The translations under genes were made by a program, and so were the position numbers. From positions 4,464,001 through 4,528,000 of the forward strand of contig NZ_CP107899.1 in the NCBI RefSeq assembly GCF_036013915.1: a stretch of DNA of 64,000 nt, given 5' to 3'. The notes beneath the pieces were generated by a model that had not been told where the DNA came from, made no database searches, and saw only the letters and a program-made list of their open reading frames with translations. Source of the DNA: Streptomyces sp. NBC_00464. Its GTDB lineage: Bacteria > Actinomycetota > Actinomycetes > Streptomycetales > Streptomycetaceae. Positions 1 to 64,000 of the stretch are shown here, in pieces. Position 1 is the first letter of the stretch. Each line of letters begins with the position of its first letter.

Positions 1-414
1 GGTGCGGTAGCCGCCCGCGTCACGGAAGTTGACGGCACCCTGGAGCCGGATCAGCCGGTCGGCGAGGTGCAGCGAGCCTCCCCGCTCGGGGACCAGGTCG
101 AACCACTGTCGGTCGGCGGCGGGCAGCCCGCGCACGGTGACCTTGCCGGTGGAGCCACCGGAGGCGACGGTACGGCCGTTGGCCCGGACGGCCACGTGAC
201 GTATGCCGGGGGCCTTCCACTCCACGGTGTACGAACCGTCGTCGGAGGCCGTCACCGTGGCCGCGGTGAACGGGATGCGTCCGTGGGAGGAAGCGGCGCC
301 GTGCCCGGTGGGGGTGTGCGGGGCCGCGGCCGCGGCCGCGGGTACTGCGAGGCCGGCCAGGAGGGCGGCGGCCAGGGCGTAGGAGGTAGCCCTGACACGA
401 GTCATCTGCGTCAT
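1..414 (-). CDS. secreted tyrosine-protein phosphatase, N-terminal part (cut by window edge)
   Basis: The frame is open to the left edge, so only the first 138 residues are visible. The N-terminus is a signal peptide: Arg-containing start, an Ala/Leu-rich core (SYALAAALLAGLAVPAAAA) and small residues at the likely cleavage site. A beta-rich stretch follows, and the fragment ends with NFRDAGGYRT. That is the conserved entry motif of the Tyr_phosphatase3/PtpB-like family, whose catalytic HCxxGKDR loop would lie beyond the edge. The likely role is an extracellular phosphotyrosine or phosphoinositide phosphatase. ATG codons at 414 and 405 are both possible starts; neither has a clear ribosome site. 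Family assignment rests on one motif plus the secreted architecture. Confidence 0.75.
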   Translation of the reverse strand, partial: MTQMTRVRATSYALAAALLAGLAVPAAAAAAPHTPTGHGAASSHGRIPFTAATVTASDDGSYTVEWKAPGIRHVAVRANGRTVASGGSTGKVTVRGLPAADRQWFDLVPERGGSLHLADRLIRLQGAVNFRDAGGYRT

Positions 415-685
415 GCGTGCATGCTCTGAGCCCCGCACGTGGAGAGGCGTAACCCCGGGTGAACGGGGGACGAAGACAGTTCCAACAGGGCCTCTGCGGC
501 GGAGGGGGCACGCTGCGGCTCAGCAGCGCCTTGCACAGGGCCCAGCCCCGGGCCTCGGGCCCACGCCCAGGTGGCAGCGTCTTGGCCGACGCACGCAACT
601 GCCAGACATGGAGCCATGTCCGCCACAGCCGACCCGCGCCGGCAGAACGCCGATGGGTCCGGGCAATCGAGCCGGCTGTCCGGTG

Positions 686-886
686 TCAGCGCCCGGCCGC
701 GTACTCCAGGAAGGTGGACCAGGCGGCCGGAGCGAAGAGCAGGACGGGTCCGGCGGGAGTCTTGCTGTCGCGGACGGGGACGAGGGCGGGGAAGGTGTCC
801 GATACCTCGACGCAGTTGTTGGCGCCGCCGTCGCTGTAGCTGGACTTGCGCCAGGTCGCGGTGGAGAGGTCGGGGGTACGGCTCAT
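686..886 (-). CDS. DUF397 domain protein (partner of upstream XRE regulator)
   Basis: A 66-residue protein with the diagnostic DUF397 pattern: WRKSSYSDGG near residue 12, CVEV, VRDSKTP and a final W-x-x-F segment. DUF397 proteins are abundant in Streptomyces, almost always beside an XRE-DUF5753 regulator, and the pairs are thought to act as small regulatory or antitoxin-like modules (bldB/whiJ type). The start codon overlaps the stop of the regulator gene as ATGA at 883-886, so the two are translationally coupled. The specific role of this copy is unknown. Confidence 0.88.
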   Translation of the reverse strand: MSRTPDLSTATWRKSSYSDGGANNCVEVSDTFPALVPVRDSKTPAGPVLLFAPAAWSTFLEYAAGR

Positions 887-1707
887 GATCTGTGCTCCTC
901 CAGGACACCCCTGATGAACGCGGTGGACTCCGGCGGGGGCAGCGCCAGGTCCCGGAGGCGATCGTAGGACAGGCGGTAGCGCGTCACAGCGGCTGGATCC
1001 TCGATCAACTCCGCGCATCCGTTGCCTTCCGTATAGGCAACCGTGCTCGTGTCGTCCTGCCACAGCAACGTCAGGGAACCGTCCATCAGGTGGTGCGCCC
1101 CGGCGGCGAAGGGCAGGACCTGGAGGACGACGGAGGCCGTCTCGCCCATGTCGATCAGATGCGTCAGTTGTTCGTCCCACGCCTTGGGGTCCGGGACGGG
1201 CCTGCGGAGCGCGTACTCGTCCAAGATGATCCGTACGGACGGAGCCGGTTTACGGTGCAGCAGTTGCTGACGTCCCATGCGGGCTATGACCTGCTCCTCC
1301 ACCAACTCGGCCTCGGCGTGGGTTTCCTGGGCGCCGGACAACAGCTTCCGCGCCACCTCCTCCGTCTGGAGCAGGCCGGGGATGCCGAGCGTGAACAGGT
1401 GCATGATGCGAGCCGTCGGCTCCAGCCGCATGAACTCCTTGTACCGGTCCTTGAAGACCTCCTTCCGCGCCACCTTCCAGAGCTGCACCAGCAGGCCCCC
1501 GGAGTCGTAGAACCGGTCCAGGTCCTCCATCACCGCGAGCTTGGACAGGCGTTGGCTGACCTCCAGGCGGTAGAGGTAGCTCTTGTCGTAGCGGGTCTTC
1601 TCGGCGAGCTGCCCCAGCGACAGGCCCGCCTTCTCGCGTAAGTACCGAAGGGCCCGGCCGAGCGCGGCGCGGCCCGACTCCTCGTCCGTGGGGGTGAGTT
1701 CGGTCAT
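883..1707 (-). CDS. XRE-family regulator with DUF5753 domain
   Basis: 274 residues. Residues 15-75 form a helix-turn-helix (LRYLREKAGLSLGQLAEKT, then YDKSYLYRLE). The rest matches DUF5753, with the hallmark IPGLLQTEEVAR near residue 108 and VVLQVLPFAAGAHHLMDG near residue 193. Proteins of this type are WhiJ-like DNA-binding regulators linked to development and antibiotic production. It is followed by the DUF397 partner through a 4-bp overlap and lies divergently from the small gene at 1847. The ATG at 1707 precedes the domain by a normal distance. Confidence 0.9.
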   Translation of the reverse strand: MTELTPTDEESGRAALGRALRYLREKAGLSLGQLAEKTRYDKSYLYRLEVSQRLSKLAVMEDLDRFYDSGGLLVQLWKVARKEVFKDRYKEFMRLEPTARIMHLFTLGIPGLLQTEEVARKLLSGAQETHAEAELVEEQVIARMGRQQLLHRKPAPSVRIILDEYALRRPVPDPKAWDEQLTHLIDMGETASVVLQVLPFAAGAHHLMDGSLTLLWQDDTSTVAYTEGNGCAELIEDPAAVTRYRLSYDRLRDLALPPPESTAFIRGVLEEHRS

Positions 1708-1846
1708 CGGCGGCCCTCCGTTGTCCTGCGCGCGGGCAATCGTGTCTCTCTGTCCGAGCGTACGGCGGGCGCGTCATCATCGGGTCACGATCCGTCACCG
1801 TCACCCGTCGGTGGGACGCAGTGCCCGCCGGCCGTCAGGAGCAGTC

Positions 1847-2137
1847 ATGGCCGACCTACCTCCCCGCCTCCTTCCCTGGGTCTCTCCGGAGGGCAAGCCG
1901 TGCTGGCTCAGCACCGACGATCCCGGGAGCCTGATGTCACGGCTGGCCGACGACATGGAGGACGAGCAGATCGAGTGCGGCGAGCAGGTGTGGGCCGGGT
2001 CGCGGGCCGTGCTGGCGGACCGGGCGGCGGGGGAGCGGGCGGTGCGGTTCGCGCTTGCGCGGGCCACGGAATCGCTGGGGGATCTGCTGCGGATCGCGCA
2101 CAGCCGGGGTGAGCGGATGCGTGCGGAATCCTCGTGA
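1847..2137 (+). CDS. hypothetical protein, 96 aa
   Basis: A small rightward gene with ATG at 1847 preceded by AGGAG at a good distance (CAGGAGCAGTC). The product is acidic and helical with no membrane segment or signal peptide. The N-terminal part contains PWVSPEGKPCWLSTDDPGS, and an Ala/Arg/Glu-rich helix fills residues 45-90. Its divergent position next to the XRE/DUF397 pair suggests, but does not prove, a link to that regulatory module. Strong GC3 bias supports coding. No family recognised. Confidence 0.7.
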   Translation: MADLPPRLLPWVSPEGKPCWLSTDDPGSLMSRLADDMEDEQIECGEQVWAGSRAVLADRAAGERAVRFALARATESLGDLLRIAHSRGERMRAESS

Positions 2138-2168
2138 CCGGCGTCCGTCCTGCTCCTGGCGGGGGCCG

Positions 2169-2567
2169 TCAGTGAAAGCCGAGCATTCCGGGGGAGTCGA
2201 TGTCGACGGTGAGGATGCCGGGCGGGTAGTCGTCTTCGCGGCCGGTCAGGATGATCGACATGCCGCCGGTCTCCAGGTGGGGCATCGCCACGTACAGCGC
2301 GTGGCAGGTGTCCGGCCCTCCCCAGCCGTCGCGCACCATGCCCCCGATCGTGGCCGCTGCCGTCTGGTCGAGCTGGTCCACCAGGAGGCCGGGGAGCGCC
2401 AGCGCTGCACGCGCCAGGCCCTCGGATGCCACTTCCCCCTGCATGAGGCACAGCGCGGGAACGTGCACCCAGTCCCCGGGTGTGTGAGCGACATTGTCGG
2501 CGAGAAGGTGCAGGGCGCGATGCCCCTGCGTGAGGGCGGTGACCGCACTCGTGTCGAGGATGATCAC
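2169..2567 (-). CDS. PIN-domain toxin (VapC-like)
   Basis: 132 residues beginning MIILDTSAVTAL, the canonical first strand and metal-binding Asp of the PIN ribonuclease fold. Further acidic residues sit at about 45 (QGEVASEG) and 87 (GPDTCHAL), as expected for a Mg-dependent endoribonuclease, although the middle is divergent. Its start overlaps the stop of the upstream ribbon-helix-helix gene as ATGA (2564-2567), the usual antitoxin-toxin order. By family it should cleave RNA when not bound by its antitoxin. The RNA target cannot be read from sequence. Confidence 0.8.
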   Translation of the reverse strand: MIILDTSAVTALTQGHRALHLLADNVAHTPGDWVHVPALCLMQGEVASEGLARAALALPGLLVDQLDQTAAATIGGMVRDGWGGPDTCHALYVAMPHLETGGMSIILTGREDDYPPGILTVDIDSPGMLGFH

Positions 2568-2848
2568 GCTGCCTTGTCCCGTCCGGCGCGCATCTTCTCG
2601 GCAGCCATGGCGTACACATTGGCCAGCACGTCCGGTCCGTCCTCGAACTCCGCATCGGTCAGAGTGCAGCCCATGCGCTCCCTCAGCACCCGTCGAGTGG
2701 TGGCCACACGCTCGGCGATCTGGGCGGCGGTCGGCTGCTGCGAAGCCAATTGCTCGACCAACTGGCCCAGGCTCAGACCGCGCTCCTTGGCGACCTGTGC
2801 GAGATGATCACGTGTCTCTTTGGGGACCTGGATTGTCGTCGTTGCCAT
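2564..2848 (-). CDS. ribbon-helix-helix antitoxin of PIN toxin
   Basis: 94 residues. The N-terminus MATTTIQVPKETRDHLAQVA matches a ribbon-helix-helix DNA-binding strand followed by two helices (SLGQLVEQLA). The C-terminal half is charged and would wrap the toxin. The ATG at 2848 is chosen because the family begins with the beta-strand; the longer frame to 2914 would add an untypical leader. The gene is coupled to the PIN toxin by a 4-bp overlap. Autorepression is likely because CCATA/TATGG repeats overlap its start. Confidence 0.8.
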   Translation of the reverse strand: MATTTIQVPKETRDHLAQVAKERGLSLGQLVEQLASQQPTAAQIAERVATTRRVLRERMGCTLTDAEFEDGPDVLANVYAMAAEKMRAGRDKAA

Positions 2849-2872
2849 AGAGTCACCATAGCCAGAGTATGG
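2845..2872. promoter_or_regulatory. candidate autoregulatory operator of the toxin-antitoxin pair
   Basis: CCATA occurs twice (2845-2849, 2856-2860) and its complement TATGG once (2868-2872), within 28 bp overlapping the antitoxin start codon. Short repeated half-sites like this are typical of ribbon-helix-helix repressors. This is an inference from spacing and position. Confidence 0.35.
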
Positions 2873-3058
2873 ATACGACGCGCCCCTACTGCCCGAAGCG
2901 CACCAACCGGGCACATGCGAAGCGCGGTACGCCCGTTGACATTCCTACGCGTACCCGTATCGGCCCTCGGCCGCCCTTCCCCGTTCGATTACAGTGCTGC
3001 GCAGTTACCGCGCAGTCGCACACGGATACGGACCGATCGGGAGACGGGAAGGGGCACG

Positions 3059-4174
3059 GTGAGCTCAGGGACCACAGCCGTCTGGGGCCGTGCCGAGCAG
3101 CAGGACTTCCGCAGCCGGGTACGCGGCGCACTGCTCGGCGGCGCCATCGGTGACGCGCTCGGCGCGGGCGTCAGCGGGCTCACGCTGGAGGAGATCCGCG
3201 AGGCCCACGGGGTCGACGCCGTCACCGACTTCGTCCCCGCACACGGCGGGCGCGGCCGCGTCAGCGCCGTCACCCAGCTCACCCTGTTCACCGTCGACGG
3301 GCTGATCCGCGCCCAGGTCCGCCGCGACACCGGTGCCTGGCACCCGCCCACCGATGTGCACCAGGCCCATCTGCGCTGGGCCGCCACCCAGCACGACTGG
3401 GGGCCCGACGAACGGCGCAAGGACAACGGCTGGCTCGCCGGGCAGGAGTGGCTCTACAACCGGCGCGCGCCCACCCGGGAATGCCTGAACGGCTTCGGCG
3501 ACACCGTCATGGGCACCCTTGAACAGCCCAAGAACCCCGCCGCGCACGACTCGGCCGCACTCACCCGCTCCGCCCCGTTCGGGCTCCTCGTCGGCTGGGA
3601 ACCGCAGCTCGTGTTCCAACTGGCCGTCGAGTGCGCCGCCCAGACCCACGGCCACCCCACCGCCCTGCTCTCCGCGGGCGCCGTCGCCGTCATGGTGCAC
3701 GGGCTGGCGCGCGGCGAGTCGCTGGACGGGGCCGTGCAGCACGCGCTGGGGGTGCTCGCCGAGCGGCCGGGCCACGAAACCGTCACCGAGGCGCTCCAAC
3801 AGGCCCTCGGCACCGTGCGCCAGGGCATTCCGGGCCCCGCACTCATCGAGTCGCTGGGCGCCACGGACTCCGCCGAGGAGGTCCTTGCCGTGGCCGTGTA
3901 CTGCGCCCTGGTCGGCGAGGACATCCGGCACGGGCTGCGGCTGGCCGTGAACCACGGCGGGCCGTCCGCGGCCACCGGGGCCCTGTGCGGGGCGCTGCTC
4001 GGCGCGCTGCACGGCGAGACCGCGCTGCCGCCGGCCTGGCTGGCCGAGCTGGAGGGGCGGGCCACGCTCCTGGAGCTCGCCGACGACTTCGCCATGGAGA
4101 TGACACAGGGGCCCGCCCTGCACGGTCCGGCCGCCGCCGCACCGGGCTGGCTGGCCCGCTACCCGCGCGGCTGA
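3059..4174 (+). CDS. ADP-ribosylglycohydrolase-family protein, degenerate metal site
   Basis: 371 residues. GTG at 3059 follows a GGGAAGGGG ribosome site. Residues 17-35 (RVRGALLGGAIGDALGAGV) match the start of the DraG/ARH fold, and the last third has VNHGG followed by GALCGALLGALHG, the family's terminal helix. In active enzymes the segment after the Gly-Gly normally carries Asp residues that bind Mg (a DxD-type pattern). Here it reads GGPSAATGAL, so the C-terminal metal ligands appear lost. The protein may be a non-catalytic ADP-ribose binder or have altered chemistry. It is followed by a strong bidirectional terminator. Confidence 0.8.
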   Translation: MSSGTTAVWGRAEQQDFRSRVRGALLGGAIGDALGAGVSGLTLEEIREAHGVDAVTDFVPAHGGRGRVSAVTQLTLFTVDGLIRAQVRRDTGAWHPPTDVHQAHLRWAATQHDWGPDERRKDNGWLAGQEWLYNRRAPTRECLNGFGDTVMGTLEQPKNPAAHDSAALTRSAPFGLLVGWEPQLVFQLAVECAAQTHGHPTALLSAGAVAVMVHGLARGESLDGAVQHALGVLAERPGHETVTEALQQALGTVRQGIPGPALIESLGATDSAEEVLAVAVYCALVGEDIRHGLRLAVNHGGPSAATGALCGALLGALHGETALPPAWLAELEGRATLLELADDFAMEMTQGPALHGPAAAAPGWLARYPRG

Positions 4175-4193
4175 GCGGGAAGGGCGGAACAGG

Positions 4194-4239
4194 TGAGGGG
4201 CGGGTCACGGAAGCCGCCGCATCCGTGACCCGCCCCTCA
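4194..4239. terminator. bidirectional intrinsic terminator
   Basis: A perfect 18-bp stem (4194-4211 pairs with 4222-4239) with a 10-nt loop lies between two convergent genes. This serves both the ADP-ribosylglycohydrolase-like gene and the symporter gene. Confidence 0.85.
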
Positions 4240-4259
4240 CCCCCGTACAGCCGCAGGCG

Positions 4260-5831
4260 TCAGTCCTTCACGCCCTCCACGGCCGCAACGTCCTCGGGGC
4301 CGCCCTGCGCCGGTACGGTCGCACCGGTCGCCGGGCCGTCGCTGTCCGTGTTGATCTGCTCGATGATCGCATCGCGCTCCGGGGTGTCCTCCGGCTTGAT
4401 GAAGCCGATGACGATGTAGAGCACCAGCGAGATCGCCAGCGGCAGCGCCACCTGGTACTGCAGGGCGACGTCCGTCTTCACCGAACCGTCGAAGTTGTAG
4501 TTGGTGAAGTAGAACGCCAGCAGACCCGCCGCCCAGCTGGTGAGCGCCGCCGTCGGTCCCGACTTACGGAACCGGCGCAGCAGACCCAGCATGAACGGGA
4601 TCGCGATCGGGCCCATCAGACCGGCGACCCACTTGATGACGACCGAGATGATGTCCTTGAACGTCGGCGAGTTGATCTGGGTCGCCAGCGCCATGGACAG
4701 GCCCAGGAAGCCGAGCGTGGAGAGCCGCGCGGCCAGCAGGCCGGCGCGGGCGTTCCAGTTGCGGGCCGCCTTGGAGAAGACCGGGGCGATGTCGCGGGTG
4801 AAGACCGCCGCGATGGCGTTGGCGTCCGAGGAGCACATGGCCATCGTGTGCGAGAAGAAGCCGACGACGACCAGGCCCAGCAGGCCGTGCGGCAGAAGCT
4901 GCTCGGTCATCAGCGCGTAGCTGTCCGAGGCGTCCGGCTTCTGGGCGTCGACGAGCAGCGGGGCACACCACATCGGGAAGAAGAGGACCGTCGGCCAGAC
5001 CAGCCACAGGATGGCGGAGAGCCGTGCCGAGCGGGTCGCGGAGGCGGCGGAGTCCGTGGCCATGTAGCGCTGGGCCTGGTTCCACATGCCGCCGTTGTAC
5101 TCGAAGGTCTTGATGAACAGGTACGCCAGCAGGAAGGTCACGGTGTACGGACCGGCCGTCGGGTCCGTGTGGCCCTCGGGCAGCTTGTCCCAGACCGTCC
5201 ACAGGGTGGAGAAGCCGTCGAGCTTGCTCATCGCGGTGACGAGCATCGCGAGGCCGGCGAACAGCTGGATGACGAACTGCCCCAGCTCGGTGAGCGCGTC
5301 GGCCCACAGGCCGCCGACCGTGCAGTAGATGGCCGTGATCAGGCCGGTGATGAAGATGCCCTGGGTCAGGCTGATGCCGGTGAAGACGGAGAGCAGGGTG
5401 GCGATGGCCGCCCACTTGGCGCCGACGTCCACGATCTTCAGCAGCAGCCCGGACCAGGCGAGCGCCTGCTGGGTCTGGATGTTGTAGCGGTTCTTCAGGT
5501 ATTCGAGAGGCGAGGCGACGTGCAGCCGCGAGCGCAGCCGGTTGAGCCGGGGAGCGAAGAGCTTGGCGCCGATCCCGATGCCGATGGCGATGGGGAGCGA
5601 CCACGTCACGAAGGACGTGACGCCGTACTGGTACGCGATGCCGGCGTAGCCGGTGAACATCACGGCGCTGTAGCCGGACATGTGGTGCGAGATGCCGGAA
5701 AGCCACCACGGCATCTTGCCGCCGGCCGTGAAGAAGTCGCTGACGTTGTCCACACGCTTGTGGGACCAGAGTCCGATCGCGATCATCACGCCGAAGTAGC
5801 CGATGAGCACGACCCAGTCGAGACTGTTCAT
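4260..5831 (-). CDS. sodium:solute symporter (SSF family)
   Basis: 523 residues with about 13 hydrophobic spans, the size and layout of the SSS/SSF family (PutP, Mct, SGLT relatives). The N-terminus has the first helix (LIGYFGVMIAIGLWSHKR) followed by DFFTAGGKMPWWLSGISHHM, close to the family pattern in which a Gly-rich turn precedes helix 2. FSHTMAMCSSDANAIAAVFTRDI near residue 330 corresponds to the sodium-site helix 8. The hydrophilic tail after residue 485 is acidic. The substrate could be a sugar, monocarboxylate or amino acid; nothing nearby decides it. Transcribed alone. Confidence 0.9.
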   Translation of the reverse strand: MNSLDWVVLIGYFGVMIAIGLWSHKRVDNVSDFFTAGGKMPWWLSGISHHMSGYSAVMFTGYAGIAYQYGVTSFVTWSLPIAIGIGIGAKLFAPRLNRLRSRLHVASPLEYLKNRYNIQTQQALAWSGLLLKIVDVGAKWAAIATLLSVFTGISLTQGIFITGLITAIYCTVGGLWADALTELGQFVIQLFAGLAMLVTAMSKLDGFSTLWTVWDKLPEGHTDPTAGPYTVTFLLAYLFIKTFEYNGGMWNQAQRYMATDSAASATRSARLSAILWLVWPTVLFFPMWCAPLLVDAQKPDASDSYALMTEQLLPHGLLGLVVVGFFSHTMAMCSSDANAIAAVFTRDIAPVFSKAARNWNARAGLLAARLSTLGFLGLSMALATQINSPTFKDIISVVIKWVAGLMGPIAIPFMLGLLRRFRKSGPTAALTSWAAGLLAFYFTNYNFDGSVKTDVALQYQVALPLAISLVLYIVIGFIKPEDTPERDAIIEQINTDSDGPATGATVPAQGGPEDVAAVEGVKD

Positions 5832-6242
5832 GTGCCCCCTCCTGGGGTCCGCCTTGTGAACGGGTACGCACTTCGTCAGTACGGCCGTTCAGCGGTGCCC
5901 CCGTGCGGGAACGGGGACTTCGGGGATTGAACCGCCTGTTCGGCACCTCGGTCAAGGTCTCCGTCGGTCAGAGATGTGAACGCGGATCAGTAAGTCGAAC
6001 GATTTTACTTGTTCTTGACCCACGAAAGCGTTGTCGTGCACGTGACGGGGGCCACACGATGAGCGGGCACTTCGTCAGGCTGTGCAGAGAAGAAGAGGGA
6101 ACATCCAGGAACGCCGAAAGACCGCACGGGATGCGGGTCCCGTGCGGCCGAGAAGGAGGAGAACTGACCTTGCCGAACTCCCTGTGGAGCGAGCCCGCAC
6201 GAAACGGGCCCCTGCGGAGCGAGCCCGTGGTGCGTCAGTGCG
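5832..6242. other. intergenic region with hairpin
   Basis: About 410 bp between the symporter start and the SDR stop. It should hold the symporter promoter. A perfect 10-bp stem (6122-6131 with 6138-6147, 6-nt loop) could terminate leftward transcription from the SDR gene. I see no convincing gene; a short TTG frame near 6172 was rejected. Confidence 0.5.
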
Positions 6243-7025
6243 TCAGCGCATCAGCTCGCCCGCGTTGACCAGCAGGGACTGCCCGGTGATCGCCCGTGCC
6301 CGGTCGGAGGACAGGAAGACCGCGGCCTCCGCCACATCGCCGTCCGTCGCCAGCTCCGGCAGCGCCATGCGCTCCGAGAGCCTCCCCAGCACCTCGGCCT
6401 CGGGTACCGACTCGGTGTGTGCGGTGAACTGTACGTAGGCCTGTACCGGCGGCCCCCACATCCAGCCCGGCAGCACGGTGTTCACCCGGATCCGGTGCGG
6501 TCCGAACTCCCACGCCATGGAGTACATCGCCGAGGTGAGCGCGCCCTTGGAGGCCGCGTACGCCGCCTGCCGCACCTGGGACGGCGCCGCCACCGCGGAC
6601 TGCGTACCGATGATGACGACCGATCCGCCCCGTTCCTTGAGTGCGGGCAGGCAGGCGCGCGTCATTCGCAGGGTGCCGAGCAGATTGACGTCGACGACCG
6701 CCTTCCAGGTGTCCAGATCGGCGTCCTCGACGCCGCCGAAGTAGCTGTCCCAGGCGGCGACATGGACCACCGCGTCGATCCGCCCGAACCGCTCGACGGC
6801 CAGCGCCGCGAGCGCCTCGCACTGCGCCTCGTCGGTGATGTCGGTGGCCAGATGCGCGGTGTGCACCCCCTCCGGATCGATCTCGGCCGCCGACTTGGCG
6901 AGATTGGCCGCGGTGCGCGCCCCGAGGACGGCGTTGCCCCCGTCGCGCACGACCGTGGCCGCGATCTGGTGCCCGAGCCCGGCGCCCACCCCGGACACGA
7001 TGACGGTCTTCCCCGCGAGCAACAT
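6243..7025 (-). CDS. short-chain dehydrogenase/reductase (SDR)
   Basis: 260 residues with classical SDR features: Rossmann glycine motif SGVGAGLGHQ at about residue 11, DVNLLGTLRMTRA in the middle, active-site Ser in IIGTQSAV, and the YAASKGA Tyr-Lys dyad near residue 155. After the dyad come IRVNTVLPGWMWGP and the C-terminal GQSLLVNAG. It would be an NAD(P)H-dependent oxidoreductase acting on a small alcohol or ketone. ATG at 7025 fits the fold start. It is divergent from the gene at 7105 with only 79 bp between them, so both probably serve one catabolic or modifying route. Confidence 0.92.
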   Translation of the reverse strand: MLLAGKTVIVSGVGAGLGHQIAATVVRDGGNAVLGARTAANLAKSAAEIDPEGVHTAHLATDITDEAQCEALAALAVERFGRIDAVVHVAAWDSYFGGVEDADLDTWKAVVDVNLLGTLRMTRACLPALKERGGSVVIIGTQSAVAAPSQVRQAAYAASKGALTSAMYSMAWEFGPHRIRVNTVLPGWMWGPPVQAYVQFTAHTESVPEAEVLGRLSERMALPELATDGDVAEAAVFLSSDRARAITGQSLLVNAGELMR

Positions 7026-7104
7026 CGGCGCCTCCCGGCTCTGGAACTTCTTCTGACGGGGCGTCAGAGTAGGTCCCTCCGGCAGAGTACGGAAGGGGAA
7101 CGGC

Positions 7105-7974
7105 ATGGGTGAGGGAACGAGGCCCGAACAAGAGCGGGGCGGCGGGACGCGGAGTGACACGTACGCCGAACTGGCCGCGCTGGGGCCGTACGGAGTCCAT
7201 CCCGGCCACGCGCTGATCACCATGGTGGAACCGCACCCGGGCCATGAGTTCGCGTACAACCGGTGGTACGAAGACGATCACTACTACGCAGGCGCGATGG
7301 CGATGCCCTGGATGTTCTCCGGCCGGCGCTGGGTCGCCACCCGGGAGCTCCAGGAGCTGCGGTACCCGGACAAGTCCGCGATCGCCCAGCCGGTCGGTGC
7401 CGGGTGCTATCTGTCCACGTACTGGGTGACGGACGGACGCTACGACGACCACATGAAGTGGACCGTCGGCATCAACAAGCGGCTGAACCGGGACGGCCGG
7501 GTCTACCAGGACCGCACCCATGTCTTCACGGCGTTCCAGGACCACGAGGCGACGGTCTACCGGGACGGGGCCGCGGGGCCCCGGGACTTCCATGCCCTCG
7601 ATCATCCGTACAGCGGACTGGTGCTGGAGGTGATCGACGCCGAAGGGCCCGCGCAACGGGCCGAGTTGCTGGAGTGGCTGCGCTCCCGGCATCTGCCCAA
7701 GCGGCTGAGCGGGTCGCCCGCGGCGATGGTGACCGTGTTCCGTCCCACGCCGTTGCCGGGCGACCGGATGACCTATGTGAAGCAGGTCGAGGGCGTCGAC
7801 ACCCGGCTGACCCTGCTCTGGTTCCTCCAGGAGGACCCGCGAGCATGCTGGGACGAGCATTTCGCCGGGCTCGACGCGACGGTTGCGGAATCGGGGCTGG
7901 GGCGGGTGGAGCTGATGGCGCCGTTCATCCCGACCGTGCCGGGCACGGACCGGTACGTGGATCAGCTGCGCTGA
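7105..7974 (+). CDS. hypothetical protein with dimeric alpha-beta barrel-like repeats
   Basis: 289 residues; ATG at 7105 follows GGAAGGGG. The segment FAYNRWYEDDHYYAGAMAMP (residues 50-69) resembles the NxWYDxxHxP signature of ferredoxin-like dimeric alpha/beta barrels (EthD/DUF4286 type). A second such unit may occupy the C-terminal half, where LLWFLQEDPRACWDEHFAG recurs. No signal peptide or membrane helix. Divergent pairing with an SDR suggests a role in breakdown or isomerisation of a small ketone or aromatic compound, but the reaction is unknown. Confidence 0.75.
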   Translation: MGEGTRPEQERGGGTRSDTYAELAALGPYGVHPGHALITMVEPHPGHEFAYNRWYEDDHYYAGAMAMPWMFSGRRWVATRELQELRYPDKSAIAQPVGAGCYLSTYWVTDGRYDDHMKWTVGINKRLNRDGRVYQDRTHVFTAFQDHEATVYRDGAAGPRDFHALDHPYSGLVLEVIDAEGPAQRAELLEWLRSRHLPKRLSGSPAAMVTVFRPTPLPGDRMTYVKQVEGVDTRLTLLWFLQEDPRACWDEHFAGLDATVAESGLGRVELMAPFIPTVPGTDRYVDQLR

Positions 7975-8116
7975 GACGCCCGGCGGGTGGCGCCGCGCGG
8001 TGTCCCGTTGCCCGGATGTGCGCGGAGGACCCTCTCGGCCAGGACGGCGAGCCGGACGAGAGGGCTACCGGCAGCACCTGAAGTGGTGCGGCAATGCGAG
8101 GTAAGGGCAACATCGG

Positions 8117-8323
8117 TCAGGCGTTGATGGAGCCCTCGGCCACATCACGCACGAATGCGGTCCACGCGCCGGGGACGAAGGTGAGCGAAGGGCCTTCGGG
8201 GGCCTTCGAGTCACGTACGGCAATCGCCTGCACGAGAGGGGACTTGACTTCGACGCAGGCGCCGTTGCCCCCGGAATACGACGACTTCGTCCAGTTTTCC
8301 GTAGCACCCTGACGAATGGCCAT
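8117..8323 (-). CDS. DUF397 domain protein (second copy)
   Basis: 68 residues with NWTKSSYSGGNGACVEV, VRDSKAPEGP and a final WTAFV block, the DUF397 signature. ATG at 8323 has GGAG 5 nt upstream; a GTG 6 nt earlier is less likely. It is the downstream partner of the XRE regulator that starts at 9436. The two are separated by 243 bp, unlike the overlapping pair at 0.7-1.7 kb, so this copy probably has its own promoter, perhaps controlled at the palindrome 8430-8443. Confidence 0.88.
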   Translation of the reverse strand: MAIRQGATENWTKSSYSGGNGACVEVKSPLVQAIAVRDSKAPEGPSLTFVPGAWTAFVRDVAEGSINA

Positions 8324-8429
8324 GTTCACTCCGGTTCAGAGAGTTGTGTGAGCGCCAGCGGAATTCCCGTTGGCGTGATCGACGCTACTCGCCAAGCTCC
8401 TTGAGTGGAGGGGCCGTTCACTCGACCGG

Positions 8430-8443
8430 ATGGTATATACCAT
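8430..8443. promoter_or_regulatory. perfect palindrome, candidate operator upstream of DUF397 gene
   Basis: ATGGTATATACCAT is a 14-bp perfect palindrome, strikingly AT-rich for this genome. It lies 107 bp upstream of the DUF397 start and downstream of the XRE regulator gene. A site for the adjacent XRE protein is a reasonable inference. Confidence 0.4.
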
Positions 8444-8566
8444 GCAGGTCTTCCGCTGCGAGGTGGCGACGGTGTACCGTGCCGTCGCCTCACCCGTAAC
8501 ATCGCTTTATTTCTCGCATACCGGACTTTGCGGGCCAGTTGGTTCACCCGCCCGTACGGCCGGAGT

Positions 8567-9436
8567 TCACGTTGCGTTCAGGCGGGTGTACTCCTTCGCG
8601 ATCCCGTCGATGAAATGCCGGGTCTGTTCCACATTCAGCGCCTGGGCCCGCAGGTGCTCGTACATGACGCTGTAGCGCTGCACGTCATTCGCCTTCTCCA
8701 GATAGAGGTCGCTGGTGACGCCCTCGATATAGACCACGCTGGAATCCGCGGCGTCCGGGAATTCCAGAATGGCGTACTGCCCGTTGATGCCCGGGTGTGC
8801 CCCCATGTCGAACGGCAGCACCTGGACGGTCACGTGCGGCAGGTGCGACAGCTCCACCAGACGCTCCAGCTGTTCGATCATCGCCTGCTTGCCGCCGACC
8901 AGCCGGCGCAGCGCGGACTCGTCGATGACCGCCCACAGCCGCAGCGGGTGCTCGGGAGCGGTGATCCGGTCCTGGCGGCGCGAACGGACGCTGACGCGCT
9001 TGTCGATGTCCGACTGCGGGGCCTCCGGAAGCGCGCCGTTGATCAGCGCCTCGGCGTACTGCCGGGTCTGCAGCAGGCCGGGGATCACCTGGGGTTCGTA
9101 CACCCGCAGTGACTCGGCATCGGTCTCCAGGCCGATGTAGACGCTGTACGGGATGTCGCCGAAGGCATGCCACCAGCCCTGCTGGCGGGAGTCCTTGGCC
9201 ATCTGCATGAGCGAGTCGACGACCCGGACGTCCTCGACCTCGTACACCCCGCAGAGATCGCGTACGTCGCGCTGGCTGATGGAGCGGCGGCCGTTCTCCA
9301 GGCGGCTGATCTTGGACTGCGAGACCAGCAGCCGCTCCGCGACCTCCTCGGCCGTCATGCCCTTGATCTCGCGGAGTCGGCGCAATTCCTGACCCAACCG
9401 GCGTCGCCTGACGGTGGGATTGACGTTGGACGGCAC
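8567..9436 (-). CDS. XRE-family regulator with DUF5753 domain (second copy)
   Basis: 289 residues. The HTH at 13-65 includes LGQELRRLREIKGMTAEEVA and SQSKISRLENGRRSI. DUF5753 follows, with VIPGLLQTRQYAEALI near residue 120, DESALRRLVGG near 172 and VQVLPFDMGAHPGINGQYAI near 200. GTG at 9436 is preceded by GGAGG. It should bind DNA as a dimer and work with the downstream DUF397 protein. It shares architecture with the regulator at 883-1707 but the sequences differ enough that they are not a recent duplication. Confidence 0.92.
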   Translation of the reverse strand: MPSNVNPTVRRRRLGQELRRLREIKGMTAEEVAERLLVSQSKISRLENGRRSISQRDVRDLCGVYEVEDVRVVDSLMQMAKDSRQQGWWHAFGDIPYSVYIGLETDAESLRVYEPQVIPGLLQTRQYAEALINGALPEAPQSDIDKRVSVRSRRQDRITAPEHPLRLWAVIDESALRRLVGGKQAMIEQLERLVELSHLPHVTVQVLPFDMGAHPGINGQYAILEFPDAADSSVVYIEGVTSDLYLEKANDVQRYSVMYEHLRAQALNVEQTRHFIDGIAKEYTRLNAT

Positions 9437-9533
9437 GGAAACGGCACCTCCGGCTATGTAGCTGTGCGTATCTACTGCTCAGCAGATTGCCACCCGTGCC
9501 CCCGGCCGCGCTGGGAAACGGCCACACGCAGCG

Positions 9534-9568
9534 GCGCGGGGCAGCCGGTGGTACCGGCTGCCCCGCGC
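9534..9568 (-). terminator. intrinsic terminator of the GPP34 gene
   Basis: A perfect 16-bp GC-rich stem (9534-9549 with 9553-9568) and 3-nt loop, located between the 3' end of the GPP34 gene and the upstream side of the XRE gene. Confidence 0.8.
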
Positions 9569-9691
9569 TTGGTGCGGCTCCCGAACCGGGTCTTGGGGAC
9601 GACGGTGCGGCGGTATTCGGTTGTTGCGGTGGTGCGTTGCGGTGCAAGTGGTGCTGGGTGGTGCGGGTGCTGCGTCGACGCCCGTGCGGCC

Positions 9692-10414
9692 CTAGTGGAC
9701 CGCGGTGTGCGCCATGCTGTCGCGGCGTGACTGCGACTGCACTTGCTGTTGCAACGGAACTCCGGCCGCCTGGTTGCGGCGCGGTTGTGCGACCGCCCCG
9801 TTCTGGACGTCCATCACGGCATGCGCCACGAGACCGCCCATGGGGTCATGTCTGATCAGGTCCCGGAGCCGGGAGCGCGAGGAGCGCCCCTCGTTCCCGG
9901 GGTACAAGTGCTTGCCGAGTCCGACCGCGTGGGCCAGTGCGGCGAGCGCCGCGGTCCGCGGGTCCGGCGGTACGCCGGTGCGGATCGCACTGTCCAGCCT
10001 GGTTCTGATGTCCCGGCTGATTGCCGTGTCCGTCGCCTGGTAGCGAGTCGTCGGCAGCACTCCGCACATCTGGCCCGCCACGGCATGCACCATGCCGCAC
10101 CGCTCCAGATGAGCGAGGTAAATCTGGCGGAGCCCCAGCCGGGGTCCGCCGATCCAGTGGACGGCCCGGACCGGGCTGCCGCGTCTGCGCAGCAGTTCCA
10201 GTGCGGAGTCCAGAGTCGGATCTCCTGTCGGCCGTGGCATCACCACGGCGATACGATCCCCATCAGGGGCTATCCGTCCTGCCAGAGCCAGCTCTACTAG
10301 CTGGGCCCCGGCCAGGCCGAGGTCGAGCGACTGCGGCTGCGCTGTGGTACCCGTGGTCGGGTCCAGAGCGAGCAGCAAAAGCTCCTCCGGAATTGTTCTG
10401 CGGCTCCTGCCCAT
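9692..10414 (-). CDS. GPP34 (GOLPH3/Vps74-like) family protein
   Basis: 240 residues. It begins with IPEELLLLALDPTTG and continues GLAGAQLVELALAGRI, the diagnostic opening of bacterial GPP34 proteins. Later motifs include RRRGSPVRAVHWIGG and LAHAVGLGKHLYPG. In eukaryotes the family binds phosphatidylinositol-4-phosphate and retains Golgi glycosyltransferases. Streptomyces carries many paralogues of unknown role, often near conservon or XRE genes. The C-terminal 25 residues are Gln/Arg-rich. It ends in a strong terminator and stands alone. Confidence 0.88.
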   Translation of the reverse strand: MGRSRRTIPEELLLLALDPTTGTTAQPQSLDLGLAGAQLVELALAGRIAPDGDRIAVVMPRPTGDPTLDSALELLRRRGSPVRAVHWIGGPRLGLRQIYLAHLERCGMVHAVAGQMCGVLPTTRYQATDTAISRDIRTRLDSAIRTGVPPDPRTAALAALAHAVGLGKHLYPGNEGRSSRSRLRDLIRHDPMGGLVAHAVMDVQNGAVAQPRRNQAAGVPLQQQVQSQSRRDSMAHTAVH

Positions 10415-10608
10415 CCATGCCTCCCCGCGTGGATGAGTGACAGGGTGACCCCTCTCACATCTGTCTGTCGAGGGTGCCTGGGTGCTTTGTACGGGAACCA
10501 GTAGGTATGTCGTTCTCGTCTAGCAGCCCGGACATGGGTTCACACGGGACACTGGTAGACGGTTCGGACAGCGCGGGGATGTCCCCGCGCCGCATGGAGG
10601 AGGCATCG

Positions 10609-13176
10609 GTGGCGGGCGAGTCCCCCGACAAGTCGGAGCAGCAGAAGTCGTCGGGAACGACTCGGAGCGAGGCCGATCCGCGGCTTGCCGTGTTCCGCGA
10701 ACCCGCCTCTCCGGCGGAGTCCGGAGGCGGTGTGGACACGGCGACGGCTGTTTTCCGCACGCAGCGGTCCGCGCCGGAGGCGGAGGACGCCGAGGGCGGT
10801 GCCGAGGATGGGGCCGAGAGCGGTGCCGTGGACGAGGGTGCGGCGGATGCGGATGCGGATGCCGGTGTCGTCGAGGGTGACGCGGTCGACGAGGCCGCTT
10901 CGAGTGGCTCCGCCGAGACCGATGAGGTGACCGCTCAGGAGCCCGAGGAAGGCCCCGAGGAAGGCCCTGAGGGCCCGGTGGAGGCCTCTGTGGCCGATCT
11001 GGGCGCCGTGGAGGCCCCCGAGGCGTCCGAGGGGCCGGTGGAGCCTGCGGAGCCCGTGGAGGGGGCAGAGCCCGCCGGTGCCGACGAGCCTGCCGCGTCC
11101 GAGGAGCCCGAGCCCGCTGAGCCCGAGGAGGCTGCTGAGCCCGAGGGGGCTGCTGAGCCCGAGGGGGCTGCTGAGCCCGAGGAGGCTGTCGAGCCCGAGG
11201 AGGCTGTCGAGCCCGAGGAGGCTGCCGAGCCCGATCCGGCTGCCGAGCCCGAGGGGGGCGACGCGCGGTTGCGTGCAGCCGTTGCCGCATGGGTGTCCAA
11301 GAGCGACGAGGCGAAGGGCGACGGGAAGAGTGATGCGCCCCGTGCCGAGCCTGAGCTCGATGCCGGGTCCGAGTCCGCTCCCGAGTCCGCTCCCGAGTCC
11401 GACGATGCCTCCGCTGCGGAGCCGGACGGTGGCGACGAGCAGCCTGCTGACGAGTCCCCTGCCGAGGATTCCTCTGTCGACGAGTCCGACGAGTCCGACG
11501 AGTCCGACGAGTCAGGCGATTCCGGCGACTCCGACTCCGGCGAATCCGACGACGCGGCGCAGCCCGCCGAGGACGAGCGCGGAATCGATCAGGCGACGGC
11601 CGTCTTCAAGGCGCCGAAGCTGCCCCGCGTCGACCAGCCCACGACCGCGCTGAAGATCACCCCGCCACCGGCGGAGTCGAAGCCCGGGACCGGGGCCCGG
11701 CCGGAGTCCCCTGCCGAGCGGACCAGCAAGTTCGTCCCGTTGCGGGCGGACGACGTACGCCCGGCCCCCGCACCCCCCGCCCCCCGCGCGCCGGAGGCAC
11801 CCGCACCTGAACCCGCAGCCGGTGCCGGTCGGCAGCAGCCCGACGCGTCGCTCAGCGGCGCCGAGCGGACCCGGCAGCAGCCGATGCCGCCCAGGCCGCC
11901 GCTCGATCTGCTGGCCGAGCTGACGAACACCCCGCCGCCGGCGGAGACCCCGGTCCGCACGGCCGTGCGCCGGGTCAAGATCTGGACCCCGCTGGTCCTC
12001 CTGCTGCTGATCGTGTTTGCGATCGTGCAGATGGTGCGTCCGTTGCCGACCCCCGTGCTCACGATGACGGCGGAGTCGTCGTACACCTTCAAGGGCGGCG
12101 ATCTGAACCTCTCCTGGCCGGAGCAGGGGCAGTCGGCGGTCACCGTGGACGGTGTCGGCTCGCTCGGTTCGGCGGGGGCGCAGAAGCCGGCGCCCATCGC
12201 CAGCGTCGCCAAGATCATGACGGCGTACGTGGTGCTCAAGGAGCACCCGCTCACCGGCAAGGAGCAGGGCGAGAAGATCACCGTCGATCAGCAGGCCGAG
12301 GACGAGTCCAAGCTCGATGACGAGTCCACCGCGCCGATCAGCAAGGGGCAGCAGTTCACCGAGAAGCAGCTGCTGCAACTCCTGATGATCCCCTCCGGGA
12401 ACAACGCCGCGCGCCTCTTCGCCCGCTGGGACTCCTCCGAGACCGAGTTCGTCGCGAAGATGAACGCCGCGGCCAAGGACCTCGGGATGACCGGCACCAC
12501 GTACACGGACCCGAGCGGTCTGAAGAAGACGACGGTCTCCACCGCTGTCGACCAGCTGAAGCTGGCCAGGGCCGTGATGCAGAACGAGGTGCTCCGGGAG
12601 ATCGTGGACACTCCGCAGATCCAGATCGAGGGCGTCGACGGGACGATCTACAACAACAACTCGATCCTGCTGCAGCCGGGTGTGAGCGGCATCAAGACCG
12701 GCTCCTCCACGCCGGCCGGCGGCAACCTCGTCTGGTCGGCCAACACGGTCGTGGACGGCAAGAAGCTCTGGATCTACGGTGCGGTCATGGGGCAGCAGGC
12801 GGGCACCGGGCAGCCGTACGACAGCCTGGTGATGTCGCTGAACAACAGCCTCAAGCTGATCCAGGACGCACAGAAGGCCGTGACGTCCGCCACGGTCGTG
12901 AAGAAGGGCGATGTCGTCGGATACGTCGACGACGGCTTCGGCGGCCGCACTCCGCTGGTCGCGACCGGTGACCTCAAGGCGAAGGGCTGGCCGGGCCTCA
13001 AGGTCGAGCTGTCCGTGCAGGGCAACGGCGAGGAGATCTCGCGCAGCATGAAGGCGGGCACGAAGGTCGGCGTGGTGACGGTGGGGACGGGCCCCGGCAA
13101 GGTCAGCGCCCCGGTCGCCCTCCAGGAGGATCTGAAGGACCCGGCCTTCGGCCAGAAGCTGACCCGGATCGGCTGA
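10609..13176 (+). CDS. D-alanyl-D-alanine carboxypeptidase with long acidic cytoplasmic N-terminus
   Basis: 855 residues from GTG at 10609, which follows GGAGGAGG with 5-nt spacing; upstream in-frame ATGs lack such a site. Residues 1-450 are a low-complexity Glu/Pro/Ala/Asp/Ser region. A single membrane helix (WTPLVLLLLIVFAIVQMV) lies near residue 465. The extracellular S11 penicillin-binding domain has all three catalytic motifs: SVAK (SxxK), SGN (SxN) and KTGSSTPAGGN (KTG). It should trim the terminal D-Ala of peptidoglycan stem peptides. The short repeat (V/Q)DxATAVF appears twice in the N-terminal region, perhaps a docking motif. A terminator follows. Confidence 0.9.
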   Translation: MAGESPDKSEQQKSSGTTRSEADPRLAVFREPASPAESGGGVDTATAVFRTQRSAPEAEDAEGGAEDGAESGAVDEGAADADADAGVVEGDAVDEAASSGSAETDEVTAQEPEEGPEEGPEGPVEASVADLGAVEAPEASEGPVEPAEPVEGAEPAGADEPAASEEPEPAEPEEAAEPEGAAEPEGAAEPEEAVEPEEAVEPEEAAEPDPAAEPEGGDARLRAAVAAWVSKSDEAKGDGKSDAPRAEPELDAGSESAPESAPESDDASAAEPDGGDEQPADESPAEDSSVDESDESDESDESGDSGDSDSGESDDAAQPAEDERGIDQATAVFKAPKLPRVDQPTTALKITPPPAESKPGTGARPESPAERTSKFVPLRADDVRPAPAPPAPRAPEAPAPEPAAGAGRQQPDASLSGAERTRQQPMPPRPPLDLLAELTNTPPPAETPVRTAVRRVKIWTPLVLLLLIVFAIVQMVRPLPTPVLTMTAESSYTFKGGDLNLSWPEQGQSAVTVDGVGSLGSAGAQKPAPIASVAKIMTAYVVLKEHPLTGKEQGEKITVDQQAEDESKLDDESTAPISKGQQFTEKQLLQLLMIPSGNNAARLFARWDSSETEFVAKMNAAAKDLGMTGTTYTDPSGLKKTTVSTAVDQLKLARAVMQNEVLREIVDTPQIQIEGVDGTIYNNNSILLQPGVSGIKTGSSTPAGGNLVWSANTVVDGKKLWIYGAVMGQQAGTGQPYDSLVMSLNNSLKLIQDAQKAVTSATVVKKGDVVGYVDDGFGGRTPLVATGDLKAKGWPGLKVELSVQGNGEEISRSMKAGTKVGVVTVGTGPGKVSAPVALQEDLKDPAFGQKLTRIG
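11100..11262 (+). repeat. in-frame Glu-Pro-Glu repeats inside the carboxypeptidase gene
   Basis: Imperfect 18-bp units read GAGCCCGAGGAGGCTGYY or with GGGG, coding for repeats of the EPEEAV/EPEGAA type. They keep the reading frame and lie in the cytoplasmic acidic region. Length variation between strains is likely. Confidence 0.8.
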
Positions 13177-13204
13177 GGCTCCGCACAGGCCGGTGCGCAC
13201 CTGA

Positions 13205-13237
13205 GGTGCCCTGCGGGATCCGCTTCCGCAGGGCACC
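13205..13237 (+). terminator. intrinsic terminator after the carboxypeptidase gene
   Basis: A perfect 12-bp stem (13205-13216 with 13226-13237) with a 9-nt loop, 29 bp after the stop codon. Confidence 0.8.
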
Positions 13238-13434
13238 GTCGCCGTCCGGTGCGCTGCGGAGGTGCGAGCCACCTCACGGGCCCTCGCGGGCCTTATTCGG
13301 GGCGGCGACGAGAATGTGCGTGTTAGCGTCCCGGGGGCAACGCGTGGACCCTGGAACGCGTCTTCCCGCCCATGAGACCCGAGCAGGCAAGCCGGCGGTT
13401 CCAACGCGTCCGGGGAGGGACGGGGAGAGTCGCA

Positions 13435-15288
13435 GTGACCACGGCCGAGCCGACACGGGCGGGCAGTACGGATCCCGCAAGCTCCGTGAGGAGCGACAGC
13501 GGGGCAGACGGACCGGACGGACCGGATCTACGGAACGGACCGGACGGAACTCCTCGCTTCACCGGGCATTTCGACGGCCTCAAGCAGCGATGTCTGCGGC
13601 ACCCCGTGCTGCTGACGACCGCCGTGGCGGCGGCCGTCCACATCCTCTGGTTCCTCTTCTTCGCCAACAGCGGCGGTGACATCGCGGCTCAGGACGCCTG
13701 GGCCGAGTTCGTCGGCCGGCATCCCGGGACCGCGTACAACCTGGCCTGGTACGGGGGCATGCACCCCGTCTCGTACAGCGTCGTCTCGCCGTATCTGATG
13801 TCGCTGCTCGGCGTCCGTTCGACGATGATGATCGCCGGGACGGTCTCGGCGGGGCTGACCTCGCTGATCCTGTACCGGGTGAAGGCGGTGCGCAATCCGC
13901 TGGCCTGCTCGATGGCGGGTGTCTTCGCGTATCTGTGCAACGCGCTGTCGGGCCGGGTGACGTTCGGGCTCGGCATGATGTTCGCGGTCGGTGCGACGGC
14001 GGCGGTCTTCTGCTGGCCCCACCGCTGGCGGTACAAGCGCTGGGCGAAGGCGGCCGTGGCCGCACCGCTGGCCGCGCTCGCGACGGCGGGCAGCCCGGTG
14101 GCCGGGCTCTTCCTCGGGGTGATCGCGGCCGCGCTGTTCCTGAACAAGCGGCGCCCCGGCGCGTACGCCCTGGGGCTGGCGCCGGTCGTCGTGGTGGCGC
14201 TGTCCGCGTGGCTGTTCCCGTTCTCCGGTACCCAGCCGATGTCGATCGCGACGCTGTCGGGGCCGTTCATCTTCGCCGTTCTCGTCTTCTTCCTGGTGCC
14301 GGCCGACTGGAAGACGGTGCGCACCGCGGCCGCCGTGTACGGCATCGGGACACTGCTGACCTATGTGATCGACTCGCAGATCGGCTCGAACGTCTCGCGG
14401 ATGGCGATGCTGTTCGCCGGAGTCGTGCTGCTTGCCGCGCTGCCGTACACCGTGCCCCGCTCCCGTAAGTGGTACGCGCTGGTCCTCGCGTTCGCCGGGC
14501 TGAACTTCTGGATCGGCTTCAAGGGCGTCGACGACATCGTCAAGACCGCGCCCACCGCGTCGTGGGCGCGTGCGCTGGCTCCGATGGTCGATCAGCTCCA
14601 GCAGGTCGGTGCGGACCGGGGCCGGGTCGAGGTGGTCCCCCCGAGCAGCCACCGGGAGGCGGCCGCGATGCTGCCGTACGTCAATCTGGCGCGCGGCTGG
14701 AACCGGCAGGCCGACATGGAGCGCAATCCGCTCTTCTACGACGACACCCTGGACGCCGTCAACTACCGCCAGTGGCTCGACCGCTGGGCCGTGCACTACG
14801 TGGTGCTGCCCACGGGCGACCCGGACTCCAGCGGCGCCGTCCAGGAGGCGGAGCTGGTCGGCAACGGGCTGCCGTACCTCAAGGCGATCTGGTCCGACGA
14901 GAACTGGCGGCTCTTCGCGGTCGACAGCCCCGTGCCGATGGCCGATCCGCCGGCGACGGTGGACGAGGCCAGTGCCGAGGAGCTGACCATCCATGTGAAG
15001 AAGGCGGGCCGGGTGCTGATCCGTATCCCGTTCTCGCGCTGGCTCGCCGTCGTCGACGACGAGGGCAACAGCCTGGAGCGGCCGCAGGAGACCGAGGCGT
15101 CCAAGCAGCGTGCGGACAAGGACACCCCGAAGTCGTTCGTGAACACGAACGGCTGCCTGATCAAGGTGGAGGAGGACGAGCACGGCGACGAGTGGACCGA
15201 ACTGCTCGCCCCGCGCCCCGGCGTGTACCGGCTCGGTGCTCCCTACCAGCTGTCGCCCGGGACGCCGTGCCCGGACGAACTGCGCTGA
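13435..15288 (+). CDS. polytopic membrane protein with extracytoplasmic C-terminal domain
   Basis: 617 residues. GTG at 13435 has GGGGAGA about 7 nt upstream; the ATG at 13372 has none. Residues 1-55 are hydrophilic. About 10-11 hydrophobic spans run from residue 65 to 370, including VHILWFLFFA and the Gly-rich VTFGLGMMFAVGATAAVF. A soluble domain of about 240 residues follows, with AAAMLPYVNLARGWNRQADM and LDRWAVHYVVLPTGD. The layout resembles GT-C-type or MFS-annotated actinomycete membrane proteins, but no catalytic Asp-Glu pair of GT-C enzymes is obvious. It lies just downstream of a peptidoglycan carboxypeptidase, so an envelope role is plausible. Function unknown. Confidence 0.8.
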   Translation: MTTAEPTRAGSTDPASSVRSDSGADGPDGPDLRNGPDGTPRFTGHFDGLKQRCLRHPVLLTTAVAAAVHILWFLFFANSGGDIAAQDAWAEFVGRHPGTAYNLAWYGGMHPVSYSVVSPYLMSLLGVRSTMMIAGTVSAGLTSLILYRVKAVRNPLACSMAGVFAYLCNALSGRVTFGLGMMFAVGATAAVFCWPHRWRYKRWAKAAVAAPLAALATAGSPVAGLFLGVIAAALFLNKRRPGAYALGLAPVVVVALSAWLFPFSGTQPMSIATLSGPFIFAVLVFFLVPADWKTVRTAAAVYGIGTLLTYVIDSQIGSNVSRMAMLFAGVVLLAALPYTVPRSRKWYALVLAFAGLNFWIGFKGVDDIVKTAPTASWARALAPMVDQLQQVGADRGRVEVVPPSSHREAAAMLPYVNLARGWNRQADMERNPLFYDDTLDAVNYRQWLDRWAVHYVVLPTGDPDSSGAVQEAELVGNGLPYLKAIWSDENWRLFAVDSPVPMADPPATVDEASAEELTIHVKKAGRVLIRIPFSRWLAVVDDEGNSLERPQETEASKQRADKDTPKSFVNTNGCLIKVEEDEHGDEWTELLAPRPGVYRLGAPYQLSPGTPCPDELR

Positions 15289-15296
15289 CGCCTGCC

Positions 15297-15328
15297 GCCG
15301 GTCCCCGCGCAGCGGTACGGGGACCGGC
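15297..15328 (+). terminator. intrinsic terminator after the membrane protein gene
   Basis: A perfect 11-bp stem (15297-15307 with 15318-15328) with a 10-nt loop, immediately after the stop. Confidence 0.8.
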
Positions 15329-15387
15329 CGGGCCAATTCCGTACGAGCTCTCCCTGCGGGGAGGCGGCACTGGCATGGTGTGCTGCC

Positions 15388-16329
15388 ATGAGGTGCCAAC
15401 AGTGCGGCGGTGAACGGCGTGGTGCGCTGCCCGGGATGCGCTGTCCCGACTGCGTCGGTGTGAGGCGTACGGGCGGCGGGGACGGTACGTGGATCGCCCG
15501 GGAGACGCTCGCGGGCCGGATATCCACCCTGCCGGGGAGCCGTAGGGCCTGGCTGGCGGCGGGCGTCGTGGTGCTGGCCGGCTCCCTGGTCACGGCCGTG
15601 TCGCTCCTCGCGTCGGCGGGCGGCGAGACCCGTGTCGGGGCGGCCGGCCGCGCGGGCGCCGGGGCCGGTGACCGGGTGGGCGGCGCTCCCACCAGGATCA
15701 GCCCCTCGGACGCCGGAACGGTCACCACCGCACCCGCACCCGCGTCCTCACCGGCCGCGACACCGTCGGAGCCCGGCAGCCGCCGCCCGTCCGCACCAGC
15801 ACCGGCGCCCCCGTCGCCCTACCGCTACACGGCGTGGGCGGGCCCCGGCTGCTCGACGGGGGAGTACCGCGAGCTCGGGCGCTTCGAGAACGGTGACGCG
15901 GGCTGGTACACGGTCGCCTCGGGCGGCTTCCACGACGGCTCGTGCGACGGCCGGTTCAGCGCCGTCCCGATGTCCGGCAGCCCGGACGAGGACCGCGGCA
16001 ACACCGCCACCTGGTCCTGGCACCTGGGGTCCGGATTCCGTGAGTGCGCGCTGACCGTCTTCGTCCCGCGCTCGGACCGCGACCGGGATGTCGCCGGGAA
16101 TCCCACCGTCTACCGGGTGCTCTCCGACCCCGCAGACGCGGACTCCGCGTACACGGGCTTCGCCGTACGCCAGACCGCGCACCGGGGCACCGCGGTCGAG
16201 GTGCGCAGCTACCCGGTCAAGGGCGAGACCTTCGCGGTCCAGCTGATCGACCGGGGCCGGGACTGGGGCAGCATGGAGCTGGTGGGCGCGCATCATGCGG
16301 CGGCGCAGCTGAAGGCCGCCTGCCGCTGA
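15388..16329 (+). CDS. zinc-ribbon, single-pass membrane protein with secreted domain
   Basis: 313 residues. The N-terminus has two CxxC pairs (MRCQQCGGE and MRCPDCVG), a small zinc ribbon in the cytoplasm. One membrane helix (AWLAAGVVVLAGSLVTAVSL) is at about residues 54-73, then an Ala/Pro/Thr-rich linker to about residue 150. The extracytoplasmic domain holds Cys residues at CSTGEY, GSCDG and RECALTVFVP that could form disulfides. The family is common in Streptomyces with no known function. It converges on the glycosyltransferase gene with only 7 bp between stops. Confidence 0.78.
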   Translation: MRCQQCGGERRGALPGMRCPDCVGVRRTGGGDGTWIARETLAGRISTLPGSRRAWLAAGVVVLAGSLVTAVSLLASAGGETRVGAAGRAGAGAGDRVGGAPTRISPSDAGTVTTAPAPASSPAATPSEPGSRRPSAPAPAPPSPYRYTAWAGPGCSTGEYRELGRFENGDAGWYTVASGGFHDGSCDGRFSAVPMSGSPDEDRGNTATWSWHLGSGFRECALTVFVPRSDRDRDVAGNPTVYRVLSDPADADSAYTGFAVRQTAHRGTAVEVRSYPVKGETFAVQLIDRGRDWGSMELVGAHHAAAQLKAACR

Positions 16330-16336
16330 GGCGGCA

Positions 16337-17959
16337 TCAGGGTCGTTGGCCGGCGTGGGGCGGCTCGGTGCCGCGGCCGGCGGGGCCACAGCCGCCGCGG
16401 TCGTGGCGGCGGAGGTACACCGTGACCTGGCGGCCGCGCGCGGTGGTCGCGGAGCAGCGGACGAAGTAGGCCTTCAGTACGCGCTGTTTGGCCCGGTCGC
16501 GATCCGTGGTGGCGGGCGGGGCCCCCGCGTCACTGACGACGACGATCCGCCGTACGGCGCGCATCGCGGCGGCTATCTGCTCCGGGCCACGCTCCACGCC
16601 GCCCAGGGTGCCGGACTCCGCCGGGCTCCGGACCAGGGCCAGGTCTCTGGTCCCGGTGAAAGCGGTGGGGGAGACAAGGGCGGTGTCGCGGCGTGCCGCG
16701 GGGATGTACAGCACCGCGTCACCTGTCTCGCGGACGGCGGCGACGCTCTCGGCCGTGGCCAGCACGTCGTCGACCCGGCTGTTCGCGCTGCGCAGGGAGA
16801 GCTGGACGGGAAGCAGCCCGGCAAAGGCGAGAGCCATGACCCCGACGATCGTCCGGCGGGGAGAGGCGCGCAGCCGGAGCGCGAGCGCGTGGCAGGCTCC
16901 GCCGATGAGCAGGGCGAGCCCGATGTGGTGGAACAGGACGTAGCGGGTGAGGTAGACGGGATGGGCCAGGGAGGCCGCGAGCAGGACGAGCGGGGGAAGT
17001 ACGAGCAGGGGCAGGGCGACCGCGGTGAGCGGGAGTCGCGTGCCGCGGGGTGTGCGGCGGGGTGTGCGGCGGGGTGTGCGGCGGCGCTCTCCCGGCCGTA
17101 TGGGTGTGCGGAGGCGCTCTCCCGGTCGTATGGCCCCTGCGCAGAGGGCGCCTGCGGCCAGCGTGAGCAGGAGGCCGTACAGCGTGCTCGGGCTGACGGG
17201 GCGGATCCAGGCGACCTGTTGCGACTGCGTCCCGCTCGCCACCACGAGGGGGAGCGTGCCGATCACGGCGCAGGACGAGGCGATGCCCCAGCGCACCACG
17301 GTGCCGCGCGGCGGGCGGCCCAGGACGATCGTTGCCGCGTGGGCGCACAGCATCAGGAGCGAGAACCAGTTGAGCAGTGCCGCGACCAGCACGGTCACGC
17401 CGTACGCCGTCCAGCGCCCCGCACCCGGGCTCTCCACCGCCGCGACCAGGAGCAGGCAGGCCAGGGCCGTACAGGCCGTCACCAGGGCGTAGGGGCGACC
17501 CTCCTGCGCGTACTGCTGGAACGCGGGGATCAGGGCGAAGGCCAGCCCGCAGGCCAGTCCCGTGCAGCGGCCGGCCAGCCGGGAGCCCAGGAGGGAGACC
17601 AGGGCGGCGGCGCCTGCCATGGCCAGCACGGACGGCAGGCGCAGGGTGACGAGGCTGTCCCCGGCGATCGCGAACACCCCGTGCATGAAGAGGTAGTAGA
17701 GGCCGTGGACGACATCGATCCGGTCCAGCATGTGCACGGTTTCGGGGATGGTTCGGTGGGCCGCTTCCCATGTCGCCGCCTCGTCGCGCCACATGCTGTT
17801 CTCGCGCGTGATGCCCCACAGGCCGAGAAGGAGGGTGAGGGCCGCAGGCCCGGCCGCGACCCATCCCGCACGGTGTCGTGTTCCGGACGGCACCTCTGCC
17901 CGGGGCGGGATGGCGAATGCACGTGTTCTGAACATGACAGTTTCAGGAGTTCCAGGCAT
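16337..17959 (-). CDS. GT39-like membrane glycosyltransferase
   Basis: 540 residues with about 10 membrane spans. The first extracytoplasmic loop contains NSMWRDEAATW at about residue 55. This Asp-Glu pair is the catalytic signature of GT-C enzymes of the PMT/ArnT (GT39) type, which use polyprenyl-phosphate sugars outside the membrane. HGLYYLFMHGVFAI follows as expected. The C-terminal part is a soluble domain. An Arg/Pro insertion around residues 275-305 is coded by a short tandem repeat (about 17,040-17,130), probably a slippage expansion in a loop. ATG at 17959 has AGAGG upstream. Likely role: protein or cell-wall mannosylation; acceptor unknown. Confidence 0.82.
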   Translation of the reverse strand: MPGTPETVMFRTRAFAIPPRAEVPSGTRHRAGWVAAGPAALTLLLGLWGITRENSMWRDEAATWEAAHRTIPETVHMLDRIDVVHGLYYLFMHGVFAIAGDSLVTLRLPSVLAMAGAAALVSLLGSRLAGRCTGLACGLAFALIPAFQQYAQEGRPYALVTACTALACLLLVAAVESPGAGRWTAYGVTVLVAALLNWFSLLMLCAHAATIVLGRPPRGTVVRWGIASSCAVIGTLPLVVASGTQSQQVAWIRPVSPSTLYGLLLTLAAGALCAGAIRPGERLRTPIRPGERRRTPRRTPRRTPRGTRLPLTAVALPLLVLPPLVLLAASLAHPVYLTRYVLFHHIGLALLIGGACHALALRLRASPRRTIVGVMALAFAGLLPVQLSLRSANSRVDDVLATAESVAAVRETGDAVLYIPAARRDTALVSPTAFTGTRDLALVRSPAESGTLGGVERGPEQIAAAMRAVRRIVVVSDAGAPPATTDRDRAKQRVLKAYFVRCSATTARGRQVTVYLRRHDRGGCGPAGRGTEPPHAGQRP

Positions 17960-18155
17960 GGCGAACCTCTGCTCGGCGCGAAGGGGACCACCGGAATGCC
18001 GGGCGGTCGCCGGACGATCCCGATCACCTGAAACACGCTAGGCGGCAGCCTTGTCGAGGTCGTCACCTGCGCCGGCGACCCCGGGGGTCCACCGCAGGGA
18101 CTACGGCGCAGGGTCCTTCGCCCGGCAGGTGTAGTCCTCCCGGCCCGTGACATGC

Positions 18156-18200
18156 GGAGGGGCCGGTACCCAGCAGTCCTCGCTGGGTACCGGCCCCTCC
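18156..18200 (-). terminator. intrinsic terminator of the amidase gene
   Basis: A perfect 19-bp stem (18156-18174 with 18182-18200) and 7-nt loop, 17 bp past the stop codon of the leftward amidase gene. Confidence 0.88.
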
Positions 18201-18216
18201 TGTCGTGCCCGAACTC

Positions 18217-20934
18217 CTACGGCGTCAGCGTCTGGCCGACGTGGGCCGCTGCCGGGGTGCCGAGGTTGGAACGGCCGTAGTAGAGCGTGCTCTTGGGGGA
18301 GACGCCCGCGCTGCCGCTGTCCATCTGGAGGAAGACGCCGTCGCCGGCGTTCTCGCCGTCCGCGCCGATCGCCAGGTCCGCACGGCCGTAGCCGGACAGG
18401 TCCTGGAGGAGGACGGAGGACCCGAGCCGGTCGCCGGACTCGGTGTCGCCGCTGACGTCGGCCGTGTCCTGGCTGTACGCGACGGAGCCGGTGCCGGAGA
18501 TGCCGGCGGAGGTCCCCTTGAAGAGGATGACCGTACCGGCGTCGACCCGGCTCACACCGCCACGGGCGATGTCCTCGTTCGGGGCTCCGGCCAGGACGTC
18601 CGCGTAGCCGTCCAGGTTGTAGTCGCCGACGGCGACGGAGGCGCCGAGGTCGTCGCCCGTCTCACCGGTACCCGGCACGCCGGTGGAGTCCTGCCCGAGA
18701 GCGATCACACCGGTCGAAGTGAGGCCGGTCGTCGTGCCCTTGACCAGAGCGACCGTGCCGCCCTTGGCCGTCGAGCCCGACTCGGTCGTGCCCGGCCGGC
18801 CGACGACCAGGTCGTCGATGCCGTCGCCGTTGACGTCACCGGCGGCGAGGGAGCGGCCGCCCTTCGCGGTGAGGATTCCGACGCGCTGCAGGCCGGTGGG
18901 CGAGCCCTTCAGCCACAGCAGGCGGGAAATGCCGGTCGGGTCACGGAAGTTGACGGCGGCATCCGCGTAGCCGTCCCGGTTGAAGTCACCGGTGGCGACG
19001 GCCGCGTAGGCGACGGCCGCGGTGTAGGCGGTGGTGTTCAGGTATCCCGACTTGGCCGCGCCGGACTTGGAGTCGTACGACCACCAGCGGCCGGGCTTGC
19101 CGGGCGCGACCGAGAAGACGTCGGCCATGCCGTCCGCGTTGAAGTCACCCGTGGCGACGGAGGTGCCGAGCTTCTCACCGGCGGCGCGGGTCGCGGTGGC
19201 GGTCCCGTACGAGGTGCCGGTGTTGAGCGCGGGGCCGTACATCACGGAGACGAAGCCCGAGTCGGCGTGGCCGCTGGTGTCGTCCTCGCCGGGCGAGCCG
19301 ATGACCAGGTCGCCGTACCCGTCGCCGTTCACGTCGCCGTAGGCGTTGGACGTACCGAAGAGGTCCCCGGCTTCGCTGCTGCCGGGGACGCCGGCGCTGT
19401 TCTGATCGATGATCTTCTTGGCGGAGGCGACCGGGCCGCTGTCCCCGCCCGGGACGACCGTGAACGAACCTGCGCTGCTGCCCGTCTTCGGGGTTCCGGC
19501 GACCAGGTCGGTCACACCGTCACCGTTGAAGTCCGTGCGGGTGAGGGCATGCGAGATGCCCGGCGTGGCAGCGAGAGTACGGATCTGCGACAGCTTGGTG
19601 TACAGCGCATCGCCGGGGCAGAGCGTGGTGTTGGTGTCACGGTGTCCGAAGACCCGGGGCAGCGTGATCGAGGCGCCCTGGGCGACCTTGTTGCCGTCCT
19701 GGCCGAGCGGCGAACCGGACACCAGAGTCACGTTGGAGGTCGGGTTGATGCCGTACATGCCGAACTTCCAGGCGACGACACGGGAGATGGCCTCCAGGCC
19801 GGCCCGGGTCGGCTTCAGCGTCATCGTGTTGCCGATGTAGGAGATGCCGACCGTGTTCGTGTTGAAGCCGACGTCGTGGGCGCCGACCACGGGGAGGTCC
19901 ATGCCGCCGCTGCGGCCCTCGAAGATCTGGCCGCAGCGGTCGACGACGAAGTTGTAGCCGATGTCGTAGTAGCCGCGGGCGAAGTGCTCCTGCTGGATGG
20001 TGCGCATCCGGGCCTTCGACTGGCTGCACGGGACCGCGTTGTCCTGGTCGACGCCGGTGTGGTGGACGACGGCGGCCTTGATCTCCTGGCCGTACGAGGG
20101 CGTGCCGTCGTAGTCCGTGGAGGCACCCCACTCGGCCTGGGTGATGACCGGCGGCTTGACGACGGTGGAGGGGAGGGGCGCCGGGACCGTCGGAGACGGG
20201 GAGGCCGTGGGCGGTTCGCTGGGGGTGGTGCTCGGCGACGTGCTGGGGGTGACGCTGGGCGAAGCGGTGTCGCCCGGCGAGGCGGTGTCCGCCGGGGACG
20301 CTGAGTCACTCGGCGGCGGCGGCGTCGCGGTGTCGGTAGCCGTGGCCGTGTCCGTCGGCGTCGGCGTGACGTCCTGCGTATACGCGACGGGCTTCGCGGC
20401 GCTCTTCGGGTCGGTGCCCGGGTCGAGGAGCTTCACGTCCATGCCGGACGGGAGAGCGGTGGCGGAGCCGTCGGCGGCCACCACCCGCACCTCGACGCCG
20501 TCCGACGGCCCGGTCCACACCGAGGCGGTACCGCCGCGGGTGGCCGCGTCCTCGGCCTCCTTGCCGTCGGCGGAGAAGGGATCGTCCGGCAGGGCCTGCC
20601 AGCCCGACCACTCGCCGGTCCCGGCCTCCTTCGACCGGATCTGGGCAGTCCCCCTGAGCTTGACGTCCGGGTCCGACCAGGTCAGCAGCGCGGCGCTGAA
20701 CTGCGCGGTGTCCTGCTTCGGCAGCCCCTTGCGTCCGGCACCCTGACCGGCGAGCTTGACCGTACGAACGGCCGCGGCGCGCCCCTTGTGGTCACTCGCC
20801 GGTCCGTTGCCGGCCGGCCCGGCGACGGCGTAGGCCGTGGCCCCGGCCCCACCCAGGACGACGGCGCCGATGGTCAGCCAGGCCCGTCTCTTCAGGCTCA
20901 GCGGTTTGTACGCGTGCTTTGTGCGCGGGCTCAA
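18217..20934 (-). CDS. secreted PGRP/N-acetylmuramoyl-L-alanine amidase with FG-GAP repeats
   Basis: 905 residues. A signal or anchor helix (WLTIGAVVLGGAGATAYAVA) is near residue 20, a beta-rich domain spans about 60-180, and a Pro/Thr/Ser linker about 188-262. The amidase_2/PGRP domain has VVHHTG, FEGRSGG, VGISYIGN and FGHRDTN...CPG, supplying the zinc His/His/Cys ligands. At least six FG-GAP or integrin-like units follow, each with DxNxDGxxD calcium loops such as DFNGDGVTD and DVNGDGYGD. It should cleave the amide between muramic acid and L-Ala, with the propeller giving binding. The start is TTG at 20934 after GGGGTGGGG. Confidence 0.93.
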   Translation of the reverse strand: MSPRTKHAYKPLSLKRRAWLTIGAVVLGGAGATAYAVAGPAGNGPASDHKGRAAAVRTVKLAGQGAGRKGLPKQDTAQFSAALLTWSDPDVKLRGTAQIRSKEAGTGEWSGWQALPDDPFSADGKEAEDAATRGGTASVWTGPSDGVEVRVVAADGSATALPSGMDVKLLDPGTDPKSAAKPVAYTQDVTPTPTDTATATDTATPPPPSDSASPADTASPGDTASPSVTPSTSPSTTPSEPPTASPSPTVPAPLPSTVVKPPVITQAEWGASTDYDGTPSYGQEIKAAVVHHTGVDQDNAVPCSQSKARMRTIQQEHFARGYYDIGYNFVVDRCGQIFEGRSGGMDLPVVGAHDVGFNTNTVGISYIGNTMTLKPTRAGLEAISRVVAWKFGMYGINPTSNVTLVSGSPLGQDGNKVAQGASITLPRVFGHRDTNTTLCPGDALYTKLSQIRTLAATPGISHALTRTDFNGDGVTDLVAGTPKTGSSAGSFTVVPGGDSGPVASAKKIIDQNSAGVPGSSEAGDLFGTSNAYGDVNGDGYGDLVIGSPGEDDTSGHADSGFVSVMYGPALNTGTSYGTATATRAAGEKLGTSVATGDFNADGMADVFSVAPGKPGRWWSYDSKSGAAKSGYLNTTAYTAAVAYAAVATGDFNRDGYADAAVNFRDPTGISRLLWLKGSPTGLQRVGILTAKGGRSLAAGDVNGDGIDDLVVGRPGTTESGSTAKGGTVALVKGTTTGLTSTGVIALGQDSTGVPGTGETGDDLGASVAVGDYNLDGYADVLAGAPNEDIARGGVSRVDAGTVILFKGTSAGISGTGSVAYSQDTADVSGDTESGDRLGSSVLLQDLSGYGRADLAIGADGENAGDGVFLQMDSGSAGVSPKSTLYYGRSNLGTPAAAHVGQTLTP

Positions 20935-21054
20935 TGCCCCACCCCATTGTTTCCGTTCGCGGTCACGTGAGCACCACAGGTTCTATTGATGTTCTGAACT
21001 GTCCAGCGTCCGTGGGTCGAGGAGTGTCACACCTGAGGCCGGGCCGAACACCGT

Positions 21055-21516
21055 TTACCGGCGTCGAGGGAAGGGCGTGTTGATCGTCCTAGGCTCGGAC
21101 GGGAGCGGTTCGTCGGGGTTGAAGCGTGGAAGGTCGTACTCAGGGACGAGGAAGCTGCCGTACGTCTCCGGAGCGGAGGACTCGCCCCAGCACACGTTGC
21201 CGGCGACTACGAAGCCGCCCAACAACTTCTCACCCAGGACGAAGGCCCGCGCGTCGTACCAGGGGCCCGGAACCGCTCCGCGCAGTTCCTCTTCTTCCTC
21301 GCCGGATGCTTCGCGCATGGTCAACGAGGGATAGTGGTCCCGTACCGACAGGGCGCTGACGTTCTTGAAGAGCACTTCCAGCGTCGTCGAATGTCCCTGT
21401 TCGGTGTCCTGTTGGCCTCTGAGCAAAAGCTGACTGTGGCCGATGATGTAAGTGACCAGGCGGAGGGGCCGCGCGAAAGTCACCGGAAGATCCACCAGGG
21501 TGATCTGGCGATTCAC
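21055..21516 (-). CDS. hypothetical protein, about 153 aa
   Basis: The preferred start is GTG at 21516, preceded by GGGAG at 8 nt. Earlier in-frame starts up to 21675 would overlap the upstream gene by over 100 bp. The product is soluble and acidic, with VDLPVTFARPLRLVTYIIG near the N-terminus, a Glu run (EEEEEL) and an aromatic centre (GPWYDARAFVLGEK). No signal peptide or membrane helix. Its GC content is lower than in flanking core genes, and it travels with other small orphan genes near a transposon. No family recognised. Confidence 0.6.
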   Translation of the reverse strand: MNRQITLVDLPVTFARPLRLVTYIIGHSQLLLRGQQDTEQGHSTTLEVLFKNVSALSVRDHYPSLTMREASGEEEEELRGAVPGPWYDARAFVLGEKLLGGFVVAGNVCWGESSAPETYGSFLVPEYDLPRFNPDEPLPSEPRTINTPFPRRR

Positions 21517-21566
21517 TGTATGGTCTCCCGGGCCCACGAGAAGGAATGTTTCGTCATCGTGGCACT

Positions 21567-22034
21567 TTAGCCGGTTGAACGGTGCGCAATTCTCTGGTTC
21601 GTCGGCCAGAGCATTGCCGCATGCAGCCTCGCCCGGTCTACGTGTGCTCGGCAATGGGGGCAGTGAGTTGCCCACCGATGGTGGTGGAGCTGGTCACCGA
21701 AGAAGGGGAGGGTGGCTGCTTGAAGTGAGTCCACCAGCCCCTCGCACACTTGGCACCGCCAGCCACGTCCCCATTCGGTGAGCATCACTCCGGACAACTC
21801 GTCGAGGGTCCACGGAGGAGCACTGCTTGCTGCGTCGGGCAGTTCTGACAGTTCGGGCCAGACCGCGATATAGGGCAAGAGCGAGCCCGACCGTCTCACA
21901 TGCAGCAGAGCGAGCCGAAAGCGATCGTTGTGCCGCAGCGCGTCGGGGATGGCGAGACCCGGCTGGGTGGGCACGCTGTCATGGGGCGCATAAATCGTCA
22001 CGTCCCCCCAGGGGCCCAGAACGACCGTCTGCAT
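21567..22034 (-). CDS. hypothetical protein with possible zinc site, 155 aa
   Basis: 155 residues. The C-terminal half has CQVC and CPHC about 37 residues apart, with HHHRW and HVDRARLH nearby, suggesting a zinc-stabilised fold. The N-terminal part (VVLGPWGDVTIYAP) is beta-like. It lies upstream of, and in the same direction as, the hypothetical gene ending at 21055; the gap is short if the later start is used, so they may be one operon. Codon use is less GC-biased than in core genes, fitting an accessory region. Confidence 0.6.
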   Translation of the reverse strand: MQTVVLGPWGDVTIYAPHDSVPTQPGLAIPDALRHNDRFRLALLHVRRSGSLLPYIAVWPELSELPDAASSAPPWTLDELSGVMLTEWGRGWRCQVCEGLVDSLQAATLPFFGDQLHHHRWATHCPHCRAHVDRARLHAAMLWPTNQRIAHRSTG

Positions 22035-22080
22035 ACTGGCCTCCGTGGCTGTGCGCCGCCGTTGATGTCAGGCGAGGATG

Positions 22081-22305
22081 TCAGGCGGGCCGCGGCACGA
22101 TACTCACGGCGCGGTAGTCGTACCCGTCCTGTTTGAAGCCAGGGGCTTCCCAGGTGAGGTCGACCTGTTGTCCGGGCGACAGGGTGCGGAAGCCGGTCAG
22201 CTGAATCTCGGCGTAGTGGCCGAAGCAGCCGCCGGGGGTCTCGGGGGAGTCGAGTACACCCCACCCTTCCTCATCGCTCCACTCGCGGACCGTCGCAGTC
22301 ACCAT
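22081..22305 (-). CDS. cold-shock-domain-like small protein
   Basis: 74 residues from ATG at 22305. It starts MVTATVREWSDEEGWGVLDS and continues CFGHYAEIQLTG and LSPGQQVDLTWE. This is the order of a cold-shock OB fold (usual start GTVKWFNxEKGFGFI), but the two RNP motifs are diverged: the aromatic FGFI is replaced by WGVL. It probably binds single-stranded nucleic acid or is a domesticated relative. Such divergent cold-shock-like proteins are common in Streptomyces. Confidence 0.7.
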   Translation of the reverse strand: MVTATVREWSDEEGWGVLDSPETPGGCFGHYAEIQLTGFRTLSPGQQVDLTWEAPGFKQDGYDYRAVSIVPRPA

Positions 22306-22419
22306 GGGCGGCACTCTACGGGCTTCGTCTGCGCCGGCATGCTCGGTACCTCGGCTTGGGAAGCTTGGCCTTTCTCGGGGAGAAGACTGCACTGATCTGC
22401 GGCGGAGCGGTATACGTTT

Positions 22420-22441
22420 CTGCGGATCCGCGGATCCGCAG
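22420..22441. repeat. 22-bp perfect palindrome in intergenic DNA
   Basis: CTGCGGATCC followed by GCGGATCCGCAG forms an uninterrupted 22-bp palindrome with two internal GGATCC sites. It lies in the 271-bp gap between the cold-shock-like gene (22305) and the gene ending at 22577. It could be a protein-binding site or a cruciform; it is not placed like a terminator. Confidence 0.6.
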
Positions 22442-22576
22442 ATCTACGTCCGAGTCCCCGCCGTTCCCTGTGAGTTCGGGGCGCCTCAATGGCCCGGTCA
22501 AGCGCTGCTTGACTCGCGCTGTGCCAATCCGTCGCATGCGTCCTGCGGTGTTCGCCAGAGGCCAGGAGTGGTGGTG

Positions 22577-22885
22577 TCAGCCGCTGATGTCATCGCCGGA
22601 CGGCGCTCCTGAGGCGCTCCCGCTCTGCTCCTCTTCCTCGCCGCCACTCGTGGCGTCGAGCAGACGTTGCCGCGCTTGATCCAGGCGGCTGTCGTAGTCA
22701 GGCATGAAGATCTCAGCCAGCGTCGTTTCCAGCGTGCCGGAGATTCTGTAGATCCCCGACCAGACAGCGCGGTCCGGGACGATCGCACCGAGCTTGTCGG
22801 ACTCCATCATCACTTCGTGGAGCCAGTGGGAGAGCACGAACGCTTCATCGCGCGTGAGCCTGACTGTCACCGGTTCCTCGTCCAT
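22577..22885 (-). CDS. hypothetical protein, 102 aa
   Basis: 102 residues, starting MDEEPVTVRLTRDEAFVLSH, with a strand-helix pattern and two predicted helices (VLSHWLHEVMMESDKLG; RISGTLETTLAEIF) and an acidic, Ser/Gly-rich tail. No family recognised. The ISAs1-like element inserted 17 bp upstream of its start codon, so its native promoter is now separated by 2 kb. Expression may depend on the element's end or be lost. Confidence 0.6.
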   Translation of the reverse strand: MDEEPVTVRLTRDEAFVLSHWLHEVMMESDKLGAIVPDRAVWSGIYRISGTLETTLAEIFMPDYDSRLDQARQRLLDATSGGEEEEQSGSASGAPSGDDISG

Positions 22886-22892
22886 GCGGTCA

Positions 22893-22929
22893 CCGTACAG
22901 CGCAGGGTTGATTCAAAGTCTTGGTGATC
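22893..22929. repeat. left end of ISAs1-like element: target duplication and terminal inverted repeat
   Basis: 22893-22902 is the direct repeat CCGTACAGCG. 22903-22929 is the 27-bp terminal repeat beginning CAGGGTTGATTCAAAG. The repeat matches the right end in inverted orientation at 25 of 27 positions. Confidence 0.9.
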
Positions 22930-22944
22930 TTTCTGCGCTGCAGG

Positions 22945-24096
22945 TCACGGGATCTGCAGGAGGTCCAGGGGGCGGGTGAAGGGCTCGTAGGAGAGGTGGC
23001 GGAGTCCGGCGGCGATGCTGTGGTGGCCGTGATCTCGGAGGGTGTTGATCGCCAGGTTGCGCAGGGCGGCCATGTTCTCTGGTCCGTGTCCGGTGCGGAC
23101 CTTGGAGGCGTCCTCGCGGTAGGCGGTGTCGCGGACGAAGTGGAGTCGGTTCTCGATGGTCCACTGTGCGCGGGCGAGTTCCCCGATGCGTTGAGGTGAT
23201 GCCTGCTGGTGCGTCAGGTCGGTGAGCACGTAGACGGTTTGTCGGGACAGCCTTCCTGTCTTTATGTCGGTTCGGTAGCGGGTGATCCGGGCGGCTTGGA
23301 CTGCGTGGGGGAAGTCCAGGCCCAAGTCGGTGATGGTGAGCGCGCGCACCGCGCGGGTCTCTCGGCGACCGTGCCCGCGTCCGCGCTGGTAGTGGCGGGC
23401 GCTCACTTTGGGCCAGGGCAGTGACCGCAGTGCCGCGAACAGCGCCGGCTGGTTGGCCTTTACGACCAGCAGGTAGTGCGCCTGCTTCTGTTCGACCAGG
23501 AACCTGGCGTGGGCGCGCTGAGTGTGGAGCGCGTCGGCGGTCACCGTTACCTCGTGCAGGTCGAACGGGGCCAAAAGTGCAGCGAAGCAGGTGATCTCGT
23601 TGGTGCGGTCCGGCACCCGCAGTTGTCCGATCGTCTGCCCGCTGCCGGTTACCGCCGCGAGCAGGTGAGCTGCCAGTTCCTGGTCGTGCCGTGAGCCCCG
23701 CGCCGCTTTGCCGTCCACGGCCAGCGAAGAGGCACCGTCTGGATCCGCGCCGGTCAGCTCGGCCAGGCCGCCGGGGCAGACCAACGAGATCACGCGGCGG
23801 ATCGTGGCGGTGCTGGGTGCTACCCGCACGCCGAGCAGGCCGACGGTACGGGCGCCGAGGCGGACCAGCGTGTGCTGGGGAGCGGAGGCGGCCCACTGCC
23901 CGATCGCGGCATAGGAGCACGCCCCGGCCAGCACCGCCGCGGCGGCCAGCAACGGCACACTGACCAGGGAGTGCCGCCGGCCTCGACGGCCACGCGGGTC
24001 GGGAAGTGCGACCAGTCGCCCCATCAGCGTTCCGGCCCCGCGCTCGGCGCGTGTCGGAGTCTTGGTCAGACAGACGGTGGCAGACTGGCGGCACAT
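22945..24096 (-). CDS. ISAs1-family DDE transposase
   Basis: 383 residues from ATG at 24096, preceded by GGAG at 5 nt. ISAs1 features in order: LPDPRGRRGRRHSL near the N-terminus, then LAAAAVLAGACSYAAIGQWA. The first catalytic Asp is in LAVDGKAARGS and the second in VTADALHTQRAHA. The Glu is in WTIENRLHFVRDTAYREDAS, followed by NMAALRNLAINTLRDHG. The catalytic set appears complete, so the protein should be active. An inverted repeat that could hide the ribosome site lies just upstream (24100-24149). Confidence 0.95.
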   Translation of the reverse strand: MCRQSATVCLTKTPTRAERGAGTLMGRLVALPDPRGRRGRRHSLVSVPLLAAAAVLAGACSYAAIGQWAASAPQHTLVRLGARTVGLLGVRVAPSTATIRRVISLVCPGGLAELTGADPDGASSLAVDGKAARGSRHDQELAAHLLAAVTGSGQTIGQLRVPDRTNEITCFAALLAPFDLHEVTVTADALHTQRAHARFLVEQKQAHYLLVVKANQPALFAALRSLPWPKVSARHYQRGRGHGRRETRAVRALTITDLGLDFPHAVQAARITRYRTDIKTGRLSRQTVYVLTDLTHQQASPQRIGELARAQWTIENRLHFVRDTAYREDASKVRTGHGPENMAALRNLAINTLRDHGHHSIAAGLRHLSYEPFTRPLDLLQIP

Positions 24097-24099
24097 CGA

Positions 24100-24149
24100 A
24101 ACTCCGGCTGGCGTGGGCGACTTGGCGGTCACCTGGGCCAACCGGAGTT
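24100..24149 (-). promoter_or_regulatory. inverted repeat overlapping the transposase ribosome site
   Basis: 24100-24112 (AACTCCGGCTGGC) pairs with 24137-24149 (12 of 13 positions) around a 24-nt loop. On the transposase mRNA the right arm contains the GGAG Shine-Dalgarno sequence 5 nt before the ATG. Folding would block translation. This is a known strategy in other insertion sequences against impinging transcription; here it is an inference. Confidence 0.45.
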
Positions 24150-24382
24150 CCGTTGCTTTCGTGGCGGTCTGCCAGCAACGGGCCACGTGCCGCTTGCCTG
24201 CAGCTTCACATGATCACCTGGGCCCTGGGCAGGTGCTGCCGCCTCGCGACCATGCAGACGGCGCCTGAACAGCAAGTATTCGCTTGCAGGGACGGGCCAC
24301 GGCGGTGAGGATCGTCGGTTGTCCAGGTCTTGGGCACCCGGTCGACCATGCCCATCGCGGTGTGTCATTCAAGGAGATCACC

Positions 24383-24733
24383 ATGACAGCCGCGGACATG
24401 GCAGACGAGACGTCCTGGTATGCGGTGCGCTGCGTGTTCCAGTGGGATGCCTGGGAGGGCGCACCGTACGAGGAGCGCCTGACGTTGTGGCAGGCCGTCT
24501 CGATGGACCAGGCCATCGCCAGGGCCGAGGACGAGGCACGAACCTATGCCGGGGAAAACGGCCATCGTTACCTGGAGATGGCCCAGTGCTATCGCCTGGC
24601 CACGGCAGGACGGCCGGACGACGGCGACGAGGTCTTCTCGCTCTTGCGCGACAGTCCCCTCGGCAAGGAAGCGTATCTGGACCACTACTTCGATACCGGG
24701 CACGAGCACCAGGGCACCCCGACCGAGGACTGA
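24383..24733 (+). CDS. passenger protein within the insertion element, DUF4288-like
   Basis: 116 residues from ATG at 24383, with AAGGAG 6 nt upstream (AAGGAGATCACC). The core WYAVRCVFQWDAWEGAPYEE, then RLTLWQAVSMDQAIARAEDE, resembles the DUF4288 pattern (WYAVRCVFR...YEERxTLW...DEAIxxAE). These are small actinobacterial proteins of unknown function. It reads opposite to the transposase, lies inside the inverted repeats and ends before a hairpin at 24826. Its presence makes this a passenger-carrying element. It has no recognisable transposition role. Confidence 0.75.
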   Translation: MTAADMADETSWYAVRCVFQWDAWEGAPYEERLTLWQAVSMDQAIARAEDEARTYAGENGHRYLEMAQCYRLATAGRPDDGDEVFSLLRDSPLGKEAYLDHYFDTGHEHQGTPTED

Positions 24734-24825
24734 CGGCCGCACCGGGTCCGGGCTGCGAAGCATTATGGGGTCAGCCCCCAGCGGATGTGCCCGCTGAGTC
24801 GCTGCCCGGCCTCCACCCCACCTGA

Positions 24826-24849
24826 GTCGATCCTTCCCCCAGGATCGAC
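24826..24849 (+). terminator. probable terminator of the passenger gene
   Basis: A 9-bp stem (24826-24834 with 24841-24849) with a 6-nt C/T loop, 93 bp after the passenger stop and just inside the right terminal repeat. Confidence 0.55.
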
Positions 24850-24882
24850 CTCCTGGATGCCCTCTGACCAGCCGACGGGCTT

Positions 24883-24919
24883 GATCACCAGGACTTTGAA
24901 TCAGCCCTGCCGTACAGCG
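24883..24919. repeat. right end of ISAs1-like element: terminal inverted repeat and target duplication
   Basis: 24883-24909 is the inverted copy of the left 27-bp repeat, ending GAATCAGCCCTG. 24910-24919 repeats CCGTACAGCG. Confidence 0.9.
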
Positions 24920-24936
24920 AGGCCTGGGGCGGGAGT

Positions 24937-25136
24937 TCAGGATTGATTCGCGGGCAAGTCCAGCACACGTACGAAAGGCACGAAGCGCACCGGAGTCGCG
25001 GTGGTCTTGTTCTCCAGCTGAAAGAGGAAGCGCTGAGCATCAGCGACGCCAACCGCTTCCCGTCGACCATGGGCACCAGGTACCGCCGACCCCCTCCGGC
25101 GTCGAGACCCCGCTCCACTGATGTGGCCTGATCCAA
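24937..25136 (-). pseudogene. gene fragment, probably frameshifted
   Basis: Two overlapping leftward frames each look coding over part of their length. The first (from 25136) reads YLVPMVDGKRLASLML. A second frame downstream reads FLFQLENKTTATPVRFVPFV, then RVLDLPANQS and a stop at 24937-24939. A frame change near 25,045 would join them into one protein of about 65 residues. This suggests a decayed gene beside the insertion element. The parent family is not recognised. Confidence 0.35.
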
Positions 25137-25151
25137 ACGGAGGACCCTAGC

Positions 25152-25667
25152 TCACTTCCTCTCCAGCGCTGTGCGAACAGCCTTGGAGTCCGTGCCCTGG
25201 GTCTCGTCGAGGTTGACCGCCTGATCGACGAGCCAGGTGCCTCGTTCGTCAGGAACGAGCCGCAGCGCGGAGTGAATGGCCATGGCGAGTCGCTTGGAGT
25301 CCACGGTCATCCTCAGTCCGATTCCCGCCGGGTGCGGACCGAAGGCCGGGACCTCGAACGCCTCACTGGTGCTCACCCGCGTGTCTCGGTTGTTCCCAGG
25401 TTTGGGTGCCCTGGTGACTTCGACGCACTCGGCGACAGTCGCCATCCCCCAACTCCGCCGCAGGCGTTCGGTCCGGGCCTCGCAGGCGGCCTCCCAATCG
25501 TGGTCCAACTGGGCCTGTTGATAGGCCCGAGCGGCCTGGATCGCAGCCGTGTGTCGCTCGATACCCCCACCAACGCTCGCTGTGCCGTCGGAACCGCCGC
25601 AACCCGCCAGCGGCAGGGCCACCGACACTGCGAGCACTCCAAGAGCCCATCTCACCCGAGCAGCCAC
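25152..25667 (-). CDS. lipoprotein, 171 aa
   Basis: The N-terminus MAARVRWALGVLAVSVALPL leads to LAGCGGS, a textbook lipobox with Cys at about residue 23. The mature part has AIQAARAYQQAQLDHDWEAA, resembling NTF2-like or DUF4878-type lipoproteins, and ends in a charged strand-helix segment. It would be anchored to the outer face of the membrane. Function unknown. The start is GTG at 25667. It is flanked by decayed sequences on both sides. Confidence 0.8.
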   Translation of the reverse strand: MAARVRWALGVLAVSVALPLAGCGGSDGTASVGGGIERHTAAIQAARAYQQAQLDHDWEAACEARTERLRRSWGMATVAECVEVTRAPKPGNNRDTRVSTSEAFEVPAFGPHPAGIGLRMTVDSKRLAMAIHSALRLVPDERGTWLVDQAVNLDETQGTDSKAVRTALERK

Positions 25668-25749
25668 GTTGTGTTCCCCCTACCTCGCATCGGACCTTCC
25701 CGGAACCGGTGGGGAGGGTAACAGCACGGGGCCAGAGGCAGGTGATCTG

Positions 25750-25850
25750 ACGGCAACCCGCTGGCGAAGGTTCCGACCGCGGCCTGTTCGTCCGCCGGCC
25801 CGGCTCCACGACCTCCGTCACGGGGCCGCGACGCCGGCACACGCAAACGG
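25750..25850 (+). pseudogene. remnant of a tyrosine recombinase (phage-type integrase)
   Basis: Between 25,750 and 25,850 the plus strand reads ATRWRRFRPRPVRPPARLHD followed by LRHGAATPAHANG. The block LHDLRHGAAT is the catalytic Arg motif (HxxR region) of tyrosine integrases common in actinomycete integrative elements. The upstream catalytic Arg region and the downstream Tyr are absent, so this is a fragment. It directly abuts a 74-bp sequence that also occurs beside the tRNA-Arg gene at 33.8 kb, supporting its origin in a tRNA-integrating element. Confidence 0.5.
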
Positions 25851-25914
25851 CCTCGGACGAGAGGTCCGAGGCCGAGCAAGATTCCTCTCCGAGGGAGAAA
25901 CGCCAGGTCAGGGA
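25841..25914. repeat. copy A of a 74-bp repeat associated with the tRNA-Arg integration site
   Basis: This segment, starting ACGCAAACGGCC and containing the hairpin CCTCGGAC/GTCCGAGG, matches 33786-33859 at roughly 80% of positions. At 33.8 kb it lies just 3' of the tRNA-Arg gene and may be its terminator. Here no tRNA follows. Confidence 0.65.
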
Positions 25915-26062
25915 GGTTTCCCTACTCAAGGCGGTGAACCGCGTAAGCGTCGTCCCCGGTGTGCCTGACTTGGGAAAACACCCCTCCATAGTTCTCATGG
26001 GTTCGTGGGGTTTCCCGGCCTCATGCGCGCTGAATCTGTTTCGGTGGGCAGCGACTGGACGA

Positions 26063-27595
26063 TCAGCGGGGATCTGCTCCGCTGCTGTCGGCTGCAAGTG
26101 TCTGTGTATGTGACAGGAGGATCCGGCGCCGTGCGGGGTCGACTACGAGAATCTTCACAGTGAGGGCGTCGCCGACTTGGACGACGTCTTCGGGTCTTTC
26201 CACATGCCTCTCGGCGAGTTCGGAGATGTGCACCAGGCCCTCGAAGCCGTCGTCCCGGTCCTCGATGCGGACGAAGGCACCGAACGGTACGAGCTTCGTG
26301 ACAGGGCCAGTGATGATCTGACCGACCTGTTGGACGAGTTCCCCCATTGGATCCTCTTGTAGAGACTTCAGCGAGAGCTGTACCCGCTGCCACGCCATGT
26401 CGACGCCGAGGATCTCGACAGTTATCTCCTGGCCGACAGTCACAACATCAGAGGGGCGGTCGATGTATCGCCAGGACAGTTCGGGGATATTGATCATCGC
26501 GGTGAAGCCGCCGATATCCACGAACGTGACGCCGAAACTGGCGATCTCGATCACCGTTCCGGTGCAAATCTGGCCGCTGCGAAGGGTCTTCAGGATGGCC
26601 CAATGCCGGTCGCTCGGCGTCGGCTCGGTCCGCCACCGGGCCCGCAGCACACCGTCGCTGTCGGGCAGGACTGCGGTGAACAGCGGGTGGCGCTGATCGG
26701 TGTCGAGGGACAGGACGGTCGCGGCACGGGCGCCGTTGACATGTTCGGCCAGTTCGGCGAACTGGGTCTCGTCGGCGACCGTGCTGGTGATCTGCCCGTT
26801 CTCGTCCTCCCAGACGACTTCTACCAGGCCTTCGTCGGGGAGGCCGGCAAGGACCGTGTCGACGTCCGGGGACAGGTCCGGCCAGACGGTCAACCGGGCG
26901 CGGGGTGTGAGCCGAGCGCACACTGCGTCCACCGTGTCGCTTGCGAGGCGGTGCCAGCGCGACGCGGTGCTGATATAGCACTCTTCCAAGATCGCAGCAC
27001 TGCCCATGGCGATGGACAAGCGCAGTTGTGCCCAGAAGTCGTCGTCGGCGGGGCGCTGCTCGCCCTCCCCCTCGTCGAAAGCCGCGTCGTAGGGAGAGGC
27101 GTCCATGCGTTCCGGGAACAGTCCAAGGGTTCGGGTGCGGGCCACCGCTCGATCAGGTGGCGTGCTGGTGCCCACGTAGACGTATTGGTCCCACCCGACA
27201 TGTACGGCGAAGGTGCCTTCCACCTCCAGGCGGCACCAGGCACCGTCGTCGCGAAGCATTGCCCGGACCAGTTCCAGGCCGATGGCAACGGGCACCGTTG
27301 CCCCGTCGTGGTAGCCGGTGAGGTCCGGCGGGAAGATGCCCGTCAGACCGTGGCCGGACACTGCCGGCTCCAGGCCGAAGTGGAAAAGGCCTGGGGCCTG
27401 GGGTTCCCGGATGGTCAGCTGGTCGATCCCGGCACCTGCGGCGAAGGCGGCCACCGCCTGCAGATACGCGTCCTCTACCGGCCCGTGGTCGCTGATGGCC
27501 TCGGTGGCGCCGATGTAGCTGCCGTGCTCGTCGCGGTCGGCGGGATCGTACTTGGTGATCCGGTAGACGTACGGCAGCACGTCACTGCCCGCCAA
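26063..27595 (-). CDS. S1 RNA-binding domain protein, 510 aa
   Basis: Residues 1-340 form an unrecognised region starting YVYRITKYDPADRDEHGSYI. Two S1 OB-fold domains lie at about 345-415 (SGQICTGTVIEIASFGVTFV, then INIPELSW) and 425-500 (VGQIITGPVTKLVPFGAFVR, then GLVHISELAERH). Both keep the GxVxxixxfGxFVxi and G(L/M)xHISEL-like pattern. It would bind RNA or the ribosome. The N-terminal part suggests a specialised actinomycete family, not ribosomal protein S1. The gene stands alone in an accessory region, with an ATG at 27595. Confidence 0.85.
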   Translation of the reverse strand: MAGSDVLPYVYRITKYDPADRDEHGSYIGATEAISDHGPVEDAYLQAVAAFAAGAGIDQLTIREPQAPGLFHFGLEPAVSGHGLTGIFPPDLTGYHDGATVPVAIGLELVRAMLRDDGAWCRLEVEGTFAVHVGWDQYVYVGTSTPPDRAVARTRTLGLFPERMDASPYDAAFDEGEGEQRPADDDFWAQLRLSIAMGSAAILEECYISTASRWHRLASDTVDAVCARLTPRARLTVWPDLSPDVDTVLAGLPDEGLVEVVWEDENGQITSTVADETQFAELAEHVNGARAATVLSLDTDQRHPLFTAVLPDSDGVLRARWRTEPTPSDRHWAILKTLRSGQICTGTVIEIASFGVTFVDIGGFTAMINIPELSWRYIDRPSDVVTVGQEITVEILGVDMAWQRVQLSLKSLQEDPMGELVQQVGQIITGPVTKLVPFGAFVRIEDRDDGFEGLVHISELAERHVERPEDVVQVGDALTVKILVVDPARRRILLSHTQTLAADSSGADPR

Positions 27596-27803
27596 TGGGG
27601 CGGCCTGCGACTGGGTGAGCCGGCCCTCGGGAGGCGGTGCAGTCCTGCTTATTGAGAGGGCCCGGTGTGTAGCGGATGGAGTCGTACATTGCCGCGAGTG
27701 TACGGATGGCTCTGGTTACCGAACAGACCACCGAGGCTCTCAGCACTGCGCGTTGGCGCTGTGTTGATCGTTTGGGTGCACCAGCGGCAAGACCGAACCG
27801 AAC

Positions 27804-28055
27804 TCAGTCAATCCGTCCTGGTAAGCGGCAGAGTTCGTCGAGGTCCTCGACCAAGGTCGCGAACTCATCCTGCGCCTCAGTGATGACCTCCCGAGCGGGC
27901 TTGCGCGGGGTGGTTGCGTGCCGCTCGGCAAGATCGGCTAGCGCTGCGTCGTGGGGAGCCTCAGGTTCCTCGTTCAGTGCGGCTTCCATCGGCCCGAAGC
28001 CATCGGCGAGCACCCGCAGGAAGTCGGGCAGATCGCCGTCGACTCGGGCGGTGGT
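27804..28055 (-). pseudogene. fragment of a small acidic protein
   Basis: An open frame with good codon bias reads DLPDFLRVLADGFGPMEAAL, EEPEAPHDAALADLAERHAT and EFATLVEDLDELCRLPGRID, then stops at 27804. Upstream a TGA closes the frame without a convincing start; the only candidate is a GTG at 28013 without a ribosome site. It looks like the C-terminal part of a truncated gene. No family recognised. Confidence 0.35.
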
Positions 28056-28321
28056 TCAGACCCTCGAGGGACATCCGTTACGCGCCCTTGCGGCGGGTCA
28101 GCCCGTCGTAGGGACTCAGCGGATGCGCCGTACAGGCTGAGGGTGATCCGGTTCGGGCACGGGGATCTGTCGATCCGTAGCCCTAGACCGATCGGTCAGT
28201 GAAAATCATCCTTCGTCCCGGTTTGTCGACGTCCAATCTTCCCCTCCATCTGACGCTCGAAATCGATTGCACGTGCCTCGGAGGGCGTGGCAATACTCCG
28301 GCATGAGCTGGTGGAGAGCCA

Positions 28322-28657
28322 GTGGGTGGTTCGTTCGGCATCGGTTGGGCCACAGAGTTCGAACGGATGAGATCACGGTCCGGGCTGCTGCGGCACTTGG
28401 AGTCACTGCCATGGCCGAACCCGGAAAGCGTGCAGGTATTGATTCACGACCAGGACGACGAGTGTTTCGGCCGTTGGATGATGCATGACGGCAGGTTGGT
28501 GGAAGTGCCTCTCCCGCGTACGGAGCGATTCCACCAACCGGCGCCGCCCACCGAGGAGTTTCCGCCAAACCCGGGATACCTGCTCCGGACGGACCAAGGC
28601 CGCAACCTGCCTGAGCAAACCCGGAGTGACCGCCGGGATCAGCGTCCCGCTTGGTAG
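28322..28657 (+). CDS. hypothetical protein, about 111 aa (uncertain)
   Basis: GTG at 28322 follows GGAGA. The middle reads LESLPWPNPESVQVLIHDQD, then FGRWMMHDGRLVEVPLPRTE, which is protein-like with reasonable GC3. The tail after residue 90 is basic and less convincing. Antisense and alternative frames are also open here, so the call is weak. It lies between the fragment at 27.8 kb and the tRNA-derived repeat. Confidence 0.35.
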   Translation: MGGSFGIGWATEFERMRSRSGLLRHLESLPWPNPESVQVLIHDQDDECFGRWMMHDGRLVEVPLPRTERFHQPAPPTEEFPPNPGYLLRTDQGRNLPEQTRSDRRDQRPAW

Positions 28658-28719
28658 TACCACGTCCGAGTCTTCCCCTCGTACGATCTCCCGCGCGCAG
28701 CACATCCCCAACCCAAAGA

Positions 28720-28743
28720 CCCCGGACCATGATCGGTCCGGGG
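28720..28743 (-). terminator. hairpin 3' of the partial tRNA-Arg copy
   Basis: A perfect 9-bp stem (28720-28728 with 28735-28743) with a 6-nt loop lies just downstream, in tRNA orientation, of the 45-bp tRNA-derived repeat. It may be the original tRNA terminator left at this end of the island. Confidence 0.5.
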
Positions 28744-28752
28744 CCTTCTCGC

Positions 28753-28797
28753 TTGTGCCCCCGGCAGGATTCGAACCTGCGACACCCGCTTTAGGAG
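28753..28797 (-). repeat. 45-bp partial copy of tRNA-Arg(CCU): candidate att site
   Basis: Identical over 45 bp to 33868-33912. It covers the tRNA 3' half (acceptor strand, T-arm, variable region and part of the anticodon stem) plus 3 bp beyond the 3' end. Identity stops inside the anticodon stem. Direct repeats of a tRNA 3' end are the standard footprint of site-specific integration. Confidence 0.8.
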
Positions 28798-28832
28798 TGG
28801 GATCGGATCTCTGCCGGGTGGTGCCCGAGCCT

Positions 28833-28871
28833 GCCGTGTGGTGCCGCCCTGCCTGGCCGGCACCACACGGC
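28833..28871. terminator. 14-bp inverted repeat, probable terminator
   Basis: A perfect 14-bp stem (28833-28846 with 28858-28871) and 11-nt loop, about 145 bp past the MMPL stop codon. It probably ends leftward transcription from the MMPL gene. Confidence 0.55.
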
Positions 28872-29016
28872 TTCGTACTCGAGCCTGCTCGTTGACACCT
28901 TGTGCCGGACCGTCCGCTCACGCATCGCGCACGCATCAACGGGAGTGTGGGCTCGCTGCATGGGCACGGCCGATCGGACTTCCAGGCCCGTCGCCGAGCA
29001 GCGAACCCGGGTGGGG

Positions 29017-31239
29017 TCAGTACTGGCTGGTGTACTGCGGCGTCGTGTCCCTGACCTGATGGCCTTCGTCCGATGTGTGCCGGGCGAGCTTTTCGCCTTC
29101 GATGTCGACGTTGGGCAGGATGCGGTCGATCCAGGCGGGCAGCGACCACGCGTGCCGGCCGAGGAGGGCCAGGGCGGCGGGCACGATCGTCATGCGGACG
29201 ACGAAGGCGTCGAAGGCCACGGCGATCGCGAGGCCGAAGCCGAGCGACTTGATCATGGCGTCGTCGCCTCCGACGAAGCCGGCGAACACGGAGATCATGA
29301 TGAGGGCTGCGGCCGTGACGACCTTCGAGCTGTGCTTGAAGCCGGTCTCGATCGCGGTGCGGGCGTCGGCTCCGTGGACGTACGCCTCACGCATACGCGT
29401 CACCAGGAACACCTGGTAGTCCATCGCGAGGCCGAACACGATGCCCACCATGAGAATCGGCATGAGGCTCATGACCGGGCCGGTCTGTTCGAGGCCGACC
29501 AGGTCCTTGAGCCAGCCCCACTGGAAGACGGCGACGAGCGCACCGAGCGCGGCCAGGACCGACAGGAGGAAGCCGAGCGCTGCCTTCACGGGGACCATGA
29601 GGGAGCGGAAGACCAGGATCAGTACGAGGATCGCCAAGCCGACGACGAGCGTCAGATAGGGAAAGATCGCTGCGCTGAACTTGTCGGAGATGTCGATGTT
29701 CAGTGCGGTGGAGCCGGTCACCATGGACCGGGCGCCGCTGGACGACTCGGTGTCGGCGGCCAGCGAACGGATGTCGCCGACGAGTTCCTTGGTGGCGTCG
29801 CTGCTCGGTCCGCTCTTGGGGATCACCGTGATGATGGCGGTGTCGCCGGCCTCGTTGAAGGCGGCGGGTGACACGGACGCCACGTCCGGGAGATCGGCGA
29901 CGGCCTTGCTCATGCCGGCGGCGGTACTGCGGGCGGTGTCAGGGCTCCGGTCGTCGACGGTCAGGGTCAGCGGGCCGTTGAAGCCGGGGCCGAAGGAGTC
30001 GGCCAGGATGTCGTACGCCTTGCGCTGTGTTGAGGAGGCGGGCTTGGAGCCGTCGTCCGGCAGTCCGAGCTTGAGCTGCGTGGCGGGCAGGGCGACGACG
30101 CCGAGAGCGACGACCGCGAGCACGAGGACCTTGACCGGCCTGCGCAGCACGAAGGCGATCCAGCGGTTGCCGAGCGTCGCCCTGGGGGCCGCGGTCGGTG
30201 CCGGGATGCGCGCGGACTTCTTACGGGCTTTGCCCAGGACCCGCTCCCCGGCGAATCCCAGCAGCGCCGGCACGAGGGTGACGGCCACGAGCACGGAGAC
30301 GACGACAGCTCCGGCGGCGGCCAGGCCCATGGCGGTGAGCATGGGCAGGTTGACCACGGCCAGGCCGGCGAGGGCGATGACGACGGTCACGCCGGCGAAG
30401 ACGACGGCTGAACCGGCGGTGCCGTTGGCCCGGGCCGCGGCCTCCTTCGCGTCGTACCCGTCCGCCCGTTCCGAGCGGTAGCGGGAGACGATGAACAGCG
30501 CGTAGTCGATCCCGACGGCGATACCGAGCATCGAGGCGAGCGCCGAGGTGTTGCTGTTGAGATCGAAGATCGCGCTCACCGCCGTGATGGCCGTGGTGCT
30601 GACGCCGACGCCCACGACGGCAGTGATCAGGGGGAGGCCGGCGGCGATGAGGGACCCGAAGGTCATGACCATGATGACGGCGGCTAGGGCGAAGCCGATC
30701 GCCTCCGCGGAGTGGCCTCCCTCCGGGGCCGCGAGCGCGTCACCGGATGCCTCGACCGTCAGCCCTTCGTCGCGGCCGACGTCCAGTGCGTCGTCGATGC
30801 CGATGTGGTCGGCGTCGGTCAGGTCCGCTGCGGCAGCGGTGTAGTTGACCTGGGCGTAGGCGGTGGTGCCGTCCGCGCTCACCGCCTTGGTGGCGAAGGG
30901 ATCGCTGACCTGGCCGATGCGGGAAGAGGAGTTCTTGAGGTCCGTCAGGGCCGCTTCGGCTGCTGCCCTGTTTTCGGCACTGCTGATCTTCTGGCCGTCG
31001 GGGGCCCGGAGTACGACGCGAGCGGACGCGCCTTCGGCGTTGGCGGCCGGGAACTTCTCGCCGAGGAGGTCGAAGGCGCGCTGGGACTCCGTACCGGGCA
31101 GGGTGAAGCTCGAATTGGCCGAACCGGAGGTGCCGGCCGCGCCGGCGCCGACGGCGCCCAGGATGACGGCCCACAGGAGGACGACCAGCCAGCGCCGCCG
31201 GAAGGCGAACCGGCCGATCCTGTGCAGGAAAGTTGCCAT
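29017..31239 (-). CDS. MMPL/RND-type membrane transporter
   Basis: 740 residues from ATG at 31239 (MATFLHRIGRFAFRRRWLVV). Layout: one helix, a large extracytoplasmic loop, a cluster of six hydrophobic spans, then a second loop and cluster. That is the 12-helix RND/MMPL pattern. SNTSALASMLGIAVGIDYAL and MSLMPILMVGIVFGLAMDYQ are the paired Gly-Asp-Tyr segments of the proton pathway. MMPL proteins export lipids, glycolipids or drugs. It is divergent from a sensor kinase gene, and the exporter plus two-component pair form the island cargo. Confidence 0.93.
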   Translation of the reverse strand: MATFLHRIGRFAFRRRWLVVLLWAVILGAVGAGAAGTSGSANSSFTLPGTESQRAFDLLGEKFPAANAEGASARVVLRAPDGQKISSAENRAAAEAALTDLKNSSSRIGQVSDPFATKAVSADGTTAYAQVNYTAAAADLTDADHIGIDDALDVGRDEGLTVEASGDALAAPEGGHSAEAIGFALAAVIMVMTFGSLIAAGLPLITAVVGVGVSTTAITAVSAIFDLNSNTSALASMLGIAVGIDYALFIVSRYRSERADGYDAKEAAARANGTAGSAVVFAGVTVVIALAGLAVVNLPMLTAMGLAAAGAVVVSVLVAVTLVPALLGFAGERVLGKARKKSARIPAPTAAPRATLGNRWIAFVLRRPVKVLVLAVVALGVVALPATQLKLGLPDDGSKPASSTQRKAYDILADSFGPGFNGPLTLTVDDRSPDTARSTAAGMSKAVADLPDVASVSPAAFNEAGDTAIITVIPKSGPSSDATKELVGDIRSLAADTESSSGARSMVTGSTALNIDISDKFSAAIFPYLTLVVGLAILVLILVFRSLMVPVKAALGFLLSVLAALGALVAVFQWGWLKDLVGLEQTGPVMSLMPILMVGIVFGLAMDYQVFLVTRMREAYVHGADARTAIETGFKHSSKVVTAAALIMISVFAGFVGGDDAMIKSLGFGLAIAVAFDAFVVRMTIVPAALALLGRHAWSLPAWIDRILPNVDIEGEKLARHTSDEGHQVRDTTPQYTSQY

Positions 31240-31702
31240 GAGGGTGTGACTCCGTAGGGAAGGAAGGTGCTCGGTCGGCGGACATATGCGGCTTGAACGG
31301 TGCGTCGCTCCTCGCTCAGCACTTCCGTTCCTGGGTCCGAGGTGGGGGTGCCGCAGCGCCCCGCCGGGTGCAAGGTGCGGGCGCTGCGGCGCGTACCGGC
31401 CACCGTCCCCACAGGGCGCGGCACGCCGTCCGGTCCCGTCACCGCGTGAACGGTCCCGGACCCCAGCGGCGCGGCGCTGCCACCCGACCGGCCCGGCCGC
31501 GGCGCCGCCGGCCATGTATGCCGTCGGCATTGACGGCGCTGATACCGGCGGCCGGCCTCGGGGGAAGGACCGGCCGCCGGTGATTTCCATGGTTTCCTGC
31601 GAAGACGCCCTGCGGTGTCGGCCGTAGGTACGGTTCCGGCGCGGGCCTGTCGGTCATTCGGCCGACACGGCTACCGGGATCCGTACACCTACGCTGACCA
31701 GC
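31240..31702. other. divergent intergenic region
   Basis: 463 bp between the MMPL start and the sensor kinase start. It must contain the promoters of both. I see a short inverted repeat near 31,520-31,537 but no gene or clear operator. It is the most likely target of the adjacent response regulator. Confidence 0.5.
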
Positions 31703-32944
31703 GTGGACCTGGACCTTCCGTTTACTCCTGCGGTCAAACGCCTCATCACCGTGTGCGCGCTGCTCGCGCTCGCCCTGACGGGGTTCGCGGACGTCGCTCT
31801 GCTGTCCATGGCGCCCGACCCGTGGCACCCCGCGACGAACTGGCTGCCCGTCCTGGTGACGGGCCCGCTCCTGATCCTCGCCGTGGGCGACACACGCTTC
31901 TCGCCGCCGCTGCTGCCACGCATCTGGATGGTGGTGGCGATGTCACTGACGCTGAGCGGCATCTGCGTCGCGGTCCCCCAGACCGGGTCCTCCGTGGGCG
32001 CACTGGAAATTGCGGGACTGCTGGGTCTGCTTCTCCGCACCGCCGCACGCACCGCGCGCCCGAAGGCGGCCGCCGCATCGGCCGCCGCCCTGAGCGTGAC
32101 CGTCCTGGTCCTGCCCTTCCGCACCGGCTCGTGGCCGAGCATCGTGGCGGGCGTCTACATGCTGACCGTGATCCTCGCCATCGTCATCACACTCGGCTGC
32201 GCCATCCGCGCCATGGAGGCGAGGCGCCGCCGGGCCATCACCGACGTACGCCAGGCGGAACGCCTCGCGCTCGCCCGCGACCTGCACGACCTGATCGCCC
32301 ATCACATGACCGGAATCATCGTCCAGGCGCACGCGGCAACAGCCGTCTACCCCACCGCACCCGACAAGGTTGAGCCGATCCTGCGGAACATCGCGCAGGC
32401 CGGCACCGAGACACTGGAATCCATGCGCCGCCTGGTCCGCGTGCTGAGGGAGGACAACCACACCGCGGTGCGCCCGGGAGACCTGCTCAGCGAGCTCGCC
32501 GAGCTGACCGCGAGCTACTCGACGCCTGCGGCCGCCGGCCTCGCGCCCGCCACTGCGCGCCTCGAAGCCACCGCGGCCGCGCGCACCGCCCACATCAGCC
32601 CCGAAGTGGAGATCTCCGCCTACCGCGTGGCCCAGGAAGCACTCACCAATGTGCGCAGGCACGCCCCCGGCGCCCAGGTCGACATCCGCCTCGACGCCGA
32701 CAGCACCTGGCTGCAGCTCGGCATCACCGACACCGGAGGACCCCACCGCACCGCTGTACCGGCCGGCGGCCAGGGCGGCTTCGGCCTCATCGGCCTGCGC
32801 GAACGGGTCGAAGCGCTCGACGGAACCCTTCACACCGGCCCTCTGCCCAACGGCGGGTGGGAAGTGAAAGCCACCTTCCGACTGCGTGCCCCGTCCGCGG
32901 CTCAGGACCCTGCCGCGCCCACCGGCTCCCCGCCCGCAGCCTGA
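31703..32944 (+). CDS. two-component sensor histidine kinase (NarL-type partner)
   Basis: 413 residues from GTG at 31703. About five membrane helices lie within residues 15-170 and there is no large extracytoplasmic sensor. HisKA_3 follows: LALARDLHDLIAHHMTGIIV with the phosphorylated His at residue 195. The ATPase region has VAQEALTNVRRHAPG (N box) and GGFGLIGLRERVEALDGTL (G box). This class senses membrane or envelope signals and phosphorylates a LuxR/NarL regulator. No ribosome site is seen, so translation may be leaderless. It converges on its probable partner with 9 bp between stops. Confidence 0.92.
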   Translation: MDLDLPFTPAVKRLITVCALLALALTGFADVALLSMAPDPWHPATNWLPVLVTGPLLILAVGDTRFSPPLLPRIWMVVAMSLTLSGICVAVPQTGSSVGALEIAGLLGLLLRTAARTARPKAAAASAAALSVTVLVLPFRTGSWPSIVAGVYMLTVILAIVITLGCAIRAMEARRRRAITDVRQAERLALARDLHDLIAHHMTGIIVQAHAATAVYPTAPDKVEPILRNIAQAGTETLESMRRLVRVLREDNHTAVRPGDLLSELAELTASYSTPAAAGLAPATARLEATAAARTAHISPEVEISAYRVAQEALTNVRRHAPGAQVDIRLDADSTWLQLGITDTGGPHRTAVPAGGQGGFGLIGLRERVEALDGTLHTGPLPNGGWEVKATFRLRAPSAAQDPAAPTGSPPAA

Positions 32945-32953
32945 CCGGGCAGC

Positions 32954-33619
32954 TCATCCGGCCGGCCGTACCGCGCCGTGCTCCCACGCCCACGCCGCGA
33001 TCTCCACCCGGTTGCGGGCCTCGACCTTGGCCTGGATCCGCCCCAGATACGTCTTGACGGTCGACAACGACAGGAACAGCTCGTCGCAGATCTCCTGGTT
33101 GGTGCGGCCCACCGCGATCAGCCGCACGATGTCCAACTCCCGCACGCTCAGCCCGAACGCCTCCACCCCAGCCGGCGCCGTACTCGACTCGGCCTGCTCC
33201 AGCCTCTTCAGCAGCCGCACCGTCACCGCCGGGGACACCAGCGCATCCCCCCGGGCGGCGGCGCGCACCGCCTCCACCAGCAAGGCCGGAGTGGCGTCCT
33301 TCAGCAGGAACCCGCACGCGCCGTTACGCAGAGCGGTACGCACGTAGTCGTCCTGGTCGAATGTCGTGATCACCACGACGTTCAACGGATCAGCCACCCC
33401 GGGCCCGGCCAGCTGCCGGGTCACCTCCAACCCGTCCAGCCGCGGCATCCGGATGTCGGCGAGCACTACCTGCGGGCGCAGTCGGCGCGCCAGCTCCACG
33501 CACTCCACGCCGTCTGCCGCTTCCCCGACCACCTCGATGCCCGGCTGTGCGTCCAGGATCATGCGGAAACCGGCACGCACCAGCTCCTGATCGTCGGCAA
33601 CCACCACGTCAATACTCAT
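32954..33619 (-). CDS. NarL/LuxR-family response regulator
   Basis: 221 residues from ATG at 33619 (MSIDVVVADDQELVRAGFRM). The receiver domain has the acidic pair D9/D10 and the phosphorylated D55 in VVLADIRMPRLDG. The C-terminal LuxR helix-turn-helix reads LSVRELDIVRLIAVGRTNQE, then LSLSTVKTYLGRIQAKV. It is the likely partner of the adjacent kinase and a candidate regulator of the MMPL exporter. Kinase and regulator genes are convergent, whereas such pairs are normally co-transcribed. Confidence 0.93.
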   Translation of the reverse strand: MSIDVVVADDQELVRAGFRMILDAQPGIEVVGEAADGVECVELARRLRPQVVLADIRMPRLDGLEVTRQLAGPGVADPLNVVVITTFDQDDYVRTALRNGACGFLLKDATPALLVEAVRAAARGDALVSPAVTVRLLKRLEQAESSTAPAGVEAFGLSVRELDIVRLIAVGRTNQEICDELFLSLSTVKTYLGRIQAKVEARNRVEIAAWAWEHGAVRPAG

Positions 33620-33785
33620 TCCGGGCATGGGCCAGTTCGTATCACAGCGCTTCGCCCAGGACCCCACCGGTTACCTGCTGGTCCTGGCGGTCGCGGAGTC
33701 TGCGGGTGCGGAACCCGTGCCGGATGGTGCTGATCCGGTGGGCAGAATTCGGGAGATCAACTCCTCGTCCGCTCACGCACCACTC

Positions 33786-33859
33786 ACGCAAACGGCCCCG
33801 GACGAGAGGTCCGAGGCCGAGCAAGACCCCTCCCTGGGGAGAAACCCCAGGTCGGAGCG
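33786..33859. repeat. copy B of the 74-bp repeat, 3' of tRNA-Arg
   Basis: Matches 25841-25914. Contains the stem formed by CCCCGGAC and GTCCGAGG. In tRNA orientation it starts 11 bp after the tRNA 3' end and probably acts as its terminator. Confidence 0.65.
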
Positions 33860-33870
33860 GCAATGTGTTG

Positions 33871-33943
33871 TGCCCCCGGCAGGATTCGAACCTGCGACAC
33901 CCGCTTTAGGAGAGCGGTGCTCTATCCCCTGAGCTACGAAGGC
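33871..33943 (-). tRNA. tRNA-Arg (anticodon CCU)
   Basis: The 73-nt minus-strand sequence folds as a full cloverleaf: acceptor GCCTTCG paired with CGGGGGC (two G-U pairs), D-arm GCTC/GAGC, anticodon stem CCGCT/AGCGG with loop CTCCTAA, variable GTGTC, and T-arm GCAGG-TTCGAAT-CCTGC. Discriminator A, no encoded CCA. Anticodon CCU reads AGG codons. Its 3' half is duplicated at 28753-28797. Confidence 0.93.
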
Positions 33944-34024
33944 GAAGGCCCGAAGGCCATCCAGGGCCACCCGCCAAGGCAGCCCAGGACAGGGTAGCGG
34001 ATAGGGGGCGGCGATGGCGTGGGT

Positions 34025-34060
34025 GGTTGCCGGAGCCCCGTCTGCGCGGGTGCGGCAACC
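34025..34060 (-). terminator. possible terminator after the aminotransferase gene
   Basis: An 8-bp stem (34025-34032 with 34053-34060) with a 20-nt loop, 7 bp past the stop of the last gene of the six-gene operon. A weak call because of the long loop. Confidence 0.4.
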
Positions 34061-34066
34061 GGCCGG

Positions 34067-35389
34067 TCAGGCGGTGCGGTCGCGGACGAGGGCGGCGAGC
34101 CGTGCGAGGCCCTCGTCGATCTGTGCGGGGGTGAGCACGCTGAAGGACAGGCGGATCTGGTGCGTGCCACCGCCCTCGGGATAGAAGTGGCGCATCGGGG
34201 TCCACAGCACTCCGAACCGCTGTGCCGAGTACTCCAGCATCGCTTCATCGGCCTCGAAGGGCAGCGAGACGACCGCGAACATGCCGCCGCCCGGGATGTT
34301 CCAGGTCACCCGGGGAGGCGAGCCGTCGGTCGGGGCGGGGAAGTGTCTTTCCAGGCCGGCGAGGACCCTGGCGAGGTTGCGGCGGTAGATCTTCGTCTCG
34401 CGCTCGGTGGCCCTGGTCATACTGCATTCGTTCGCCAGCAGCTTCCCGCCGATCACGGCCTGGGAGACGGTCGACGTGTTCAGGGTCAGCATGCTCTTGA
34501 GTTTGGCCAGCTGGTCGGCGAGCAGCCGGCCTTCGCAGCCGAGACCCGAGACCAGCTGGTCGGCGACCAGATAGCCGACGCGGGCGCCCGGGAAGGCCGT
34601 CTTGGCGAAGGAGCCCACGTAGACGACGCGGCGAGTGATGTCCAGGGACTTGAGCGAGGGCAGGCGCCGGCCGTCGGAGTTGAACAGGGAGTAGGGGTTG
34701 TCCTCGATGAGCAGCAGCTCTTCCTGTTCCGCCACCTCAAGGAGCCGTCGGCGGTCGGCGAGGCTCATGCTGAGACCGCTGGGGTTGGCGAAGTCCGGCA
34801 CGACGTAGCAGGCACGCGGGCGCAGTCCCCGCTCCCGGGCTCGGCGTACCTGCACCACCAGGTCCTCGACGTCGATGCCTCCGCTGCCCTCCGCGACAGG
34901 CAGGACCGGCATCTCCATCAGGCGGGCCGCTCCGAGGAAACCCACGTAGGTCGGTGCGGGGGCCATGATCGCGTCCTTGGCGTCCGTCCGCAGGGCACGC
35001 AGCAGCAGGATCATCGCCTCCTGGCAGCCGGTGGTGACCACGATGGATTCCGGTTCGACGCTCAGTCCTTCGTCGATGGCCAGGTGCCGCACCAGGAGGT
35101 CGGTCAGCAGGCCCTTGGTGTGGCCGTACTGGAAGAGAGCCGTGCGCACCTGTTCGGGTTTCTGGCCGCGCTCCACCTCCAGATACGTGACGAACCGCTC
35201 CAGGTACTGGTGAATCTGCGGCGGATCGTAGAACTCCTCATAGGGCCGCCCCGCTGCGAAGGAGACAGCCTCCGGGAATCGTCCCGCGATCTCGTTGAGG
35301 AGCGTCATGGAGCCCAGCACCGGATCGGAAAGAGACGCGTGCAGCTCGTCCAGGCGGAAGGTGGTGACGGCTGTGCTGTCCGTGATCAT
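34067..35389 (-). CDS. PLP-dependent class I/II aminotransferase, HpgT-like
   Basis: 440 residues from ATG at 35389, preceded by GGAAAGG; the longer frame to 35539 is not needed. The opening SDPVLGSMTLLNEIAGRFPE and VSFAAGRPYEEFYDP match HpgT-type enzymes (dihydroxyphenylglycine transaminase and relatives in nonproteinogenic amino acid pathways). PLP residues: N202 in ANPSG, the D/Y strand ending LLIEDNPYSLF, K263 in VGSFAKTAFPGAR and R270. It should transfer the amino group between a 2-oxo acid and the pathway amino acid. It is the last gene of the leftward six-gene operon, 34 bp after an ATP-grasp gene. Confidence 0.88.
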   Translation of the reverse strand: MITDSTAVTTFRLDELHASLSDPVLGSMTLLNEIAGRFPEAVSFAAGRPYEEFYDPPQIHQYLERFVTYLEVERGQKPEQVRTALFQYGHTKGLLTDLLVRHLAIDEGLSVEPESIVVTTGCQEAMILLLRALRTDAKDAIMAPAPTYVGFLGAARLMEMPVLPVAEGSGGIDVEDLVVQVRRARERGLRPRACYVVPDFANPSGLSMSLADRRRLLEVAEQEELLLIEDNPYSLFNSDGRRLPSLKSLDITRRVVYVGSFAKTAFPGARVGYLVADQLVSGLGCEGRLLADQLAKLKSMLTLNTSTVSQAVIGGKLLANECSMTRATERETKIYRRNLARVLAGLERHFPAPTDGSPPRVTWNIPGGGMFAVVSLPFEADEAMLEYSAQRFGVLWTPMRHFYPEGGGTHQIRLSFSVLTPAQIDEGLARLAALVRDRTA

Positions 35390-35423
35390 GGATATGCCTT
35401 TCCGCGTGACGGTGACGCCGGGC

Positions 35424-36710
35424 TCAGGTTTCCGGGGTGCTCCGGGGGGCTGTTTCAACGGCGTACGCTGCGGCAAGCTGCCGTATGTCCCGCTCGACTT
35501 CCGCCGTGCTCGCTCCGGACAGTACGAATTTGCCCGCACTGGGGAAGGCGGTGATGTCGCCGTTGAGTATCTGGCCGATATTGGGGATCTCGGACAGCAC
35601 CACGGAGTCCGGGCAGGTGTCGAGGCCGTGGATGCGCTTGACCACGCAGGGTTCGCTCTCCGGCAGTGCCGGATAGAGCCAGCCGGAGGCGCCGACGCCC
35701 TCGTGGTCCAGGATGCCGGTGGTGGTCCCGACCTCGGAGGGCAGGTCCATGCAGGCGAGCACGGACTCGCGGATCAGGTCCACGCCGTAGACCGCGTGGA
35801 TGGAATTGCTGATGTAGGCGCCGCCGAAGCGGTTGGCGATCTCAAGGAATACCAGCTCGTCGTCGGGGGTGAGGAACAGTTCCAAATGGAAGGTGCTGGT
35901 GTGCAGTTTCAGCGAACTCAGCACGAGTGAGGTGAATTCGGTGATCGCCGCCAGTGTCGACGCGTCATCGAAGGTGACGGACGAGAGATGCTGCTCGCCG
36001 TTCGTGAAGTTGAAGCAGTCGCCGATGTACCGGGAGGCGCTGATGAAGCGGATCTCACCGTTTCGCACCACTCCGTCGACGTGGCACACGTCCCCTTCGA
36101 CGAACTCCTCGACCTCGTGATCGTCGGGGATGCCGTGGGTCCGGGCGTGAGCGAGGAACTCCGTTCCGTCGCGGAGGACCGTGACGCCGAAGCTGCCGGC
36201 CTGGCGTTTCGGCTTGAGGACGATCCGGCCCGGCAGGGCGGCCGCGATCCTCTCCAGGTCGGCGTACGGAGTGGCCGCGTCGACCGCCCAGAACACGGGG
36301 ACGCGTACGCCGCCGCTCCGGACGGCCTCCTTCATACGGACCTTGTCGCGGCACAGCAGCGCCGTCCCGGCGTCGACGCCCGGGATGCCGAAGTGGTCAC
36401 GCAGTCGGGCGGCGGGCAGAGTGACGTGTTCGTACATGGCGACGACGGCGGTCGGCGGGCCCAGTTCGGTGGCGAACTCCTCGACCAGGCGGATCATCTG
36501 GTCCAGCGCCCGGTCGTAGTCCTCGAAGTCCAGTGTGTGCGGCACGTCGAGCACTCCGACGCGGGCGAACCGCTGCCGCGCGGCGTGCGACATGTGCTCG
36601 GCGACGTGCTTGTGCACCAGCAGGGATACCTGATGGTCGCCGAACTCGATCGAGTCGATGTGCTGCTCGGCGAAGCCGAGATGAACCACATGGCTGCTCG
36701 TGGTGTCCAC
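35424..36710 (-). CDS. ATP-grasp ligase 1 (amino acid/peptide ligase type)
   Basis: 428 residues. An N-terminal Rossmann-like region runs to about residue 115. The ATP-grasp core follows: CRDKVRMKEAVRSGGVRVPV, K166 in IVLKPKR, the flexible Gly loop AGSFGVTVL, and metal ligands in FHLELFL (E277) and VFLEIANRFGG (E290, N293). This set is typical of carboxylate-amine ligases such as BacD or carnosine synthase relatives, which form an acyl phosphate and couple it to an amine. It lies between the ABC permeases and the aminotransferase. Likely role: dipeptide or amide bond formation in the product. Substrates unknown. Confidence 0.88.
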   Translation of the reverse strand: MDTTSSHVVHLGFAEQHIDSIEFGDHQVSLLVHKHVAEHMSHAARQRFARVGVLDVPHTLDFEDYDRALDQMIRLVEEFATELGPPTAVVAMYEHVTLPAARLRDHFGIPGVDAGTALLCRDKVRMKEAVRSGGVRVPVFWAVDAATPYADLERIAAALPGRIVLKPKRQAGSFGVTVLRDGTEFLAHARTHGIPDDHEVEEFVEGDVCHVDGVVRNGEIRFISASRYIGDCFNFTNGEQHLSSVTFDDASTLAAITEFTSLVLSSLKLHTSTFHLELFLTPDDELVFLEIANRFGGAYISNSIHAVYGVDLIRESVLACMDLPSEVGTTTGILDHEGVGASGWLYPALPESEPCVVKRIHGLDTCPDSVVLSEIPNIGQILNGDITAFPSAGKFVLSGASTAEVERDIRQLAAAYAVETAPRSTPET

Positions 36711-36800
36711 GGCGTTCGTCTCCTTCTAAGGTGCTCGTCTCACGGGTGGCAGGCCGGCGCGGTCACGTCGGTCGGCCGTCGGTCGGCAGTCGGTCGGCAG

Positions 36801-37595
36801 TCAGTCGGCGTTCAGGCGGCCGAAACGGCGTACGGCGATCCACAGGGCGACCACGGTCAGGGCCACCAGGTAGGCCACTTCCAGCAGTTGGGCCACACCC
36901 ACCCGGCCCAGGCACAGCGCCCTGATCAGTTCATTGGACGCGTACAGGGGCGAGACCTTGACCAGGTAGCCGATGGCCGCAGGGTAGGCAGAGGCCGGGA
37001 AGAACGTGCCGCTCGCCAGGAACAGCACCAGCGTGCCGAACCGGACGGGATCGAGATCCTGCCAGCTGCGCATCACGGTCGATATCGCGACGCCGATGGC
37101 CGCGAAGGCGAATCCCACCAACAGGGCGGCCGGCACGGTGAGTACGGCCCACGGGGATCTGAGACCACCGCAGATGCCGATGACCACCAGCATCACGACC
37201 GCGTAGACCGCACCCCGGATCTGGGCCCAGATGATCTCGCCGACGACGATGCCCTCGATGTTCATCGGGGCGGACAGGAGCTGCTTGTAGAGGCGTCGGT
37301 ACCGCAGCTTCCAGAAGAAGTTCACGGTCGAGTCGTACAGGGCTCCGTTCATGGCGGAGGTCGCCATCAGGGCCGGAGCGAAGTAGGCGAGATACGGCAC
37401 CGTCTCGTCGCCCACCTTCACGGGCCCGAGCAGTGAGCCGAGACCGAGGCCGATGGACAGCAGGAAGAGGATCGGTTCGATCATGCCCGACAGCAGGGTC
37501 GACCAGTTCTTCCGGGAGACGAGGTAGTTCCGCTCGACGACCGCGCCGACATCCGTGAGAATCGCTGATCTCCGCGTGAGTATCGCTGACTTCAT
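36801..37595 (-). CDS. ABC-2 type export permease 1
   Basis: 264 residues from ATG at 37595, which overlaps the upstream permease stop as ATGA. Six hydrophobic spans, and the middle motif RRLYKQLLSAPMNIEGIVVG is the characteristic cytoplasmic loop of DrrB/NodJ-like ABC-2 exporters. The late ASGTFFPASAYP and SPLYASNELIRALCLG segments match the family's final helices. It pairs with the next permease and the ATPase to form a drug- or product-type exporter. An upstream frame extension to 37952 is an artefact. Confidence 0.9.
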   Translation of the reverse strand: MKSAILTRRSAILTDVGAVVERNYLVSRKNWSTLLSGMIEPILFLLSIGLGLGSLLGPVKVGDETVPYLAYFAPALMATSAMNGALYDSTVNFFWKLRYRRLYKQLLSAPMNIEGIVVGEIIWAQIRGAVYAVVMLVVIGICGGLRSPWAVLTVPAALLVGFAFAAIGVAISTVMRSWQDLDPVRFGTLVLFLASGTFFPASAYPAAIGYLVKVSPLYASNELIRALCLGRVGVAQLLEVAYLVALTVVALWIAVRRFGRLNAD

Positions 37596-38368
37596 AGGGT
37601 CAATCGCCTCTTGAATACGCGCTCGGCCGCGACCAGCCCCAGCAGCAGGTAACACCCGAGAACCAACAGATGCAGCAGCGTGTGTGTCACGTCCGGGCGG
37701 CCCGTCATCAACTGCCGGCAGAGTTCCGCCCCGTTCCACAGCGGCGTCACGGAGATGACCCACCGCAGCGCCGTCGGGAAGACCGTCACGGGATAGAAGA
37801 TTCCGGAGAACAGGAACATCGGCGTCACGACAAGGCGCGTGAGCGTCGTGAGGCTCGCGTCCCGCATGATCGCGGCCGAGAACGCGAGGATGGGCGCGCC
37901 GCACGCCATACCGGTGAGCACCGCCACGAAGAGCGCGGCGATCGCCCACCACGAGGTGACGATCCCGAGGACCCCCATGACCGACAGGAAGATCGCGCAG
38001 TTGATGGTGATGCGCAGCGCGATGAAGGCCAAGTGCCCCGCGTAAGCGCCCCGGTAGCCCAGCGGGGAGGCCGCCATGCCGTGATACGTACGGTCCATGC
38101 GCATGGCGGTGGCGACCGGGTACGCCGACACCTCGGCCGCGGTCTGCAGCGCCCAGCCGGCCAGCAGACCGGGGGCGACGAACGCGACGTAGTCGACGCC
38201 CTGGGAGCCGACCTCGACCTGCAGATCGAAGCTCGCGCCGATGCCGAGCCCGAGTGTCGCCAGATAGAGCAGGGGCGCGAGTACGGAGCTGGTGAGCGTG
38301 CCTCGCCAGGTGCGGCGGTACTGGAGCAGCCAGTGCTCGCTGGTGACAAGTATCGAAGGCATCGTCAC
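37592..38368 (-). CDS. ABC-2 type export permease 2
   Basis: 258 residues. The GTG at 38368 overlaps the ATPase stop as GTGA, supporting coupling; an ATG lies 6 nt further in. Six hydrophobic spans. The cytoplasmic loop DRTYHGMAASPLGYRGAYAG and the late FLFSGIFYPVTVFPTALRWV are typical of DrrB-like permeases. Two non-identical permeases with one ATPase suggest a heterodimeric membrane domain. Self-resistance by export of the cluster product is the natural inference. Confidence 0.9.
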   Translation of the reverse strand: MTMPSILVTSEHWLLQYRRTWRGTLTSSVLAPLLYLATLGLGIGASFDLQVEVGSQGVDYVAFVAPGLLAGWALQTAAEVSAYPVATAMRMDRTYHGMAASPLGYRGAYAGHLAFIALRITINCAIFLSVMGVLGIVTSWWAIAALFVAVLTGMACGAPILAFSAAIMRDASLTTLTRLVVTPMFLFSGIFYPVTVFPTALRWVISVTPLWNGAELCRQLMTGRPDVTHTLLHLLVLGCYLLLGLVAAERVFKRRLTL

Positions 38369-39318
38369 CCCGTCAGACTGCGGCCGCTGAGCCGCAGGAA
38401 CACGTCTTCCAGCGAGCCGCGCCGGACCAGGCAGTTCCTGGGGTCGATGCCGAGGCCGATCACCTGGCGCAGGGCGAGGTCACCGTCGTCGACATACAGC
38501 AGGAGCCGGTTGGGAAGCCGTTCCGTGCGCTTGCCGACCTTGCCGGCCAGCTCTTCCAGTGCGGGCACGTCCTCTTCGCCGCTCGCGCGGATCTCCACGA
38601 CGTCCTTGGAGGCATAGCGGGTGATGAGGTCCTGTGGTGCGCCCTCGTCCTTGATGCGGCCCTCGTCCATGAGCAGGATCCGGTTGCACAGCTGCTCCGC
38701 CTCGTCCATGAAGTGCGTCGTCACGATCAAGGTGACGCCGCGCTTCTTCAGCATCGCGAGCCGGTCCCAGAGCATGTGCCGGGCCTGGGGGTCGAGACCG
38801 GTGGTGGGCTCGTCGAGCAGCAGCACGTCCGGCTTGCTGACCAGGGCGCGGGCGATGCTCAGACGGCGCTTCATTCCACCGGAGAGAGTCTCGACGCGGG
38901 CGTCCGCACGGTCCGACAGCTTGGCGAACTCCAGCAGTTCGGCACTGGTCTCACGAATCACCGCACGGGGTATGCCGAAGTACCTGCCGTAGATGTGGAT
39001 GTTCTCGGCAACGGTCAGCTCGGAATCGAGGATGTCCTCCTGGTGCACGATGCCCAGCCGTCGGCGGATGTCGCGGCTCTGCTTCGCGGCGTTCAGACCG
39101 AAGACGCTCAGCGAGCCGGCCGACGGGAGGGAGACACAGCTCAGCATGCGCATGAGTGAGGTCTTGCCTGCACCGTTGGGCCCGAGGAATCCCACGGCCT
39201 CACCGGCCCGGATGTCCAGGTCCACCGCGTCGACGGCCGTCGGTCCTCCGTAGGACTTGGTGAGGCCCCGGGCATGGACGACCGGCGCCTGCTGTGCCGA
39301 GGGCGGCGCCTGCGTCAT
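38365..39318 (-). CDS. ABC exporter ATPase (DrrA/NodI-like)
   Basis: 317 residues from ATG at 39318 with GGGGAGA upstream. Walker A GPNGAGKTSL, signature LSGGMKRRLSIARAL, Walker B LLLDEPTTGLDP and the switch His in VTTHFMDEAEQ are all present. The final 85 residues form the extra C-terminal domain seen in DrrA-type ATPases. It drives the two permeases encoded directly downstream with overlapping stop/start codons, and follows ATP-grasp ligase 2. It powers export of the product, giving the producer resistance. Confidence 0.95.
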   Translation of the reverse strand: MTQAPPSAQQAPVVHARGLTKSYGGPTAVDAVDLDIRAGEAVGFLGPNGAGKTSLMRMLSCVSLPSAGSLSVFGLNAAKQSRDIRRRLGIVHQEDILDSELTVAENIHIYGRYFGIPRAVIRETSAELLEFAKLSDRADARVETLSGGMKRRLSIARALVSKPDVLLLDEPTTGLDPQARHMLWDRLAMLKKRGVTLIVTTHFMDEAEQLCNRILLMDEGRIKDEGAPQDLITRYASKDVVEIRASGEEDVPALEELAGKVGKRTERLPNRLLLYVDDGDLALRQVIGLGIDPRNCLVRRGSLEDVFLRLSGRSLTG

Positions 39319-39381
39319 CTGGTCTCCCCACAGAGAAGGTCGTTCCGTACTCGATCCGGTTCGCCCACCGGCCCGGCGTCG

Positions 39382-40674
39382 TCAGCGGATGAGACCGGCA
39401 ACGTCGGGCTCGATCTTCATCGCGTCCTCCGCCCAGCGGACGACACGCTCCATTTCGGCCGCCAGCCCCTGGTACGTGGGACTCGTCAGCGTGACGTCGC
39501 CGATGGTGTCGAACCAGCTCGTCGGCATGGGGAGAGTCGCACCGGGGACCATCCCCTGGGGCAGGACGAGCTTGAGAACGGAGGGGAGTTCACAGCCCTC
39601 CGGCAGTGCCACCACCTTGCCCGAGCGGTACGGCAGGCCGAACCCGGCCACCGGCCGGATGTTCTCCTTGCCGACGAAACCCAGCTGTTCCGGCTTCATG
39701 CCGGTGGCGAGCCCGAGGCACAGCTTGTCGGGCATGAGACCGGTGGCCGCGCCGATATTGGTCATGGTGAAGTGCCCGCCGGTGCGCGAGGCGACCTCGT
39801 TCAGGTACAGCCTGCCGTCCGCATCGCCCCACACCTCGGCGTGGAACGAGGACGTCCGGGCGGTGGGCAGACTCGCCACGACCGCCTCGATGAATTCCAC
39901 CAGACGCCGCCCGATATCCGATGACGGGTCGAGCATGATGGAACCGAAGGAGCCGACGTGTTCCCCCACGGCCCGCCCGGTCCCGAATCCGTAGTACTGC
40001 GACGGAATGAGGTAGAGGAATTCTCCGTCGTGGCGGACTCCGTCGACGTGATACATCACGGAGCCCGCCATCGGCTCGATGACGTAACGTGCCGGCATAT
40101 CGGCGGAAAGTCGGCCGAAGCAGTTCGACGCGGCCTTTCGGGCGCCGTCCTCGTCATAGACGAAGGCTGCTGTCTCGCCGGCCCAGGCGGACCGGGACTT
40201 GAAGGCGAACGGATATCCCAGTTCGTCGACGGCATTCCAGAAATCGACTGCGTCGTCAACCCGGTGGGAAGGCCAGACGTCGAGTCCGGCGGCGGCCACC
40301 CGTCGCTTCATATCGAGTTTGTCGCGGTAGGCCCATGCGCTCTCGACGCTCTGGCCTTCGATATCGAATTTCTCGCGAAGGCGTGCGGCTCGCACGATAT
40401 CGCCCTCTCGGGGGGCGAATACGAGGTCGTAAGCGGATTCCCTGAGCAATTCGGAGACCCGGCGCTCGACGGCGCCCGGAGTGTAGTAGTCGGGCACTTC
40501 CACGAGGAGCTCGACCTCGTCCGGAACACCGTTGGCGAACCGGTCCCGCACGCCCTCCCTGGTCAGCACGGTCAGACTCAGGTCGCCATGCCGACGGGCG
40601 ACGTCGGCGAAGTCCGCGATCATGGAGGCGTTGACGTCCAACGACAGGGCACATTCCAGAACGAGAACCCGCAC
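39382..40674 (-). CDS. ATP-grasp ligase 2
   Basis: 430 residues from GTG at 40674, chosen because GGAGGA lies 6 nt upstream; an ATG at 40704 lacks such a site. The core shows YRDKLDMKRRVAAAGLDVWP, K159 in FAFKSRSAW, and metal-binding E280 in SSFHAEVWG and E293 in LYLNEVASRTGG. The order matches the ATP-grasp fold of amino acid ligases. The Asn of the usual ExN triad is replaced by Ser in NEVAS. It is the first gene of the operon, and its sequence differs enough from ligase 1 to suggest different substrates. Two ligases allow two successive amide bonds. Confidence 0.86.
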   Translation of the reverse strand: MRVLVLECALSLDVNASMIADFADVARRHGDLSLTVLTREGVRDRFANGVPDEVELLVEVPDYYTPGAVERRVSELLRESAYDLVFAPREGDIVRAARLREKFDIEGQSVESAWAYRDKLDMKRRVAAAGLDVWPSHRVDDAVDFWNAVDELGYPFAFKSRSAWAGETAAFVYDEDGARKAASNCFGRLSADMPARYVIEPMAGSVMYHVDGVRHDGEFLYLIPSQYYGFGTGRAVGEHVGSFGSIMLDPSSDIGRRLVEFIEAVVASLPTARTSSFHAEVWGDADGRLYLNEVASRTGGHFTMTNIGAATGLMPDKLCLGLATGMKPEQLGFVGKENIRPVAGFGLPYRSGKVVALPEGCELPSVLKLVLPQGMVPGATLPMPTSWFDTIGDVTLTSPTYQGLAAEMERVVRWAEDAMKIEPDVAGLIR

Positions 40675-41009
40675 CGAGCTTCCTCCACATGATCGGTCGT
40701 TCACTGCCGACCTTGACGCGCCGGTCAGTGCCCTTTATCCCATCACGCAAGTGAATCAATCAGTAGTGACAGTTTCTTGGGGGAGACGTAAGCACGCTTT
40801 ACGGCAGATCGGCCGGGCCGTCGTAGGCGGGATCCCCGGCCGGCACGCTCGGGTAATTTCTGGCGATTTTGGTTGTATGTCCAATTTCGCATCCGTGAAT
40901 CCTCGAAAGTGTGTGCCAGGAGGATCGCCTTCTTTCGGGCCGGTTTCACTATGCGAGACGGCGTAGCAGGGCCCGGCGACAGAAGGGCGCAGGAGTATAT
41001 GCTCCCAGT
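40675..41009. promoter_or_regulatory. divergent promoter region between the ligase/exporter operon and homoserine dehydrogenase gene
   Basis: 335 bp of relatively AT-rich DNA separate the two divergent starts, so the promoters for the six-gene operon and for the homoserine dehydrogenase gene must lie here. I could not identify a confident operator, attenuator or leader peptide. Confidence 0.5.
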
Positions 41010-42305
41010 ATGTATCGTTGCGTAAACGTGGGCATGCTGGGTTGCGGCAATGTCGGTGCGACTTTTGCCGAATTCCTCTTGAGCCGGGCTCCGGAAATCC
41101 AGGAAATCAATGGCATCGATCTCCGCCTCACGCGTATCGCCGTACGCGATGCGGGGAAGAAGCGTCCGGGGATGCTGGCCCCGCTCATCACCGAAGACGT
41201 GCAGGCGGTCACCCAGGCCGACGACGTCGACGTGGTGGTCGAGGTAATGGGCGGTATCGAGCCCGCCCGCACCTATGTGCTCGCCGCGCTCCGCGCCGGC
41301 AAGCCGGTCGTCACCGCCAACAAGGAACTGATCGCCAAGTGCGGCCCCGAGCTGTACGCGGCGGCCGATGCCACCGGCGTCGACCTCTTCTTCGAGACAG
41401 CCGCCGTCGCGTCCGTACCGATCCTTCGCATCCTCAGGGAATCCTTCCTGGGCGAGGACATCACCAGCGTCCTGGGCATCGTCAACGGCACGTCGAACTA
41501 CATGCTGACGCGTATGGCCGAAGAGGGGCTCAGCTATTCCGAGGCCCTGAGCCTGGCGCAGGAGGAGGGTTACGCCGAGCCCGACCCGTCGAACGACGTG
41601 AACGGCGCGGACTCCGCGTCGAAGCTGGCCATCCTCGCCTCGCTCGCCTTCAAGCGCGCGATCGCCGTCGACGACGTCGAGCGGGAAGGGATCGAGACGC
41701 TTGAGCGCGAGGACTTCGATATCGCCGCGCGCTTCGGATACGTGATCAAGTCGATCGCCAAGGCCGATGTGTTCGAGGCGGTCGGCTCCGGCAAGCGCGA
41801 GATCGGCATCCAGGTCTTCCCGGCCCTGGTGGACAAGAACCACGCCCTCGCCAACGTGCGCAACACGTACAACGCCGTGTTCCTCCGGGGAAGCGCGGCC
41901 GGCGACCAGATGTTCTACGGCCACGGAGCGGGGCGCCTGCCCTCCGCGTCCGCCCTCCTCGGTGACCTGGTCACCGCGGCGGACCATCTGCGACGCGCCA
42001 CCCACCGGGTGGTCCCGCTGGGCAGTGCCGCGGTGCTGCGGTCCACGGAACGGCTGGTGCACCCCCACTACCTCAAGCTGGAGGTCATCGACGCGCCGGG
42101 CGTCCTCTCCGAGGTGTCGGGCGTGCTGGGCCACCACGGGGTTTCCATCCGTTCCATCACCCAGGAGGACCACGCCTCGAAGGCCCGGGTCGTCTTCATC
42201 ACGCACCGCGCCGAGGAGGGTGCGATGAAGAAGGCCGTCGAGGAACTCCGCGGTCTGGAGAGCGTCCTGGGCGTCAGCAGTATGCTCCGCATCGTGGAGA
42301 TGTGA
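41010..42305 (+). CDS. hom: homoserine dehydrogenase with ACT domain (cluster-associated copy)
   Basis: 431 residues from ATG at 41010 with AGGAG 14 nt upstream; the frame extends further back without a better start. NAD(P) motif VGMLGCGNVGATF near residue 10, TANKELIAK with K105, VNGTSNYML, and the catalytic segment DVNGADSASKLAILA with K205. The ACT regulatory domain spans about 352-425 (LKLEVIDAPGVLSEVSGVLG). It reduces aspartate semialdehyde to homoserine, the branch point to threonine and methionine. No thrC or thrB is adjacent, unlike housekeeping loci. In this context it may supply threonine or homoserine, or be a resistant copy of a target enzyme. Confidence 0.95.
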   Translation: MYRCVNVGMLGCGNVGATFAEFLLSRAPEIQEINGIDLRLTRIAVRDAGKKRPGMLAPLITEDVQAVTQADDVDVVVEVMGGIEPARTYVLAALRAGKPVVTANKELIAKCGPELYAAADATGVDLFFETAAVASVPILRILRESFLGEDITSVLGIVNGTSNYMLTRMAEEGLSYSEALSLAQEEGYAEPDPSNDVNGADSASKLAILASLAFKRAIAVDDVEREGIETLEREDFDIAARFGYVIKSIAKADVFEAVGSGKREIGIQVFPALVDKNHALANVRNTYNAVFLRGSAAGDQMFYGHGAGRLPSASALLGDLVTAADHLRRATHRVVPLGSAAVLRSTERLVHPHYLKLEVIDAPGVLSEVSGVLGHHGVSIRSITQEDHASKARVVFITHRAEEGAMKKAVEELRGLESVLGVSSMLRIVEM

Positions 42306-42431
42306 GCCCCGGATGTGAGCTCGGGACGTGAGCCCCGGATGTGAGCTCGGGACGTGAGCCCCGGATGTGAGCTCGGGACCTGAGCCCCGGATGTGAGCTC
42401 GGGACCTGAGCCCCGGATGTGAGCTCGGGAC
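42302..42431. repeat. tandem repeat, five 26-bp units
   Basis: Five nearly identical 26-bp units (GTGAGCCCCGGATG followed by TGAGCTCGGGAC; units 4 and 5 begin with C) plus a partial sixth. The homoserine dehydrogenase stop codon lies within the first unit. Each unit contains the imperfect inverted pair AGCCCCGG and CCGAGCTC-like sequence. Confidence 0.95.
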
Positions 42432-42434
42432 CTG

Positions 42435-42482
42435 AGCCCCGGGCTGCCGCCGTCGGCCGGTCCGGCCTGCGGTCCCGGGGCT
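42435..42482. terminator. bidirectional terminator between homoserine dehydrogenase and EamA genes
   Basis: An outer 9-bp stem AGCCCCGGG (42435-42443) with CCCGGGGCT (42474-42482), and an inner GGCCGG/CCGGCC hairpin, between convergent genes. Confidence 0.7.
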
Positions 42483-42488
42483 GATCCC

Positions 42489-43463
42489 TCAGCGGGCCGA
42501 GCCCTCCTCCAGTCGTTCCGAGGGCTCGCGGACCTCCGGCGGGGGTGCGTCCGCAGCCGGGCGCGGGCGGGCCGCCCGCAAGGTGCCGTGGGCCGCCATG
42601 ATGCCGGCGATGACCAGGACCGCTCCGAGCGGCTGGTTCCAGGTCAGCTTCTCGCCGAGCAGGATCACGCCCGCGGTGACGCCCACGACGGGCGTGAGAT
42701 AGGTGACCGCCGAGGCGTTCACCGCGCCCCACGCCTGCACGATGTTGTTGTTCCACAGGTAGGCGAGGCCGGTGCTCAGGCCCCCCAGCGCCAGCATGCT
42801 CACCACGACGCCCGTGCTCGCGTGCGGTACGGGTGTCGCCAGCCACGGCGTCGCCACCAGCATGATCAGCGCGCCGATGGTGACCTGTACGAAGGCGACG
42901 CTCACCGCCGGGAGCCCCAGCGGGGTGATGCAGCGGCGCAGATAGACGAAGGCGAAGCCGTAGCAGGTGGTGGCTCCCAGACAGGCGACCTCGGCCTTGA
43001 GGTGACCGCCCCCTGACAGGCTCCCGGGACCGATCAGCACCAGCACACCGACGAATCCCGCGAGCAGGCCCGCGGTCCGGCGACGGGTCAGGCGCTCGTC
43101 CCTCAGCGCGGCCGTACCGACGGCCAGAGTGAGCAGCGGAGTGGTGGCGTTGAGGATGCTCGCCATGCCGGAGGTGAGGTGCTGCTCCGCCCAGGAGAAC
43201 AGCAGGAACGGCACGACACACAGCAGTACGGCCACGACGGTGAGATGCAGCCACACCCCCCACTTCCATGGCACCCGGCTTCGGGTCACCACCATCACGG
43301 CGCCGAGCGCCACCGCGCCCAGCACCAGGCGGCCCCAGACGACCTGAGCTGGCGTCAGGTCGTCCAGGGCAATCTTGATGAACAGGAAACTCGAACCCCA
43401 TGCGCACGCCAGCGCGCAGAACTGGGCCACGGTCTTCGCTCGCACGGCACCCCCGAGGCTCAC
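42489..43463 (-). CDS. EamA-family (DMT) transporter
   Basis: 324 residues with ten hydrophobic spans arranged as two EamA repeats. ACAWGSSFLFIKIALDDLTP is the classical first helix, ILNATTPLLTLAVGTAALRD ends repeat one, and NASAVTYLTPVVGVTAGVIL ends repeat two. Members such as RhtA and YdeD export amino acids like threonine, homoserine and cysteine. It lies 7 bp after the tRNA deacylase gene and is the last gene of the SHMT-like/aldolase/deacylase operon. Export of the unusual amino acid is the likely job. GTG 43463 is used; GTG 43445 with GGGGG upstream is an alternative. Confidence 0.92.
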   Translation of the reverse strand: MSLGGAVRAKTVAQFCALACAWGSSFLFIKIALDDLTPAQVVWGRLVLGAVALGAVMVVTRSRVPWKWGVWLHLTVVAVLLCVVPFLLFSWAEQHLTSGMASILNATTPLLTLAVGTAALRDERLTRRRTAGLLAGFVGVLVLIGPGSLSGGGHLKAEVACLGATTCYGFAFVYLRRCITPLGLPAVSVAFVQVTIGALIMLVATPWLATPVPHASTGVVVSMLALGGLSTGLAYLWNNNIVQAWGAVNASAVTYLTPVVGVTAGVILLGEKLTWNQPLGAVLVIAGIMAAHGTLRAARPRPAADAPPPEVREPSERLEEGSAR

Positions 43464-43470
43464 CCGGCTG

Positions 43471-43953
43471 CTACCGCGGGTCCGCGGCGATCGGCGCCAC
43501 GATCGGCGCGACGATCCTCACGTAGTCCTCGGTGGCCATGACGACGGACCGGTCCAACCGGCCCGCGTTGAAGGCGATTTCCTTGTGTGCGGAGAGGAAG
43601 TCGGCATCGGCGACCACGGGAAGCCCACCGGAGAGCCACAGCGGCGGGATGGCACCGACCACACAGCCGGTGAGCTCCTCGGCCAGCTCCGACGGCGCGA
43701 ATCCGCCTTTGCGCCCCTCGACCGCGGCGACGACCTTCTTGAGGTCCGCGCGCCGGTCGCCCGCCAGCACCGCGAGCACGGCGGCGGAGTCGATTCCCTT
43801 CACCCGGCAGACCAGCGCCTTGGCGCCCTGCGACACCTCCGTGCCACGCACGCCGGACACCTCCTCGGAGCGGCCCTCGGCCGGGTGCTCCACCACGCGG
43901 AACGTGGCCTCCTCGCGTTCAAGGATGCCGATGATCTGCTCAAAGGGACTCAA
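43471..43953 (-). CDS. YbaK/ProX-type aminoacyl-tRNA deacylase
   Basis: 160 residues from TTG at 43953, which overlaps the aldolase stop as TTGA and has GGAGG 6 nt upstream. The domain is complete: FRVVEHPAEGRSEEVSGVRG, QGAKALVCRVKG with the conserved Lys (K45), ADLKKVVAAV, GCVVGAIPPLWL and AFNAGRLDRSVVMATEDYVR. Free-standing proteins of this family hydrolyse mischarged tRNA in trans (Cys/Ala-tRNAPro and related editing). Encoded in the same operon as amino acid-making enzymes and an exporter, it most likely removes the pathway amino acid from tRNA, protecting the proteome. The longer frame to 44121 overlaps the aldolase and is rejected. Confidence 0.9.
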   Translation of the reverse strand: MSPFEQIIGILEREEATFRVVEHPAEGRSEEVSGVRGTEVSQGAKALVCRVKGIDSAAVLAVLAGDRRADLKKVVAAVEGRKGGFAPSELAEELTGCVVGAIPPLWLSGGLPVVADADFLSAHKEIAFNAGRLDRSVVMATEDYVRIVAPIVAPIAADPR

Positions 43954-45776
43954 TTCCGGCCTCCGAAGGGCTGTGCGGGTGTACGGGTCCGGAGCGGGGC
44001 GGCGTAGCGCTGCTCCAGGCGGCTGACGAAGGTGTCGATGAAGGGCGGTGGCGCATCCGTCCAGGACCGCCAGTCGCGGGTCACCTCGGCAAGGTACGAC
44101 ATGCGCCGCAGGTGCAGCCAAGTGCCGTCACCCGTTAGGGATCTGAGGTCCACGGGGAGATGGGCGCGCAGCGCTTCGAGATAGTCGGCGAAGACATCGC
44201 TGCCGAAGTTCACCCGGGCGACCCCGTGCGCCCGCAGGGACGTCAGGTCGACCTTCGTCAGGGAGCTGCCGCCGTGCACGACAAGGCTCCGGCCGGAGTT
44301 CTCCAGGACCTTGGTGAAGGCCCGTACGAGCCCGTGATCGACGGCGGCATGCCGGTGCCCCCGTGCGGGTTCCGTGGCGAAGATGCCGTCCCACAGCCCG
44401 GTCTTGCGCTGTGCCTTCTCCAGGCGCTGCTCCAGCCACTTCGTCTCCAGCTCCTGCAGCAGCGGGTGCTGGAAGGCCGGGACGCTCGCGCGGGCCTCGC
44501 ACAGGACTGTGTCGAGCCGCTGTCCTGCATCGGGTCCCTCGACGTCCATCGCCCGGCGGACCATGGACGCGATCAGCCGGTGCTCGGCGGAGTACGCGGG
44601 CAGCCCGGCGGCCGTGAGGGACTGCTCGACCTGCGCGCACGCGGCGGCGAAGGCATGCAGATCGTCCCCGCCCGCGCTGTCCGACAGCAGGTCGATCTCG
44701 GCCAGCGACCGGCGGGTGGCGGCGAATCCGTAGTCGAAGCTGTGGAACTGGCCCACATGGGCCCCGATGAAATCGAGATCCGTGTCTTCGACGAAGCGCA
44801 CGAAGTCGGGCAGGGGAGTCTTCGACCACTTCCGCAGCCCGGCCCCGTCGATGCAGCCGATCTCACCCTCGACGAGTACGTCGTAGCGGCGCGCCAGTTC
44901 CGTGGCCGTGTTCGTGAACAGGACGTTCTGGTGCAGGGCGCGCCCGGAGCCGTCGACCATGACCGAGTCGAAGCCCGCCTCGCAGGCGGCGCGGACGACC
45001 TCGTAGTCGTCGGCGTGATCGAGGTGCAGCCGAAGGCGCGAGCCGAGGGCGGAGTTGAGCCGGTCCACGTCCTGCCGCAGCCGGCGGAAGACCTCGGCGA
45101 CGGTGGAGACCGGCTCGCGGCCCGCGCTGTCCGCGACGAAGAGCAGGGCCTCCTGCGGCGAGATCTCGCAGTACACCTCCTGCGAGGTGCGTGCGGAGAG
45201 CAAGGCGTACGGCAGCAGCATCGACGGGTGCTTCACGTTGAAGTTCGGCACGGCGCCGGTCCAGCGTGCGGGGCGGGTGCCGGCGGACGCGACGCTGCGG
45301 TGCGGGACCGCGGAGTGCCGGTTGCGCAGTTCCCAGTGGAATTCGCGCCGTACGCGCTGCACCTCGTCGACGAAGGCGTTCAGATCCGTGTCGCCGGGGG
45401 ACAGGGTGCGCACCAGCGGGCCCAGGGCACTCGGATCCAGCGCCCGGGGGTCCTCGACGGCGAAGACGACGCCGAGATGCGGGTCGTGGCGACGCAGCTC
45501 CTCCGCACGGCGTGCCGCCCAGGCCAGCGCGGCCAGGCCGCTGACGGGGAGCTCCTCGCACACGAAGGCCACCGACTGGGCGGCGAGCGTTTCGAGGACC
45601 CGCTCCGGCGTCAGCCGGTCGTCGGCGAGGACGGTACGCAGCGCGAGCCGCTCCAGCTGCTGCCGGGCCCACTCCGTGTTCCAGACGTCCATGCCGATGA
45701 CGGCGTGCGGGGTGTCGGTCCGGCGGCGCAGCGCATCGCTGCCGGGCAGGGGAAGGGCAGGGTGCACCGGAATCAT
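43950..45776 (-). CDS. class II fructose-bisphosphate aldolase-like protein, enlarged
   Basis: 608 residues, against about 290-360 for normal class II aldolases. Residues 1-170 are an added domain of unknown type. The aldolase-like TIM barrel begins about residue 175 (VPNFNVKHPSMLLPYALLSA). Metal and catalytic residues are visible: D253-H254 in LHLDHADD, E304 in VEGEIGCIDG, H340 in FIGAHVGQFH, H501 in LVVHGGSSLTKVD, and N523 in RVNFGSDVF. Between H340 and H501 is an insertion of over 100 residues. It should catalyse zinc-dependent aldol chemistry, perhaps releasing or using an aldehyde for the coupled SHMT-like enzyme. ATG at 45776 overlaps that gene's stop. Confidence 0.82.
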   Translation of the reverse strand: MIPVHPALPLPGSDALRRRTDTPHAVIGMDVWNTEWARQQLERLALRTVLADDRLTPERVLETLAAQSVAFVCEELPVSGLAALAWAARRAEELRRHDPHLGVVFAVEDPRALDPSALGPLVRTLSPGDTDLNAFVDEVQRVRREFHWELRNRHSAVPHRSVASAGTRPARWTGAVPNFNVKHPSMLLPYALLSARTSQEVYCEISPQEALLFVADSAGREPVSTVAEVFRRLRQDVDRLNSALGSRLRLHLDHADDYEVVRAACEAGFDSVMVDGSGRALHQNVLFTNTATELARRYDVLVEGEIGCIDGAGLRKWSKTPLPDFVRFVEDTDLDFIGAHVGQFHSFDYGFAATRRSLAEIDLLSDSAGGDDLHAFAAACAQVEQSLTAAGLPAYSAEHRLIASMVRRAMDVEGPDAGQRLDTVLCEARASVPAFQHPLLQELETKWLEQRLEKAQRKTGLWDGIFATEPARGHRHAAVDHGLVRAFTKVLENSGRSLVVHGGSSLTKVDLTSLRAHGVARVNFGSDVFADYLEALRAHLPVDLRSLTGDGTWLHLRRMSYLAEVTRDWRSWTDAPPPFIDTFVSRLEQRYAAPLRTRTPAQPFGGRN

Positions 45777-47212
45777 CGGAACACCTCGCCGAGCAGGCGG
45801 GCCGCCGCCGGTGAACCGATGTGGTCGTCGAAGGAGTAGGCGAGCCGGTCGAGGGTGAAGTTCTGGAGCAGATGCGCCACTTCGGTGCGGACCGCCGTCG
45901 GCTCCGCCCGCCGCAGCACCACTCTGGCCACCAGCCGGGCCACTTCCCGCATCTCCGCCTCACGCAGTCCGCGGCGGGTCATCGCCTGCACGCCGAGCCT
46001 GAGGCCGTGCAGACCGTTGCTGCCGGGTACCTCGATGTTGGTGGTACGGATTCCGGCGCGCGCCAGGTCACCCAGTGCCAGCGCCAGCGCGTCGGAGGCG
46101 CACCCGGTGATGATGTGGACCTGATGGGTTTCCGTGAATCCGAAGGATTCCCCGGATACCCGGACGCCCTCCTCGTGCAGTGTGCCGGCGAGTGCCTTGG
46201 CGTTGGCGAGTATCTGCCGTGCGTAGTCGTGTCCGTAGAGGGCGATTTCGGACAGGGCCACATACATGGGCGCGATCAGTTCGGCATGGGAATTGCTCTG
46301 CATCTGCGGGCAGATCCAGTCCGAAACGGACTTCAGCTTCGGATGGTCCGCGTCGCGGAAAGCGACATAGGCCTTCTGCGGTCCCGGGATGGTCTTGTGG
46401 GTGTTGCCATGAATGGCGTCCGCGCCGAGCAGCGTCGGCTGCGGCAGGGCGCCGCCCGCTATCAGGGCGCCGTCGTGACTTGCGTCATAGGCGAGGAAAA
46501 CGCCTTCGGGAAGCGCGGCGCGGATCTGCGCCAGCGGCTGCCACCGCAGTTTGAAGGACTGGTCGAGGATGACGAGCTTGATCTCCGGATGTTCTGCCAC
46601 CAGGACGGCCAGCCGGTCCACGTCGACGAGGAGGGTCCGGTCCACCATCGGCAGGTGGTAGGTGTTGATGCCCGCCGCGCCGGCCAGCGACTCCAGGGCG
46701 AAATGGCCACCGTCCTTGTGCGCGAAGTGCACGAAGCCGTCGCCGCGTGCACAGGTGCCCAGCAGGACGCCCTGCTCCGCGACGGAGCCGCCGTTGGGCC
46801 GCCAGTCGAAGGTCGCCGCCTCGAAGAGCTGCTGGCCGAGGCCCGTCAGCTTCGCCACCAGCGACGCGTTGGCGCCCGAGTCCGGGAAGGACCATTCGCC
46901 GGGCTCGGAGGCGTACGGCGGAGCGAACTCGTAGAAGCTGCCCTGCAGTCCGCCACCCAGCATGCGAACCAGCTTGCTCGGGTAGTTCTCGCTGGCCGTG
47001 AGGCTCAGGTGCTGCTCGCGGTAGGTGTTGTCCAGTACGAAGTCCGAGGTGAGCCGCTCCAGCATGTGCGCCACCCGGTCGACCGACCACGCCTCCCCGG
47101 CCGGGACCGCGTCGGTCCTCTCCGCGATTTCCCGACCGTCACTTCTTGTCACCCCGTCGATGATGCCTTCCGCCTCGTCGACAATCCCTTGGGCACTCTC
47201 CGTCGCACGCAT
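45773..47212 (-). CDS. SHMT-like PLP enzyme, candidate threonine aldolase/transaldolase
   Basis: 479 residues. Fold-type I SHMT motifs in order: HLSLTASENYPS at about 69 (SHMT: LIASEN), NGGSVAEQGVLLG at about 140, YDASHDGALIAGG with D243/H246 over the PLP ring, and IHGNTHKTIPGPQKA with Schiff-base K273. The post-Lys loop reads PGPQ, not the RGPRGG of housekeeping SHMT. To my knowledge this resembles threonine transaldolases of natural-product pathways; this is an inference. It would join glycine (from threonine or serine) to an aldehyde, giving a beta-hydroxy-alpha-amino acid. An N-terminal extension of about 45 residues is unusual. First gene of the four-gene operon. Confidence 0.85.
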   Translation of the reverse strand: MRATESAQGIVDEAEGIIDGVTRSDGREIAERTDAVPAGEAWSVDRVAHMLERLTSDFVLDNTYREQHLSLTASENYPSKLVRMLGGGLQGSFYEFAPPYASEPGEWSFPDSGANASLVAKLTGLGQQLFEAATFDWRPNGGSVAEQGVLLGTCARGDGFVHFAHKDGGHFALESLAGAAGINTYHLPMVDRTLLVDVDRLAVLVAEHPEIKLVILDQSFKLRWQPLAQIRAALPEGVFLAYDASHDGALIAGGALPQPTLLGADAIHGNTHKTIPGPQKAYVAFRDADHPKLKSVSDWICPQMQSNSHAELIAPMYVALSEIALYGHDYARQILANAKALAGTLHEEGVRVSGESFGFTETHQVHIITGCASDALALALGDLARAGIRTTNIEVPGSNGLHGLRLGVQAMTRRGLREAEMREVARLVARVVLRRAEPTAVRTEVAHLLQNFTLDRLAYSFDDHIGSPAAARLLGEVFR

Positions 47213-47661
47213 GTATGAAGCCCCCGTTCATTGATCGCTCATTTATCGCTCGTAATCGCCGCGCCCGGTTCGGCAGCAGGGCGGCAGAAGTCGATTGGAG
47301 GGGAGGCGGCTACGTCGGCGCACGGCTCTGTGCGCGGACGGAAGATTCTGTTCTGCCTCCGCGTCCCCCGGTCCTGCGGTGATAGGCCTCGGGATACCAG
47401 GGCCTACCAGCGTTGCAGACCCTACAAGGTATGGATCAGCCACAGTCGATGAGATCAAGCCGTTGATTAGGGCCCTTTCTCGCCTTACTCGAAGCGGTGA
47501 CCGGCAATTGCCGGCAGAGTCCGCAGGTCCGCGTCGACCTGCGGGGAGCAGCGCACAGGGGCCGGGGCCGTACCCCCGCTCCCGACATCTGCACCCGTTA
47601 TGGATCTGGCCTGATACCGATCACCGAGCCGGCGGGGCTCGGGCGATCGGAGTGTTCGGCT
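47213..47661. other. intergenic region upstream of the SHMT-like operon
   Basis: About 450 bp with no convincing gene. It should contain the promoter of the SHMT-like/aldolase/deacylase/EamA operon. The first 30 bp upstream of the ATG are AT-rich with GGGGG as a possible ribosome site. I see no recognisable riboswitch or leader peptide. Confidence 0.5.
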
Positions 47662-47693
47662 CCGCTGCGCCCCGTCCGGACGGGGCGCAGCGG
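47662..47693 (-). terminator. terminator of the amino acid importer operon
   Basis: A 32-bp perfect palindrome (CCGCTGCGCCCCGTCC and its complement) 8 bp past the stop of the substrate-binding protein gene. Confidence 0.75.
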
Positions 47694-47700
47694 CGGGGTG

Positions 47701-48675
47701 TCAGGACTTGGGGATGCCCGGCGGGTTGATCTCCGACTTCTGCAGAGCCTCCGCCTGCAGCCCCCATCTCTTGAGGACCTTCGTGTAAGTCCCGTCGGCC
47801 ATCACGGCGTTGAGGGCCTTGGCGAGGGGCCCGGCCAGGCCGTTGCCCTTGCGGACGGTGCCGCCGATCCGGCCCTCCAGGCCGCCGCCGCTGCTGGAGA
47901 ACGTGCCGATCACTTTGGTCTTGCCGCTGGCGACGGCGTGATAGGCGCCCGCCGGGCCGGGGCCGAGGTAGGCGTCGACCCTGCCGGAGCCGAGCGCCAG
48001 GTAGTAGTCGGCGGGGTTCTGGAAGTTCTTCACGGTCACGGGCTTGCGCTTCTTGGCGCGGTTCTCCCGGTCCCATGTCCGGAGCAGCTGTTCCTGGTTC
48101 GTGCCGGGGGTCACCGCGATGGTCCGGCCGGCGACGTCCTCGGGGCCACGCACGGTCCAGTCCGCGTCCCGGGGTGCCTCGAAGGCGACCTCGTCGGCAC
48201 GGTAGGTCGCGAAGTCGTACTTCTCCTTGCGCTCCTCGGTCACCGTCACATTGGTCATGGCGAGCTCGTACTTGCCGCTGTCCAGGCCGATGAAGATGTT
48301 CTCCCACGACACGGTGTGGAAGCGGGGCTTCAGGCCGAGCACGTCCGCGACCAGGGTCGCCAGATCGGGCTCCGCGCCGATCACCGTCCGGTTGTCGTTC
48401 GCGTAGAAGCTCAGTGGCGGTTCGGTGCCGGCCAGATTGACGATGTCGAGGACACCGTCCTTGCGGACGGACTCGGGTACCGAGCCGGCGATGGCCGCCA
48501 CCCGCTCGGCACGCACCCGGTTCTGATCGGCCGTCAGATTCATCCGGGTGCCGTCGGCTGCCTTCGCCGGGGGTGCGTCCTTCCCGGACTCGGGGTCCGC
48601 GCAGCCGGCGACGGCGAGGGCGAGGCAACAGGAGAGTGCGGTGAGGGCGGCGGCGCGCCCGGGGACGTGTCTCAT
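47701..48675 (-). CDS. amino acid ABC importer, substrate-binding lipoprotein
   Basis: 324 residues from ATG at 48675, with AGGGA about 7 nt upstream; 48714 is a longer alternative. The signal peptide ends in the lipobox LAVAGCAD. The mature protein is a family 3 solute-binding protein: LDIVNLAGTEPPLSFYANDN, VIGAEPDLATLVADVLGLKP, NIFIGLDSGKYELAMTNVTV and VAGRTIAVTPGTNQEQLL. Such proteins bind polar or basic amino acids at the membrane surface. It is the last gene of the leftward operon with the matching ATPase and permease, and ends in a strong palindromic terminator. Confidence 0.92.
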   Translation of the reverse strand: MRHVPGRAAALTALSCCLALAVAGCADPESGKDAPPAKAADGTRMNLTADQNRVRAERVAAIAGSVPESVRKDGVLDIVNLAGTEPPLSFYANDNRTVIGAEPDLATLVADVLGLKPRFHTVSWENIFIGLDSGKYELAMTNVTVTEERKEKYDFATYRADEVAFEAPRDADWTVRGPEDVAGRTIAVTPGTNQEQLLRTWDRENRAKKRKPVTVKNFQNPADYYLALGSGRVDAYLGPGPAGAYHAVASGKTKVIGTFSSSGGGLEGRIGGTVRKGNGLAGPLAKALNAVMADGTYTKVLKRWGLQAEALQKSEINPPGIPKS

Positions 48676-48736
48676 CTGCGGTTCCCTGACGTTGGTGTCG
48701 AGTGGTGTGGTCATCGGGGGCGGGCGGGCGGAACGG

Positions 48737-49507
48737 TCAAAGGACCTTGGAGAGGAACATCCGGGTACGTGCGTGGCGCGGGGCGCCGAGGACCTGCTCG
48801 GGAGGTCCGGCCTCGACGACGGCTCCGGCGTCCATGAAGACCACCGTGTCGGCGACCTCCCGGGCGAATCCCAGTTCGTGCGTGGCGACGACCATCGTCG
48901 TGCCTTCCAGGGCGAGGTCCTTGATCACGGCCAGTACCTCGCTCACCAGCTCCGGATCGAGTGCGGAGGTGGGTTCGTCGAAGAGGAGGAGGACCGGCTC
49001 CAGGGCGAGTGCCCGTGCGATGGCCACGCGCTGCTGCTGTCCGCCCGACAGCTGGCGCGGGTAGGCGTCGCCGCGGTCGGCGAGGCCGACCCTGGCGAGC
49101 AGCCGGGCGGCTCGCTCCCGGGCCCGGTCGGGGGGCACGCCCAGCGCGCCGATGGGGGCCTCGGTGAGGTTCTCGGTCACGGTCAGATGCGGGAACAGGT
49201 TGAAGTTCTGGAAGACGAAGCCGATACGGGTGCGCTGCCGCAGCAGCTCCCGGTCCCGCAGCGCGACCAGGGCGCGGCGGTGGCGGCGGTAGCCCATCAG
49301 CTCGCCGTCGACCAGGACATGTCCCCGGTCGGGGGTCTCCAGGTGGTTGATGGCACGCAGCAGGGTCGACTTGCCCGCGCCGGACGGTCCGATCACCGCG
49401 GCGACCTCGCCCCTGCGCAGCGAGAGGTCCACACCCCGCAGCACCTCGGTCCCGCCGAACGCCTTGTGGATGCCTCGTACGTCCAGGGCCGGGGTCTCGT
49501 CGGTCAT
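48737..49507 (-). CDS. amino acid ABC importer ATPase (GlnQ/HisP-like)
   Basis: 256 residues from ATG at 49507, overlapping the permease stop as ATGA. Walker [20 protein letters not shown]-loop [16 protein letters not shown], signature [15 protein letters not shown], Walker [15 protein letters not shown] and switch H in [12 protein letters not shown] are all of the polar amino acid type. [11 protein letters not shown] is highly characteristic of the HisP/GlnQ group. It works with the permease and binding protein flanking it. Confidence 0.95.
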
Positions 49508-50451
49508 GCGTCGGCCCTCCCGCCGCCGTCGGAGCCGACCCAGGCGAAGCGGCGCTCCACCCGGCGCTGCACCAGGGTCAGTACGGTGGTGAGCACGAGG
49601 TACCACACGGTGGCGACCATGAGCAGCGGGACGACGCGGCCGTTGCGTCCGTACACGATCTGGACGCGGTAGAAGAGCTCGCCGATCGCCATCACCGACA
49701 CCAGCGAGGTGGACTTCAGCAGGGAGATGATCTCGTTGGCGGCGTTCGGAAGGATGGCGCGCATGGCCTGGGGCAGCACGATGCGGCGCCACTGGCGCAG
49801 CCGCGGGATGCCCAGGGCGTTCGCCGCCAGCAGCTGCCCGGGGTCGACGGAGGCCACTCCGCCGCGTACGACCTCTGCCGCGTAAGCGGATTGATGGAGC
49901 GTCAGGCCGATGATGGCGGCGGTCATCGTGCCGATGAGATGCAGGGTGTCGGCGGACGCGAGGACCGGGCCGAACGGAATGCCCACACCGATCCGCCGGT
50001 ACAGATAGGCCAGGTTGAACCAGAACAGCAGCTGGACCATGAGCGGGACCGAACGCAGCGCCCATACATAGGCCCAGGCGACACTGCGCAGCACCCGGCT
50101 GCGCGACAGCCGCATGACCCCGACGACGCTGCCGAGCGCGAAGCCCAGGACCCCGGAGACGATCACCAGCTGGACGGTGACCCAGACCGCTGAGACCACC
50201 GTCTCGCTCAGCAGGTAGTCGAAGAAGACTCCCCATTCCCAGGCCGGGTTGGCCACCAGGCCGTGCACGAACTGGGCGGCGAGCACCAGGCCGATGCCAC
50301 CCGCCACCCACCGCCAGGGTCGGGGAGCGGGCACGTGCGGCAGCGCGTCCAGGTCGTCCGGCCGGTCCGGAGCGTCGGTCGCCTTCGGTGACACGGCCGG
50401 CGTCACAGCGGGGCCCGCGGGTCGGCGGGACCATCGCGTACCGAGTGCCAA
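49504..50451 (-). CDS. amino acid ABC importer permease (HisM/GlnP-like)
   Basis: 315 residues from TTG at 50451, preceded by GAGGAG at 5 nt. About five helices; the region [20 protein letters not shown] and the motif [20 protein letters not shown] followed by [18 protein letters not shown] form the conserved EAA loop that contacts the ATPase. The first 45 residues are a hydrophilic extension. It forms a homodimeric channel for a polar amino acid. Confidence 0.93.
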
Positions 50452-50480
50452 CGGGACTCCTCAGGGTGGTTCGGGGCGGT

Positions 50481-51170
50481 TCAACCGCCGTCGGCTCGGC
50501 GCGCGTTCACGCCGAGGAGCAGGCCGGTGACGAGATCGGGCCGGCTGAGCATGGGGCAGTGCCCCACCGGCCACTCATGGCGCCCGGTGCATCGCGCGGC
50601 CATGGCGCGCTGCATCTCCGGATCCAGGGCGCGGTCCGACCCGCAGACGAGGTAGGTGGACGGGGTCTCGCGCCAGGCGTGCCGTACCGGGCGGGCCCGG
50701 CCGTACCCGGGACCCTGGGGGCGCAGCCAGGAAACGGCGCGTGCCGCGAGGTCGTCGGGGCTGTCGTGGTAGAGCACATCGGCGGCCCGTTCGGGCAGCA
50801 GCCTGGTGGTGCCGTCGTGGCTTTCCGCCACAGCCGCCGCCAACAGGGCACTGGTGCCGCCCATGTCGGCGGTGGACTCCCCTTCCGCGAGGACGAACCC
50901 CGCGACGTACACGAGGTGGGCCACCCCGTGCAGCCCGGTCGCCACCGAACCCCCGTAGGAGTGGCCGAGGACGACGGGCGGCTCGGGCAGCGCGTCCACG
51001 AGCCGCTGGACGTGGGCGGTGTCGGCGGCGAGCGAGCCGCGCTGGAGCCACGGCGTGTGGACCGTGACCCCGTGCTGCCGCAGCACGGCGCGCAGCGGCC
51101 CGAAATGGTGGGGGGTGTGCCAGCGCCCCGGCACCAGGACGACAGGGGCGGAAGGGGCGACAGAGGTCAT
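50481..51170 (-). CDS. alpha/beta hydrolase
   Basis: 229 residues from ATG at 51170, which overlaps the HAD gene's stop as [24 protein letters not shown] opens the fold, the nucleophile elbow is [11 protein letters not shown] (GxSxG), and the late His is in [16 protein letters not shown]. The short lid and size fit small esterase or amidase-type hydrolases of the RsbQ/EstC group. It is encoded with a phosphatase, an oxygenase and an amino acid importer, so it may act on an ester or lactone intermediate. Substrate unknown. Confidence 0.9.
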
Positions 51171-51910
51171 GTGTCCGGCCGTTCCGCGGACCGCTGCCGC
51201 AGCAGTCCGCCAACGGTCAGCAGGACCGCTTCGGTGTCGGCGAGGCCGTGCAGGACCGCGTCGGCTCCGACCGCCATGAGCTCGCTCGCGTCGGCCGCGT
51301 GGCGCGCCACCCCCACCGCCCGGACCCCGTGCGTCCTGCCCACGGCGATGTCGCGGGGGGTGTCCCCCACGACGACGATCCGGGCCGGCGGACAGTCGGT
51401 GCCGAGGGACCGCCGGGCACGCTCGCGAGCCAGTGGCAGCAGCGCGGTACGGTCCTCGGCCTCGTCGCCGTACGCCCCGATGGCCAGGTCCAGATGCTGG
51501 TCGAGGCCGAAGGCGCGCAGCTTGGTGGCGGCGGACCGGCGCGTGTTCCCGGTGAGCACGGTCTGCCGGATGCCGGGGCTGCCGGCGAGCGCTGTGAGCG
51601 CCCGCGCGGCGCCCGGCATGCGGTGCCCCTCTGCGGCCAGGGACTCGCCCAGTCGGTCCATCTCGTCGTCGACCGCGTCGAGCAGCCGCTGTACGAGAGC
51701 GTCCGAAGGGCGCGGTTCGTTCCGGCCGAGCGCCCGTGCCGCGATGTGCCGTGCGGTGGCCCCCGCGATGCCGGGGGCCGGGCCGAGCGGCTGTCCGGTG
51801 ATGCGCCGGAAGGCCCGGTCGTACGCGCGGCCGGTCACGCGGGAACAGTCGACCAGGGTGTGGTCGATGTCCCACAGGAGCAGCGCCGGGGGTTGGAGCA
51901 GGCTGTCCAC
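51167..51910 (-). CDS. HAD-family hydrolase (phosphatase) 1
   Basis: 247 residues with HAD motifs: I LLLWDIDHTLVD near the N-terminus, II VLTGNTRRSAA, III Lys in the CPPARIV-preceding helix region, and IV VVGDTPRDIAVG. A helical cap lies between motifs I and II, as in phosphoglycolate-phosphatase-like enzymes. In motif I the second Asp (D-x-D) is present. It should dephosphorylate a small phosphorylated metabolite. Starts with GTG at 51910, 8 bp after the oxygenase stop, and overlaps the hydrolase gene. Confidence 0.9.
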   Translation of the reverse strand: MDSLLQPPALLLWDIDHTLVDCSRVTGRAYDRAFRRITGQPLGPAPGIAGATARHIAARALGRNEPRPSDALVQRLLDAVDDEMDRLGESLAAEGHRMPGAARALTALAGSPGIRQTVLTGNTRRSAATKLRAFGLDQHLDLAIGAYGDEAEDRTALLPLARERARRSLGTDCPPARIVVVGDTPRDIAVGRTHGVRAVGVARHAADASELMAVGADAVLHGLADTEAVLLTVGGLLRQRSAERPDT

Positions 51911-51918
51911 CGGGGCTG

Positions 51919-52707
51919 TCAGGCCCAGGTGACGGCGTAGTCGAGCAGGTCGTCCCGGAAGCCGAGGGAGAACTCCACCGTGACGAGTTCGCCCGTGGAG
52001 ACGGGGGTGATCCGGTGGTACCAGTCCGGGTTGAAGAGGATGACGTCACCGTCGCGAGGGGCGTACCGGTCGGTGTGCGCTCCCTCCACGACGGACTCGG
52101 CGCAGCCGGCGCCGTCCGCGGTGCGGTGGGCTTCGTCGCCCGGCTCCCAGGCGCGGTCGTGCACGAGCAGTTCGCCGCCGTCGGCAGCGCTGTCCGCGAC
52201 GACCACGCACTGAAGCTGGTAGGCGAGGTAGGTGAGCGCGATGTTGGTGCCGTCGCCCTCGCGCATGATGTTGTGGCTGGCGAGCCACGAGGCCGACTCC
52301 GGGGTACGGGCCCGGAGCACGGCCTCGCCGAAGGCGCCCTCGCCGTCCTCGACGGCCACCTCGACGGAGCTGAGCCCGAAGGACTCCCGCAGGGCCTCTC
52401 GCGCCCGGGCCTGCAGGTCGAAGCCCGCCCGGTCCAGCGCCTCGCGGGCCTGGTCGGCGCGCTCGTGGTAGGAGTCGGTCTCGTCGAGGAAGTCGGTGAG
52501 CGGAGCCCCCAACAGCTGCGCGGTGTCCGCGTCGACGAGCAGTTTCCGGATCCGGGCCGCCTGGTCGGCGACGTAATCGGCCGGGAAGAGATTGCGCAGA
52601 ACGACGACAGCCGTATCGCCATTGGTCAAGTGGCGTAGCGACTCGAACTGTGCGTGCTCGTCCCGCGTATCGATGACAGTGGGTTTCCAGTCCTGAGCAG
52701 TCGGCAT
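51919..52707 (-). CDS. putative 2-oxoglutarate/Fe(II) oxygenase-like protein
   Basis: 262 residues from ATG at 52707, with AAGGAGA 8 nt upstream. The C-terminal half has a double-stranded beta-helix pattern: ALTYLAYQLQCVVVADSAAD, GGELLVHDRAW, GDVILFNPDWYHRITPV and LVTVEFSLGF. The second metal His (YHR) and the 2OG-side strand are clear. The first HxD is not: the best candidate is SHNIMREGD, so iron binding is uncertain. Proteins of this shape hydroxylate amino acids in several pathways. It is the first gene of the importer operon and divergent from a PIG-L deacetylase. Confidence 0.65.
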   Translation of the reverse strand: MPTAQDWKPTVIDTRDEHAQFESLRHLTNGDTAVVVLRNLFPADYVADQAARIRKLLVDADTAQLLGAPLTDFLDETDSYHERADQAREALDRAGFDLQARAREALRESFGLSSVEVAVEDGEGAFGEAVLRARTPESASWLASHNIMREGDGTNIALTYLAYQLQCVVVADSAADGGELLVHDRAWEPGDEAHRTADGAGCAESVVEGAHTDRYAPRDGDVILFNPDWYHRITPVSTGELVTVEFSLGFRDDLLDYAVTWA

Positions 52708-53021
52708 ACGCCGGTCTCCTTGTGCGTAGTGTCCGTGTGCAGGAGATTTCAGTAAGCAAGAGACTGCGGCCCGGGCAGTCACGCCAGCACGGACTCCATT
52801 CACTGGAATTCCAAAGGATCTGGTTCCGGAAATGGCGCGAAGGCACGTGACGCGGTGGCGCAGCCTGGTGAACTTACCTGGCCGACACCCATCGGTGTCA
52901 ACGATCGATCTCAGCATATGAGTTGCGTACCGAAAGGGGATCTGATGGCTGTAGTCGATGTTTACTTAAGTCTTCGCGGCGGGCTTATGCCGAAGATCGT
53001 GTGCGGGCTAGTGTGAAACGT
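52708..53021. other. divergent intergenic region
   Basis: 314 bp between the oxygenase-like and PIG-L genes. Lower GC than its surroundings, as expected for promoters. No gene or distinctive operator found. Confidence 0.5.
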
Positions 53022-53771
53022 GTGTCCCAGTTCCCGAATCCGCGCTCCGAATCCGACGACGCGACGGCGGGCCGCGTCCGCACACTGGTCGTCACCGCAC
53101 ACCCCGACGACGTCGACTACGGCGCGGCGGGCGCCGTCGCCCGATGGGTCCTGGAGGGCGAGGACGTCCGCTACTGCGTGGTGACCGACGGGGACTCGGG
53201 TCACGACGACCCCGCGCTGTCCGCGGCCGAGCTCTCGGCCGTCCGCCGGGCGGAGCAGCGTGCCGCGGCGCGGGCGGTCGGCGTTCGTGGCGTGGAGTTC
53301 CTGGGCCGGGCGGACGGATCGCTGACGCCTTCGCTCGACCTCCGCCGCCGTCTGACCCAGGTGCTGCGCACGCACCGCCCGCACCGGGTCGTGACGCATT
53401 CGCCGGTACGGCAGATCGACCGGATCCGGGCCTCTCATCCCGACCATCTCGCCGTGGGCGAGGCGGTGTTCAGCGCCGTCTACCCCGACGCCCGCAACCC
53501 GCGCGCCTTTCCGGAACTCGCCGCGCGGGGTCTGGAGCCGTGGCGGGTTTCCGAGATATGGGTCATGACCGGGCGCGACTCGAACACGTACGTCGACATC
53601 ACCGACACCCTCGACGCCAAGCGTGCGGCACTGCGCTGCCATGCCAGCCAGCACCCCGATCCCGAGTCGCTCGACGCCGACGTACGACGGTGGGCGGCGG
53701 CCATCGCCCGCGCGGGCCGGCTGCCCGACGGGCGGTACGCGGAGTCGTTCCGGGTGGTCTCCGCGGACTGA
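53022..53771 (+). CDS. PIG-L/LmbE-type N-deacetylase
   Basis: 249 residues; GTG at 53022 is used (GTG 53013 is equally possible; neither has a ribosome site). TLVVTAHPDDVDYGAAGAVA contains the metal-binding HPDD motif, and RASHPDHLAVGEAVF the second His motif. VTDGDSGHDDPALSAAELSA fits the substrate loop. The family removes acetyl groups from N-acetylglucosaminyl compounds (MshB, mycothiol conjugate amidase, teicoplanin deacetylase) using zinc. In a biosynthetic context it may deprotect an N-acyl intermediate. Confidence 0.93.
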   Translation: MSQFPNPRSESDDATAGRVRTLVVTAHPDDVDYGAAGAVARWVLEGEDVRYCVVTDGDSGHDDPALSAAELSAVRRAEQRAAARAVGVRGVEFLGRADGSLTPSLDLRRRLTQVLRTHRPHRVVTHSPVRQIDRIRASHPDHLAVGEAVFSAVYPDARNPRAFPELAARGLEPWRVSEIWVMTGRDSNTYVDITDTLDAKRAALRCHASQHPDPESLDADVRRWAAAIARAGRLPDGRYAESFRVVSAD

Positions 53772-53776
53772 GGACG

Positions 53777-53813
53777 GGGCCCCGGCTCCAGCAGGATCAC
53801 CGGGCCGGGGCCC
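53777..53813. terminator. bidirectional terminator
   Basis: A perfect 10-bp stem (53777-53786 with 53804-53813) with a 17-nt loop, between the convergent PIG-L and acyl-CoA dehydrogenase-like genes. Confidence 0.7.
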
Positions 53814-53824
53814 TCCGGCGTCGG

Positions 53825-54964
53825 CTACCGTCCGGTCAGCGCGTAGCGGCCGACCCGCTCGAACACCTGTAGCGACGCGGCGTCATGGTGGTTCACCACG
53901 TTGACGTCACGGAAGCAGCGGGCGAGCCGGCTGGACTCGACGACCGAGCTGGAGCCGGCCGCGGTGTAGACGATGCGCACGGCCTCCACCGCGTTCTTGG
54001 CCGCGGTCGCCGTGGAGAGCATGATCTCCGCGGTCAGCTCGTGCGGGATGTCGGTCCCCGCCACCGCCGCGGACCACAGATCGGCGGTGGCCGCGTGCAG
54101 ATAGGCGCGGGCCGAGGACACGAGGGACCTGGCCGTGCCCACCTTCTCCTGCACGGCGCCGCGCTCGCTGAGGGTCAGGTCGCTGCCGCGGCTGGTCTTC
54201 TTCTGGGCCAGGTCGTGGAAGCAGCCGATGGCGTCCTCGGCTATGCCGAGGGCCAGCGCGCCCAGCGGCGGATTGATGAAGTGCGCCATGGAACTCCGGT
54301 ACAGGGGACCGTCCACGACCAGCTCGGCGCCCGGCGTGATGTGCAGCCGCTCGGGGACGAAGACGTCCGCCACCCGGAAGCCGTTGCTCCCCGATCCGCG
54401 CAGGCCGACCGCGTCCCACTCGTGGATGATCTCGGCCTCCGCGGCCGGTACGAAGAAGATGTGCGGGCTGCCGGTGCCGGGTTCGTCGGTGACGGAGGCG
54501 GAGCAGATGAGCCAGCTCGCCTCCGCGCACCCGCTGGCCAGGCGCCACCGGCCGGTGAGCCGGTAGCCGCCGTCGACGCGGACGGCCGTACCGCCGTTGT
54601 GCAGCGACCCCGCGACCACGGTCAGCGGATCGCCGAAGACCTCCCTGCCGCCGGCCTCGGGCAGCCGTGCCGCGAGGAGCGCCGAGTTGGCCCCGGCCAT
54701 CATGGACCAGGCCACCGAACCGTCGTGCCGCGCGATCTCCTCCACCACGCGCAGCATCACCCGGGGAGGCACTTCGTGGCCCCCGAGGGAGCGAGGCACC
54801 CACAGCCGGTACAGGTCGGCGTCCCGCAGCCGGGCCACCAGGGCGGGCGGCAGGTGGCGGGTGGCTTCGACGGTGTCGCGGGCCTCCTGGATCGCGGGCA
54901 CCAGGGCGGCCACCCTCGCCAGCCACGACGCGACCTCGCCGGCTTCCTCTGACAGCGGATTCAT
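53825..54964 (-). CDS. acyl-CoA dehydrogenase-fold flavoprotein (possible group D monooxygenase)
   Basis: 379 residues from ATG at 54964. Fold features: LRDADLYRLWVPRSLGGHEV, HDGSVAWSMMAGANSALLAA, GGYRLTGRWRLASGCAEASW and EWDAVGLRGSGSNGFRVADV. The replacement of the usual catalytic Glu region by a HpaB/DszC-like pattern, and SGCAEASW after the beta domain, resemble flavin-dependent N- or C-hydroxylases of group D. It would use reduced flavin from a partner reductase not encoded here. It is encoded with a HAD phosphatase on the same strand, 15 bp apart. Dehydrogenase versus monooxygenase is undecided. Confidence 0.8.
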   Translation of the reverse strand: MNPLSEEAGEVASWLARVAALVPAIQEARDTVEATRHLPPALVARLRDADLYRLWVPRSLGGHEVPPRVMLRVVEEIARHDGSVAWSMMAGANSALLAARLPEAGGREVFGDPLTVVAGSLHNGGTAVRVDGGYRLTGRWRLASGCAEASWLICSASVTDEPGTGSPHIFFVPAAEAEIIHEWDAVGLRGSGSNGFRVADVFVPERLHITPGAELVVDGPLYRSSMAHFINPPLGALALGIAEDAIGCFHDLAQKKTSRGSDLTLSERGAVQEKVGTARSLVSSARAYLHAATADLWSAAVAGTDIPHELTAEIMLSTATAAKNAVEAVRIVYTAAGSSSVVESSRLARCFRDVNVVNHHDAASLQVFERVGRYALTGR

Positions 54965-54979
54965 CTGAGGACCAACTCC

Positions 54980-55663
54980 TTAAGAAGAGATGAGCAGTTC
55001 ATCGAGCGTGCTGATTCGGTAGGGGTCCGGGCCGGAATGCGTGCCTTGACGGTCCAGGTGCAGCGCGGGCAGCCCGGCCGCGCGGGCGGCGAGTACGTCC
55101 CACTCGTGGTTGTCGCCGACCATGAGGACGGCGCCGGGCACCTCCCCGAGCCGTACGCAGGCGCGCAGGAAGGCGTCGGGGTCGGGCTTGGCCGCGCCCA
55201 GGTCCTCCGAGGCGCAGACCACGTCGCACAGGCCGAGCAGCCCGGTCCCGCGCAGCTTTCCGGTCTGCCGCCCGGTGGAGCCGTTGGTCAGGATTCCGGT
55301 GGTGATACCGGCCGCGCGGACCCGGTTCAGGGCGCGAGCGGCGTCGGGATAGGGCCGGTAGGACTGTTCGAAACGGTCGAGGTAGCCGGCGAACACCTCC
55401 AGGAGCACCGGTTCGTCGACCGGTCGTTCCAGGGCGGTGAGGAACTCCCGCAGCCGCAGTCTTCTGTGTTCGCTCCAGCTGATGAGTCCGGAATGAGCCG
55501 CAGGATAGTGCTTGCGCTCCAGCCTTCGCCAGAGTTCCAGTACGTCGTCGGAAGGATCGACACCCAGCTCGGGAAGCCAGCCGTGCAGGGCCTTCGTCAC
55601 CGATCCATCGTAATCGAAGAGAGTTCCGTCGAGGTCGAAGAGGACGGCTTTTATGGAGTTCAC
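54980..55663 (-). CDS. HAD-family hydrolase (phosphatase) 2
   Basis: 227 residues if started at GTG 55663; an ATG at 55705 would add 14 residues of low GC3. Motifs: I AVLFDLDGTLFDYDG, II TGILTNGSTGRQTGKL, III AAKPDPDAFLRAC and IV MVGDNHEWDVLAARAAG. The set is complete and of the YjjG/phosphoglycolate phosphatase type. It follows the second strand's divergent promoter and precedes the flavoprotein gene. It probably removes phosphate from a nucleotide or sugar-type intermediate. Confidence 0.92.
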   Translation of the reverse strand: MNSIKAVLFDLDGTLFDYDGSVTKALHGWLPELGVDPSDDVLELWRRLERKHYPAAHSGLISWSEHRRLRLREFLTALERPVDEPVLLEVFAGYLDRFEQSYRPYPDAARALNRVRAAGITTGILTNGSTGRQTGKLRGTGLLGLCDVVCASEDLGAAKPDPDAFLRACVRLGEVPGAVLMVGDNHEWDVLAARAAGLPALHLDRQGTHSGPDPYRISTLDELLISS

Positions 55664-55799
55664 AGGCAAGGACACTTCATCAATTCTTTCGACAGCCTTA
55701 GACATTGCTAATGTCAGCGTCCAGATCGTGGACCCGGTATGGACCCGACGGGAGCCGGGCGCTAGATTCCCCGCCATTGCACCGCTGTTAGGGGGAGCC

Positions 55800-56498
55800 T
55801 TGCAAGTCGACGTAAGAAGTCGTGACAACCTGCGCTGCCTCTTCTGTTTTCCGGCTGCTATATCTCCCAGTCAACTACTGGTTTCGACACCGAACTTCTA
55901 TTTGCTGGCGCCGGTCGGGCAGGTGATCGAGGGCTACCTCTCGATCATGACGCGAGCGTGCCACGACACACCTTTCAGGCTGCGCTGTTTCGACGACATT
56001 CCCGCGGAGTGGTTCACCGAGATCCAGACACTCCAGTCGCTGATCACCGGCTTCTACAGCGACGTGTACGACGCGCCCCCGGTCTTCTACGAGCACGGCC
56101 GGGGCGGCGGCGGAGCGTCCGCGTTCTCCGACGAGGACTACACCTTCCATCCGCATCTGTGCGCGCTGCCGGGCTCCCTGCGCATCCACGAGCCGCTGTC
56201 GGAGCTGTTCGCCTCGGGACCGGCACCCCTGCCCGGACTGCGGGAGCGCATCGGCGACCTCCCCTACATCTACGTCCACACGCCCTTCGACGCGGCCCAT
56301 CAGGAGCCGGTCGCCTACTTCACCGCGGACGACCCGGCGGACGGGCGCGTCGCGGGCTTCCGGCTCAAGAAGCTCCTGGTGGAGGCGAACGGGCTGGACA
56401 ACGGATGGGACTGGCGCGCCCATCCCGGAGAGGGCGAACTGACCTCGCTCATCGACCGGTTCACCGACTGGTACACGAGCAAGTTCCGTCACTACTGA
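55800..56498 (+). CDS. HIT-superfamily-like protein with altered active-site motif
   Basis: 232 residues from TTG at 55800, next to AGGGGGAG; an ATG at 55653 would add a low-GC leader. LRCLFCFP recalls the CxFC zinc element of HIT proteins. STPNFYLLAPVGQVIEGYLS matches the family's buried strand (ENFxVxPxxGxxVPGHLL). PPVFYEHG and YTFHPHLCALPG align with FFEHG and DHAHLHxIP. The last His of HxHxH is replaced by Cys-Ala, so nucleotidyl transfer by the usual His may be impaired. DWRAHPGEGELTSLIDRF is the typical tail. First gene of the radical SAM operon, 62 bp upstream of it. Confidence 0.7.
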   Translation: MQVDVRSRDNLRCLFCFPAAISPSQLLVSTPNFYLLAPVGQVIEGYLSIMTRACHDTPFRLRCFDDIPAEWFTEIQTLQSLITGFYSDVYDAPPVFYEHGRGGGGASAFSDEDYTFHPHLCALPGSLRIHEPLSELFASGPAPLPGLRERIGDLPYIYVHTPFDAAHQEPVAYFTADDPADGRVAGFRLKKLLVEANGLDNGWDWRAHPGEGELTSLIDRFTDWYTSKFRHY

Positions 56499-56560
56499 CG
56501 ACCGCCGCGCCCACCACTCGACGACACCCCAGATCGGCCCAAGGACCCAAGGAGTCTTCG

Positions 56561-58993
56561 TTGTTGTTCCAGAACGGCAAGCAGGAGCGTCTCGACCGCA
56601 CTTTCCTGGAGACCGAGACCGAGCGGCTGGACCGCAAGGTGGCCAAGGAGGGCTTCGCGAAGCTCTCCACCCCCGAGCGCTATCTGTTCGCCCGTGGTCT
56701 GGCAGACCTGCCGATCGAGACCCTGGACGAACTGGGCTCCATGACGCCGATGGTGAAGAAGGCCATCCAGCGCCTGGAGAAGACCGACAACCGCACCTAC
56801 GCCCGGGTGTCCGCCAACCTGTTGGCCCCCGTCGTGGCCGACGGCTCCGTCTACGGCATCGACCGCAGCCCCCTGGAGGACGGCCCGGCGGCGATCTTCG
56901 TGCCCAACGTCGGCGGCCAGTACCCGGTGCGCGGCGGCACGGTCGGCAACCGCTCACGCCGCGTCCTCGGCATCCAGCCGCCGATCGGCTCGTTCTACGT
57001 GGCGTCCTGGCTGGGGCTGCTGGGCGTGGAGGTCAAGGCCTTCAACCTCGAACTCGGCGACTCCGAGTTCGAGGCCTGCGACGCCGCACTCGACCAGCTC
57101 GGGGAGCGCTGTTACTTCCTCTTCTCGACCTCGAACTTCTTCACCCAGACCGAGATCGAGTCCATGTACTTCCTCAACGAGCAGTGCCGTCGGCACGAGG
57201 ACCGCGGCTACGTGCCGCGCCTCGTCGGCGCCGGCTACAGCTCGTACTTCAACCGCCGTGAGTACCTGGACTACACCCCGCTGGACATCGTCGTCGGACC
57301 GCACGGCGAGACCAGCGAGGCGGACATGATCTTCTCGTCCGGGTACGAGGGCCCCCGGGACACCCGGCCCGCCCTGGAACTCTTCAGCGACATCCCCAAC
57401 CTGCACCTGGCCGACCGCACCGGCGACGCCGTGCAGGTCCACGACACCCGGGTCGTCAAGCTCACCGAGTTCGAGCGCCGCGTCTTCTCCGGCGGCCTCG
57501 ACGTCAATCTCATGGAGCTCGACACCAAGTACTGGACGCCCACGAACATCATGGACGTCTGCGCGCCGGACGACCTCAACATCCCGCTGGAGCTGGCCGA
57601 ACTCCCCCAGATCGACGAGGAGTCCGGCACCGACGAGGCGGGCCGGGAGACCGGCGCGAGGGCCCGCGCCACGCTCAGCCTGAGCAACTACGTACACCGC
57701 CCGAACGCCATCAAGATGATGACGGTGTTCGGCAGCTGCCCCAGGGCCTGCGAGTTCTGCCAGCTCACGCAGTGGGGCGAGCAGCTCTACTTCTACGACG
57801 GCAGTGAGGCCGTGCGCGCCATGAACCGCGCCGCGAGTGCCTACCCCGACCTCCAGATGTACATCTTCGAGGACGACGACTTCCTGCTGCGCCGCTCGCA
57901 CGTGGATTCCCTGATCTCGGCGCTGCGCGACAACGAGCCGACGCAGGGCAAGACCATCTACGTCTCCACCGTCCCGATGGAGGTGGACCCCGACATCATG
58001 CTGGACCTGCGTGACGTCGGCTTCCGGGCCATGCTGCTCGGTCTGGAGACCCCGGTGGAGCGGGTCGCCCGCCAGATCGGCAAGTTCAAGGCCCGCTACA
58101 ACTGGGACCACATCCTCGAAGCGCCCAAGATCGGCCACGACGCCGGTCTGCACATGCGGATCACCGCCATCCCGTTCTACCCGCTGGTGCAGGAGGACGA
58201 CCTGGCCGGCGTCCTCAACGGGCTGCTCGACTTCATCACCTACAAGACGGGCATATCCGTCGCCGTGCACCCGCTGGTCAAGGCGGCGCCCGGCATCGAG
58301 ATCACCAAGCACGGCGCCCACGAGGTGACGACCAAGCCGTACGTCCTGCCCGACGGCTCCGAGCGCTCGATCGACCTGCTCCAGTACGTCATGCCGGACG
58401 ACCCGATCGTCAAGGCGGTGGCCCTCGAAGCCATCAAGACCACCGCGGACCGAGTGGACTCCATTGTCGAGGCGCTGGGCACCAACGGCGGTGACCACCC
58501 CTCCGCACTCGGTGTGGTGGCCCTGTTCGCCAGCACCGTCGAGGCGTGGCGCCGGACGCCGGGCCGCAACGTGGACGACGAGGTGCTCGACGCCCTCGAC
58601 GCCCGCCTCAAGGCGGCGATCGACCAGATCACCTTCAAGCACCGGGCCATGACCGACGTACAGGGCGCCCTCAAGGGACAAGGCCTCAACCCCGCCTCCG
58701 TGTCCGACTACCTCACCGAGGAGAACGCACCGTACCTGCACCTCGGACTCCGGATGGCCGCCGACTTCGGCACTCCCGAGGAGGCCGTGGCCGCCGCCCG
58801 GATCGCGACGTTCGCACAGGCCGAGGGCTTCACCGACTGGACCGTCCAGCACAGCCTCGGCTACGCCCTCAAGCGCAAGATGCCCCTGGACGTCCAGCGT
58901 GAGCTGACCACCCTGGTGGAGGGTCTGGGTGAGCCCGTCCGGCCGGTCATCAAGCAGCACGCCCCCAAGCTGCTGCGCCTGGCCCAGGCGTAG
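56561..58993 (+). CDS. radical SAM enzyme with N-terminal B12-binding-like domain
   Basis: 810 residues from TTG at 56561, with AAGGAG 6 nt upstream; the frame extends back over the HIT-like gene but that part is not real. Residues 1-120 are a helical extension. About 150-270 resemble a cobalamin-binding Rossmann domain (GIQPPIGSFYVASWLGLLGV; LDIVVGPHGETSEADM), without DxHxxG. The cluster-binding motif is C393-xxx-C397-xx-C400 in GSCPRACEFCQL. EDDDFLLRRSHVDSLISALR and MLLGLETPVERVARQIGKFK complete the barrel. The C-terminal 250 residues are helical. Likely chemistry: methylation or rearrangement at an unactivated carbon. Confidence 0.88.
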   Translation: MLFQNGKQERLDRTFLETETERLDRKVAKEGFAKLSTPERYLFARGLADLPIETLDELGSMTPMVKKAIQRLEKTDNRTYARVSANLLAPVVADGSVYGIDRSPLEDGPAAIFVPNVGGQYPVRGGTVGNRSRRVLGIQPPIGSFYVASWLGLLGVEVKAFNLELGDSEFEACDAALDQLGERCYFLFSTSNFFTQTEIESMYFLNEQCRRHEDRGYVPRLVGAGYSSYFNRREYLDYTPLDIVVGPHGETSEADMIFSSGYEGPRDTRPALELFSDIPNLHLADRTGDAVQVHDTRVVKLTEFERRVFSGGLDVNLMELDTKYWTPTNIMDVCAPDDLNIPLELAELPQIDEESGTDEAGRETGARARATLSLSNYVHRPNAIKMMTVFGSCPRACEFCQLTQWGEQLYFYDGSEAVRAMNRAASAYPDLQMYIFEDDDFLLRRSHVDSLISALRDNEPTQGKTIYVSTVPMEVDPDIMLDLRDVGFRAMLLGLETPVERVARQIGKFKARYNWDHILEAPKIGHDAGLHMRITAIPFYPLVQEDDLAGVLNGLLDFITYKTGISVAVHPLVKAAPGIEITKHGAHEVTTKPYVLPDGSERSIDLLQYVMPDDPIVKAVALEAIKTTADRVDSIVEALGTNGGDHPSALGVVALFASTVEAWRRTPGRNVDDEVLDALDARLKAAIDQITFKHRAMTDVQGALKGQGLNPASVSDYLTEENAPYLHLGLRMAADFGTPEEAVAAARIATFAQAEGFTDWTVQHSLGYALKRKMPLDVQRELTTLVEGLGEPVRPVIKQHAPKLLRLAQA

Positions 58994-59009
58994 GCAGCAG
59001 GTGGGTGCC

Positions 59010-59852
59010 ATGGCCCGGACCGGCGGAAGCTGGCAGTCGGAGCGGGATCGCATCGCGCGCGAGTGCGAGGGAATCCGCTCCGAGGTGAGCGCCCAGGTCC
59101 GGGCGGCGATGCTGTCGGCCGGCCTGCCGGCCGACAGCGACCCGTCGCTCGTCGGCCGGTGGTACGACGCATGGATCGACAAGGCCGCCGACGAGCAGTG
59201 GTACCTGGGCCTGGCCGACGACGAGCGCGCGGCGTTCGTCGTCGTCGACGGCCTGTCCGAGCTGGAGGCGGCGGTGGCCCGCCGGGACCGACCCGTCCTG
59301 CTCGTCGGCGCGCACCTGCACGCCCACACGGTGGGTCTGGTCCACCTGGACTTCCTGGGACTGCGCCAGACCATCCTCGTCCACGACGCGATGCTGTCCG
59401 TGATGCACCACTACGGGCTGCGCAACTCCACGTGGACCACGCCCGGCCGGGACTTCAGCCTGTCGCTGCGGTCCGCCCGGGACCACGGCGGACTGTTCGT
59501 CAGCTATGCCGACGTCGGCACGGACGGCGGTCCGCTGGTCCCGGGGCCGGACGAGGGCGCCGCCCCGCCGCCCGTGCAGCGCATGGTCAACCTGACCCGG
59601 GCCCGGGTGTTCACCTGGCAGGTGACCCCGGTGCCCGGGGCCGGGGCCGGGGACCGCCGCCTGGTGCTGAAGCTGCGGCGCACGCCCTGGGAGGCGGGCG
59701 AGCGCAGGGCGGGCGGACCGCGTGCGTGGGTACGGACGAACCTGCTGGAGCGGCCCGAGACCTGGATGCTCTGGCGGCAGGTGCCCACGGCCGGGACACG
59801 GCCCCTGAGTCTGCGCTGGCCGGGCGCCGACGCGGATCCCGCCTCCCCCTGA
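59010..59852 (+). CDS. hypothetical protein, 280 aa
   Basis: ATG at 59010, 17 bp after the radical SAM stop. Soluble, no signal peptide. The centre reads VLLVGAHLHAHTVGLVHLDF and TILVHDAMLSVMHHYGLRNS, His-rich and faintly like LpxL/HtrB-type acyltransferases (GxHxxNxE region), but the catalytic HxxxxE pattern is not convincing. The tail is Arg/Pro/Trp-rich. By position it belongs to the rightward operon and may process the radical SAM product. Function unknown. Confidence 0.65.
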   Translation: MARTGGSWQSERDRIARECEGIRSEVSAQVRAAMLSAGLPADSDPSLVGRWYDAWIDKAADEQWYLGLADDERAAFVVVDGLSELEAAVARRDRPVLLVGAHLHAHTVGLVHLDFLGLRQTILVHDAMLSVMHHYGLRNSTWTTPGRDFSLSLRSARDHGGLFVSYADVGTDGGPLVPGPDEGAAPPPVQRMVNLTRARVFTWQVTPVPGAGAGDRRLVLKLRRTPWEAGERRAGGPRAWVRTNLLERPETWMLWRQVPTAGTRPLSLRWPGADADPASP

Positions 59853-59896
59853 CCCCGCCCCGCCCCTGTGGGGACCCTACGGAGAGAGAGCCTTCG

Positions 59897-60418
59897 ATGA
59901 CGTTCACCAGGACCGAGCTGCTGGCCTCGATGGACGAGCAGTGGAAGCGTATTGAGCTGGTCGCCTCCGTCCTCGACGAAGTCGCGGACCTGCCGACCGG
60001 CGTGGGCACCTGGACCGTCCGGGACACCCTGTGCCACCTCGCCGTCTACTACCCCGAGCACGAGGTGGGCGAGCAGATGGCCAAGCTGCGCCGACTCGCC
60101 GAAGCGGGCCGGACGAACCGTCGGCCCGACTTCGACATCGACGCCGCCAACGTCGAGCGGCTGCGCGTCTTCGAAGGCATGCCGGTGGCCGAGGTCCTCG
60201 ACATCGTCGCGAAGGCCCGGCGCACGATCCGCGCCGAGATCGGGGCCCTCGACGACACCTTCCTGGCGCTCCCCGTGGCCGGCACGGCCTGGGGCGACGT
60301 CGTGCCGGTGGGCCGCGTGGTCGCGGAGTCGACCTGCACCCACGACGAGGGGCACCTGGACGAGATCGTCCACGCCGTCCGGGCACATGACGCGACTGTC
60401 GGGGCCGTCCTGCGGTGA
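59897..60418 (+). CDS. DinB/maleylpyruvate isomerase-like (MDMPI) protein
   Basis: 173 residues from ATG at 59897, after GGAGAGAG. A four-helix bundle is predicted: TRTELLASMDEQWKRIELVA, TWTVRDTLCHLAVYYPEHEV and THDEGHLDEIVHAVRAH. The His residues in CHLAVYY and HDEGHLDE fit the three-His metal site of DinB/YfiT proteins. Relatives use mycothiol or bacillithiol as cofactor in isomerases and S-transferases. The stop overlaps the next gene's GTG as GTGA, so both are co-translated. Confidence 0.85.
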   Translation: MTFTRTELLASMDEQWKRIELVASVLDEVADLPTGVGTWTVRDTLCHLAVYYPEHEVGEQMAKLRRLAEAGRTNRRPDFDIDAANVERLRVFEGMPVAEVLDIVAKARRTIRAEIGALDDTFLALPVAGTAWGDVVPVGRVVAESTCTHDEGHLDEIVHAVRAHDATVGAVLR

Positions 60419-61464
60419 CTGCGCCCCTGGCCCCCGAGGCGCTCGACGCGGCCACTCTGTCCGTCCTGCTCGGGTCCGGTGCCGGGTCCGGTCCCTTCGA
60501 CCCGGAGCAGGAACTGACCTTCGAGCAGGTGGAGGGCGCGGCCCACGTGTGGCGGGTACGCCCGACCCCGGCCGTGCCCCGCGCCGGCCGCCCCGCGCCG
60601 CCGAACTCACTGATCGTCAAGTTCCCGCCGGCCGACGACGGCGTACGTGCGTTCAAGGAACGGCTCGGCCTGCCGGCCGTGGAGCACGCCCTGCACGGCC
60701 CGGACGGTGTCCAGGGCACCGCACTGCTGCGCCTGCCCGGACTGCGCGGCGGGGGTCCTGCGGCGGCCGGCGTCCTGGTCCTCGACGACATGGCCGACGG
60801 AACCCTCCCGCCCCGCCCCGCGCTGTCCGTCGCCGACAGCGAGCGGGCGGTCCGGGCCCTTGCCTCGTTCCACGCCCGCTGGTGGGCCCGCATCCCGGAC
60901 GCGTGGCAGTGGCTGCCCGATGAGGCCGCCCCGGCACGCGCGAACTTCCTTGTGGGCACGTTCGGTTCGGCGGGGCTCTCCGCCCTCGCCGAGGCGGACT
61001 GGCTGCCCACCGAGGTGCGCCACGGATCCGCACGCCTCGCCGAACGGGCGCCGGCCCTGTTGCGGGCGCTGAGCGCGCCTCCCCTCACCGTCGTCCACGG
61101 TGATCTGCACCCGGCCAACATCCTGTTCCCCGCCGACCCTGCGGAGCCGGGCATCCGGGTGATCGACTGGGAAGCCGCGACGCGCAGCCGCGGACCGGTG
61201 GATCTGGCCTTCCTCATCGCCAACAGCGAGGCCGACGACGACCTGGAACTGCTCGACCTGTACCGGAGGGAGCTGGCAGCCACGGTGCCCGGCATCACGG
61301 CCGACGGGCTGCTGAGCGACTACCGTCGCGCCCTCCTGTACTACTACCTGCGCAGGGTGGCGCTCCGCGCGGCGTACGCGGGGGTCCCCGACGACCCGGC
61401 GATGCGCCGGGTCGCGGCAGCCCTGGTGCGGCATCGCGCCTTCGACGAACTCGACGCGCTGTGA
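60415..61464 (+). CDS. APH/choline kinase-like phosphotransferase
   Basis: 349 residues, GTG at 60415. The C-terminal lobe carries LTVVHGDLHPANILFP, the Brenner motif HGDxHxxN, and IRVIDWEAATRSRGPVDLAF, where DWE replaces the usual DFG/DWD. In the N-lobe LIVKFPPADDG supplies the ATP Lys. Members phosphorylate hydroxyls of antibiotics or small metabolites. In this operon it may install a transient phosphate, with the HAD enzymes removing it, or be a self-resistance enzyme. Both overlap junctions (with DinB and methyltransferase genes) show tight co-expression. Confidence 0.88.
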   Translation: MTAPLAPEALDAATLSVLLGSGAGSGPFDPEQELTFEQVEGAAHVWRVRPTPAVPRAGRPAPPNSLIVKFPPADDGVRAFKERLGLPAVEHALHGPDGVQGTALLRLPGLRGGGPAAAGVLVLDDMADGTLPPRPALSVADSERAVRALASFHARWWARIPDAWQWLPDEAAPARANFLVGTFGSAGLSALAEADWLPTEVRHGSARLAERAPALLRALSAPPLTVVHGDLHPANILFPADPAEPGIRVIDWEAATRSRGPVDLAFLIANSEADDDLELLDLYRRELAATVPGITADGLLSDYRRALLYYYLRRVALRAAYAGVPDDPAMRRVAAALVRHRAFDELDAL

Positions 61465-62468
61465 ACGACTCCCAGAACTCCCCGAACTCCCAGAACTCCC
61501 CGAACTCCCAGAGCTCCCCGAACTCCCAGAAGGTGCGGCCGATGACCGTCCCCGGCCGTCACGACATCGGAAGGCCCAGTTCCACAGCACTGGGCAATGC
61601 CTTCATGCGAGCCTTCCACAGCGCCCACGAGCCGAAGCCGGTCCACACCGACCTTGTGGCGCGGCAGTTGCTGAGCGAGCAGGAGTGGACGTCCTTCCGT
61701 ACGAGCGTCCTCGCCTCGTCGGCAGTGCGCGGGCCGCAGGCCGAACAGGACCCGGAGGGCGCCATCCGCCGCTATTTGCGCGCCGGTTCGGTGGCGGCGC
61801 CGCACGTGCTGCTGCGCGGCCGCCACACCGAGGACGCCCTGCGCCGCACCTGCGAGCGCGGAGCGAGTCAGTACGTGCTGCTCGGCGCCGGCTTCGACAG
61901 CTTCGCCCTGCGCCGCCCCGAGTGGGCGGAACGGCTGACGGTGTACGAGGTCGACCGGTCGGCCACGCAGGAGCTGAAGCGGGCCCGGGTGGCCCGGCTG
62001 CGCCCCGACGGAGTGCCCGGGCTGCGCATGGTCCCGGCGGACCTCGCCAAGCAGCGGCTCGATGCGGTGCTGCGGCGGATCCCCGGGCTCGACGGCACCC
62101 GGCACACCTTCGTGGCGTGGAGCGGCGTGACGTACTACCTGGACGAGAAGGCGATCAGCGCCACGCTGGAGGCGCTGGGCGACTTCTTCACCGGCGGGCT
62201 GACCATCGTGCTCGACTACTGGGAGGCGGCGCAGCTGGCCGAGCCCCAGGACCCCCTCGTCGCGAGCATGGCGGCGAGCGTACGGCGCAATGGCGAACCA
62301 TTTGTCTGGGGCGCCTCGCCCGGGGAGATGGCTGCACTGGCAGGCTCGACGGGATACCGCGTGACCGCCGACGTCAGCGCGGTCGAGGTGGCGGAGACCT
62401 GTCGGGCGCAGGGCAGCGTCACCCTGGCTCCGCATCCCATCGGCCGGTTCGCGGAGCTGGAGAGGTGA
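61461..62468 (+). CDS. class I SAM-dependent methyltransferase (PPM/TIGR00027-like)
   Basis: 335 residues; GTG at 61461 overlaps the kinase stop as GTGA. The first 22 residues are a repetitive Asn-Ser-Pro-Gln stretch coded by an 18-bp tandem repeat; the folded part probably begins near MTVPGRHDIGRP. The SAM motif is QYVLLGAGFDSFALRRPEWA, then TVYEVDRSATQELKRAR, and FVAWSGVTYYLDEKAISATL. This is the leucine carboxyl methyltransferase-like family often found in actinomycete biosynthetic clusters, usually O-methylating carboxyls or hydroxyls. Substrate unknown. Confidence 0.9.
   Translation: MNDSQNSPNSQNSPNSQSSPNSQKVRPMTVPGRHDIGRPSSTALGNAFMRAFHSAHEPKPVHTDLVARQLLSEQEWTSFRTSVLASSAVRGPQAEQDPEGAIRRYLRAGSVAAPHVLLRGRHTEDALRRTCERGASQYVLLGAGFDSFALRRPEWAERLTVYEVDRSATQELKRARVARLRPDGVPGLRMVPADLAKQRLDAVLRRIPGLDGTRHTFVAWSGVTYYLDEKAISATLEALGDFFTGGLTIVLDYWEAAQLAEPQDPLVASMAASVRRNGEPFVWGASPGEMAALAGSTGYRVTADVSAVEVAETCRAQGSVTLAPHPIGRFAELER
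61467..61529 (+). repeat. 18-bp tandem repeat at the methyltransferase start
   Basis: Three and a half units of AACTCCCAGAACTCCCCG directly after the start codon, coding for NSQNSP repeats. In frame, so length changes by slippage would be tolerated. Confidence 0.92.
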
Positions 62469-62613
62469 ATCCATGACGGGTGAATCGGTGACGGGTGAAT
62501 CCACGACGGGTGAATCGGTGACGGGTGAATCGGTGACGGGTGAATCCACGACGGGTGAATCGGTGACGGGTGAATCCACGACGGGTGAATCCATGACGGG
62601 TGGATCCACGGCG
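62464..62613 (+). repeat. 15-bp tandem repeat at the DUF402 gene start, ten units
   Basis: Ten units of the form GGTGAATCnnnGACG (the last is degenerate). The first unit contains both the methyltransferase stop (62466-62468) and the DUF402 start (62473). Each unit offers a GTG or ATG followed by ACGGG, so several starts are possible. Confidence 0.93.
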
Positions 62614-63276
62614 GCACAGCGACGATGGTCGCCGGGCGAGCAGGTGCTGGTACAGGAGGTCTGGCGGGGCCGGGTATGGTCCGCACGGCCGATGACGGCG
62701 GTGCGGGACGACGGCGATTTCCTTGCTCTGTGGATGCCTGCGGGCACCGAGTGGCGCGCGCCCGACTCTCCGCCGGACAGGCCGGCGCCGGCCGATCGGG
62801 GCGAGCGGATCGCCGAGTGTCTGGTCCGGTCGGACTGGGTGCACATCGACCGGGTCTGGCGGATGAACACGCTCTGGCTCATGCCGCGCGGTCTTCACCA
62901 TGTGGTCTGGGTCTGCTGGGACCGGAAGGGCGCGCACCTCGGCTGGTACGTCAACTTCCAGCGTCCGTACGAGCGTGAGGGCGCCACCATCCAGTACATG
63001 GACTACGCCCTGGACCTCCGGGTTGCTCCGGACGGCACCGCGACCTGGAAGGACGAGGACGATCTCGCGCAGTTGACGAGCCGGGGTCTCGTGTCTCCGG
63101 AGACCGTCCGCTCGATGCGGGCGGAGGGAGAGGAGTTGAGCCGGTCGGCGCTGCGGCACGAGCCCCCGTTCGACGAACGCTGGAACGGCTGGCATCCCGA
63201 CCCGGCCTGGCCGCCGCCGGTCCTCGACCCTCGCTGGTCCCTTCCGGGTCTCGGCTCGGGCGAGGACGCCGGCTGA
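62473..63276 (+). CDS. DUF402 family protein with repetitive N-terminus
   Basis: 267 residues from ATG at 62473, with GGAGAGG 7 nt upstream. Residues 1-45 are a repeat of (V/T/M)TGES coded by the 15-bp tandem array. The DUF402 barrel begins near RRWSPGEQVLVQEVWRGRVW, with RPMTAVRDDGDFLALWMPAG, GWYVNFQRPYEREGATIQYM and DYALDLRVAPDGTATWKDED. The N-F-Q and acidic residues are conserved features of the fold, found in nucleoside diphosphate phosphatases and FomD of fosfomycin biosynthesis. FomD-like cleavage of a nucleotidylated intermediate is a possibility. It may be a neighbour, not a pathway member. Confidence 0.88.
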   Translation: MTGESVTGESTTGESVTGESVTGESTTGESVTGESTTGESMTGGSTAAQRRWSPGEQVLVQEVWRGRVWSARPMTAVRDDGDFLALWMPAGTEWRAPDSPPDRPAPADRGERIAECLVRSDWVHIDRVWRMNTLWLMPRGLHHVVWVCWDRKGAHLGWYVNFQRPYEREGATIQYMDYALDLRVAPDGTATWKDEDDLAQLTSRGLVSPETVRSMRAEGEELSRSALRHEPPFDERWNGWHPDPAWPPPVLDPRWSLPGLGSGEDAG

Positions 63277-63309
63277 ACCACGGCCTCCGGCGCGGACAGG
63301 ACCGTGCGG

Positions 63310-64000
63310 TCAGTACGCCGAGGCGGCAGTCGCCTGCTGTGCCGGTCTGGCACTCGGGGCACCGCCGCTGCGCGCGAAGGTCTCACGGAACACGCAACGG
63401 GCCTTGCGCACCAGCGGTGTTGTGTCCGAGCTGCGCCACAGAAGGTTGACGACACGTTTCAATGGCTGGGCTGCGAAGGGCCGGGTGCTGATGAGTGCGG
63501 TACTCGCCTCGACCGCTGTTCTCGGCACGCAGGCGACTCCGACCCCGCTGCTGGCGAGGGCGCAGGCCATGGCGGAGTTCGCCGTCTCGAACGCGACCAC
63601 CGGAGGCGCCATCGCCCGGCTCGCGAACAACGCCTCCAGCGTCTCGCGGTCGGCCAGGCCGCGCCGCCCGATGATCAGCGGGAAGCCGGCCAGCGCCGTC
63701 CAGTGCAGAGGCACGCTGTCAGCGGTCAGAGGATGCCCCTCGTGGGCCACCAGAAGCAGCTCCTCCTCAAGGAGCACCTCCGAACTCAGCCCTGCGGGAA
63801 CGGGGGAGTGCCGGCCGTGAATGTACGAGGAGGTGAGCAGGAGGTCGATGTCGCCGTCCCCCAGCGGCCCGAGTCCGTCGGGATGGTCGAACTCCTGGAG
63901 AGACAGGGCGATTCTCGTATGCCTGCGGCGCAACTCCGCCAGTACGGGGGGCAGAAGATGGATCCCGCCCGTGGTGAAGGTGCCGATGCGTATCTGCTCC
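63310..64000 (-). CDS. LysR-family regulator, C-terminal part (cut by window edge)
   Basis: The frame is open to the right edge. Visible residues form the LysR effector-binding domain: EQIRIGTFTTGGIHLLPPVL, IDLLLTSSYIHGRHSPVPAG, LIIGRRGLADRETLEALFAS and SSGVGVACVPRTAVEA. The DNA-binding N-terminus would lie beyond 64,000. It converges on the DUF402 gene with 33 bp between stops. Whether it controls the 48-63 kb genes or a gene outside the window cannot be told. Confidence 0.88.
   Translation of the reverse strand, partial: EQIRIGTFTTGGIHLLPPVLAELRRRHTRIALSLQEFDHPDGLGPLGDGDIDLLLTSSYIHGRHSPVPAGLSSEVLLEEELLLVAHEGHPLTADSVPLHWTALAGFPLIIGRRGLADRETLEALFASRAMAPPVVAFETANSAMACALASSGVGVACVPRTAVEASTALISTRPFAAQPLKRVVNLLWRSSDTTPLVRKARCVFRETFARSGGAPSARPAQQATAASAY

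Follow-up and report, generated by a model that had tools for sequence, protein, structure and literature searches.

A four-gene Streptomyces operon on an ObiH-lineage transaldolase: the fluorothreonine-type arrangement in a new form

The closest described relative of the operon treated here is the fth locus of Streptomyces cattleya. It encodes a fluorothreonine transaldolase (FTase), a PLP enzyme working on L-threonine, together with the deacylase FthB, which prevents mistranslation, and FthC, which exports fluorothreonine (PMC7408626, PMC7162832); in a review FthB is described as related to ProXp-ST1 (PMC11295145). A second transaldolase of interest is ObiH (ObaG) of the obafluorin system, the enzyme in PDB entry 7k34, for which Y55, E107, H131, D204, K234 and R366 are named as active-site residues (PMC10495429). 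Immunity to obafluorin is ascribed to a resistant ThrRS, ObaO (PMC9854587). The E. coli protein YeaK (ProXp-ST1), a member of the INS superfamily, is a general Ser/Thr editor. The canavanyl-tRNA deacylase CtdA is, like the deacylase discussed below, a stand-alone editing enzyme which is linked genetically to the metabolism of a toxic amino acid analogue (PMC10018355), but it has the B3/4 domain fold, serves degradation and not synthesis, and deals with an arginine analogue.

The operon described here is a fluorothreonine-type arrangement in a new form, resting on a transaldolase of the ObiH lineage. It was found in a chromosomal stretch of 64,000 nucleotides from Streptomyces sp. NBC_00464 (this whole stretch is called the window), where four genes lie head to tail and leftward at 47212-42489 (-) (Table 1). 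A first-pass annotation made from the letters alone had described four leftward genes joined by ATGA, TTGA and a 7-bp gap, and this is borne out by the frames and the coordinates. A scan for promoters and terminators found none, and Rfam gave no match on 47000-47800. Most likely the operon produces a threonine-like beta-hydroxy amino acid, exports it and has it cleared from tRNA by editing; we infer both the product and the tRNA that would be charged with it.

Table 1. Genes and junctions of the operon, in window positions
Feature	Position	Strand	Remarks
L-threonine transaldolase (TTA), gene 1	47212-45773	(-)	479 aa, ATG start, SHMT fold, PLP lysine K273
Class II aldolase (FBP/tagatose-bisphosphate-type), enlarged, gene 2	45776-43950	(-)	608 aa, ATG start
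FthB/ProXp-ST1-type trans-editing aminoacyl-tRNA deacylase (predicted), gene 3	43953-43471	(-)	160 aa, TTG start, K45
EamA (DMT superfamily) transporter, probable exporter, gene 4	43463-42489	(-)	324 aa, GTG start
ATGA start/stop overlap, TTA to aldolase	45773-45776	(-)	RTGA at the same join in 8/8 other loci
TTGA start/stop overlap, aldolase to deacylase	43950-43953	(-)	TTGA at the same join in 8/8 other loci
7-bp gap, deacylase to EamA	43464-43470	(-)	

Judged by its sequence, gene 1 is an ObiH-lineage L-threonine transaldolase and not a housekeeping glyA. The protein matches the Pfam SHMT family (1.1e-19), and its best solved relative is PDB 7k34 with 510.7 bits, the next best giving 144.8; it is about 53% identical to ObiH. 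All six active-site residues of ObiH are kept in the alignment as Y94, E146, H170, D243, K273 and R405, in the order given above, and K273, the lysine already singled out from the letters, is thus the counterpart of K234. The genome contains three other SHMT genes which score 418-533 bits against the SHMT profile, where TTA reaches only 70.8. The first-pass annotation had proposed a phylogeny as a check. The tree, built from 46 proteins, puts the genome's own three GlyAs on one side (100/100) and the window TTA inside a set of 18 rows (99/99), near the ObiH-type clade (100/100). Two rows in it, the fluorothreonine transaldolase and an Arsenophonus protein, are long branches of unsure placement. 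The tree and the three other SHMT genes rule out housekeeping GlyA as the identity of gene 1. Two findings had been named beforehand as evidence against a specialised enzyme, namely clustering with GlyA and the lack of another glyA in the genome; both are excluded, since the protein is ObiH-like by residues, score and tree and three further SHMT genes are present.

The close homology and the intact active site argue for a transaldol type of reaction. Gene 1 is predicted to work like the fluorothreonine transaldolase, yet it is not a member of TIGR04506, the model of that enzyme: the score is 162.8 bits, and no TTA match lies over the cut-off of 650 bits. When plasmids were searched with TTA the best matches came from Arsenophonus, at 31-33% identity. 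One TTA-like protein (L041 7013-8290) lies on a 20-kb plasmid of this insect symbiont and is adjoined by genes for a phytanoyl-CoA dioxygenase and a threonine aldolase. Among viral contigs there were 12 stretches with the pattern, and no relative among them.

By sequence comparison gene 3 belongs with FthB and ProXp-ST1, and it would accordingly be expected to deacylate tRNA. It matches Pfam tRNA_edit (2.2e-22), is 48% identical to YeaK over 88% of its length and 40% identical to S. cattleya FthB over 158 residues, and K45, pointed out in the first-pass annotation, is the same residue in all 12 aligned deacylase sequences. These comparisons were run on 43950-43471, one codon short of the TTG start. 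In a tree of 44 rows YeaK, FthB and the window deacylase stand together, apart from YbaK of E. coli and the YbaK orthologue of the genome itself (94/94, a split which is not starred and has long outgroup branches; the tree includes L030, whose two stop codons were treated as gaps). The YbaK model TIGR00011 has a cut-off of 153.25 bits, which is reached neither by the window deacylase (49.8) nor by FthB (46.1) or YeaK (45.5), and the true YbaK of the genome is a separate gene, 55% identical to that of E. coli. Score and tree together rule out YbaK membership. The earlier proposal was a fluorothreonine-like set of transaldolase, trans-editing deacylase and exporter in which the deacylase, taken to be of YbaK type, belonged to another editing family than FthB. 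The core of this proposal holds for the families, the linkage and the kinship to FthB; the different editing family was wrong, as the 40% identity and the common YeaK/ProXp-ST1 side of the tree make clear, and the main idea gains because the deacylase belongs to the FthB family.

The S. cattleya homologue used here lies divergently beside the fluorothreonine transaldolase gene (1207 bits against TIGR04506, cut-off 650), followed by an EamA gene, and from position and literature the two are taken to be fthB and fthC. The fth locus and the window operon have in common a PLP transaldolase, predicted in the window case to act on L-threonine, a trans deacylase of the same family and an adjacent EamA gene. 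They differ in their enzymes: the TTA of the fth locus, FTase, is a distant one and carries a fused PF00596 domain, whereas that of the window is of ObiH type and has a PF01116 aldolase beside it as a protein of its own. No similarity is detectable between the EamA proteins, and the first-pass annotation saw no fluorinase in the window. The window deacylase belongs to the INS superfamily like YeaK and is set apart from it by the translational coupling of its gene to a transaldolase operon. One could imagine that the four genes are a housekeeping one-carbon/sugar set in which the deacylase corrects ordinary Ser/Thr mischarging only, and editing of Ser- and Thr-tRNAs is indeed reported for the ProXp-ST1 proteins of ordinary cells (PMC11295145). 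We find this very improbable: TTA is not a GlyA, the genome has other SHMT and tRNA_edit genes, and the cassette is intact in just 3 of 392 Streptomyces genomes, its own included, with one remnant in addition. In genomes from across the phylum TTA is found in 2 of 396, one of them its own.

The aldolase encoded by gene 2 carries the class II aldolase fold, a TIM barrel, and matches Pfam F_bP_aldolase (PF01116) with 3.5e-31. Its metal and catalytic motifs DH, E, H and HGGS are intact and stay unchanged across 11 homologues, whose identity goes down to 48%; beside these motifs there are long extra segments, and the N-terminal segment has a mean pLDDT of 51.1 in the model. No NCBIfam equivalog cut-off is reached, and Z is tied between the FBP, tagatose and sulfofructose-phosphate aldolases. 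The aldolase clusters P0121-P0134 comprise 247 member sequences, 183 of them in a cluster named S. albidoflavus, a species in which the deacylase is also present. The TTA clusters at 82% identity or above have 23 members, none of them named S. albidoflavus (names are given for some proteins only). Some S. albidoflavus strains may therefore have genes 2 and 3 without gene 1 among the clusters listed, which counts against a four-gene unit. Gene 4 is a probable exporter. It contains two EamA repeats (Pfam EamA, 9.3e-38, 130 bits) and matches TIGR00950, a carboxylate/amino acid/amine transporter model, with 2.8e-26, which is below the cut-off of that model. Pairwise comparison with the S. cattleya EamA protein gave no similarity (E 0.71), so the two have only the broad EamA family in common.

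A scan of species genomes gave 15 loci, 8 from Streptomyces and 7 of ObiH type; judged by length, G095 and L009 are the same contig, as are G059 and L012, and each pair was counted once. TTA, aldolase, deacylase and EamA follow each other in the same order in all eight other Streptomyces loci, where both start/stop overlaps are found with an open aldolase frame between them. The seven ObiH-type loci differ in having no aldolase, deacylase or EamA gene within 10 kb of TTA. The flanks differ between the loci, and the window neighbours are not common to the others. The homoserine dehydrogenase, ATP-grasp and ABC genes which flank the operon in the window were considered as members of the unit and rejected, as there is no match to them near the cassette in L005-L012.

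In six of the eight other loci the cassette adjoins genes for PEP mutase, a split phosphonopyruvate/sulfopyruvate decarboxylase, a DmpG-like aldolase, an aminotransferase and ATP-grasp ligases. L011 is a seventh case, with part of this phosphonate set on the other side and reaching the end of the fetched stretch; in L012 the set is absent. The PEP mutase scores 308.9 bits, just under the NCBIfam cut-off of 319.55, and passes the Pfam cut-off. A 605-aa "HprK-related" frame runs over the PEP mutase gene in a different reading frame; due to this overlap its true start must be later, and its empty searches say little. In L043, an S. aureus-type locus, the phosphonate neighbourhood, which here is upstream of the cassette, includes genes for a semialdehyde dehydrogenase and an aspartokinase-like amino acid kinase (11075-13317), and these look like threonine-pathway genes. 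PEP mutase has no match in the genomes G059 and G124 nor in that of the window (G000), and the window cassette is thus independent of PEP mutase. The phosphonate genes were also rejected as a required part of the unit, since at E 1e-15 none is found in the window, L012, L045 or L046.

The reading which we consider reasonably probable is that the operon suffices for the biosynthesis of a threonine-like beta-hydroxy-alpha-amino acid and brings its own protection along. The class II aldolase is the probable aldehyde source, and for its direction and substrate we infer cleavage of a ketose 1-phosphate to DHAP and the aldehyde. The ObiH-type TTA would then move the glycyl unit of L-threonine onto this aldehyde and release acetaldehyde. 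The product would be threonine-like enough to be loaded onto tRNA, from which a deacylase of the FthB/ProXp-ST1 type would clear it, and the EamA protein would export it. Likely products are 4-hydroxythreonine, 2-amino-trihydroxypentanoate or similar compounds; for the copies beside a phosphonate cluster phosphono-threonine is possible, and a product derived from phosphonoacetaldehyde in these copies is a speculation. In the open PMC subset no paper was found on the operon or on transaldol chemistry with phosphonoacetaldehyde.

The same four genes could be read with the aldolase running the other way. To our knowledge acetaldehyde is a co-product of every TTA, and the aldolase might add it to DHAP and so pull the transaldolase forward, the aldehyde for the TTA coming from elsewhere in the cell. 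The intact class II motifs permit synthesis as well as cleavage, and the phosphonopyruvate decarboxylase and PEP mutase of the six loci could supply phosphonoacetaldehyde. We nevertheless hold this version to be unlikely: an aldolase of this kind is absent within 10 kb in all seven ObiH-type loci, and a source of aldehyde from outside the operon is not evident in the window genome, which has no PEP mutase match.

Two decayed copies of the cassette were found, one in G124, where it adjoins a tRNA-Thr gene, and one on a plasmid of Streptomyces sp. NBC_00184. In both, TTA is gone from the examined stretch, only a tail of the aldolase is left and EamA is broken; the deacylase frame is intact. Between each of these deacylases and its closest intact relative the nonsynonymous to synonymous changes are 2:12 (L023/L005) and 8:29 (L029/L011), corresponding to dN/dS values of 0.058 and 0.085 with controls at 0.12-0.18; the values are from ungapped pairs over the first 450 nt, and part of the divergence may predate the decay. 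Pairs with indel differences, namely most of those with L011 or L029 and the pair of the window and L011, gave inflated values of 0.39-0.56 and were set aside. The pattern fits a deacylase kept as an immunity gene after decay of the rest, and recent decay can also account for it. That only this frame is kept could be taken to favour detoxification or self-resistance as the role of the whole operon. TTA would degrade a threonine analogue, either foreign or made by the cluster, with the aldolase consuming the aldehyde and the deacylase and EamA protecting the cell; as phosphonate genes adjoin the cassette in seven of the eight other loci (PEP mutase in six), it could be their immunity set. This is in our opinion quite unlikely, because the window copy has no phosphonate genes, its genome has no PEP mutase match, and transaldolases with the same active site are described as synthetic enzymes (PMC10495429).

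The link between deacylase and transaldolase is supported by the two decayed copies and by other cases in which the two occur together. In the natural fusion protein P0026 the deacylase domain comes first and the TTA second, and on the tree the former groups with FthB (99/97). For four TTA/deacylase pairs of the protein database the longest contig is of exactly the same size in both members (7131, 7679, 15297 and 18608), where 0.46 is expected from shifted lengths; the control used 119 and 117 of 120 listed rows, and equal size is not proof of one contig. The TTA-linked deacylases are scattered on the tree and do not form one clade: there are 7 changes compared to a shuffled mean of 7.6, so a single origin is not indicated. 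The scatter reads as repeated recruitment, or as a mere chance choice from a common family.

As a tentative extension, and with more doubt than confidence, we suggest that the pairing of TTA with an FthB/ProXp-ST1 deacylase is a general strategy against toxic threonine mimics, assembled repeatedly as operon, as neighbours or as fusion. The cassette would then make an undescribed mimic with an aldehyde obtained from sugar phosphate through the enlarged aldolase, the phosphonate-linked copies would maybe make phosphono-threonine, and the deacylase would be retained as an immunity gene after decay. We know of no metabolite pathway except that of fluorothreonine which is widely cited for a producer-protecting trans-acting deacylase. 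With a second case of ObiH lineage, having the deacylase inside the operon, and a natural fusion, genomes could be mined for toxic threonine analogues by the signature "transaldolase next to ProXp-ST1", and if this second instance is true a natural role for otherwise generic editing enzymes would follow.

Some other genes of the window and its genome are mentioned here. At 40911-42305 (+) there is a homoserine dehydrogenase with an ACT domain; the genome has one further copy, to which it is only 42% identical. It could supply threonine, and it is not conserved beside the cassette elsewhere. Between its end and EamA lies a 26-bp tandem repeat at 42303-42442, with 5.4 copies and a 99% match. A divergent ATP-grasp protein with a weak BacD-like match is encoded at 39382-40704 (-), followed by an ABC exporter at 37592-39318 (-); a relative of the ATP-grasp protein, 46% identical, occurs in 1 of 119 other relatives searched. 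The statement of the first-pass annotation that no halogenase is present agrees with what is found at 51919-52917 (-), outside the conserved cassette: a WelO5-family non-heme iron protein with an HxD motif, HTD, which suggests a hydroxylase-like rather than a halogenase-like protein. A HAD protein and an amino acid ABC importer adjoin it. A tRNA-Thr (CGT) gene lies near the cassette or its remnant in L012 (19526-19600) and L023 (362-438), with none in L005-L011, and this tRNA gene is a possible integration site. Finally, the window genome has a second ThrRS (L048, G000:C1:2260844-2262034) which matches model positions 165-562 only; it seems to lack the N-terminal part which in the full-length copy presumably holds the editing domain.
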